Positions 1 to 35,930 of a stretch of DNA of 35,930 nucleotides are shown in pieces (position 1 is the stretch's first letter; each line of letters begins with the position of its first letter). The stretch is from a virus. The translations under genes and the position numbers were made by a program. The stretch spans positions 1-35,930 of IMG/VR virus record IMGVR_UViG_3300025869_000042. The stretch is one strand, 5' to 3'. The notes under the pieces are model-generated. The model made no database searches. It saw nothing but the letters and a program-made list of their open reading frames with translations, and was not told where the DNA came from.

Positions 1-1
1 G

Positions 2-580
2 GATGACGAAGAAAAAGCGTTGCTAGAAAACAATATTCAAACTGCATTATCTGCGGGACTTATTGATTTAGATGATGCTATTGATATACGTGAAGTTAAA
101 AACTTAAAGCTAGCTAACCAGTTATTAAAGCTACGCCGTAAGAAAAAACAAGAGCGTGATCAAATGATGCAACAACAAAATATGCAAGCACAGGCACAAG
201 CCAATGCTCAAGCGCAACAAGTTGCAGCACAAGCTGAAATGCAGAAAGATCAAGCTGCATTACAAACTAAGTCTCAGCTAGAACAACTTAAAGCTCAACT
301 AGAGCAAGCAAGAATTGACAAAGAAGTTGAGGCTAAAATGCAATTAATGGCATTAGAGTTCCAGTATAACATGAAGCTTAAAGGCTTAGAGGTTGATGCC
401 GCTAAGACTAAGATCTCAGAAACTGAAGATCGCAAAGACAAAAGAACAAAAATTCAAGCTACACAACAAAGTGAGCTTATAGACCAAAGACAAAAAGGCG
501 GTTCGCCTAAAGACTTCGAATCCTCTGGTAATGATATACTTGGCGGGGGTTTTGGTTTAGGAAGTTTCGAACCTAGGTAA
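2..580 (+). CDS. Portal protein, C-terminal fragment (partial)
   Basis: The frame is open from base 2 with no start, so the gene begins upstream of the window; the TTG at 20 is only an internal codon. The visible 192 residues are a long Gln/Ala/Lys-rich helical, probably coiled-coil tail, followed by a Gly-rich end (GGGFGLGSFEPR). This type of tail is common at the C-terminus of podovirus portals, the ring that joins head and tail and through which DNA enters and leaves. The next genes are scaffold-like and capsid genes, which fits the usual portal-scaffold-capsid order. The portal core is not visible, so the call rests on composition and position; another head or terminase-linked protein is possible. 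Confidence 0.6.
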   Translation, partial: DDEEKALLENNIQTALSAGLIDLDDAIDIREVKNLKLANQLLKLRRKKKQERDQMMQQQNMQAQAQANAQAQQVAAQAEMQKDQAALQTKSQLEQLKAQLEQARIDKEVEAKMQLMALEFQYNMKLKGLEVDAAKTKISETEDRKDKRTKIQATQQSELIDQRQKGGSPKDFESSGNDILGGGFGLGSFEPR

Positions 581-612
581 TAATAACCATAACAATTATA
601 TAATATTTTATC

Positions 613-1758
613 ATGAGTGAAGAAACCAAAGACACATCTCCTGTTTCGCAGGGTGATGATGGTACTATTAAAGTGGATTTTTCAGCAGTACCTCAGGAAG
701 CACCAGCAGAAGAAACTGTTGCCCAACCTGTAGAAGAGGCACCTGTCGAGGAGCCTGTTGTTGAAGAAACACCAGTACAAGAAGAAACACCTGTAGAAGA
801 ACCTACAGAAGCGGCAGCTGAAGAGCCTGTTCTAATGGAAATTACAGAAGAAGAGGCAGAGATTGCGGCAAACCAGCTTGACGAACAAATCGCTGAAGCT
901 GTTTTAGAGCAGGAAAAAACTGGCGTTGAATTACCGGAAAACATTCAGAAGGTTGTAGACTTTATGAGTGAAACAGGAGGATCATTAGAAGATTACGTTC
1001 GTCTAAACACAGACTACTCTAGTCTTAACGAAGATCAACTGCTTCGTGAATACTATGAAACTAAGTATAGTGCTTATGATAGAGAAGACATCGACTTCTT
1101 ATTAGCCGATAAGTTTTCTTACGACGAAGAGCTTGATGACGAACGCGAAGTACGCTTAAAGAAATTAGAGCGTAAACAAGCATTAGCAGAAGCTAAAAAT
1201 CATTTAGACGGTTTAAAGTCTAAATACTACGATGAAATTAAGATGGGTTCAAGATTGAATCCTGAACAGCAAAAAGCGGTTGAATTTTTCAATCGTTATA
1301 ATAAGGAGAGTGAAGAGGCTGCAAAAATAGCAGAACGACAAACCAGTAGGTTTAAACAAGAAAGCGAGAAAGTATTCAGCGACAAATTCGAAGGTTTCGA
1401 TTATAGCGTTGGGGACAAGAAGTACCGCTTTAAGGTTAAAGACGCTGGCCAGGTTAAGGAAACTCAAGGTGACATTAACAACTTTATCAAGAAGTTCTTG
1501 AATGAAAAGGGGGAAATGAAAGATGCCAAGGGTTATCATAAATCGCTGTTCACCGCTATGAATGCCGATCAAGTTGCACAACACTTTTACGAGCAAGGTA
1601 AAGCCGATGCAGTAAAGGACAGTATGGCACGCACGAAGAATGTTGATATGAATCCGAGAGGGGCTCATGAGAAAGTTACAACACAAAACGGGTGGACTAT
1701 ACGCGCTGTAAATGATGGTGAAAGCACTTCTAAACTCAAAGTCAAGTTTAAAAAATAA
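613..1758 (+). CDS. Scaffold-like head assembly protein
   Basis: A 381-aa protein between portal and major capsid genes. Residues about 20-100 are low-complexity and very acidic (repeated P-V-E-E units); the middle is charged and helical; the last third is Lys-rich. An acidic, helical protein with a basic C-terminus directly before the capsid gene is the typical profile of a phage scaffolding protein, which shapes the procapsid and is then removed. No sequence motif proves the function. The start ATG follows an A/T-only leader with no Shine-Dalgarno sequence, as for most genes here. Confidence 0.55.
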   Translation: MSEETKDTSPVSQGDDGTIKVDFSAVPQEAPAEETVAQPVEEAPVEEPVVEETPVQEETPVEEPTEAAAEEPVLMEITEEEAEIAANQLDEQIAEAVLEQEKTGVELPENIQKVVDFMSETGGSLEDYVRLNTDYSSLNEDQLLREYYETKYSAYDREDIDFLLADKFSYDEELDDEREVRLKKLERKQALAEAKNHLDGLKSKYYDEIKMGSRLNPEQQKAVEFFNRYNKESEEAAKIAERQTSRFKQESEKVFSDKFEGFDYSVGDKKYRFKVKDAGQVKETQGDINNFIKKFLNEKGEMKDAKGYHKSLFTAMNADQVAQHFYEQGKADAVKDSMARTKNVDMNPRGAHEKVTTQNGWTIRAVNDGESTSKLKVKFKK

Positions 1759-1778
1759 TTCATTAAAACAAATAAGAA

Positions 1779-3197
1779 ATGAGTTTTGCAACGTCGCCAG
1801 CTGGTCTGGCAAACTTAGCTCACCTTACTCCACGTCCTATCAAGGGCTTGTTTGGTGACAATTATCTGTCTGTGGCTGACATGGACTTTACACAACAGTT
1901 CCTTCCTGAGGTATACGAGAAAGAAGTAGAGCGCTACGGAAACCGTACAGTATCAGGATTCTTGCGCATGGTTGGTGCAGAAATGCCTATGGCTTCTGAC
2001 CGCGTAGTATGGCAAGAGCAAGGACGTCTTCACATTGCATACGACAGTATTACTGTTGATGCTGATGGTGATGCACTTACTATGCCTTCTGGTCACTTGA
2101 TCGGTGCAGGTATGACTTTGGTAGTATCTAAAGGATACGTAAGCCACAAAGCATACGTTACTTCTGTATCTGGTAATACTGTAAACATCGCTGTTTACGA
2201 TACTTCTGATGCAAACTTGAGCAGCACATTCGATTCTGCTACTGATGCTAAAGTATTCGTTTACGGTTCTGAGTACACTAAAGGTTCTAGCGGTGCTGGT
2301 AACTCACTAGACGCTTCTTTCACTACTTTTGACAACAAGCCTATCATCTTACGTGATAAGTACAATGTTAAAGGTTCTGATGTAGCTCAAATTGGTTGGG
2401 TTGAAGTAACTACTGAAGCTGGTACTTCTGGTTACTTATGGTACTTGAAGTCTGAGCACGAGTCTCGTCTACGTTTTGAAGACTACTTGGAGATGAGCAT
2501 GGTTGAAGCTGAAAAAGCACAAACTACTATCGCTCAAGCTGCTGCTTTTGGTAACACTGCTAAGATCGAAGGTTCTGAAGGTCTCTTTGCGGCTCTAGAG
2601 TCTCGCGGTTTGGTATTTAACGACCAAGATTTCAATAACGCTGCTGGTTTGACTGGTTTGGGTGACTTCGACGTTATCCTTCAAGAATTAGACAAGCAAG
2701 GTGCTATTGAAGAGAACATGATGTTCTTAGATCGTCGTACTGCTTTAGATATCGATAACATGCTTGCACGTGCTAACAGCTACGGAACGGGTGGTACTTC
2801 TTACGGAGTATTCGACAACTCTGAGGATATGGCTTTGAACTTAGGTTTCTCTGGATTCCGTCGTGGTTCTTACGATTTCTACAAGACTGACTGGAAATAC
2901 TTGAACGATTCTGCAACTCGCGGTAGCATTGCTGACGTAGAGGGTGTTATTGTTCCTGCTGGTACTTCTACTGTATACGACCAAAACTTAGGTCAGAACA
3001 TCGCACGTCCGTTCTTACACGTACGTTACCGCGCTTCTGAAGCTGAAGATCGTCGTATGAAGTCTTGGGTTACTGGTTCTGTTGGTGGCAACTACACTAG
3101 CGACGCTGATGAAATGAACGTACACTTCCTTTCTGAGCGTGCACTTTGTGTTCAAGCTGCGAACAACTTCGTAATGCTTAAGAAAACTACTGCATAA
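1779..3197 (+). CDS. Major capsid protein
   Basis: A 472-aa protein placed after the scaffold-like gene. Its codon choice differs from its neighbours: it strongly prefers GGT, CGT, TCT, GCT, AAC and TAC, as expected for the most highly expressed late gene. A 10-bp hairpin lies just after the stop, which would suit 3'-end formation or protection of an abundant mRNA. The sequence looks like an HK97-fold type capsid protein of uncultured marine phages (N-terminal segment with GLFGDNYLSVADMDFTQQ). The assignment rests on order, size and codon bias; fold was not tested. Confidence 0.75.
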   Translation: MSFATSPAGLANLAHLTPRPIKGLFGDNYLSVADMDFTQQFLPEVYEKEVERYGNRTVSGFLRMVGAEMPMASDRVVWQEQGRLHIAYDSITVDADGDALTMPSGHLIGAGMTLVVSKGYVSHKAYVTSVSGNTVNIAVYDTSDANLSSTFDSATDAKVFVYGSEYTKGSSGAGNSLDASFTTFDNKPIILRDKYNVKGSDVAQIGWVEVTTEAGTSGYLWYLKSEHESRLRFEDYLEMSMVEAEKAQTTIAQAAAFGNTAKIEGSEGLFAALESRGLVFNDQDFNNAAGLTGLGDFDVILQELDKQGAIEENMMFLDRRTALDIDNMLARANSYGTGGTSYGVFDNSEDMALNLGFSGFRRGSYDFYKTDWKYLNDSATRGSIADVEGVIVPAGTSTVYDQNLGQNIARPFLHVRYRASEAEDRRMKSWVTGSVGGNYTSDADEMNVHFLSERALCVQAANNFVMLKKTTA

Positions 3198-3217
3198 TTA
3201 GCATAGTTTATTATAAT

Positions 3218-3246
3218 ATTACCCTCGTCCTTGTGGCGGGGGTAAT
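3218..3246 (+). terminator. Hairpin after the capsid gene (terminator or attenuator)
   Basis: ATTACCCTCG (3218-3227) pairs over 10 bp with CGGGGGTAAT (3237-3246) around a 9-nt loop. The single non-Watson-Crick pair is T3225 with G3239, which is G-U in the rightward RNA but A-C in the opposite strand, so the structure belongs to the rightward transcript. It is followed by TATTACCTTTATTT, only partly U-rich. It may reduce transcription past the capsid gene or protect its 3' end. Confidence 0.65.
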
Positions 3247-3274
3247 TATTACCTTTATTTAATTATATTATATC

Positions 3275-4126
3275 ATGGCACAAGCTAAAAAGCCTGCAGC
3301 AACGCCTGCAGCAAAAAAAACAGCACCTGCTCCGGCGGTTGTTGAAGAAACAGTTGCGGCACCAGTCGCAGCACCTGCACCTGTAGATACATGGGTTATC
3401 AAAGACAGATTGTACGAAATCACTTCAGGACGTAAGCCATTAGCGTTTACATTACCTACCGTACATTCAGCCCGCACTCCTTTATTATACTTTGATGAAG
3501 AATTAGGATACAACCGTGAATTGCGTTATGCAACTAACCAGCGTACCCCTTTCGTTGATGAGCAACAAGGAACTGCAACATTAGGTCGTATCGTATTTAG
3601 AGACGGCATTTTGAGGGTACCAAAAGAAAATATAGTTTTACAAAAAATTCTTTCTTTATACCACCCATATACACTGCAAGGTCGCATTATGGAATACAAA
3701 CCAGAGCAGATCGCAGAAAACGAAACTGACTGGATTGAACTAGAGCTAGAAGCGATGACTGTTGCAAAAGCAATGGATATCGACGAAGCCGAAGCAATTT
3801 TAAGAGCTCAATACGGCTCACAACAGGTATCTAACGCGTCTTCTAAAGAACTAAAACGTGATTTACTAATACTTGCGCGTAATAACCCTAGTCTCTTCTT
3901 AGACTTGGCTAATGACGACAACGTAATGCTGCGTAACATTGGGATCAAAGCTACCGAAACGGGAATTTTGAATCTATCACAAGACCAACGCACATTTACA
4001 TATGCAAGTAACGGAAGAAAGCTGTTAACAGTACCGTTTAATGAACATCCATATTCAGCACTCGCTGCTTACTTTAAAACAGATGAGGGTATGGAAGTAT
4101 TACGAGCCGTAGAGAAACAGCTATAA
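3275..4126 (+). CDS. Structural protein of unknown function with Ala/Pro-rich N-terminus
   Basis: A 283-aa protein. Residues 1-36 are a flexible Ala/Pro/Lys linker; the rest is a globular domain opening with WVIKDRLYEI. It lies between the capsid gene and the connector-like genes and is flanked on both sides by matching 10-bp hairpins, so it may be expressed at its own level. I recognise it as the kind of conserved hypothetical protein found after the capsid gene in marine phages, but no enzymatic motif is visible. A minor head or decoration role is inferred from position only. Confidence 0.5.
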   Translation: MAQAKKPAATPAAKKTAPAPAVVEETVAAPVAAPAPVDTWVIKDRLYEITSGRKPLAFTLPTVHSARTPLLYFDEELGYNRELRYATNQRTPFVDEQQGTATLGRIVFRDGILRVPKENIVLQKILSLYHPYTLQGRIMEYKPEQIAENETDWIELELEAMTVAKAMDIDEAEAILRAQYGSQQVSNASSKELKRDLLILARNNPSLFLDLANDDNVMLRNIGIKATETGILNLSQDQRTFTYASNGRKLLTVPFNEHPYSALAAYFKTDEGMEVLRAVEKQL

Positions 4127-4142
4127 TACATATCTTTTTGTG

Positions 4143-4170
4143 ATTAGGCTGCTGTAACAAGCGGCCTAAT
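4143..4170 (+). terminator. Second matching hairpin, 3' of the post-capsid gene
   Basis: ATTAGGCTGC (4143-4152) pairs over 10 bp with GCGGCCTAAT (4161-4170) around an 8-nt loop. T4150 faces G4163, again a G-U pair only in the rightward RNA. No U-run follows, so an attenuator or RNA-processing/stability element is more likely than a strong intrinsic terminator. Confidence 0.5.
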
Positions 4171-4197
4171 TACTTAATATACATAAACAAACACAAA

Positions 4198-4884
4198 ATG
4201 GCAGTAAGCGTAGATACGGTATACCAAAGAGTATTGGCTATCCTTAACAAAGAACAAAGAGGGTACGTAACTCCTCAGGAATTTAACTTGTTTGCAAACC
4301 AAGCACAGTCTGATATTTTTGAGCAGTACTTCTATGACATTAACCAATTTGGTAGAATGCATGGTAATGATACTGAATACTCTGACATGCTTAACCTCTT
4401 GAATGAGAAAATCAACATATTCGAGAAGAATGGTAGTATGACCTACTCTGCTCCTAACTGGACGGTCCCTAGTGATCTTTACCGGTTAGGTACAATTATT
4501 TATAATAGCATCGAAGCTGAGCGTATTAACGCAAACGAATATCTATATATTAATGCTTCTCCGCTTACTAAGCCGACTGACGCCCGCCCAATATTTGTAG
4601 CAAACTCTTCAGGCTATAAGGTGTATGGCGCGGCGGCATTAACTTCAGGAGTATCGTGTAATTATATTAAAGTACCTGCAACGGTTGAATGGGCATACAA
4701 TACAGTATCTGGTAGAGCTATATATAATGCTTCTAATGCTACTGATTTTGAGTTGCATGCTTCTGAAGAAACCGAACTGGTTTTTAAAATATTACAACTA
4801 GCAGGTCTTTCTATCAAAGAACTTCAGGTTTACCAAATCGGTAATCAAATGGAAGGGCAGAACACACAACAAGAAAAAGCTTAA
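4198..4884 (+). CDS. Putative head-tail connector or structural protein
   Basis: A 228-aa protein in the head-tail gene block, 3 nt before the next gene. The N-terminus (VDTVYQRVLAILNKEQRGYV) is helical, the middle is mixed, and the C-terminus is polar and Gln-rich (QMEGQNTQQEKA). In related marine phages this position is held by connector/adaptor proteins. No specific motif was recognised. Confidence 0.45.
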   Translation: MAVSVDTVYQRVLAILNKEQRGYVTPQEFNLFANQAQSDIFEQYFYDINQFGRMHGNDTEYSDMLNLLNEKINIFEKNGSMTYSAPNWTVPSDLYRLGTIIYNSIEAERINANEYLYINASPLTKPTDARPIFVANSSGYKVYGAAALTSGVSCNYIKVPATVEWAYNTVSGRAIYNASNATDFELHASEETELVFKILQLAGLSIKELQVYQIGNQMEGQNTQQEKA

Positions 4885-4887
4885 TAA

Positions 4888-5793
4888 ATGGGATTAATTA
4901 ATCAAACACAAAAGCTCTATTATGAAGGTGCAGACGGCAACTGGAACAGTGGAGACGAAAATTACGGTGATTACCAGTTTGTAAGCATTAAAGATATCAT
5001 TAACAATTTCATCATCGCTTATGTTGGAGAAGATAAAATCATTAGCAAAATTAAGCGCACAGATGTTGCATTTCATGCTCAGCGTGCTTTACAAGAGCTT
5101 TCCTTCGATATATTACCCTCGGAAAAAGCTTTAGAAATTGAATTGGGGCCAGCGCTAGAAATGATTTTGCCACAAGACTACGTTAATTACGTTCGTTTTA
5201 GCTGGGCAGATGCAGGTGGTATAGAACACATTATATATCCTACACGCCATTCTAGTAACCCTAAAGCTATTGTACAGGATTCTGATTACGAATATACGTT
5301 TGATGGAAGCGGTAATAAAATATATGCTGATAAATCAGAAACGTTAAAAAAATTCGAAGCGTCTAACCACGAAGCTAATAACAAAGCGGAACTTAGCACT
5401 AGTGAACTCTTTAATCTTTACCGTCACGGTAGACGTTATGGCTTAAACCCTGAGTTTGCTCAAGGTAATGGTGTGTTCTACATTGACAAGCTTAAAGGTA
5501 TTGCACACTTTAGCTCTAGCTTGGTAAATAAAATTGTTACATTAAAGTACATCAGTGACAGCTTAGGATCTGACGAAGAAATGCGAGTGCATAAGTTTGC
5601 AGAAGAAGCTGTTTACAAATATCTAGCTCATGCCATTCTGGCAACGAGAGCCAACACACAAGAATATTTAGTCGCGCGCTTTAAGAAAGAAGCGTTTGCA
5701 GCAAAAAGAGTTGCAAAACTCCGTATGTCTAACCTTAAGATTAGCGAGATTGCTCAAATCATGCGCAACCAGGCTAAATGGATTAAACACTAA
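4888..5793 (+). CDS. Putative adaptor / tail tubular A-like protein
   Basis: A 301-aa protein. Residues 30-110 (IKDIINNFIIAYVGEDKI onwards, with HAQRALQELSFDILPSEK and ILPQDYVNYVRFSWAD) fit the helical pattern of head completion or tail tubular A-type adaptors. The C-terminus is basic and helical (VARFKKEAFAAKRVAKLRMS). It is directly followed, after 3 nt, by the large tail gene. T7 gp11/P22 gp4-type proteins sit at this position and make the first ring below the portal. The family call is an inference from order and general pattern. Confidence 0.45.
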   Translation: MGLINQTQKLYYEGADGNWNSGDENYGDYQFVSIKDIINNFIIAYVGEDKIISKIKRTDVAFHAQRALQELSFDILPSEKALEIELGPALEMILPQDYVNYVRFSWADAGGIEHIIYPTRHSSNPKAIVQDSDYEYTFDGSGNKIYADKSETLKKFEASNHEANNKAELSTSELFNLYRHGRRYGLNPEFAQGNGVFYIDKLKGIAHFSSSLVNKIVTLKYISDSLGSDEEMRVHKFAEEAVYKYLAHAILATRANTQEYLVARFKKEAFAAKRVAKLRMSNLKISEIAQIMRNQAKWIKH

Positions 5794-5796
5794 TAC

Positions 5797-8700
5797 ATGC
5801 CAAAATTAGCACACAACTTTGTCCAGGGTAAGATGAACAAGGATCTCGATGAGAGACTTGTACCCAATGGCCAATATCGTGACGCTCTAAACATTCAGGT
5901 TTCAACATCTGAAGGTTCTGACGTCGGCGCTGTTGAGAACATATTAGGTAATACTAAGCTAAACAAAAAGTCAGCTTCTGTTAATTGGGATGCAAACTTT
6001 GGTTTTACTTCTGCACAATGTATAGGTACAGCTAGAGATACTCAAAATAACAAGTTATACTGGTTTGTTACCTCAACTTCAGTTGATGCTATTTTAGAAT
6101 ACGATGAAGCAACTGGGTTTGTAGCGCCTGTACTGGTTGATACTGGTAGTGTATTAAACTTTAACACTAGCAATTTTATAACTGGTGTAAATGTTTTTGA
6201 AGGTTTATTATGTTGGACTGACAATTTAAACGAGCCTAGAAAAATATTAATATCAAGATTTAAAACTGGTAGCACACAAAGTGGAACGAGTATAAACACT
6301 CATACGCAGGTGTATAGCAGAAATTTTATTGCATCGGATATTACTGTAATAAAGAAAAAGCCAAACGAAAGATTACATTATACCGCTGCATCTTCTACAA
6401 GAACAGGTAATGGTGTTGGTATAAACAGAGTTACAACCCCTAAAAACTTTACAGAAACTTATAATGCTGTAAAAGTTCCAAGGGAAGTAGGCAGCTCTGT
6501 TTCTTTTGTAACTAGCTTAGCGCCAAATTGGCAGGCTAATGACATTATAACACTTACGGGTTTTGAGTTTAATAATGAAAGAAACCTTAATGATAAGTAT
6601 CAGGTAAGAGTTAAAGTAACCAGCATTACTGGAGCGGCGTTAAAGAACGTAACAGGTACTATACTTTCTATATCTTCTGATATGCCTGATCTAGAGATAA
6701 CTTGGGAGTGTGAACTGCAAGAAGACCCACCTATGTTTGAGTTTTCTTTCCCGCGCTTTGCATACCGCTGGAAGTACATTGACGGCGAGGTATCTGCTTT
6801 TTCACCGTGGACCAATGCAGTGTTCGTACCAGATACGTTTGAGTACGGTTCTTTCGATGCTTATAATGAAGGCATGCGTAACAACCTGCGTAAGCTTACT
6901 TTAAGCAACTTTGAAACACCACCTGCTGATGTAGACAAGCTTCAAATTTTATATAAAGATTCTTCAGAGAATATAATTTATAAAATAGAAGAAAAAGATG
7001 CATCTGTAACTAGTATTGCTATTACCTCAGAGGTTGTAACAAATGTTGTAGATTCTAATCAGATACTTAGACCTTACGATAATGTGCCAATAAAAGCTCT
7101 GGCACAAGAAGTTATTGGTAACCGTATTGTATATGGTAACTACGTACAACAATACGACATTATTGACGAAGTTGATTTAACGGTAGGGCTACAGTCTTCT
7201 GATATAACTGCGATTAAAACCCCTGAAGAAAGTGTTAAGTCTTTACGTGATTACCAAGTAGGTATTGTTTACGTAGATGAAAACGGTAGAGAAACTCCTG
7301 TGTTTACTAATAGTTCTGCAACTACCAAGATAGGTATAGATAAAGCTTCTAAGGTTAATAAAATAACAGTTGACTCTGGCCAAGATGCCCCTTCCTGGGC
7401 AACACACTTTAAATACTATGTAAAAGAAGTATCTAATGAATATTACAATGTTTCATTAGACCGCTACTATGCAGATCCTGATGGCTTTATGTGGCTATCT
7501 ATACCAAGTGCGGAAAGAAATAAGGTACAAGAGGGCGATTTCTTAATTTTGAAAAAGCAACACAATACTGATACTCCAGTTGATGAGCCTACTAGATATA
7601 AGGTTATAGATATTAGCAATGAGGCACCTGATCCTATAAAAACAAAAAGAAAATTTAAAATTTCAGCGGGTGCAATCAAAGGGGCTAATGGTACTCCAAT
7701 TGCTTCGGGTTTAAAAACTTTTACGTTTGAAGGCCCTGTTCCCAATGCGGGTAATGCTGAATTTGTTAGTTCGTTAAACCAAGATGTTTATGTTCGTTTT
7801 GTAAAGGGTGCTAATAAAACTGCTTTTTATGAAGTTGAAACCGCGGGCTATACAAATGACTCTCATAATCATTATGAAGTAACTTTATACAAGAAACTAT
7901 CAACTTATTCATGGCTTGATCTTTTAGGGTCTGGTGGTGAATACACTGTAGAGGTTCACGAAAGAAGAACGGATAGATTACCTGAATATATAGGAAGATT
8001 CTTTGTTAAGATTGACAGAGACATGGCATTTGATGAAAACATAATTTACAATTTCACAAACAATCCGGGTGACTATGAGCAAGACGGTACAGCTAATCCA
8101 GGTGTACTAGTCGATACTATTTCGGACGATCCTGATTTAGACAATATATTTTTGGCAGAAGAAGGTTGGGACGAACATGCGAACGCCCAGCCTAGTGTAA
8201 CTCTTTACGGCAAGCCTACTTTGAATTCTTACAACTTCGGTATAGTGCATGCTCCGTGGGATTCTCTTACCCCTGTTGGCGGTTCAGGACTACAGTCGTT
8301 TAACAATAAAGCAGTTGCTGATGCGGTAGTACAATTTAGAGAAGGCAGTGGCTCATGGGGCGCTTTATACGAAATTGAAAGCGTTGCAAAAGGATCTTAT
8401 GTAAGAGGGCAGGGCACCGGGGGTGTGACTCAGGGTAATGATGAAAACGGCTATTATTGGAACTTTGTACTAAAAACAGCGTTTATTGACGATATAGACC
8501 CTGATCAAGTTAGAGTAGCGGTGAGAAAAAGAACACAACCAACAGTGTTCGATGAAGACAGCGACGTGCTGCCTACGGAAAACCCGGCTATATTTGAAGT
8601 TGAACCAAACCCAGCTGTTGATTTAGAATTATACTATGAAGCAACCGAAGCGTTACCAATTGCACAGCTTTCAACAGAGCAAACATTAGATTACTTCAAT

Positions 8701-10092
8701 GTATACTCTTTTGGTAATGGTGTAGAGTCGGATAGAATTCGTGATGACTTTAATGCGAAGCGTATCGGAAAAGGGGTTAAGGTTTCTAGTGTAATAGAAA
8801 ATGAGTACAAACAAGAACGCCGTAAGGCAGGTTTAATATACAGCGGTTTATTTAACAATACTAGTGGCTTAAATGAGCTTAACCAGTTTATTCAAGGTCT
8901 TAAAATAACAAAAGACTTGAACCCTATATATGGTGGCATACAAATTTTAAAGGCTAGAGATACTGACTTAGTGACTCTTTGTGAAGACAAATGCTTTAGA
9001 ATACAAGCTAATAAAGATGCGTTATTTACAGCGGACGGTAACCCTAATGTTACATCTACAAATAATGTGCTTGGCCAAACAATGGCGTATGCTGGTGAAT
9101 TTGGTATATCTAAAAATCCTGAATCGTTTACTACATATGGGTTCAGATCTTACTTTACAGATAAAGCAAGAGGCACGGTAATACGCCTATCAATGGACGG
9201 AATTACTGAAATCGCAGACAAAGGCATGTCAGATTACTTTGAAGACAAGTTTAAAGCACACACAGGGGCTATTTTAGGCTCATATGACGAAGCTTCGGGT
9301 TCTTATAATGTAAGTTTAAGCGGTGACGAATCCGTTGCGTTTAAAGAAGGCGTGAACGGTTGGACATCAAGATTGTCTTTTGTGCCTGAAGCGGCAATAT
9401 CACTGAATAACGATTACTACACCATTAAAAATGGCGAGCTATGGATTCATTCTAACACAGCACGTTCTAATTTTTACGGTACTCAGAACAATTCTACAAT
9501 CACGCCTATCATTAACGACGTTCCTTCTAGCATTAAAAACTTTAAAACATTATCTTACGAAGGCGATGCCGGGTGGGTAGCTGATGTGCTTACTGACCAG
9601 CAAGATGGGGAAGTAGAAGCATGGAAGACTAAAGAAAACCTACACTACAACTATATTAAAGGTAAGGCAACTACATTATCAAATATTGATACTGGAGAGT
9701 TTTCAGTGCAAGGATTAGGCAATCCTTCATCGGTTAATGACAATAGTATAGTAATTGGCGGTGTTCAAAATCAGGTATACGAGCTTACATTTGCGGAAGA
9801 TTTAAATGTATCTTTACAAATAGGTGATGTAATATTTTTTACAGACGCTAGTGATGGTGATGCTTTAAAGGAACTAGGCAAAGTGCATTTAATAAATGGT
9901 AAGATAGTTACCGCTTTATGGGACGGGGCAAGTGATGAGCCTACTGCTTCAGACTTTGTACTGTTTGCTAAAGACTCAGAAAAGAACACATCAGGTATTA
10001 TTGGGTACTATGCGGAAACTGTAATGAAAACAACTAGCTCAGATAAGAAAGAGCTCTTTGCTGTTAACTCTGAGGTGTTTATCAGCAGCTAA
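5797..10092 (+). CDS. Large tail stabilisation / tail nozzle protein
   Basis: A 1431-aa protein. Its N-terminus (KLAHNFVQGKMNKDLDERL, then VPNGQYRDALNIQVS) is a pattern I know from phage tail stabilisation proteins of the P22 gp10 / T7 tail tubular B type, where the 'mostly-self, no-prior-state' opening MNKDLDERLVPxGxYRDALN is well conserved. The rest is beta-rich, as expected for a tail tube/nozzle with extra receptor-facing or fibre-docking domains, and is about twice as long as P22 gp10. It probably closes the tail until DNA release. No pectate-lyase or hydrolase motif is evident. Confidence 0.65.
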   Translation: MPKLAHNFVQGKMNKDLDERLVPNGQYRDALNIQVSTSEGSDVGAVENILGNTKLNKKSASVNWDANFGFTSAQCIGTARDTQNNKLYWFVTSTSVDAILEYDEATGFVAPVLVDTGSVLNFNTSNFITGVNVFEGLLCWTDNLNEPRKILISRFKTGSTQSGTSINTHTQVYSRNFIASDITVIKKKPNERLHYTAASSTRTGNGVGINRVTTPKNFTETYNAVKVPREVGSSVSFVTSLAPNWQANDIITLTGFEFNNERNLNDKYQVRVKVTSITGAALKNVTGTILSISSDMPDLEITWECELQEDPPMFEFSFPRFAYRWKYIDGEVSAFSPWTNAVFVPDTFEYGSFDAYNEGMRNNLRKLTLSNFETPPADVDKLQILYKDSSENIIYKIEEKDASVTSIAITSEVVTNVVDSNQILRPYDNVPIKALAQEVIGNRIVYGNYVQQYDIIDEVDLTVGLQSSDITAIKTPEESVKSLRDYQVGIVYVDENGRETPVFTNSSATTKIGIDKASKVNKITVDSGQDAPSWATHFKYYVKEVSNEYYNVSLDRYYADPDGFMWLSIPSAERNKVQEGDFLILKKQHNTDTPVDEPTRYKVIDISNEAPDPIKTKRKFKISAGAIKGANGTPIASGLKTFTFEGPVPNAGNAEFVSSLNQDVYVRFVKGANKTAFYEVETAGYTNDSHNHYEVTLYKKLSTYSWLDLLGSGGEYTVEVHERRTDRLPEYIGRFFVKIDRDMAFDENIIYNFTNNPGDYEQDGTANPGVLVDTISDDPDLDNIFLAEEGWDEHANAQPSVTLYGKPTLNSYNFGIVHAPWDSLTPVGGSGLQSFNNKAVADAVVQFREGSGSWGALYEIESVAKGSYVRGQGTGGVTQGNDENGYYWNFVLKTAFIDDIDPDQVRVAVRKRTQPTVFDEDSDVLPTENPAIFEVEPNPAVDLELYYEATEALPIAQLSTEQTLDYFNVYSFGNGVESDRIRDDFNAKRIGKGVKVSSVIENEYKQERRKAGLIYSGLFNNTSGLNELNQFIQGLKITKDLNPIYGGIQILKARDTDLVTLCEDKCFRIQANKDALFTADGNPNVTSTNNVLGQTMAYAGEFGISKNPESFTTYGFRSYFTDKARGTVIRLSMDGITEIADKGMSDYFEDKFKAHTGAILGSYDEASGSYNVSLSGDESVAFKEGVNGWTSRLSFVPEAAISLNNDYYTIKNGELWIHSNTARSNFYGTQNNSTITPIINDVPSSIKNFKTLSYEGDAGWVADVLTDQQDGEVEAWKTKENLHYNYIKGKATTLSNIDTGEFSVQGLGNPSSVNDNSIVIGGVQNQVYELTFAEDLNVSLQIGDVIFFTDASDGDALKELGKVHLINGKIVTALWDGASDEPTASDFVLFAKDSEKNTSGIIGYYAETVMKTTSSDKKELFAVNSEVFISS

Positions 10093-10130
10093 TAATACGT
10101 AATAATGAATAATAACTTAATATAATACGA

Positions 10131-10790
10131 ATGGCTTTAATAGACAGCGTGATCCAAGGAGGCGTAGGAATTGCTTCCGGTATTATAGGTCATAAGCAAA
10201 GAAAGCAAGAGCAAAAAAATGCCCAAGCTCAGTTTGATCAGAACATGACAAGATACCAGTCCCAGGATCTATCAAACCCATATGCTAATATGGAGAATGT
10301 TTATGAGGATTTAACCGTAAACACTCAAGCAGCCGACTTTGCAGCGCAGCAACAAGCTCAAGGTATGGCTAATACTATGCAAAGCATGAAAGGCGCTGCT
10401 GGCGGGAGTGGTATTGCTGCATTAGCACAAGCAATGGCCGGACAGCAATCACAGAATGCTCAAAGCGCTTCTGCTGATATAGCTAGACAAGAAGCGGGTA
10501 ATCAAAAAGCACAAGCTCAAATGGCTGGTCAATTGCAATCTATGGAACGCGAAGGCGATATGATTTCAAGATCTTTAGAAAGAGAGCAATCAGAAACTGA
10601 ATTAGGAATGAGCCAGCAAAGACTTGGCGCCGCTAACTTAGCACGTCAAGAAGCTACACAAGCTCTCGTGGGTGGCGTTGGTCAAATCGCTGCTGCTGGT
10701 CTTAAAGCAAATCCTGCTTTTGCTGCTGGAGGCGCTATGGCAGCAGGTGGTGAAGGAGTTGCCGGTTTTGTAGGCAATTTGTTTAAATAA
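10131..10790 (+). CDS. Small ejection-protein-like virion protein (gp14-like)
   Basis: A 219-aa Ala/Gln/Met-rich protein with a weakly hydrophobic N-terminus (SVIQGGVGIASGIIG), a long helical middle and a Gly/Ala-rich hydrophobic C-terminus. It is first in a trio of small, medium and giant proteins directly after the tail gene, the same order as T7 gp14-gp15-gp16, which leave the virion first and make the envelope-spanning DNA channel. Function is inferred from composition and order. Confidence 0.5.
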   Translation: MALIDSVIQGGVGIASGIIGHKQRKQEQKNAQAQFDQNMTRYQSQDLSNPYANMENVYEDLTVNTQAADFAAQQQAQGMANTMQSMKGAAGGSGIAALAQAMAGQQSQNAQSASADIARQEAGNQKAQAQMAGQLQSMEREGDMISRSLEREQSETELGMSQQRLGAANLARQEATQALVGGVGQIAAAGLKANPAFAAGGAMAAGGEGVAGFVGNLFK

Positions 10791-10794
10791 TATT

Positions 10795-11940
10795 ATGGCA
10801 AATAGTGATTTAATAAAAGGTGCTGGCTTCGTAGGCAAATCTGAAGGCTTTGTAAATTATGCAGAGGCTATTAATGTACCCAACCCAGTACAGGGTGAAA
10901 ACTTCTACATAAAAGAAAGAGAACGTAAGCAGGCTACAAAGTCGCGAGTAAACGGGTATATAGATAACCTTAAGTCTGACATTGACTTAGACGGGCTTAG
11001 CCCAGAACAGACATCGGCAATGCGAGGCTTTTTAGTTTCGCAACGTTCTATATATGCTAATGCTGCAAACGAGATTGCTAAGATTGACGATGCTTCATCA
11101 CCTGAGTACCAACATTACGTTGATATAATGAACGGCGTGAACCGTAGCTTTGTTAATTTGTCTGAAGAAGTAAAGGCTTATAAAGAGGCTAAAGTAAGCT
11201 ATGCTGAAACTCACAAAGCTGATCTTTACTCTAATGCGGCAAGCGGCAGTGAAATACAAGCTGCAGCATCGCTTTACGGCTTAGACCCTGAAGTGCCTGC
11301 AAATTTTACTGTAGCAGACGGTGGTCATATAATGTTTGAGGTTGACGGTGTAGCTCAGTCTTATAAAGATTATAAAGAGCCTATGATGAAAGACTATAAA
11401 ACAATGAATAGTCTTTTGGAAACTACAAATCAAATTTTCAACACTGGTCAAAAGCTTGACGGAACTAAAGCACAGCTTTTAGGCACACAGGTTGAAGCTA
11501 TGCTTGCAAACCCTGATACTATAAAATCTATATTAGCGGGGGACTTTGCGGGTAACGGTATTGATTTAAGCGGGATTGCTTACAATCCTGAAGATGTAGC
11601 TGGTACGCGTATGCAGGTTAAAGACGCTATAATGGGTGCTTTAACACAAGTTGCTAATGAAGGTTATGCTGAAAAAGAAAGAAAGCGTAAAAAAAGAAAC
11701 AATCCAAGTAGCACCCCATCAAGCCCAAAAGGTGGTAAAGACTACGCTGAAAGATGGGCTGACGTAGATAAATATCCGCAAACACCTCAAAAGATTAGTG
11801 GTAAAGTAGTGCAAAAAGTTGATGTCCGATTTGCTCCCGAAGATAAAAAGGAAATGATTAGCCAATTACAGGGCGACCATTATTATATTGATGGTGTTAT
11901 TTACACTCTTGAAGAAGCAAAAGACATTTTAGATAACTAA
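10795..11940 (+). CDS. Second ejection-protein-like virion protein (gp15-like)
   Basis: A 381-aa mostly helical protein; the only clear local feature is a basic, Ser/Pro-rich linker around residues 297-318 (EKERKRKKRNNPSSTPSSPK) before a C-terminal domain of about 60 residues. It starts 4 nt after the preceding gene and ends 17 nt before the giant polyvalent gene. By position it corresponds to the middle member of a podovirus ejection complex. No motif supports a more exact call. Confidence 0.4.
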   Translation: MANSDLIKGAGFVGKSEGFVNYAEAINVPNPVQGENFYIKERERKQATKSRVNGYIDNLKSDIDLDGLSPEQTSAMRGFLVSQRSIYANAANEIAKIDDASSPEYQHYVDIMNGVNRSFVNLSEEVKAYKEAKVSYAETHKADLYSNAASGSEIQAAASLYGLDPEVPANFTVADGGHIMFEVDGVAQSYKDYKEPMMKDYKTMNSLLETTNQIFNTGQKLDGTKAQLLGTQVEAMLANPDTIKSILAGDFAGNGIDLSGIAYNPEDVAGTRMQVKDAIMGALTQVANEGYAEKERKRKKRNNPSSTPSSPKGGKDYAERWADVDKYPQTPQKISGKVVQKVDVRFAPEDKKEMISQLQGDHYYIDGVIYTLEEAKDILDN

Positions 11941-11957
11941 TAATCCAATTATATAAT

Positions 11958-14900
11958 ATGGATCTTAACAAATTTAGCCCTGAAAAATTGCAAGAAATTG
12001 CTAACCGCAATGGCATAACAGTTGAAGAGCTATTAGCAAATAATACTGAGGGAAAGCAGAACGACTTGATGGAAACAGACCCACCAACAAGTCAGAATAC
12101 AGAAACGTCCGCTGGGGAATCCAGATCGGGCGATATTTCTTTGGGGTCACCAAACTTTGAGCCTTATCTTTTAACACTTGAAGATTTAGAGGGTGAAGAA
12201 GAAGACGTAGAGCCACGCATAAAAGATAAAATGCAAGCGCTAGGCATTAGAACCGACCAAACTGGCTGGGGAAATACTATTATGTTGCAAAGCCAATCTA
12301 TAGATGGGCAAGGGCATCGTGTTAGAACTTCGGCAAAATTAAAGGATAAACAAAAAGCGCTTGAGCAATTAAACACGTTTATTTTAGAGCAAGGTGACCT
12401 TGGCTACGCTGATAAAATTAAAGCAGAAAACCAAGATGTTATTAATAAATACTATGAAGCTACTGCTGAAAAAGAAGTTGGTCTTAGCGAAGCTAATGAC
12501 ATTTATGTAGATTCAAAAATAAATAGTTGGAATAAAGCGGAAACTATATCTACCCCTAGAATGGATGGTAGCAGTATGTTTGTGGCCAACCAAAAAAGAA
12601 CTCTTGAGGCAAAAGATTTTGAAACGCCAGAAGAGCTCGATGAGTATTTAAACTGGAAAGAAACCGGTGTAGTTAATACTACAGAAGATCAGATCAAGTC
12701 GTTTAGAGAAGAGCTGATATTTAATAATAAGATAAGAAGCGGACAAAAATATATTGATAACCTTCCAGACGACGTAAAAGAGTCTGTGGCGGCTGTACTT
12801 TCAAAAGAAAAAGTGGATTTAGCTTATAGAGCTAATAACATAGAAAATGAGATTGGCCAAATTCAAATGGCTGAAAACGATCTTGCTTATAGAATAGAAG
12901 AATTTAAAAACAATCCTACTAATCAGCAGGATTTATTTAATTTACAAGAAGAAATCCTTTCACTACAAAATCAAAGATCTGAGGTAGCCTCATTTATTGA
13001 AACTATATCAGATACTGATGATTTAATGATTGCAGTAGATAACTTTAATAAAGACTATAGCTTGCTTAATAAGCTAGGCGTAGACTTTAAAAGAACTGCT
13101 GTAGATTTAGGTTATGCCGGTGCACAGTTAATTACACTTTTAGGTACAGGTGTAGCCAAAGGAGTAGAATTTGCTGATGATGAGGTAATGGACGAGCTAG
13201 ATGCAGCGTGGTTGCCCCTAATTGAAAGAGGCCAAAAAGAAAGTCAGTTATTTGCTACAGCACCTACTTTAGAGCAAGTAGAAGACTTAGATGACTTATT
13301 TGATTGGGTAGGTAGCACAGCGATCGGAGCGATACCTTCTTTATCTATGGCCTTTGCCGGACCAGCAGCAATGCCTTTATTCTTTCTTAGTGGCTATGGT
13401 GGTACATCTAGTGAAATAATGATGAACCAGTATGAAGCTACAAAAAGGTTAGCTACAAATGCTGAGATATTAGAGAATCAAAGGGTTAACATGTCTCCTG
13501 AAGAAATTTCAGAGATTGAAACTTTAATGGAGGAAGATGCTAAAATAGCAAATTTGCCCCAGTGGAGAAAGATTACAACATCAGCGTGGGCCGGTATGTC
13601 CGAAGTGCTTTTTGAAAGACTTGGTACTATGGCTATTCTTAAAAATGCGTCAAAAGCCATTAACCCGACAAGCTTAACTGGAGCGGGAATAAAATTTGCA
13701 AAAGCTTCTAACCAAGAAGGTATGTCAGAGGGTGCAACCCAAATTTCTAACAATTTTGGAAAATGGGCCTTTATGGGCGAACAAGTTAACTTATTCGAAG
13801 GATTAGGTGAAGCTTATGCGGGTGGTGCTCTTATAGGCGGTCCTTTATCTTTAAAAAGTGTAGCCCCTGCGGTTTACGAGTATGCGGTAAGTACTCTTAT
13901 GGATAAAAACACTCGTGCAGATATCCAAGCTAAGCTTAATCAATTAGAAGAGTTAACTGGTATAGACAACTTACAGAACGTATTAGATCCTAATACTGAT
14001 TTAGAAGGGCTATCCCCAGAAGTAAAAAAGCTAGCTACTGAAGTAATTGGTGAAATTGAATTGTTAAAATCAGGTATTGCAAACAGATTGGGTAACGATT
14101 TATCTAATGACGTTGTAATAGAGGTTGGCCGTATTTCTTTAGAAATGCAGCAGATAAACGAAAGGTTTACAAAAATTGCTCAATCAGGTGTGGCTGGTGC
14201 CGAATTAGTTGCGGCAGAAAAAACATTAAGAGCTAAGTTTGATAAACTTGCAGATAAGCGGGAAGCATTGCTTTCATATGAGACTAATACAAAAGAGGCT
14301 AAAGCTTACAACGCTTCTTTAAAGGCATCGATGGATGCGTCAGCAGGTTACGCGTCTATGCTTTATTTACAGAACGCTAGAAAACAATCTGAAAGCTTTA
14401 GAGAATTTAATAGACTAAAAAATTCGGCACGAAGCAAGTACTTATCACAAGCAAAAGAAAACCTTGGGGAAAATGCTACTAGTGAAGAAATAAGATTAGA
14501 AGCTGGAAAGTCTTTTCATATTGAAAAAACCAAAAATCTTATTAGCGAAAATAAGATTACTGCAGACGAACTTTTAAAAGCAAGCGGATTAGAAGTTGAA
14601 CTTATAGAAGCTAATGAGGCTGAATTTATAAAGCGTGGCGGTAACAAAGATGGGGATGCATTTATTAGCGCTGATGGTAAAACAATTGTAGTTAATATGG
14701 ATGTTGCTGCGGCAAACGGTCGTACAGGAGTATGGGCGCATGAAGCACTTCACGCTATTGTTCAAGACAAACTTGGTAGTAACAAAGACGCAAACGCTGC
14801 GGGAGAAGAATTATTAGGTTGGCTACAAAAAAATGCACCCGAAACTCATTCTTACGTTAAAGCTAGGCTTGATTTAGCTTACACTAGAGATGGTGTAAAA

Positions 14901-17900
14901 GCTGACGCATATTACGAGGAAACAATGAATGTGCTTTCTGATTACATTGCGGAAGGCAACGAAATAGGGCTAAAGTCTTTATCACAAATCAACGTATTTG
15001 TAAACAACCTTGTTCGGGGAGACAAAACTTCAATTAAAATACAGGACGGCGAACAAACATTTGCATTTATAGCCAATTACGCTAATAAAAATAAGTCAAA
15101 GAAAACTGCTAAGCTTATTAGAAATTTTGCTAGAGCATTTCAAAATGAAGAAAGAAAAAGCAAAAAAGACTCACAGTCTATATCTAAAGAAGCAGAACGT
15201 GCAAAGCAGGTTTTAGAAAAAGTAAGTTCCAATATGGAATTCTTTGATCCTAACTCTCCTTTAATTGCAAAAGTAATTGATGGCATGGTTCAGGCGCAGT
15301 TGGCTAAGCTATCTATAAAAGGATTAAAGTTTGATGCGGAAGAAGCTAAGTACGATATTATTGCCAGAATATACTACAACCAAGACATAAACAAGTTTGA
15401 CGGTAGAGGTACGCTGTATGGTTATATAAATGGTCGTATTAGTTTCCGCATTAAAGACATGCTTAAGGCTTCTGGTGAGGGGAAAAACGATATTGTTGAC
15501 GATTTTAACCAGAGCGACGTAGAGGACCTTAAAGGAGCTGCGGCTGATGTTACCACTATAGAACAAGTAGAAGAGCGTGTGGAAGCCGAAAGAGCCACGT
15601 ATCGCCCTTTATTAGATAGTCGTATGGCTACGCCAGAGTTGGTTGAGGCTTTAATGGAAAAAATACCAAGAGTTGTAGGCACACTTAAAAATCGTATTGA
15701 CGCACCGATTTCAAAAAACACAACTGTTACACCTTTAATGAACGAATTACGTTTAGCATTGGGTAAGCAGGTGGACATTGATTTGAAAAAAGCAATGGGT
15801 GGCAAGAAAGACGGGGTGCTAAGAAAATTTTTAGTAGCTAACAAAAAAGCTATTCTTGAAAACATGACCACTACTTATTTGATGACAGCTTTTCCCGCTG
15901 CCATTCAAAAGAAAGTTAATGGCGTATTTACAAGCGATTGGAAAGGTAAAAAAATTGATCGCGAAACTACAAATACGGATAAAGCAGGTAGAACATCAGG
16001 AGCTGAAATAGCAAGAAGACTACCTCAAGCTTCATTAAAAATAGATGACAAAACATTCTTGTCATTTATTCTTGACGAAAAAGGTAATCCATTACGTGGT
16101 AAAAAAGAGTCTCTTGCCAAAGCTATTGGCGAAGAAATGGCTATTGAAATTGTTAACCGTGAAATGCAAGATCCGGATAGCAAAATACGCCAGGCTTTAG
16201 AAGCTAACCAAGAAAGATTAGGTGTAGAGCAAATAAATGATTTTGCTACTAAGTTAGCTCTTGATTCTGAGCGCGGTAATGTTAAAGCTTCTAATAGCTT
16301 TACAATAGAAGAAACACGTCAAGAAGATGTAATTAAAGCTTTGCGTGTTGGTGTTAAGTATTGGAGCGGTCAAGACGATGCAAAAGCTATGTCCGCGTTA
16401 GAAGACCCCAACAATAAGGGCAATTTTAAGCCAGAAGTAATTGAATATTTACAAAAAGATGCTTTAAAAAAGAAAACTAAAACAACTAAAATAGTTGATA
16501 TATCAAATGTTGATTTTTCAAAATTATTTTATACTCTTTCTAAAGCTGAAGATGCGGGGCTGCTTGATGAATATTCTAGCGGGCCTCAAATTGCACGTTT
16601 AATTACAGAATCAGACCTTTTTGACGGCGAACTTAAATATACTTCTATAGAAACGCTTGTAAAAAAAGCTGAAAGTGGTGATGCCGATGCCATACTTGAA
16701 CTACAAGCCCACAATACGGAAACGTTATCTCTTGTTTCTTTATTTAATGCTGAAGAAATTAAAAAATTTGGAGGAGTAGAATTTTTTAGTAGCACTAAAG
16801 ATCAAATAATTAATTTACGAAAAGAAATTAATGAAAGCAAGATAGGAAGCACAATTACTAATATTATTGAAGATGCTAGTCCTTATCATTCAGAAGCATC
16901 ATCTATAGCAGAATCAATTCGTGTTTATCAAAAAAGTAAAAAAGGAATACCAAAAAATTTAGAAGGCGAAGAGGTATTTAAAATGAGGCTAAGCATTGTG
17001 CAGCGTACCAACATTGCAAATAAAGCATTAGTAACTGCTATAGCTGAAAGAATGGTTTTAGCGGTTCAGTATGAACTAGTATCTCCCGTCACACTTTTAA
17101 GGATCTTGCAAAAGCAAAATAAATCACAAACTAAGGGGTTCAGGGCATTTGGTCAATTAATATATGCTTCTTTAAATATAGAGGGTACACCAAAAATTGA
17201 GCACGTTTATCCCAATGTTCAGTTATCTTTTGATATTATTAAAATTGCTATTGAGGCTAGAAATGCTAGGATTGCGTCAAATATTGATCCTAATATTATA
17301 ACATTAAAAGTTACTCAAGAGCTAAATAAGTTATTTCAAAAAAATACATTGTGGGCTACAGATCAAAAAGTTACTGATTTTGTTGATACCACAGGTACTT
17401 CAAATCCAATAGGTATTTTAAGAGCAATTACCTTGGCTAAAGCGGATAGAAAAAATATTGTTGCTTTCGTAAGCGAAAATAATAAACTGCAAACGCTTGA
17501 GGATCATATTAATAATGAACAGCAGCGAGCAATATATGAGCAGCAAATTGACATTAACTACGAAAATGCTCAAAGAGCTAAAGATTTATTAAACCAGTCT
17601 GTTAAAAATTCATCAAGCGTTCCAATTGCCGTGTTTATGGTCGGGGCTCCTGGTGCGGGAAAATCCAGCGTTTTAAAAGGTTTAGGCTTAACTGATAAAG
17701 GATACAGATTAGTTAACCAAGACCCTTACTTAGAAGGATACATTAAAGAGGCCGGGCTACCAACCGACGAAAAAACTTATGACAAGGAGCAGCGTTCTTT
17801 ACGGGCTAAGCTAGGTTGGAAAGCTAGAAAAGCCGCTGAAGAAGATTTAGCTAGGAATACTGCCGCAAAAGAAAGTATGGTAGTCGATGGCACCGGCGCA

Positions 17901-20390
17901 TCATATAAAGCTACAACGAAAAAAATGAAAGCTTTAGAAGATGCAGGGTTTGAAATACATATGGTGCATGTTAAAACTAGTAAAAATGTAGCTGTTGACA
18001 GAAATAAAAGTAGAACAGAAAGATCATTAGCTGACTTTATAGTAACCAAAACTTGGGATAGCGTACAAGAAAGCGCTAAGCAGTATAAGGAAGACTATGC
18101 AGGTCGCTTTTACGAGATTAATACTGACAATCTTTCTTACGGTGAAGCTTTACCTGAAGCATTTGTAAATCAAGTAACTACTGGGCTGGAAGCATCCGGC
18201 GCTAAGTTTAGCCAAGGGCTAAGTGAAGAGCTTAACGGAATGATTGAGCGGACTAAAGGAGTGGCTGCTGACAAGATTTATTCAAAAGCTCAAGCTCGTA
18301 TGATGGGTGAGAGAAAAGGTAAATACCGCTTGTTTGTGCCGGCATCAGCTGAAGACTTTAGAGGCTTAACCTCATACACCTTTGCAGGAAAAGGGAAGCA
18401 AGGGGAAGCTGATCAAAAGTTTATTGAAGATAATATAATAACTCCTTATACTAGGGGTATTGCAATGATTGAAGCTGTAAAGCAGCAGATTCGTCGCGAA
18501 CTTAATGCCTTAAGAAAGGCAGATAAAAAGTTGTTTAAAATGCTAGGTAAGAAAATTGCAAATAGCGATTACACTTATGACCATGCATTAAGGGTGTACA
18601 TGTGGACCCAGCAAGGTATAGATATACCGGGAATGGATAAAAACGACATTAGATTTTTGATCAACGCTATTAATGCAATGCCACAGTTTATTGAAATGGG
18701 TAATGCGATGCAGCTTATATCTAGACAAGATACATGGATGGAGCCGGGTGAGCATTGGTTATCTCGCACTTTAGTTTCCGATTTGAACGGAATGACTGAA
18801 AAAGTTGGTAGAAAGAAATATTTACAAGAATTTATTGAAAACTCTGAAGCAATATTTAGTGCTGAAAACTTAAACAAAATAGAAGCCGTTTACGGAACGC
18901 GACATAAAGAAGCTATAAAAGATGCTTTATTTGCAATGACTAACGGTACTAACCGCACAACAGGCAGTGATAATGCACAGGTGAATGCTTGGTATAACTG
19001 GGTGAACAACTCTACTGGTGCTATTATGTTCTTTAACCGTCGGTCTGCAATATTACAAACTCTTTCAACCGCTAACTTTATAAACTGGTCAGACAACAAT
19101 CCTTTAAAAGTTGCGGCGGCCTTTGCAAATCAACCTCAATATTGGTCTGACTTTGCAATGATATTTAATTCTGACAAGTTAAAAGAACGTAGATCGGGAT
19201 TACAAACAGATGTAAACCAGGCGGAAATTGCTAATGAAGCAAAAGGTGCAAAAAATAGAGCGGGTGCTGTGATTGCTTACTTGCTAAAAATTGGTTTTAC
19301 ACCTACTCAAATTGCGGATAGTTTTGCTATTGCAGCTGGGGGTGCGTCGTTTTATAGAAATCGCGTAAATACTTACGTTAAAGAAGGTATGGAGCAGGCG
19401 GCCGCAGAAAAGCAAGCATTTGAAGACTTTAGCAAAACCGCGGACGAAGCACAGCAATCTTCTGACCCATATTTGGTTTCTCAAGAGCAACGTAGTCCTT
19501 TAGGTCGTCTTGTATTAGCATTCCAGAATACTCCGATGCAGTATACTCGATTGATGAAAAAAGCGATGAAAGATCTTGCTAATGGTAGAGGCGATGCTAA
19601 AACACATATATCTAAGATTATTTATTATGGTGCAGTGCAGAACTTTATATTCTCTGCATTACAAAGCGCATTGTTTGCTATCATACCTGGATTTGACGAA
19701 GAAGACGAGTCTGAAATGACAGAAAAAGAGCTAGAAAAGCTTGAACGTAAAAATGACCAAAGAACCTTGCGTATTATTAATAGCATGACAGATTCTGTTT
19801 TAAAAGGTAGCGGGGTTAGAGGCGCAGTAATTGCAACGCTTAAAAATACTATTACAGAGTATTTTAAACAAGAAGAAAAAGGATTTATGTCCGACCACAC
19901 CTACACTATACTACAAGCGTTAAGTTTGTCTCCACCTATTGGTTCAAAAGCTAGAAAACTTTATTCAGCTATTCAAACCAAAAAGTTTGAAAGAGATACT
20001 TTAGCAGCCAGAGGTTTTGATGTTATGGCTGACGGTAAGTTAAATTTAAGTCCAGCTTATTCTATTATAGGTAACCTTTCATCTGCACTCGGAAATGTAC
20101 CGCTTGATCGTATTGTTGATGAGCTTAACTCAATAGTCGAAGCACTCGATTCTCGCAACACAACTTGGCAACGTATAGCATTAGCACTTGGCTGGAAGAC
20201 TTGGGACGTAGGCGCTAAAAATGAAGAGCACGATCTTATTAAGACTGAAGCTAAAGCAAAACGAAAAGAGGAAGGTAAAGTTAAAGCTAAAGAAACTCGG
20301 GCTACAAATGCAAAAAAGAAAGAATCAGAAAAAATAGATAAGGCTCTTGAGAATTACTATATCAGATATCCTGAACGTAGGCCTAAATAA
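11958..20390 (+). CDS. Giant polyvalent virion protein with zincin and Zeta-toxin-like domains
   Basis: A single 2810-residue frame. Visible parts: a hydrophobic Gly/Ala/Pro segment near residues 450-480; a zinc metallopeptidase motif H928-E-A-L-H932 with a downstream helix containing YYEETMNVLSDYIAEG that could give the third ligand; a segment with K1146-F-D then LYGYINGRISFRIKDML that weakly recalls sigma region 2; a P-loop G1896-A-P-G-A-G-K1902-S with a following NQDPYLEG and VVDGTGA, as in Zeta-toxin/polynucleotide-kinase-like enzymes; and a C-terminal part with a hydrophobic helix near 2565-2580 and a highly basic end. Phage polyvalent proteins combine such domains and are thought to be injected with the DNA. 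Its place as last of the ejection-like trio supports virion packaging. The activities are predicted, not shown. Confidence 0.75.
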   Translation: MDLNKFSPEKLQEIANRNGITVEELLANNTEGKQNDLMETDPPTSQNTETSAGESRSGDISLGSPNFEPYLLTLEDLEGEEEDVEPRIKDKMQALGIRTDQTGWGNTIMLQSQSIDGQGHRVRTSAKLKDKQKALEQLNTFILEQGDLGYADKIKAENQDVINKYYEATAEKEVGLSEANDIYVDSKINSWNKAETISTPRMDGSSMFVANQKRTLEAKDFETPEELDEYLNWKETGVVNTTEDQIKSFREELIFNNKIRSGQKYIDNLPDDVKESVAAVLSKEKVDLAYRANNIENEIGQIQMAENDLAYRIEEFKNNPTNQQDLFNLQEEILSLQNQRSEVASFIETISDTDDLMIAVDNFNKDYSLLNKLGVDFKRTAVDLGYAGAQLITLLGTGVAKGVEFADDEVMDELDAAWLPLIERGQKESQLFATAPTLEQVEDLDDLFDWVGSTAIGAIPSLSMAFAGPAAMPLFFLSGYGGTSSEIMMNQYEATKRLATNAEILENQRVNMSPEEISEIETLMEEDAKIANLPQWRKITTSAWAGMSEVLFERLGTMAILKNASKAINPTSLTGAGIKFAKASNQEGMSEGATQISNNFGKWAFMGEQVNLFEGLGEAYAGGALIGGPLSLKSVAPAVYEYAVSTLMDKNTRADIQAKLNQLEELTGIDNLQNVLDPNTDLEGLSPEVKKLATEVIGEIELLKSGIANRLGNDLSNDVVIEVGRISLEMQQINERFTKIAQSGVAGAELVAAEKTLRAKFDKLADKREALLSYETNTKEAKAYNASLKASMDASAGYASMLYLQNARKQSESFREFNRLKNSARSKYLSQAKENLGENATSEEIRLEAGKSFHIEKTKNLISENKITADELLKASGLEVELIEANEAEFIKRGGNKDGDAFISADGKTIVVNMDVAAANGRTGVWAHEALHAIVQDKLGSNKDANAAGEELLGWLQKNAPETHSYVKARLDLAYTRDGVKADAYYEETMNVLSDYIAEGNEIGLKSLSQINVFVNNLVRGDKTSIKIQDGEQTFAFIANYANKNKSKKTAKLIRNFARAFQNEERKSKKDSQSISKEAERAKQVLEKVSSNMEFFDPNSPLIAKVIDGMVQAQLAKLSIKGLKFDAEEAKYDIIARIYYNQDINKFDGRGTLYGYINGRISFRIKDMLKASGEGKNDIVDDFNQSDVEDLKGAAADVTTIEQVEERVEAERATYRPLLDSRMATPELVEALMEKIPRVVGTLKNRIDAPISKNTTVTPLMNELRLALGKQVDIDLKKAMGGKKDGVLRKFLVANKKAILENMTTTYLMTAFPAAIQKKVNGVFTSDWKGKKIDRETTNTDKAGRTSGAEIARRLPQASLKIDDKTFLSFILDEKGNPLRGKKESLAKAIGEEMAIEIVNREMQDPDSKIRQALEANQERLGVEQINDFATKLALDSERGNVKASNSFTIEETRQEDVIKALRVGVKYWSGQDDAKAMSALEDPNNKGNFKPEVIEYLQKDALKKKTKTTKIVDISNVDFSKLFYTLSKAEDAGLLDEYSSGPQIARLITESDLFDGELKYTSIETLVKKAESGDADAILELQAHNTETLSLVSLFNAEEIKKFGGVEFFSSTKDQIINLRKEINESKIGSTITNIIEDASPYHSEASSIAESIRVYQKSKKGIPKNLEGEEVFKMRLSIVQRTNIANKALVTAIAERMVLAVQYELVSPVTLLRILQKQNKSQTKGFRAFGQLIYASLNIEGTPKIEHVYPNVQLSFDIIKIAIEARNARIASNIDPNIITLKVTQELNKLFQKNTLWATDQKVTDFVDTTGTSNPIGILRAITLAKADRKNIVAFVSENNKLQTLEDHINNEQQRAIYEQQIDINYENAQRAKDLLNQSVKNSSSVPIAVFMVGAPGAGKSSVLKGLGLTDKGYRLVNQDPYLEGYIKEAGLPTDEKTYDKEQRSLRAKLGWKARKAAEEDLARNTAAKESMVVDGTGASYKATTKKMKALEDAGFEIHMVHVKTSKNVAVDRNKSRTERSLADFIVTKTWDSVQESAKQYKEDYAGRFYEINTDNLSYGEALPEAFVNQVTTGLEASGAKFSQGLSEELNGMIERTKGVAADKIYSKAQARMMGERKGKYRLFVPASAEDFRGLTSYTFAGKGKQGEADQKFIEDNIITPYTRGIAMIEAVKQQIRRELNALRKADKKLFKMLGKKIANSDYTYDHALRVYMWTQQGIDIPGMDKNDIRFLINAINAMPQFIEMGNAMQLISRQDTWMEPGEHWLSRTLVSDLNGMTEKVGRKKYLQEFIENSEAIFSAENLNKIEAVYGTRHKEAIKDALFAMTNGTNRTTGSDNAQVNAWYNWVNNSTGAIMFFNRRSAILQTLSTANFINWSDNNPLKVAAAFANQPQYWSDFAMIFNSDKLKERRSGLQTDVNQAEIANEAKGAKNRAGAVIAYLLKIGFTPTQIADSFAIAAGGASFYRNRVNTYVKEGMEQAAAEKQAFEDFSKTADEAQQSSDPYLVSQEQRSPLGRLVLAFQNTPMQYTRLMKKAMKDLANGRGDAKTHISKIIYYGAVQNFIFSALQSALFAIIPGFDEEDESEMTEKELEKLERKNDQRTLRIINSMTDSVLKGSGVRGAVIATLKNTITEYFKQEEKGFMSDHTYTILQALSLSPPIGSKARKLYSAIQTKKFERDTLAARGFDVMADGKLNLSPAYSIIGNLSSALGNVPLDRIVDELNSIVEALDSRNTTWQRIALALGWKTWDVGAKNEEHDLIKTEAKAKRKEEGKVKAKETRATNAKKKESEKIDKALENYYIRYPERRPK

Positions 20391-20427
20391 AAAATAAATA
20401 ACAAAAAAATCGTGTAATAATAAAATA

Positions 20428-20844
20428 ATGAATCGTACTATAAAAAAAATTATAATACACTGCTCCGCTACAAGAGAGGGGCAAGATATAAGTGTAGATA
20501 CCATTAGAGATTGGCATTTAAAAAGAGGCTGGGCAGACATTGGGTATCATTATGTTATTGATTTAAACGGCGTTGTTCATGCGGGCAGACCTGTTGAAAA
20601 AACCGGGGCTCACACTAAGGGGCATAATACTGGCAGTATAGGTATATGTTATATAGGTGGTGTCGAAGAAGACGGTAAAACACCTAAAGACACTAGAACG
20701 AAAAATCAAAAAGCAGCTTTAGATAACCTGTTGTTTATACTCACAGATATTTTTGCCAACGTTACTGTTCACGGGCACAATGAGTTTGCAAGTAAAGCAT
20801 GTCCTTCTTTTGATGTTCAAGCAGAGTATTCTGGTAAATTCTAA
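20428..20844 (+). CDS. N-acetylmuramoyl-L-alanine amidase (endolysin)
   Basis: A 138-aa Amidase_2/T7-lysozyme-type enzyme that would cut the bond between MurNAc and L-alanine in peptidoglycan at lysis. Zinc ligands are H11 (in IIIHCSATREG), H117 (in VHGHNEF) and C125 (in KACPSF). Y40 and K123 stand at the same spacing as T7 lysozyme Y46 and K128, so the active site is complete. There is no signal peptide, so release should depend on a holin; two candidate membrane proteins follow directly. Size is close to T7 lysozyme. T7 lysozyme also inhibits T7 RNA polymerase, but no such polymerase is seen here. Confidence 0.93.
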   Translation: MNRTIKKIIIHCSATREGQDISVDTIRDWHLKRGWADIGYHYVIDLNGVVHAGRPVEKTGAHTKGHNTGSIGICYIGGVEEDGKTPKDTRTKNQKAALDNLLFILTDIFANVTVHGHNEFASKACPSFDVQAEYSGKF

Positions 20845-20845
20845 A

Positions 20846-21229
20846 ATGATGCGTAAAAAAGGTTTTGCAAAATTAAAGGATCTGTTTTGGTACTCAGACT
20901 CTGAACCAAACGAGGTGTTGATTGCTTTCTGCCATATCTTTGCTCTTCCTGCAGCTTTATGCGTTGATTTTGATAACCCATCTATACTGCTTATTAGTGG
21001 TGGTATTCTTGCTGGATCATTTCAAATGTGGGCTGTGCTTTGGAACGGAACTTTACGGATGAGGCTGGTTGCAGTTCAAGTTGCAGCATTAATAGCACTA
21101 GGAACAGTTGAAAATCTATTCGCAAGTGGTTTAATGAACGGTAGTCGTGTAGGTTGGATGATTATTATGATGTTTGCTTTATGGAATACTATAAGGGTTT
21201 ATAAAGAAAAACTAGATAAGGGTGCTTAA
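20846..21229 (+). CDS. Holin-like membrane protein, paralogue 1
   Basis: A 127-aa protein starting 1 nt after the amidase stop (ATG ATG; the second ATG at 20849 is also possible). A basic N-terminus and the motif LFWYSDSEPNE are followed by four predicted membrane helices and a short charged tail. The next gene has the same layout and motif. Position after the endolysin and before a coiled-coil membrane protein suggests a holin or antiholin. The longer frame reaching back to 20753 lies inside the amidase gene and is not used. Confidence 0.6.
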   Translation: MMRKKGFAKLKDLFWYSDSEPNEVLIAFCHIFALPAALCVDFDNPSILLISGGILAGSFQMWAVLWNGTLRMRLVAVQVAALIALGTVENLFASGLMNGSRVGWMIIMMFALWNTIRVYKEKLDKGA

Positions 21230-21587
21230 GAAATTACAACAACTTTGGAGATACAGCGATAGTCAGCCAACAGAGATTACTCTTGGTGCCGCGTTAATGA
21301 TACTCGCTCCTATAGCAACATTTATTGAGTTAGGCTTTATGCCTATTTATCAAATGCTACTGGTTGGAGCAGGATTTTATCAATTGTATTGCATTGCTAA
21401 AGGGGAACTTGACTGTAGGGTAAGAGCAGCAATGTTGACATTTGGTTTATACTCTACTAGCCTTGCAATGTATATCATGACAATAGGTTTACCAACTCCA
21501 ACTCATTACGGTTGGATCATTTTTGTATTATCTTCTTTTGGCAATTTAAAAAGATTAAAAACAGAACAACTACATCGCAATGGATAA
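21222..21587 (+). CDS. Holin-like membrane protein, paralogue 2
   Basis: A 121-aa protein with a GTG start at 21222 inside the end of the previous gene (8-nt overlap). It repeats the previous protein's plan: basic N-terminus, LWRYSDSQPTE, four predicted helices, a G-x-L-x-x-R loop between helices 2 and 3, and a last helix beginning GW-I followed by a basic/acidic tail. The pair probably arose by tandem duplication. Holin/antiholin or a two-component holin is the natural guess; sequence alone cannot prove it. Confidence 0.6.
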   Translation: MLKKLQQLWRYSDSQPTEITLGAALMILAPIATFIELGFMPIYQMLLVGAGFYQLYCIAKGELDCRVRAAMLTFGLYSTSLAMYIMTIGLPTPTHYGWIIFVLSSFGNLKRLKTEQLHRNG

Positions 21588-21891
21588 CATTACACAAATA
21601 ATAATTACGGTTGCCACTGTAGCTGGTTCAGCAGGTATATGGAAATTCTTTGAAGCAAGGCTCAAAGTAAAAGCAGAAGAAAAGAAATCACAACTAGAAA
21701 ACAATGACGGCGTGCAGTACCGAGATGACTTGAAGGACAGGGTAAGAAATATGGAAGCTCTGTTAGCAAGGTCAGCAGACGAAAAGGATGAACTGCGTAG
21801 TCAAGTGTTGCTACTTACTCAAGAGGTTTCTGCATTACGCGTTAAGGTTGAGTTCTTAGAAAAAGAAAACGATAGACTTAAAAACAAATAA
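21580..21891 (+). CDS. Membrane-anchored coiled-coil protein (spanin-like or holin-associated)
   Basis: A 103-aa protein overlapping the previous gene by 8 nt. Residues 5-22 form one membrane helix (IIITVATVAGSAGIWKFF), then a charged coiled coil to the end (LRVKVEFLEKENDRLKNK). This is the topology of an inner-membrane spanin or of the XhlA-type membrane protein of lysis cassettes. No lipoprotein partner with a lipobox was found nearby. Membership of the lysis operon is well supported; the exact role is not. Confidence 0.55.
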   Translation: MDNITQIIITVATVAGSAGIWKFFEARLKVKAEEKKSQLENNDGVQYRDDLKDRVRNMEALLARSADEKDELRSQVLLLTQEVSALRVKVEFLEKENDRLKNK

Positions 21892-21903
21892 AAAGAAGAT
21901 AAA

Positions 21904-22344
21904 ATGAGTTATAACAAATCGCCGTTTAAAATGGCAACAAAATCTCCTTTAGCTAAAGCATTAAAGGGCAATCAAGGAAAATTACCACAGGCTTTGCAAG
22001 ATGCAATTAAAGCTACACCAGAATCACCAGCTAAACAAACGGTATCTGCAACTAATTCCCAAGGAACTGTTGGTGGTAAACCATTAAAAGAAGTTAAGGG
22101 TGCTAGGGATATTCCTAAAAGTGTAAGCTTTGGAGGTACAAACTATAACCTAGGGGCGATGACCACAAATCTCGGGGCACATTACTACAATGAAGGTTTC
22201 AGCTCAAAACACGAAAAACAAGGTACAATACAAAGAGGTAATGATACAGGAGTTTACCATATTAGTCGCGAGACTGAAAAACCGGTGAAACTTAATAAGA
22301 AAAAAGCAAGTATTAAATCACCAGCTAAAAAATACAAAAAGTAA
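21904..22344 (+). CDS. Small basic protein with repeated SP-[AFL]-K motifs, 1
   Basis: A 146-aa Lys-rich protein. KSPF and KSPLAK occur near the N-terminus, ESPAKQ about residue 40, and KSPAKKYKK ends the protein. The core (residues about 60-130) is Gly/Asn/Lys-rich with few hydrophobic residues. Two further genes with similar motifs follow. Such SPAK/KSPF proteins are familiar from uncultured marine phages but I know of no function. SP-K/R motifs bind the DNA minor groove in histone tails, so a DNA-associated minor virion role is possible. Confidence 0.6.
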   Translation: MSYNKSPFKMATKSPLAKALKGNQGKLPQALQDAIKATPESPAKQTVSATNSQGTVGGKPLKEVKGARDIPKSVSFGGTNYNLGAMTTNLGAHYYNEGFSSKHEKQGTIQRGNDTGVYHISRETEKPVKLNKKKASIKSPAKKYKK

Positions 22345-22478
22345 TGGCTGGCTGCGGACCTCAGCGGCTAGGCAGTCCACTAAAGCTTAAGAAAGCATGC
22401 TGGACCGGATATGAAGCTATTGGTATGAAAAATAAGGGCGGTAAAAAAGTTCCTAATTGTGTACCAAAAAAGAAATAA
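22344..22478 (+). CDS. 44-aa basic peptide with GGKKVPNCVPKKK end
   Basis: The start overlaps the previous stop (TAATG), which argues for coupled translation. The peptide begins MAGCGPQRLGSPLKLKK, has CWTGYEAIGMKNKGGKK in the middle and ends VPNCVPKKK. The segment 'C-W-x-G-Y-x-x-I-G-x-K-x-K-G-G-K-x-V-P-N-C-V-P' is a motif I have met repeatedly in marine phage proteins, both alone and as a tag in larger structural proteins. It is shorter than usual ORF cut-offs but is very likely real. Three cysteines could bind metal or form disulphides. Confidence 0.7.
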   Translation: MAGCGPQRLGSPLKLKKACWTGYEAIGMKNKGGKKVPNCVPKKK

Positions 22479-22489
22479 AAAAAGAAATT

Positions 22490-22825
22490 ATGAAAAAAGG
22501 AATTGGGCCGCATGGCTTAGGAGCATCTAAATTACCTGCGAAAATGTACGGGGCTAAATCGCCAGCGAAGCAAACAGAAAACCCAACTGGCGATAGTATT
22601 AAATCAAAGCATAAAAAAGGTGTGGCTCAAGATACTAAAAACACAAGAGCTTTAAACGAAACCCTAAATGCAGCGCGTTCGGATTATCAAGCAAATCGCA
22701 ATCCACAAACTAAAGCGGCTTTGCAAGAAGCTAAGGATATGAAAAAAGGCGGTAGCACTTTTTCTACTAAAGGGTCAATAGCTAGTAGCAAGAGTCGCAA
22801 GCTAGGTGAAAATTATCCGGCATAA
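22490..22825 (+). CDS. Small basic protein with KSPAKQ motif, 2
   Basis: A 111-aa protein, ATG at 22490; an in-frame TTG further upstream lies inside the preceding gene and is not needed. N-terminus: KKGIGPHGLGASKLPAKMYG then AKSPAKQTENPTG, shared in style with the gene at 21904. The rest is polar and Lys/Ala/Asn-rich, likely disordered. It is the last gene of the rightward array, 24 nt before the terminator. Confidence 0.6.
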   Translation: MKKGIGPHGLGASKLPAKMYGAKSPAKQTENPTGDSIKSKHKKGVAQDTKNTRALNETLNAARSDYQANRNPQTKAALQEAKDMKKGGSTFSTKGSIASSKSRKLGENYPA

Positions 22826-22849
22826 AATTTTAATAAACAAATAAAAAAA

Positions 22850-22871
22850 GGGGATCCAGTAACGGGTCCCC
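22850..22871 (+). terminator. Intrinsic terminator between convergent arrays
   Basis: GGGGATCC (22850-22857) pairs with GGGTCCCC (22864-22871) around a 6-nt loop, with seven A before and TTTATTATTT after. T22855-G22866 is a G-U pair only in the rightward RNA, so it primarily ends the late array. The flanking A and T runs may let it also act on leftward transcripts, which end at 22880. Confidence 0.88.
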
Positions 22872-22879
22872 TTTATTAT

Positions 22880-23089
22880 TTACATGATATTCAAAAGCCT
22901 ATCACCTTTTTCTTTATCTATTGCTCTAATCTCATAAAGCAATTCTTGTTCTTTAGCGTAAGCGTCGCGTCGCTCTTCACCGGTAGATTCTATACCTAGG
23001 TTAGTAAATATAGATGCGCATTCCTGTAACTTTTCGTCGATTAGTTTTTTCTTGCAGGCATCACACATTCTTCCATGTACCGCACACAT
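22880..23089 (-). CDS. Small Cys-rich protein, last gene of the leftward array
   Basis: A 69-aa protein beginning MCAVHGRMCDACKKKL (C2, C9, C12), then a charged helical region. A C-x6-C-x2-C cluster could form part of a metal site, but a fourth ligand is not obvious. The start overlaps the stop of the 40-aa upstream gene (TAATG). The product is unknown. Confidence 0.6.
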   Translation of the reverse strand: MCAVHGRMCDACKKKLIDEKLQECASIFTNLGIESTGEERRDAYAKEQELLYEIRAIDKEKGDRLLNIM

Positions 23090-23211
23090 TAGCTACCACA
23101 TCCTTCGCATTCAGGATTATCAATACTGCATGCATTATCATTCTTATCATCCGTTGTAAGTTCATCAACAAAGTCAGCGAAGCTATCTGACACGTCAAAA
23201 TCGTTTTTCAT
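23089..23211 (-). CDS. 40-aa acidic peptide with Cys-rich C-terminus
   Basis: ATG at 23211; the frame ends at 23089 and shares the TAATG overlap with the next gene. It starts MKNDFDVSDSFADFVDEL and ends DNPECEGCGS, with three cysteines in the last 12 residues plus one before. It is too short for common ORF cut-offs but fills the gap exactly and is coupled to a good gene. Function unknown. Confidence 0.6.
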   Translation of the reverse strand: MKNDFDVSDSFADFVDELTTDDKNDNACSIDNPECEGCGS

Positions 23212-23219
23212 AGTGTTTG

Positions 23220-23381
23220 TTATTTATATATTTGTATTGCGATATCAAAAAAGGGTAGGTAGAATACATGCGAGGTAATATCATCATTGTGATAACTACG
23301 CATACCTATTAAGACTCCTGGATAGAAGCCTAACGATATAGCCCATTGGCCGCTGAGATCTTCATTTTCGTTTTCCTGCAT
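23220..23381 (-). CDS. 53-aa conserved-looking phage peptide (GFYPG family)
   Basis: ATG at 23381, inside the end of the upstream gene (20-nt overlap). The sequence has QWAISLGFYPGVLIGMRSY in the middle and VFYLPFFDIAIQIYK at the end. I recognise the pattern GFYPG-hydrophobic-G-x-R ... YLPF-x-D-I-A from small phage proteins of unknown function. It has no clear membrane helix. Confidence 0.65.
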   Translation of the reverse strand: MQENENEDLSGQWAISLGFYPGVLIGMRSYHNDDITSHVFYLPFFDIAIQIYK

Positions 23382-23541
23382 GCTCTTTAATTCTTTCAAT
23401 TTCTAAAATCAGTTCTTTGTACTTAACTCGTCCGCGTTGGCGCCACGACCACTGTACCCACTTGTCTATCTGCCTATCTATGTATTGCTTCCGAGCGTTT
23501 TCTTTTGGCGCTCTAGAATTAACTCCACTACCATGTCGCAT
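23362..23541 (-). CDS. 59-aa basic peptide overlapping the endonuclease gene
   Basis: ATG at 23541 lies 64 nt inside the 3' end of the endonuclease gene in another frame, and the stop overlaps the next gene by 20 nt. The middle is strongly basic and aromatic (DKWVQWSWRQRGRVKYKEL), the end helical and charged. It fills the region between two good genes, but the long overlap lowers certainty. Confidence 0.5.
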   Translation of the reverse strand: MRHGSGVNSRAPKENARKQYIDRQIDKWVQWSWRQRGRVKYKELILEIERIKEHAGKRK

Positions 23542-23948
23542 TCTTTCTGATTTTGAGGTTTATACAATGTGAAGGGTTCAAGCTTATTCTCAGCTATGTA
23601 CTTCTTAAACAACTTCCAGCGCATCGGAAATGATTCGTTAGCTCTACCTTTAGTTTCAATAATAAAGTGCTTGCCTACAAAGTCCGGCGTGTATTTAATG
23701 TTGAGGATTTTTTTATTTCCTCTATTAATAAATTCGCCTTTACCATTCCCCGTCCGCTCGAAACTTTCAAATGGGAATTCAAAAGACTGTTGTAGTTCAA
23801 ATGTTTCTCCTTCATATAGTGCAGCTATTTTAGCTTTTCTTAAAGCCATATACATATACTTCTCTAGCCCTGATGCAAAGTTGATACCATCATATGATAC
23901 TTTTTTTGCTCTTACGGGTCCTTTCTTTCTGCTGTATTTTTTTTTCAT
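23478..23948 (-). CDS. T7 endonuclease I-like nuclease (Holliday junction resolvase type)
   Basis: A 156-aa protein if started at ATG 23948 (MKKKYSRKKG), which is 1 nt past the upstream stop; the longer frame to 24056 lies in the upstream gene. Motifs follow the T7 gp3 / PD-(D/E)XK pattern: FASGLEKYMY (E for metal binding), IKYTPDFV (PDF), then FIIETKGRANESFPMRWKLF (E-x-K). Such enzymes resolve branched DNA and, in T7, help degrade host DNA. It belongs to the replication/recombination gene block. Confidence 0.82.
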   Translation of the reverse strand: MKKKYSRKKGPVRAKKVSYDGINFASGLEKYMYMALRKAKIAALYEGETFELQQSFEFPFESFERTGNGKGEFINRGNKKILNIKYTPDFVGKHFIIETKGRANESFPMRWKLFKKYIAENKLEPFTLYKPQNQKECDMVVELILERQKKTLGSNT

Positions 23949-23949
23949 A

Positions 23950-24174
23950 TTACTCCTCGGAGCTTGGTGCTTCATACTTTTCTTTTGCTTTTTGCAAATA
24001 CAGCACAGCGTCCATAAGTTCTTCTTGTAAGTGATTAAGCCAAGCAAGCATTTCACTTGGATCTTCTTCTAATGTAACGCCGTACTTTTTATAACCTACG
24101 TCTGAACGACCAACAAACTTATCTACTACGCGTTCAACTACTGGATCGCGGAAGGCAATTGTTTTTTGTTTCAT
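23950..24174 (-). CDS. Small MazG-like (all-alpha NTP pyrophosphohydrolase-like) protein
   Basis: A 74-aa helical protein with GYKKYGVTLE and LAWLNHLQEELMDAVLYL; E51-E52-x-x-D55 resembles half of a MazG/all-alpha NTP-PPase metal site. The start overlaps the stop of the upstream MazG fusion gene (ATGA). Similar short proteins are common in phages; it could hydrolyse a (d)NTP as a multimer or assist its larger neighbour. T4 dCTPase (gp56) belongs to this superfamily. Catalysis is not certain because a second acidic motif is missing. Confidence 0.55.
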   Translation of the reverse strand: MKQKTIAFRDPVVERVVDKFVGRSDVGYKKYGVTLEEDPSEMLAWLNHLQEELMDAVLYLQKAKEKYEAPSSEE

Positions 24175-24986
24175 AGTGTTTCAGTCTTAGACTTAAGGTA
24201 ATTAGAGAAGGCTTCTTCTTTAACGAACGTGCCGTTTTCCATTTTGCCTTTACGATTAGCTATCTGAGTATAAGCAGCATCAATACATTCTTCAATTTTA
24301 TAGCCGCCAAGATGTGCGAGGTTTGTAAGTACAACAACCATATCGCCAATAGCATCAACAAACTCAACTTCGTCATTCTTTAAGATAGCTTGAGCAAGCT
24401 CACCACTTTCTTCCATAAGCTTAACATATTGAGTTTTCTTATCGCCACTTTCATAAATGCCGCGGTCTCCTGCCCATTTGCGTATCAACTCAAATTTAGC
24501 AATGTCTTCTTCTTCGGGTTCAACTTTAGCAAACATACCCTGCTCGTACTTCTTGAAGGCTTCATTATAAATGTAGCATCGGTCTTCAGTGTACATGCTT
24601 TTCATCGCATTGTTTAGTATCCACTCTGCGTTACGACCACTTAACGTAAAGCGATCACCTTGAGGAGTTACCCATGATACGCCCATTACGTTGCCAAGAT
24701 ATTCCTTTAGCTGCAAAATATGCACAGGGAATGTAGTAGTCTGATCAGTTACATTGATTTTCATAATATTAGATTTAAATAAATTCTTGTACTCAATACG
24801 GTCTACCGGGTAGCCATAAGACTTTTGAAGTTCTATTTCTAATTTTGATACCTGATCGATATCATCACCTGCAAATAGAACCTCATATTCTTCTTCAGCA
24901 TAACCTTGTTGCTGAGTAACTCTCTTATCAAGATTACGCGTTACGCCAATCTTTTTACCTGGAATGTGATAAATAAAATACTTCAT
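24171..24986 (-). CDS. GIY-YIG domain fused to MazG-like nucleotide pyrophosphohydrolase
   Basis: A 271-aa fusion. Residues 3-65 look like a compact GIY-YIG domain (FIYHIPGKKIGVTRNLDKRV, with R22, and E50 in KLEIELQKSYGYPVDR). Residues 75-150 are a linker domain of unknown type. Residues 165-250 are MazG-like: E192-E193-x-x-E196 and D211-x-x-x-D215 (EFVDAIGDMVVVL) form the Mg-binding acidic set. The MazG part should hydrolyse a (d)NTP to the monophosphate and PPi. Start and stop are coupled to neighbours (TAATG with the ThyA-like gene, ATGA with the next), which suggests a nucleotide-pool role. Confidence 0.75.
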   Translation of the reverse strand: MKYFIYHIPGKKIGVTRNLDKRVTQQQGYAEEEYEVLFAGDDIDQVSKLEIELQKSYGYPVDRIEYKNLFKSNIMKINVTDQTTTFPVHILQLKEYLGNVMGVSWVTPQGDRFTLSGRNAEWILNNAMKSMYTEDRCYIYNEAFKKYEQGMFAKVEPEEEDIAKFELIRKWAGDRGIYESGDKKTQYVKLMEESGELAQAILKNDEVEFVDAIGDMVVVLTNLAHLGGYKIEECIDAAYTQIANRKGKMENGTFVKEEAFSNYLKSKTETL

Positions 24987-25816
24987 TACATGCCTACACT
25001 TAAAGGTGCTTTTATCGCTGGCATCGGGTCATAATACTTAAGCTCTATTTCCCATTCATGAGGCACAACCACATCTTTATCATATCCAATTGTTAAGCCT
25101 AAACCAGCTAAGTCTAATACAGGAAGTAACTTACCACCTAATTGTCTGCTAAGCAATTCTTTAGACTGTTCTATATGGTTTGAATACAAATGACAATCAC
25201 CTAATTGAGCTATTAATCTACCCGGCTTGTAGCCTGCACCTTTAGCAAGTAGCTCTAGTAATAAACCGTACATGGCTATATCATAAGGCAAACCTAAAAA
25301 CACGTCCGCCGAACGCTGTTGCCACATTAGATCAAGCTGGTTATTGTTTATATAAACTTGAAAGCCATAATGGCAAGGAGGCAACGCCATATGGTGTAAT
25401 TCAGACGGGTTCCATGCATTGACTATAAGGCGTCTAGATTCCGGCTTAGTCATTATACCTATAATTAATCTTTGGAGCTGGTCAACGCCGTTAAAATCGC
25501 GCCATTGCTTACCGTACACAGGACCAAGCGTTCCATCTGTACGTCCCGAGCGTTTATAATCAGGATCCCAATAGTTAATTCCGTTATCTCTTAAGTATTG
25601 TATATCTGTACGGCCCTGCAAAATCCACAGCAGCTCAAACTTCGCAGCTTTAAACGAAACCTTTTTAGATAATAAAAGCGGGAAACCCGCTGACATATCA
25701 TGTTCTAGCGTTTTGCCGAAAAGAGAATAAGTACCTGTACCTGTTCGATCAGGTTTGTAGGGTGCGTCTAATAGTTCTTTGATTAAACTACGATACTGCG
25801 TTTCTATGTTTTTCAT
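24986..25816 (-). CDS. Thymidylate-synthase-family enzyme, probably dCMP-specific methylase/hydroxymethylase
   Basis: A 276-aa full-length ThyA-family protein. Catalytic C148 lies in MALPPCHYGFQ; R128-R129 (PESRRL), R168-S169 and D171 (QQRSADVFLGLPYDIAMYG), and HLYSNH are all present, and the C-terminus keeps the IKAP signature. The key departure is D179: dUMP-specific enzymes have Asn here (E. coli N177, L. casei N229). T4 dCMP hydroxymethylase has Asp179 with Cys148, the same numbers, and N-to-D mutants of thymidylate synthase are known to accept dCMP. So it probably makes 5-methyl- or 5-hydroxymethyl-dCMP, using methylene-tetrahydrofolate. Ordinary thymidylate synthase remains possible. 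Confidence 0.85.
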   Translation of the reverse strand: MKNIETQYRSLIKELLDAPYKPDRTGTGTYSLFGKTLEHDMSAGFPLLLSKKVSFKAAKFELLWILQGRTDIQYLRDNGINYWDPDYKRSGRTDGTLGPVYGKQWRDFNGVDQLQRLIIGIMTKPESRRLIVNAWNPSELHHMALPPCHYGFQVYINNNQLDLMWQQRSADVFLGLPYDIAMYGLLLELLAKGAGYKPGRLIAQLGDCHLYSNHIEQSKELLSRQLGGKLLPVLDLAGLGLTIGYDKDVVVPHEWEIELKYYDPMPAIKAPLSVGM

Positions 25817-26072
25817 AATAATAAATATAGTATTTATAAACTTGTTTTCGTGCGTCCTCTGCTAAATACTTACTAGGGTCTCTACTTTTCTTTTTGCCAA
25901 TCTCTATTTCTACAAAGAATTTCTTAGGTCCCTCGCCCGTCTCAGCTGCTAATAACCCAATTCGAATGTCATTCTTTAAGCACCATACCATTGCTTGGTA
26001 TTCGTACTCTGATCTGTAATAGCTGCCCCAATTGGTTTTCTTAGACTTTTTACTTTTTGTACCGCTACCCAT
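25788..26072 (-). CDS. Small protein of unknown function between primase and ThyA-like genes
   Basis: A 94-aa protein, ATG at 26072 overlapping the primase stop (TAATG); a GTG further upstream is not needed. The N-terminus is basic (GSGTKSKKSKKTNWGSYY) and the remainder is charged and Tyr-rich (RKQVYKYYIYYYEKHR). It overlaps the ThyA-like gene by 29 nt. The order suggests a replication or nucleotide role, but nothing in the sequence tells which. Confidence 0.6.
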   Translation of the reverse strand: MGSGTKSKKSKKTNWGSYYRSEYEYQAMVWCLKNDIRIGLLAAETGEGPKKFFVEIEIGKKKSRDPSKYLAEDARKQVYKYYIYYYEKHRNAVS

Positions 26073-27784
26073 TATTCCCACGGCATTTTATCACTAGCAA
26101 AGCTAGTAGGGTTTTCAATAGCTTTATAGCCACCACTGTCCGACTGCCATTTAAAATGAGCCTCAGCACCATTCTCGCCTAAGTTTTGGAACTTAACCTT
26201 AAGCACTTTTACTTTAACAGTTCGAGCATCGTAATCTCTATGAACAAGCAGTCCGTGATACGAAGCGTCGTACCATTCCCCACCACCTTTAATATTATAC
26301 ATGGTTGGCTCTTCAATCTTGCCATTACCATCTTTATACATTTTAGTAGGGTGAGCAACAACTATAACTAGTACATCGTACTTCTTAGCAAAGATGTCTA
26401 TTTGTTCTAAGTAATCAAGCGTGTATTGATTAACGTCGGTTGATGGCTTAGTAGAACGTACTTTATTGTAAGGGTCTATTACTAAACACTTTATACCTTT
26501 ACGCTTTACTAACTCAGCACCTTTCTTTAAAACATGCTCAAGCGCATACTTTTCCATATCAATATGATAAAAGCTACTATTGCAGAGATCAGCGATTTGA
26601 TTCCACTTTTCAGTGTTTATATCAGCTTCACTTGGCATGCCACCCCAAATCTTACGCATAAGTTTGTGGGCATGTAAAAAAGTAGGTTGATTTTCAGGAG
26701 AGGCATATGCAGTTTTCCAACCATATAATTGGTTGTAGCCTACACACATTTGATCTACGAAATCAGACTTGCCAGAACTGGGGATACCAGTAACAGTAAT
26801 AAACTGACCAGTGTAAGTGCTAAAGATGCTATCAAACTCGCGAAGACCAATTTGATAACCTGGTTTAAATCCATTCCGAACAAAATCTGTGACATCTCCT
26901 TCAATATCTCGGAAGGTTGTAACGTTTTCAAGGGGGACTGGGGTAGCAGCGGTAATTCTACTAACAAGTTTTTCTTTGCCATATTTAACAAGATATTCGT
27001 TTGCGTCTTTACAATCGTCGAAAGTGGCGATGTAACATACTTCTGTACCAAGTCTTCTAATAAGTTCCTGCTGTAGAGCTTGGCCAGCTTCATCAGAATC
27101 TACAGCTATAATAATTTTTTCTTGATCTAAGAAGTAATCAATTGTATTATCTAAGTACTCAAGATTGTTTGTATTAAGTGTTGCGCCGTTGGGGACAGAG
27201 ACAGCATTTGTAACACCTGCTTCATGCAGCGCTAACACGTCCATCTCGCCCTCAACGATTACGCAGTACTCATATCCTACTATACTATTAATATTGTAGA
27301 ATACCTTTTCAGCACCCTTAAAGAGCTTAAAATTTTTGCGACCGTCTCGATACTTTACGTTTACGAGTTGGTCACCAACAAAATAATTAAATTGAATTGT
27401 GTGCTCTAATTTCCCAGTTTGGGGCATAAACTCATCACCGTCAGTTACTCCGACTTCGTATAATGTAGACCTTGATATACCTCGAGAAGCAAACCACTCG
27501 GCAACTTTATCGTTGACGGCAGCTTGCTCTTCTGGTTGTGTAGGTTTAACATATACTTTCTCGGCTTTACCCTTACGATTAAAAGTATGGAGCTGAAAAG
27601 TTTTATTACAATTATGACAAGTACCAAGACCCCGTTCCCAATCGTATGAAGCACATTGGTCCTTCTGATTTTTGGGTTTCCTATCGTGAGAACACAGTGG
27701 ACATATGCCTTGTGACTTTCCCTCTTCAAGGCCATGTTGATTGAATTTATCAATCTCAAATCCATTGATCTCTGTTGTCTGCAT
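26072..27784 (-). CDS. T7 gp4-type primase-helicase
   Basis: A 570-aa bifunctional replication protein. Residues 28-59 are a zinc ribbon (C28-x2-C31 ... C56-x2-C59) that reads the priming template. The TOPRIM primase domain has VIVEGEMDVL (E178) and AVDSDEAGQ (D229, D231). The RecA-type helicase has a Walker A G333-x4-G-K339-S (GIPSSGKSDF) and a later Walker B (KCLVIDPYNK) and VIVVAHPTK motif. All catalytic parts are present, so it should prime lagging strands and unwind DNA. The partner DNA polymerase is not in the window. Confidence 0.93.
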   Translation of the reverse strand: MQTTEINGFEIDKFNQHGLEEGKSQGICPLCSHDRKPKNQKDQCASYDWERGLGTCHNCNKTFQLHTFNRKGKAEKVYVKPTQPEEQAAVNDKVAEWFASRGISRSTLYEVGVTDGDEFMPQTGKLEHTIQFNYFVGDQLVNVKYRDGRKNFKLFKGAEKVFYNINSIVGYEYCVIVEGEMDVLALHEAGVTNAVSVPNGATLNTNNLEYLDNTIDYFLDQEKIIIAVDSDEAGQALQQELIRRLGTEVCYIATFDDCKDANEYLVKYGKEKLVSRITAATPVPLENVTTFRDIEGDVTDFVRNGFKPGYQIGLREFDSIFSTYTGQFITVTGIPSSGKSDFVDQMCVGYNQLYGWKTAYASPENQPTFLHAHKLMRKIWGGMPSEADINTEKWNQIADLCNSSFYHIDMEKYALEHVLKKGAELVKRKGIKCLVIDPYNKVRSTKPSTDVNQYTLDYLEQIDIFAKKYDVLVIVVAHPTKMYKDGNGKIEEPTMYNIKGGGEWYDASYHGLLVHRDYDARTVKVKVLKVKFQNLGENGAEAHFKWQSDSGGYKAIENPTSFASDKMPWE

Positions 27785-27832
27785 TAAATGCGAATTGTAA
27801 GTTATTAATAATTTATACTGCTATACACAGTT

Positions 27833-28156
27833 TTAAAACGGTAGGTCGTCTACTGCTGCTGGCGCTGGTGCTTGAGGGCCTGGTGCCCATCCTCCTTGTT
27901 GTCCTTCACGTGGTGCTGCATCTACGTTTTGACCGTTAGACCATACAACTTTTACATTGCCTAAATAGATCTTCGCTGCTTTTGCTTCGCGCTCTTCTTT
28001 AGATTGCTCAAGAATTACTGGTCCTTGGTTACCGAATTGGTCTACTTCATCATTAAGGGTAATTACGATTGGTAAGTATTTACCTTTCTTACCGTTGATG
28101 ATTTTTGTTTTGTCAATGCTGTCTAGGTTGATTGACGTTTTGATAATTGAAGCCAT
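27833..28156 (-). CDS. Single-stranded DNA-binding-like protein
   Basis: A 107-aa protein starting at ATG 28156 (MASIIKTSINLDSI); the upstream part of the open frame lies in the preceding gene. It has a short beta-rich N-terminal region, then a Pro/Gly/Ala/Gln linker and ends DDLPF, the acidic-hydrophobic tip typical of SSB proteins that recruits partners. It lies between recombination nuclease and primase genes, where SSB is expected. OB-fold is not provable by eye. Confidence 0.72.
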   Translation of the reverse strand: MASIIKTSINLDSIDKTKIINGKKGKYLPIVITLNDEVDQFGNQGPVILEQSKEEREAKAAKIYLGNVKVVWSNGQNVDAAPREGQQGGWAPGPQAPAPAAVDDLPF

Positions 28157-28166
28157 AGTATATAAT

Positions 28167-28898
28167 TTATAAGGTTTCGTTAATAAAATAGTTTGTTGGG
28201 TCGAAATTCTCATCATCTACAAATAGGTTGTACGCTTCAACCGCACGCTCAACCTTCTCTTTACCAGCCTCATAGAATTTATCAGAGCAATCAAAGATAC
28301 CAATTTTTTTAGTAGTTTTATCAACCGCAAGAAAAATCATATCATAACCAAATAGCTCTCTATATATGTAAGCTTGGCTATCATAGTTATATTTCTTTGC
28401 GGACCATCTAAATCTATCGAGATCCCCAGTTGTTTTAAGATCTACTATAAGACCGTCATCATGATTAATAATATCTGCTTTACCTTTCCATTGTCTACCA
28501 AACAATTCACCAATCGCTGGCTTCTCGTATTCGTAATCGATAGGTCTGATTAAAGCTCGTGCATAATCATTTGCTAATACAGTTTCAACTAAAGCCTCAG
28601 TCTTGTCTGCTTCATGCTGAAGCAAACATAATTCACCACCACTTATTTCTTTATACTTTTTAGTATTCCGCGTAGTAGCTTCAATTATTTTAAAGTTCTT
28701 AAGCTTTTCAGGTTCAAGTATTGCGGTGTGAAAATATCCACCAACTAAAAATGCTGGTATTCTTTCAGAAGGTTTACCATATTCTAATGGGTTACTTAAT
28801 AAAGTACCAATATCTGAATTAGATAAGAACTTCCTGCCGAACTCACCATAGTAGTGCTCGTCCTCTCTTAGTTTCTCTACTGCTTTAGCATGACTCAT
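28167..28898 (-). CDS. RecE/DUF3799-type exonuclease (PD-(D/E)XK)
   Basis: A 243-aa nuclease resembling the C-terminal catalytic region of exonuclease VIII (RecE). Motifs in order: GGYFHTAILEPEK (H57), GKADII (D142), IVDLKTT (D153, K155) and QAYIYR (Q175, Y179). These make the RecB-family metal site. It would resect DNA ends 5'-3' for the ERF annealase encoded just upstream (1-nt gap), so the two form a RecE/ERF recombination pair. Confidence 0.85.
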   Translation of the reverse strand: MSHAKAVEKLREDEHYYGEFGRKFLSNSDIGTLLSNPLEYGKPSERIPAFLVGGYFHTAILEPEKLKNFKIIEATTRNTKKYKEISGGELCLLQHEADKTEALVETVLANDYARALIRPIDYEYEKPAIGELFGRQWKGKADIINHDDGLIVDLKTTGDLDRFRWSAKKYNYDSQAYIYRELFGYDMIFLAVDKTTKKIGIFDCSDKFYEAGKEKVERAVEAYNLFVDDENFDPTNYFINETL

Positions 28899-28899
28899 A

Positions 28900-29442
28900 T
28901 TATAGTTTTTGAAGGGCTACCTCTACATTCGGTGCAAGATCGTACTTCTGCTTGATTGCTTCTAGCTTGCCCCCACCTTTAATGTAGTCAACAGCTTTAG
29001 TATAAGCAGCATCGTTAGAGCTAGCTATCTTACTTTTAGTTGCCGGCTTATTACCGTGAGTGTTCGCTGCATCAGAATCTTGGGTATCGTCAATAAGGAA
29101 TAAGTTACCTAATGCATACTTCTTACCATAAGATGATGCACTACCGAACTTCTGTGGCATTTGCATACCCTTTTGATCAAGGTCAATACCAACCATTGCC
29201 GTAGCGGTGATATTTGTCTTGCCGTCGGAAATGATAGCAGATGATTCCATAATTGGGAATGGATCAGACGAAACGATTTGTTCGCTGACGATTACTGTTA
29301 CACCTAACTCTAATAAGAAAGGTTTAGTTGCTTCGAGGATATCCTCTGCAGAACGGAAGTTGTACTTACCGAACGAGTTGTAGCGAGATTTTTTCGATTT
29401 GAATCGGGTTTGAATAGTCGCTAGTTTTTCATTTAGTGTCAT
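28900..29442 (-). CDS. ERF-family single-strand annealing protein
   Basis: A 180-aa protein with the ERF signature: YNSFGKYNFRSAEDIL near residues 21-36, and GSASSYGKKYALGNLFLIDD (residues 100-119) followed by DTQDSDA. ERF proteins anneal complementary single strands in phage recombination and genome circularisation or concatemer formation. It is next to the RecE-type nuclease and close to the SSB-like gene, so the set is complete. The C-terminal 50 residues are less conserved and basic. Confidence 0.87.
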   Translation of the reverse strand: MTLNEKLATIQTRFKSKKSRYNSFGKYNFRSAEDILEATKPFLLELGVTVIVSEQIVSSDPFPIMESSAIISDGKTNITATAMVGIDLDQKGMQMPQKFGSASSYGKKYALGNLFLIDDTQDSDAANTHGNKPATKSKIASSNDAAYTKAVDYIKGGGKLEAIKQKYDLAPNVEVALQKL

Positions 29443-29473
29443 AATGGTATATAGGTTTTAAATTACACTCTTG

Positions 29474-30229
29474 TTACATAAAGTCTAACACTTGGGAAGG
29501 ATCGGTGTTTTCAATCAGTGTATCGATTGCTTCCTTCTTTATTTGTGATATCCTTACATTGGCCGTAGCCACATTGATGCTGCAATATACAGCAATTTGC
29601 GTAGCTGGCATCTTATCTTGGTCTAAACCGTATGAAAGTCTTACAACATCGTACTGAATGGGTGTTAAATACTGGCGCATTAAACCTAGTAGATAAGAGT
29701 TTATTATAGCAATATTATAAGGTTCCGACGTATCAGGAACTTGGAAGTGTGGGTTTTCATCGTCCGCGTTGTAGGCATCAATGCTGGAAAAGACACTATT
29801 GAAGAACATCGCAACCATGCGTTCATCATCTGGTGACTTTCGAATCTCATTAAGTTTGTGTTCAGGTATACGTACATCTCCTCGGTTTATATCTATAGCG
29901 CGTCGTATCGCGCCTTTAATTCTTTTTGATAGGAATGACTTAATCGTTTTTTCAGGGTCCTCAGACTCAAGTATTGTGTCCCAATTTATTTTATCAACTG
30001 CGGCGACCAAACCGTAGTTACCTTCCTGGATCAAATCATTTATACTTAATACACCTGAAGCTTGATCAGACGTACTAAATTTTCTCGCAAGGTTTTCAAC
30101 TAAGGGTATGAACTGAGCTACCAATTGGTCTCTGGACATTTCACCCCAGGTTAATCCTTCGTTTCTTAATATTACTTTCTCTACGTCATTTTTATATCGA
30201 ATGTAATTTTGAATGTTGTACTTTTTCAT
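29474..30229 (-). CDS. Phage-encoded sigma-70-like factor
   Basis: A 251-aa protein. Region 2 spans about residues 40-112: IPLVENLARKF, then LSINDLIQEGNYGLVAAVDK and SFLSKRIKGAIRRAID. Residues 118-126 (DVRIPEHKL) resemble the start of region 3. Region 4 spans 188-238: LTPIQYDVVRLSYGLDQ, then a helix-turn-helix (MPATQIAVYCSINVATANVR). It should direct host RNA polymerase to phage promoters, possibly late or middle ones. Four copies of a conserved promoter motif occur upstream in the leftward array, but whether this protein reads them is untested. Confidence 0.88.
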   Translation of the reverse strand: MKKYNIQNYIRYKNDVEKVILRNEGLTWGEMSRDQLVAQFIPLVENLARKFSTSDQASGVLSINDLIQEGNYGLVAAVDKINWDTILESEDPEKTIKSFLSKRIKGAIRRAIDINRGDVRIPEHKLNEIRKSPDDERMVAMFFNSVFSSIDAYNADDENPHFQVPDTSEPYNIAIINSYLLGLMRQYLTPIQYDVVRLSYGLDQDKMPATQIAVYCSINVATANVRISQIKKEAIDTLIENTDPSQVLDFM

Positions 30230-30332
30230 TATCTGTAAGTATGTCGTAAGCGGCGGTCATGCGCTCGTTGTTAGCGTAGTGGACATTATTAATGTGTCGC
30301 ATCCACTTATCAAAGTTAGTTAATTTTGTCAT
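30192..30332 (-). CDS. 46-aa peptide upstream of the sigma gene
   Basis: ATG at 30332 forms an ATGA overlap with the stop of the HTH gene, and its end overlaps the sigma start by 38 nt. It begins MTKLTNFDKWMRHINNVHY and has a helical, charged body. Translational coupling on one side supports a real gene. Function unknown; a role tied to the sigma gene is only suggested by position. Confidence 0.55.
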   Translation of the reverse strand: MTKLTNFDKWMRHINNVHYANNERMTAAYDILTDNEKVQHSKLHSI

Positions 30333-30949
30333 AGTGTGGTATTTAACAGTTCTTTCTCTTTTTTTAACTCAGCAGACATGTTACGGTGTATGGTTCTCGC
30401 TGATACTCCTAGTGATTCAGCTATCTTATTAATAGTTAGCTTCTCACCATCATCATGAAGCAATAACATTGCATCATATATTTCAGTCTCAGAAAGCTTT
30501 TGTTTGCCTACAATACGGCCTACAATCTTTAGCTTCTCAATTCTGTTTAAGGGGCATGAATCTTTAAATATAATCTTTCTTGGTTTATTCGGCGGCCTTT
30601 CGTCTAAATCTTTTATAGACACATCGTGTATAAATGTTTCAAGAGTTTGTTCGGAAAGTGTAAACGTTACAAATCCGTTTTCACGATCGGCTAAGTAAAA
30701 AGCTGTTTCTCTAAACTCATCTTGAGTCATCGCATGGTTAAGATGCCACAATACATGCAAGTGCCACTTGAGCGACCTGTATGTATTGATCTTAGCTTTA
30801 GACGCAAACAACGCAAAGTACTCTCGTGTACCTTCTTCGTAGAAGAATCCCCAATCATATACATGCGAAGGCTTATCAGTGATAGGATTTCTTCGGTATA
30901 TAATCTTTCTTCTATTAAGGTACTCCATATTTCGTTCGTATTTAGACAT
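30329..30949 (-). CDS. Helix-turn-helix DNA-binding protein
   Basis: A 206-aa protein. The N-terminal 100 residues have no recognised family; they contain KWHLHVLWHLNHA and several aromatic residues. The C-terminal part holds a clear helix-turn-helix (INKIAESLGVSARTIHRNM, about residues 172-191) like a replication or transcription regulator. It is coupled to the 46-aa gene before the sigma factor, so a regulatory role in gene timing is plausible. A replication initiator is an alternative. Confidence 0.6.
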   Translation of the reverse strand: MSKYERNMEYLNRRKIIYRRNPITDKPSHVYDWGFFYEEGTREYFALFASKAKINTYRSLKWHLHVLWHLNHAMTQDEFRETAFYLADRENGFVTFTLSEQTLETFIHDVSIKDLDERPPNKPRKIIFKDSCPLNRIEKLKIVGRIVGKQKLSETEIYDAMLLLHDDGEKLTINKIAESLGVSARTIHRNMSAELKKEKELLNTTL

Positions 30950-30981
30950 GCGACATTAGGGTGCTTTGATTATAATCTTAA

Positions 30982-31074
30982 TTAGCTATCGTCACTATCT
31001 AACTCTGTATCAAGAGTTACCACAACCAGATCACCAGTTATCGCTTCGCTTTTTATTTTTTCTATGATATTCAT
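30982..31074 (-). CDS. Possible 30-aa acidic peptide
   Basis: ATG at 31074 inside the end of the next-upstream small gene; ends with TAA at 30982. It begins MNIIEKIKSEAITGDL and ends in six acidic residues or serines. It fills part of the gap before the HTH gene. The size and overlap make it uncertain. Confidence 0.35.
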   Translation of the reverse strand: MNIIEKIKSEAITGDLVVVTLDTELDSDDS

Positions 31075-31192
31075 CTTTGTGTGGTTTACGGTATAAGTAC
31101 TCAGTGTATATAAAATCAGCTACTAGCATTAGTAGGACAGTAGCGCACCCTATGATCATTACTAGATCAGAGGCCAACATCTTGTTTATCAT
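31031..31192 (-). CDS. 53-aa single-helix membrane peptide
   Basis: ATG at 31192 (a second ATG at 31180). Residues 9-29 (DLVIMIGCATVLLMLVADFI) are hydrophobic enough for one membrane helix; the C-terminus (RKPHKDEYHRKNKKRS) is strongly basic, so the tail should face the cytoplasm. It overlaps the upstream gene by 26 nt. Small one-helix proteins are common in phage early regions, where they can affect the host membrane; function here is unknown. Confidence 0.5.
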   Translation of the reverse strand: MINKMLASDLVMIIGCATVLLMLVADFIYTEYLYRKPHKDEYHRKNKKRSDNW

Positions 31193-31484
31193 GGTATAGT
31201 GAGGTTATTGATAATGCAGCTTTTTCGTACATACCTGTTTTTACATCATTAACAAATTGATAGAACATATCGTTGATCTCATCGTGCAGTATTTCCCATA
31301 CGGCTTCTTGCCATGCGTCATCGCATAACACACCAATGCAGTTAGAATCAAATGTTTCTTCTACCCACTCAGCAACGTCATCAGCGTTACCTGGATTAAA
31401 TTTGTTTTCGATACAATCCTTAACGAGCTCAGAAGCACCGGCACGTATAGCATAATCGCGAAGTTGTAGTTTAGTTGGTTTCAT
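31167..31484 (-). CDS. Protein of unknown function
   Basis: A 105-aa protein if started at ATG 31484 (MKPTKLQLRDYAI), which overlaps the upstream gene by 14 nt; a start at 31508 would add 8 Thr-rich residues. It is acidic and helical with DDVAEWVEETF and DDAWQEAVWEIL. No family recognised. Confidence 0.6.
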   Translation of the reverse strand: MKPTKLQLRDYAIRAGASELVKDCIENKFNPGNADDVAEWVEETFDSNCIGVLCDDAWQEAVWEILHDEINDMFYQFVNDVKTGMYEKAALSITSLYHDKQDVGL

Positions 31485-31809
31485 CGTCGGTGTTGTTGTT
31501 TTCATCACGTTGTTTTTTTAACATTTTAAGTTTAAGATCGAGGTCAGCTGCAGTGTTGTATAATTCTTTTTTAAGTGCTGCTTCAAACTCTTGCTCAAGT
31601 AATTTAATTTGTTGCTCTAGTTCACTTAGCACGCTACCGTCATTGTTTACAATATAGATATCCGCTTTTGAATTAGATGCTTCTAAGTCTGCAAGAAACT
31701 TTGCGTCGGACTCTTCTTGTTTAATAAAAAGCTTTTCTACAATAGCTTCAGCTAAGCGTTCTATTTGATCGTCGTTGAGGTTAAAGTCGTTCGTATTTGA
31801 ATTTGGCAT
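31471..31809 (-). CDS. Acidic coiled-coil protein of unknown function
   Basis: A 112-aa protein, start at 31809 inside the end of the KTSC gene (29-nt overlap). The centre has ELEQQIKLLEQEFEAALKKE, a good coiled coil, and the tail is Asn/Asp-rich. It probably dimerises. No function can be given. Confidence 0.6.
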   Translation of the reverse strand: MPNSNTNDFNLNDDQIERLAEAIVEKLFIKQEESDAKFLADLEASNSKADIYIVNNDGSVLSELEQQIKLLEQEFEAALKKELYNTAADLDLKLKMLKKQRDENNNTDDETN

Positions 31810-32011
31810 TGATTATATTTTTGTGTATAAACTTACCCTTGCTTTCGGCGGTAAAGAGACCGTGGAATAAGAAACCAGGTATATTGCTATAAATGTACTT
31901 TGTCTTAGTGTTTTTAAACTGCACAAGTAAGTCGTTGGTTTCGTGGTTGTAGTCGGCAAAATCAATCATTGAGCTGTCGACGTTGATAGTGGTTGTTACA
32001 TTAGTTGTCAT
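31781..32011 (-). CDS. KTSC-domain protein
   Basis: A 76-aa protein with the KTSC pattern: SSMID (residues 13-17), DYNHETNDLLVQFKNTK, YIYSNIPGFLF and AESKGKFIHKNI near the end. KTSC domains are small and appear fused to or beside RNA/DNA-acting proteins such as lysyl-tRNA synthetase; the biochemical function is unknown. It is the first gene after promoter copy A and probably the head of the transcript that runs to the sigma and replication genes. Confidence 0.75.
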   Translation of the reverse strand: MTTNVTTTINVDSSMIDFADYNHETNDLLVQFKNTKTKYIYSNIPGFLFHGLFTAESKGKFIHKNIINAKFKYERL

Positions 32012-32034
32012 AGTATTTGGTTTTATTTGTTACA

Positions 32035-32070
32035 TATATATTATCGTTTAGGTGTCGTGTTCGTTTTGTA
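32035..32070 (-). promoter_or_regulatory. Leftward promoter motif, copy A
   Basis: Leftward reading: TACAA, 4 nt, AACACGA, 8 nt, CGATAA, then TATATA. In common with copies B-D the 30-nt core aligns with no gap; 21 of 30 positions are the same in all four. The -35-like part is CGAACA and the -10-like part TATATA, 17 nt apart. The KTSC start lies 23 nt after the motif. Confidence 0.7.
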
Positions 32071-32075
32071 AGAAC

Positions 32076-32138
32076 TTAATCTGCTTCAATACCGTTGTCA
32101 TCACGGTCACGATCGCACAAATTTATTATGTCTCTCAT
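32076..32138 (-). CDS. 20-aa micro-gene, last of the coupled chain
   Basis: MRDIINLCDRDRDDNGIEAD, ATG at 32138 overlapping the previous stop (ATGA). Acidic and polar. It ends 6 nt before promoter copy A. The evidence is the coupling and the in-register chain only. Confidence 0.4.
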   Translation of the reverse strand: MRDIINLCDRDRDDNGIEAD

Positions 32139-32209
32139 TTCTTTTCTTTATTAGTGAGGTACATAAACATCACACTTACAAGCAAAGTGATTATTACTAT
32201 CTCTTTCAT
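32135..32209 (-). CDS. 24-aa hydrophobic micro-gene
   Basis: ATG at 32209 overlaps the previous stop (ATGA). MKEIVIITLLVSVMFMYLTN followed by KEKK is one membrane helix with a basic end. The length is just enough to cross the membrane. Such tiny membrane peptides can act on host membrane complexes; function here is unknown. Confidence 0.5.
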   Translation of the reverse strand: MKEIVIITLLVSVMFMYLTNKEKK

Positions 32210-32316
32210 TTCTTTTCTAATTTCTCAAGTGTATCCTTTAGTATTGCATTCCAAGTAAACTTATCCTTGTCAGCTTCCCATAGCTTTTCGTACATCTCAA
32301 GTAGTATCTCTCTCAT
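32206..32316 (-). CDS. 36-aa charged micro-gene
   Basis: ATG at 32316 overlaps the previous stop (ATGA). It begins MREILLEMYEKLWEADKDKF, is charged and helical, and ends LEKLEKK. Coupled to the genes on both sides. Function unknown. Confidence 0.5.
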   Translation of the reverse strand: MREILLEMYEKLWEADKDKFTWNAILKDTLEKLEKK

Positions 32317-32486
32317 TTCTCTTTGGTGTTAAAGTACTTTTCTACTGAAGATTGTGCGTAGCCTATACCTAATAATGCTCTTTGAATTAGCTCCATAGCT
32401 TCTGATACCGTAAGGTCGGCTTGTTTAACCTCTACGCTTGCTTTGTTATCGTATTGCTCGATGGTGATCTTAAATATGTTTTTCAT
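32313..32486 (-). CDS. 57-aa micro-gene, first of the coupled chain
   Basis: ATG at 32486 (MKNIFKITIEQYDNKASVEV), 20 nt after the stem-loop at 32506-32573. A beta strand pair then a helix (TVSEAMELIQRALLGIGYAQ) gives a credible small fold. Its stop overlaps the next start (ATGA). Function unknown. Confidence 0.6.
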   Translation of the reverse strand: MKNIFKITIEQYDNKASVEVKQADLTVSEAMELIQRALLGIGYAQSSVEKYFNTKEK

Positions 32487-32505
32487 TTTTCTTTTGTTTT
32501 AAAGG

Positions 32506-32573
32506 TTATAAAGGGAGGGTGTGAATAACCATTACACTTTTATATTAAGTTAGTAAAATCCCTCCCCCTATAA
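32506..32573 (-). ncRNA. Structured RNA element, 14-bp stem with 40-nt loop
   Basis: Leftward RNA bases from 32573 to 32560 (UUAUAGGGGGAGGG) pair over 14 bp with 32519-32506 (CCCUCCCUUUAUAA), including two G-U pairs in a row that would be A-C mismatches in the other strand. The 40-nt loop contains a second small hairpin, GUGUAAU-GGUU-AUUCAC. No U-run follows, so it is not a classic terminator. It overlaps the end of the 46-aa gene and sits 20 nt before the 57-aa gene. Possible roles: leader control of the micro-gene chain, RNA processing, or a small stable RNA. Confidence 0.6.
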
Positions 32574-32708
32574 GTCTTGTTCTATATTCTGTCTTTCTAT
32601 CCATCGGCGCCACATATTAGCGGCCCACGCTTTTCTTTGTTGTTTGTTTTTGTAAACCTTACGTAGTCTTGCATTAGCGATACGTAAAAACTGTTTCATC
32701 TTGCTCAT
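32568..32708 (-). CDS. 46-aa basic peptide downstream of the DnaA-like gene
   Basis: ATG at 32708 overlaps the upstream stop (ATGA); TAG at 32568 lies within the stem-loop. It starts MSKMKQFLRIANARLRKVY, is very basic, and has AWAANMWRRWIERQN near the end. A nucleic-acid-binding role is possible from charge only. Confidence 0.6.
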   Translation of the reverse strand: MSKMKQFLRIANARLRKVYKNKQQRKAWAANMWRRWIERQNIEQDL

Positions 32709-33244
32709 AATAGATTTTTTAGTCTTAAACATTCAGTATTTAAAGCGTCAAGGCGCTTTTGTAGTGTTCTATTGTGTTTTTGTGTTTTTAGCAAAGTACT
32801 TTTTAATACCTCAGTGCTGTCTTTATGCTCACGCTCTTGGGCAGTAAGACGCTGTTTGTACGTTTCAATGATATGATCATGGTACAAATCAGGATCAACC
32901 TGCATAGCTCGCTGCTTAATTACATTATATACCTGCTCAGTGTTTTCTCCAATGATATCTTTTAAACAAGTGTGTATCTCAGTGTATACTTCACGATATT
33001 GTGTATCGAAGCGGTAATTGCTTTCGTGGGATTTCATTGCATGTATGACCGTCGCATGGTCTTTTTTTAGTATACGACCAATGGTACTCAGTGATAAGTT
33101 AGAAAGCTCACGGCACGCTACGAAGAAAGCAAAGCGGTATAGCACATTTCGGCGTTCGCGGTTACGGCCAACATCATGAGTTTCTTCTATAGTTGACCAG
33201 TAATTGCGGACTAGCAATTGTTGATCGAAAGTTGCGTCTATCAT
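32705..33244 (-). CDS. DnaA domain IV-like DNA-binding protein
   Basis: A 179-aa protein. Residues 22-75 match the DnaA C-terminal DNA-binding domain: FFVACRELSNLSLSTIGRIL then KKDHATVIHAMKSH, where DnaA has the 'D/N-H-[ST]-T-V' signature after its helix-turn-helix. The AAA+ ATPase part is missing. Residues 130-178 are a coiled coil that could dimerise. It probably binds DnaA-box-like sites, as an origin-marking or host-DnaA-competing factor. The start overlaps the upstream stop by one base. Confidence 0.75.
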   Translation of the reverse strand: MIDATFDQQLLVRNYWSTIEETHDVGRNRERRNVLYRFAFFVACRELSNLSLSTIGRILKKDHATVIHAMKSHESNYRFDTQYREVYTEIHTCLKDIIGENTEQVYNVIKQRAMQVDPDLYHDHIIETYKQRLTAQEREHKDSTEVLKSTLLKTQKHNRTLQKRLDALNTECLRLKNLL

Positions 33245-33951
33245 TAGTGTTGTAGTATTTTAATGTCTTTATTACCCTTGCCAAGTACACCACTGCATAA
33301 GCCACACTTAGCGCAGTTAGATTTAAAGCCTGCTTCTTTAGAGGCTGGACAAGATACGGCTTTTTCAGAATTATCGTTACTTGCAATAAAAGATCGGTAT
33401 GCTTTATTACGTGCAACGTTAGCTTCAGCTTGATTATGTACGGAAGCCATAAAGTATTTACCGTGCTCAGCAGCGAATGGTTTGTTCCATTGGTGGGTGT
33501 AACCCGTCCATGTTTTAGCTACTGCAACGATCGCAGCAACAACATTAGGAGCGATAAGCGACGGCTCGCCATACGTACCAAATCTTACATAAGACCTCGA
33601 AGCTAACTTCAGTAACTGCTTGAATTTCAAATCGTTGAAGGGGCTGAGTTCTTCAGGTTTGATACTTCGTAGCAGTGAAAGAAAGCCGACGTATTGTTGG
33701 AATTTGTGCGTATAGCAACCGCCGTTACCGTTACCTAAAGAAAATGGGCAGTCCAGACAATTTGATCCGTCAAGTGCAAAGAATGTTTTGATACCAAAAC
33801 CTTTGCTAGTAGTGGCCAAACTCCACTGCTCGTAGCTAAAGGTATATGTTTGCAGAACAGGTGAACCATCTGATATCTTAGCATTTGTTGTTTTACCCTT
33901 GCGAGCGACAAACACATTGCTACCGTCAAACCATATTACTTTCTTGCTCAT
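33244..33951 (-). CDS. Cys-rich phage protein of unknown function
   Basis: A 235-aa protein with Cys pairs at both ends: C65-x2-C68 and C79 (GSNCLDCPFSLGN... GGCY), then C201 (SCPASKEAG), C213, C216 and C219 (NCAKCGLCSG). The central part has RFGTYGEPSLIAP and GYTHQWNK. I recognise this set of motifs from a widespread phage family of unknown function that likely binds metal or an Fe-S cluster. It follows promoter copy B with a very short leader. Confidence 0.75.
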   Translation of the reverse strand: MSKKVIWFDGSNVFVARKGKTTNAKISDGSPVLQTYTFSYEQWSLATTSKGFGIKTFFALDGSNCLDCPFSLGNGNGGCYTHKFQQYVGFLSLLRSIKPEELSPFNDLKFKQLLKLASRSYVRFGTYGEPSLIAPNVVAAIVAVAKTWTGYTHQWNKPFAAEHGKYFMASVHNQAEANVARNKAYRSFIASNDNSEKAVSCPASKEAGFKSNCAKCGLCSGVLGKGNKDIKILQH

Positions 33952-33963
33952 TTTCTTTTGTTT

Positions 33964-33999
33964 ATTATATTATCGTTGGGTACTCGTGTTAGTTTTGTA
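33964..33999 (-). promoter_or_regulatory. Leftward promoter motif, copy B
   Basis: Aligns with copies A, C and D without gaps. -35-like CTAACA, 17-nt spacer, -10 TATAAT. Expected transcription start is only about 8 nt before the ATG at 33951, so the mRNA is nearly leaderless. Confidence 0.75.
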
Positions 34000-34059
34000 A
34001 GAACGCCTTTGACCCTACTCCGCTAAAAATATTATCTCCAGCGCTCTTACATCTCGTAA

Positions 34060-34302
34060 CTAATCGAGTAACACCATATAGGCCTCAGCATTTGCAAGTC
34101 GGAACCAACCTAGTCCCTGCTGCATTACTCTATAAGCGCCCATAGCTTCGGCGCCTAGAATAAGATCGTACATGGTAAGCTCGTGTGCATTTAATTCTGC
34201 AGTCTCACCAGTGTATGGGTTACGGGCTGTACCGCCCTCGGTATATACTTCACCATCAAACCATTTAGGTAGTGGGCGCATTTCTTTATTTAACTTTTTC
34301 AT
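34060..34302 (-). CDS. Small conserved-looking phage protein (NAEAYMVLLD end)
   Basis: An 80-aa protein with VYTEGGTARNPYTGETAEL and the C-terminal motif WFRLANAEAYMVLLD. I recognise this end and the middle MYDLILGAEAMG from small phage proteins of unknown function. It overlaps the upstream gene by 17 nt. Confidence 0.65.
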   Translation of the reverse strand: MKKLNKEMRPLPKWFDGEVYTEGGTARNPYTGETAELNAHELTMYDLILGAEAMGAYRVMQQGLGWFRLANAEAYMVLLD

Positions 34303-34675
34303 CTTCTAAGTTGGTTTTGTAGTTATCATAGTTAACATATAAGCGGTCTTTCAAAGTATATTCGATTTCCATTGAGTCGATCTCGCAGTATATTTTGCAG
34401 TCGTCAGACATATAGTCTAGCTGATTAAGCACGTCGTCGCCGCTAGGCTCATGGTAGTACACATTTTCGCTTAAGTATATGCCTTCGCTATCAGATCGCA
34501 TTACCCACACATCGTAGCCGTCAGCGGTGTATTCGTTGTTGACCATAAAATCAATATCGCTCGGGTGTTCGTCGAAGAAGAATTGAAGTTCGCTGTTTTG
34601 CATTTTGTTGTACTCAGCAAGTATATCTTTAAAGTCTTCTAAGTTGTCAGGGTCTTGTGGTATAAAATCACTCAT
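34286..34675 (-). CDS. Highly acidic protein of unknown function
   Basis: A 129-aa protein rich in Asp, Glu and Tyr with almost no basic residues until the last ten. No motif seen. Overlaps neighbours by 8 and 17 nt. High negative charge and early position recall DNA-mimic or host-takeover proteins, which is speculation. Confidence 0.6.
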   Translation of the reverse strand: MSDFIPQDPDNLEDFKDILAEYNKMQNSELQFFFDEHPSDIDFMVNNEYTADGYDVWVMRSDSEGIYLSENVYYHEPSGDDVLNQLDYMSDDCKIYCEIDSMEIEYTLKDRLYVNYDNYKTNLEDEKVK

Positions 34676-34919
34676 CGTTAGTAGTTTTTGGTTCGTTAAA
34701 CATATAGCTGCCGTGGCGTAGCTCGACGCATGTAGCGTTTACCCAATCGGCTTCGACAAATGTAGATATGTAGTTTGCATCGTCGATAGTTAAGTCGTGG
34801 TAGCGGTGGTTGCTACTTAATAGAGTTATACATCGGTTAACAGAAAATTCATACTTTTTGCGGTTTTTCATTAGCTTGCCTAATAATTCAGGCTTTAAGC
34901 GGTCATAAAGTGTTTCCAT
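34668..34919 (-). CDS. Protein of unknown function, first after promoter copy C
   Basis: An 83-aa protein (METLYDRLKPELLGKLMKNR onwards); basic first third, acidic end. It begins 25 nt after promoter copy C and overlaps the next gene by 8 nt. No family recognised. Confidence 0.6.
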   Translation of the reverse strand: METLYDRLKPELLGKLMKNRKKYEFSVNRCITLLSSNHRYHDLTIDDANYISTFVEADWVNATCVELRHGSYMFNEPKTTNDE

Positions 34920-34943
34920 AGTTATAAGTTTTTATTAGTTACA

Positions 34944-34979
34944 ATTATTTTATCGATTCGCTGTCGTGTTGCTTTTGTA
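34944..34979 (-). promoter_or_regulatory. Leftward promoter motif, copy C
   Basis: Gap-free alignment with A, B and D; -35-like GCAACA, -10-like AATAAT, 17 nt apart. It overlaps the last codons of the upstream gene, so it is read through as coding sequence as well. Confidence 0.65.
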
Positions 34980-35259
34980 AGTACCACTCGAGCAGGGCAT
35001 CAAGGTCCATAAGTATTTTAGGGTCTGCAGCGGACAATGGGTTACCATAGCCGTCAGCAGTTACGAATTCGTCGTCCCAATCATATACGTCGTTACTACT
35101 ATTCATTAGCGTGCCGTTGATCGTGAAACCGAATGTACTGAAGGCTTCGTCGTCGTTGGTGTATAGCATGTCGGTGAAGTAGTTGACTTCTTCGCAGTAT
35201 TCATTCCAGAGAAATACGATTTTATCGTAACTCATTTGATTCAGTTGTTCTAGTGTCAT
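34945..35259 (-). CDS. Acidic protein of unknown function
   Basis: A 104-aa protein, Asp/Tyr/Asn-rich with FGFTINGTLMNSSNDVYDWD and a C-terminal helix. Its last 12 codons overlap promoter copy C. The start overlaps the upstream stop (ATGA). Confidence 0.6.
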   Translation of the reverse strand: MTLEQLNQMSYDKIVFLWNEYCEEVNYFTDMLYTNDDEAFSTFGFTINGTLMNSSNDVYDWDDEFVTADGYGNPLSAADPKILMDLDALLEWYLQKQHDSESIK

Positions 35260-35453
35260 TTTATAGAAATTTGAAGGTTACCAATTGCTTTCACACACTC
35301 AAAGAATATTTCGTCGTGCACTGCACTGAAGTCTTCCATGTAAGGGTCGTGTTCGAGTACGTCTTCCATATAATTAGATACGGTAGAGTACATGTTGTCT
35401 AGTACGGCTTCGGTAATAACCGTAGCATGCGTAGTGAGTTCTTTCTGTGTCAT
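35256..35453 (-). CDS. Small acidic protein of unknown function
   Basis: A 65-aa helical acidic protein (NYMEDVLEHDPYMEDFSAVH in the middle). First gene after promoter copy D with an expected leader of only a few nt. Coupled to the next gene by ATGA. Confidence 0.6.
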   Translation of the reverse strand: MTQKELTTHATVITEAVLDNMYSTVSNYMEDVLEHDPYMEDFSAVHDEIFFECVKAIGNLQISIK

Positions 35454-35464
35454 ATCGTTTGTTT

Positions 35465-35500
35465 ATTATATTATCGATTAGGTGTCGTGTTAATCTTGTA
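35465..35500 (-). promoter_or_regulatory. Leftward promoter motif, copy D (best match)
   Basis: TTAACA, 17-nt spacer, TATAAT: near-perfect sigma-70 boxes within the conserved 30-nt core (TACAA...AACACGA...CGATAA). Expected start is about 4-6 nt before the ATG at 35453. It overlaps the end of the upstream gene. Confidence 0.78.
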
Positions 35501-35864
35501 TGTAGAATGCATACCCTACATCACCCTCATCACTTTCCCAGTAGTCGTCGTCGTCATCATCGGGGCGCCAAGCGAAGTCACGTGTTTCGGTTTGTATTTC
35601 AAAGTACAACTCGTTTTGTGTTGGGTCTTTGTAGGTAAAGCGATCGTACATTACTTGCTCGTGCGGTGAGTTAGAATACTTGTTGAGTATTTCAAGTGCT
35701 TTAGTAATAAAAGCGTCAGCTTTAGGTGTTACACCGGGTTGGTAGTAATCACCTGCACAACCGCAACGGCAGTTATCGAGACGGCCATAGTATACTTGTT
35801 TTACTTTGTTGACGTCAAACTCAATTTTTTTAGAGTGCGACAATGGTGTTGCTTTAATTTCCAT
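35490..35864 (-). CDS. Acidic protein with C-x-C-x-C motif, family seen in phages
   Basis: A 124-aa protein. Residues 24-41 (VYYGRLDNCRCGCAGDYY; C32, C34, C36) match a pattern I know from small phage proteins of unknown function. The C-terminal half is very acidic (a run of six Asp). Its start overlaps the stop of a gene that enters from the right edge (TAATG). Confidence 0.65.
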   Translation of the reverse strand: MEIKATPLSHSKKIEFDVNKVKQVYYGRLDNCRCGCAGDYYQPGVTPKADAFITKALEILNKYSNSPHEQVMYDRFTYKDPTQNELYFEIQTETRDFAWRPDDDDDDYWESDEGDVGYAFYIQD

Positions 35865-35930
35865 TATTTGCAGTTTTTATTTTCGAACTTTTGAAGTAAA
35901 AGAACGAGGGTTATGGTATCGTTTGGGTAT
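35864..35930 (-). CDS. C-terminal end of a gene cut by the window edge
   Basis: The last 21 codons of an open frame that enters from the right edge and ends in TAATG overlap with the next gene. Visible end: TLVLLLQKFENKNCK. The coupling to a good gene is the main support; most of the gene is not visible. Confidence 0.45.
   Translation of the reverse strand, partial: YPNDTITLVLLLQKFENKNCK

Follow-up and report, generated by a model that had tools for sequence, protein, structure and literature searches.

Several described members of the thymidylate synthase (ThyA) family act on cytosine nucleotides. The dCMP hydroxymethylase gp42 of phage T4 presents a signature made of an Asp145 at position −3 relative to the catalytic Cys, a Ser94-x-Tyr96 motif and a tail-less C-terminus, and its D145N change abolishes the product (PMC6400193). 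In the DNA of phage Xp12, 5-methylcytosine wholly replaces cytosine (PMC7653180; PMC9206674), and the ThyA enzymes of Xp12-like phages (Pamexvirus/Bosavirus, RDJL) bear an LPYD motif and have a PRA-PH/MazG-type pyrophosphohydrolase encoded in the adjacent gene. Among the synthases themselves, an Asn-to-Asp change, as engineered in Lactobacillus casei N229D (PDB 1njc) and Escherichia coli N177D, is reported to shift the enzyme to dCMP and to yield 5mdCMP (PMC8670742). In the MetaGPA study of coastal and sewage phages, Asp177 was associated with synthases encoded on modified-cytosine contigs and co-occurred with PRA-PH, position 147 being the second most differentiating site (PMC8670742). In our search of the literature, no report was found of cytosine modification with a thymidylate synthase in marine flavobacterial phages.

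Here we describe a viral gene that we take, with a probability of about three in four, to be a dCMP C5-methylase, the natural equivalent of the engineered N177D/N229D enzymes, which together with a MazG dCTPase would place 5-methylcytosine in phage DNA. It lies in a viral fragment of 35.9 kb (35,930 nucleotides), hereafter the window, whose structural genes resemble those of Flavobacterium, Cellulophaga and Maribacter phages and whose primase/helicase resembles that of Cellulophaga and other phages. One family member with the same Asp-type ThyA (L081) is located in a Bacteroidetes MAG, and the host of this marine group of phages is probably to be sought among the Flavobacteria. The genes of the locus, read along the minus strand, are:

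26072–27784, minus strand: primase/helicase, the fixed upstream flank of an interchangeable slot
25788–26081, minus strand: small conserved neighbour of 97 aa (gene cluster 7), ahead of ThyA in many relatives
24986–25816, minus strand: ThyA-family gene of 276 aa, ATG to TAA, predicted dCMP C5-methylase (from the ORF, Pfam, alignment and model)
24171–24986, minus strand: downstream gene of 271 aa, with a GIY-YIG/T5orf172-like N-terminus, a middle part and a C-terminal MazG/PRA-PH pyrophosphohydrolase domain
23950–24174, minus strand: small conserved neighbour of 74 aa (gene cluster 6)
23478–24056, minus strand: DUF1064/Holliday junction resolvase-like gene, the fixed downstream flank of the slot; its listed start overlaps the preceding gene

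Many relatives have ribonucleotide reductase genes downstream of the resolvase, where in the window (22880–23541) and in its nearest relatives there are small ORFs only. Elsewhere in the window, visual inspection of a presumed virion protein of 2810 aa (11958–20390, plus strand) suggests two motifs, one like the P-loop kinase motif of zeta toxins (GAPGAGKSSVLKGLGL...NQDPYLEGY) and one, HEALH, like that of metallopeptidases.

The first-pass annotation had recognized a ThyA-family enzyme at this place, without indicating its strand, and this was borne out: the protein matches Pfam Thymidylat_synt (PF00303) with an E-value of 2.8e-79, its AlphaFold model reaches a pLDDT of 87.8 and a pTM of 0.90, and the model is best matched by solved thymidylate synthases, 1njc (the dCMP complex of L. 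casei N229D) being one of them. Direct counting gives W83, C148, H149, D179 (in LGLPYDIAMYG) and a C-terminus that reads AIKAPLSVGM. The positions on which the argument depends are:

25280–25282, minus strand: codon of D179, the base-reading residue (E. coli Asn177, T4 gp42 Asp179), computed from the ORF start
25373–25375, minus strand: codon of the catalytic C148, by count and alignment
25382–25384, minus strand: codon of L145, three residues before the Cys; methylating synthases also have Leu at this place, and T4 gp42 has Asp
24989–25015, minus strand: tail IKAPLSVGM, on which closure and hydride transfer depend in thymidylate synthase and which T4 gp42 lacks

Alignment with the E. coli enzyme agrees with the earlier statement that the usual synthase residues are kept (Cys146, Glu58, Leu143, Tyr94 and the C-terminal IKAP(V/L) tail) except the one that reads the pyrimidine, where Asp stands for the Asn of dUMP synthases. 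The family consists of 81 members, that is, 80 viral relatives at 60–97% identity retrieved by protein search plus L081, found by genome scan; Tyr178, Asp179, Met182 and Gly275 are present in all of them. In the cellular homologues (79/79), positions 179 and 182 are Asn and Ser, and Gly275 is absent. The nearest Asn-type phage enzyme, that of Flavobacterium phage vB_FspM_immuto, shares with the window enzyme the PPCHYGFQ stretch and the APLS tail but, like all 80 of its viral relatives, presents Asn179 and Ser182 and no Gly275. Asp in 81/81 against Asn in 79/79 and 80/80 excludes a chance substitution. The engineered enzymes and the window family have in common a whole synthase framework with a single Asn-to-Asp switch, although the latter is natural and conserved and adds Tyr178, Met182 and the Gly after the tail Val. 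Since no isolate in the phage collection comes closer than about 45% over the length of ThyA, the Asp family has no cultured member there.

A pattern scan uncovered further viral synthase-like ThyA lineages with Phe-Asp at this position, 30–49% identical to the window enzyme, most of which keep Leu145 and His149; loci retrieved by Asp patterns carry Asp by construction and were left out of the evidence on this residue. Those with no window-type MazG nearby (L469, L473, L457, L453, L455, L459, L482, L485, L489, L479 and L472) are candidates for more natural dCMP methylases.

The strongest independent evidence starts from the gene that follows. The last base of the ThyA stop is also the first base of this 271-aa gene (TAATG), whose domains are disposed as follows:

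24807–24986, minus strand: GIY-YIG/T5orf172-like N-terminal part, approximately residues 1–60
24213–24497, minus strand: MazG domain and predicted dCTP pyrophosphatase, approximately residues 164–258; its EExxE...ExxD metal motif does not vary in A1

The N-terminal part matches T5orf172 with an E-value of 6e-4, just over the cut-off, and conserves YxYH...KxG.T...R...E50. The model of the protein finds good matches only among MazG-like structures, which do not indicate the substrate; the MazG-type fold and the metal motif of dCTP pyrophosphatases are both there. Of 82 loci, 79 have a MazG-like gene directly downstream of ThyA and 2 more have it two genes further along, within a conserved order of primase/helicase, ThyA, MazG and resolvase. 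Inside the window's own clade this adjacency was discounted, as it could reflect shared descent, and flavobacterial phages without ThyA commonly carry MazG-like genes of other subfamilies; for these reasons the search was run in reverse, the sole query being a MazG relative that stands alone, taken from L476, which is an Asp-type locus too. Among the 78 new loci obtained, 75 have a ThyA-family ORF in the flank, and Asp occupies the aligned site in 75/75; they comprise 53 T4-type enzymes, 16 synthase-like Asp-type enzymes and 6 that were unclassed. The remaining three include two that end near a contig edge and one with a ThyA elsewhere in the record. Between these kinds, the ThyA proteins are only 23–38% identical to the window enzyme, while the MazG domains are 61–73% identical to the window's. 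No such MazG was found in the flanks of Asn-type loci (80 viral, 79 cellular), those of immuto and its relatives being clear of it within 2.5 kb.

This genomic association with dCMP-type enzymes lends moderate support to a dCTPase role, comparable to that of T4 gp56, for the MazG-domain protein. It could also act on another dNTP, since Aeromonas phage Avpx2 has the same MazG subfamily and no ThyA at all. The subfamily is usable as a marker, every one of the 75 ThyA neighbours found by it having the dCMP-type Asp. Stand-alone MazG proteins of about 100 aa, belonging to this subfamily, adjoin other Asp-type ThyA genes in L450, L476 and L486–L488. A further Asp lineage, with PYDVALF/PYDIALF and Tyr in place of His after the catalytic Cys (L668, L633, L634, L635, L643 and L648), keeps Leu145 and a tail and adjoins the same MazG.

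The key comparison is that of this locus among close, syntenic relatives. Between the primase/helicase (about 940–1036 bits where complete) on one side and the MazG and resolvase genes on the other, with the flanking genes constant, there is a slot occupied by different enzymes: the window type in L660, L662, L664, L676 and L677; a T4-type enzyme bearing the complete hydroxymethylase signature, with NSNYG, DTPC, Asp and no synthase tail, in L661, L666, L669, L670, L672 and L680; and, in L668, an enzyme of a third Asp-type lineage with 35% identity. As L669, L670 and L672 are nearly alike, the six T4-type contigs represent about four distinct cases. These non-orthologous replacements share dCMP recognition, which argues that the window enzyme works on dCMP too. 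Together, the fixed Asp and, independently of it, the exchange at this locus with dCMP hydroxymethylases of the T4 type make a strong case for dCMP as the predicted substrate, in line with the cytosine specificity proposed by the first-pass annotation.

We lean towards an even broader view, according to which one phage clade, probably infecting Flavobacteria, would maintain a one-locus exchangeable slot for cytosine modification. A fixed MazG-domain dCTPase would be accompanied either by a 5-methyl-dCMP maker of synthase descent or by a T4-type 5-hydroxymethyl-dCMP maker; close relatives would switch cytosine chemistry by gene replacement, and the methyl-maker would constitute an independent re-run of the Asn-to-Asp mutant. 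The swap offers paired syntenic genomes with a predicted 5mC or 5hmC, so that the product rules (Leu or Asp before the catalytic Cys, tail or none) are testable on their virion DNA.

As for the product, the window enzyme does have the Asp179 and Cys148 of the T4-type dCMP hydroxymethylases, but the identical numbers, which the first-pass annotation had stressed, are a numbering coincidence in proteins that are 23% identical over 213 aa. The traits of the hydroxymethylase signature are missing: instead of Asp or Glu three residues before Cys148 there is Leu145, instead of Ser/Thr94-x-Tyr96 there is Pro-Val-Tyr (LGPVYG, Pro99), and instead of a tail-less end there is the IKAPLSVGM tail, its IKAP kept as previously noted. 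At the residue three before the Cys, the SPO1 dUMP hydroxymethylase has Asp and the Xp12-like enzymes have Asn. Leu145, LGPVYG, His149 and the IKAP tail compose the anatomy of a methylating enzyme, and His147, at the second most differentiating MetaGPA site, is also kept. The conservation of Trp83 (E. coli Trp80) is correct but does not serve as a product indicator, T4 gp42 having the same Trp; the residue that controls water access, E. coli Trp83, corresponds to Asp86 in the window enzyme, and Asn-type phage synthases are also devoid of Trp there. Leu145, Pro99 and the tail, along with the absence of the signature described for T4 (PMC6400193), favour methylation, so that the two reactions no longer stand on the equal footing initially given to them. 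There are, then, good grounds in the sequence for predicting a methyl product from dCMP, with some hydroxymethyl leakage possible in view of Asp86.

Regarding ancestry, a tree built from 86 sequences shows the members of the Asp family as a single clade (support 100/99), nested within the Asn-type synthases and apart from both the Xp12-like ThyA and T4 gp42. When the specificity columns were removed and Xp12-like enzymes were used as outgroup, it appeared as sister to the immuto clade, again with 100/99. The enzyme falls among ordinary synthases, but these carry Asn; a position among ordinary synthases with Asp, which the first-pass annotation had named as counter-evidence, did not emerge. The Xp12-like enzymes were represented by PaMx28, AXL1 and RDJL in place of Xp12 (MT664984), and by AXL1 and PaMx28 in the clade test. 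Their ThyA is 29% identical to the window enzyme, reads NVPCP where the latter reads LPPCH and has no IKAP tail, and their MazG belongs to another subfamily; both systems nevertheless place a base-reading Asp, in an enzyme of the methylating kind, beside a nucleotide pyrophosphohydrolase. In approximately unbiased (AU) tests, a shared origin of the Asp enzymes could not be rejected (p 0.27 and 0.37, the value of 0.27 being that for one clade with the Xp12-like ThyA, which the trees place apart), nor could the Asn rows as a single clade (p 0.12). Because these alternatives are left standing (p 0.12 to 0.37), an origin of Asp separate from the Xp12-like and T4 gp42 enzymes is favoured but not proven.

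The 30 relatives searched, of 48–72 kb, have exactly one ThyA each and are devoid of ThyX, DHFR, dCMP deaminase and T4-type dNMP kinase, as well as of a DNA C5-methyltransferase and of a 5hmC-type carbamoyltransferase. This content fits with borrowed host folate recycling and kinases; in the absence of a T4-type dNMP kinase, 5-methyl-dCMP would have to be phosphorylated by a host enzyme or by the product of an unrecognised gene. In the proposed mechanism, Asp179 would recognise cytosine and Cys148 would attack C6; the carbon would come from methylene-tetrahydrofolate, and the intact closed pocket would pass the hydride to give 5-methyl-dCMP and dihydrofolate. The overlapping MazG-domain protein would most likely convert dCTP to dCMP, lowering the competing dCTP and supplying substrate at once. 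Finally, host kinases and polymerase would insert 5-methylcytosine into phage DNA, probably for protection against restriction.

Four other explanations were weighed. A dCMP hydroxymethylase like T4 gp42, adding water in place of hydride and leading to phage DNA with 5-hydroxymethylcytosine, would suit the common Asp179 and Cys148, the interchange with T4-type hydroxymethylases at one locus and the non-Trp residue at the position of E. coli Trp83, but we judge it unlikely in view of the missing Ser94, Asp145 and tail-less end, the loss of product in T4 D145N (PMC6400193) and the lack of any known 5hmC-type carbamoyltransferase in the 30 relatives. That the enzyme is an ordinary dUMP synthase tolerating Asp and furnishing dTMP would agree with its remaining dUMP-synthase residues, with its nesting among Asn-type synthases and with the absence of a second ThyA or of ThyX. 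Such a role is nonetheless improbable: Asp and Met182 are fixed in 81/81 with no reversion, the Asn-to-Asp change is reported to turn the preference to dCMP (PMC8670742), and T4-type dCMP enzymes substitute at the same locus.

The same substitution by hydroxymethylases does not suit a thymidylate bypass, in which 5-methyl-dCMP would be a mere intermediate, deaminated to dTMP. This route is chemically possible, and in Xp12-like phages a gene for dCMP deaminase adjoins that of the Asp-type ThyA; with no such domain in the 30 relatives it would require a host enzyme, which makes it a quite improbable explanation. We give hardly any credit to the methylation or hydroxymethylation of a ribonucleotide or other cytosine compound: although MilA is a CMP enzyme of the ThyA family (PMC5175136), the window enzyme groups with deoxy-synthases, its neighbours are DNA replication genes and many relatives have a ribonucleotide reductase. 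Returning to dCMP methylation, it is very likely, judging from the genes, that these phages would build their DNA with a chemically modified cytosine, and we hold with moderate confidence that 5-methylcytosine would be that of the virion DNA. A synthase of near-ordinary sequence, altered at the switch residue, would demonstrate that a minimal change brings phages cytosine modification, in viruses annotated merely as carriers of thymidylate synthase.

A weak hint that agrees with restriction protection comes from C-containing 4-base palindromes, which are less avoided in the clade (window 1–35930; L413–L415, L417–L422, L428–L447), with a median observed/expected ratio of 0.87 against 0.59–0.84 in five controls, these being few and from other hosts (four marine Flavobacteria phages and one from a spring).

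Other phages of the comparison show modification-related genes of their own. In Flavobacterium phage immuto, annotated 7-deazaguanine DNA-modification genes (FolE, QueD, QueE, DpdA and QueF) lie near ThyA (L163:9862–16153). In Roseobacter phage RDJL1, gp18 (L260:1450–2496), annotated as a Cof hydrolase, seems to combine a MazG/PRA-PH part with a P-loop kinase-like part directly before the Asp-type ThyA, and is possibly a dCTPase plus nucleotide kinase.
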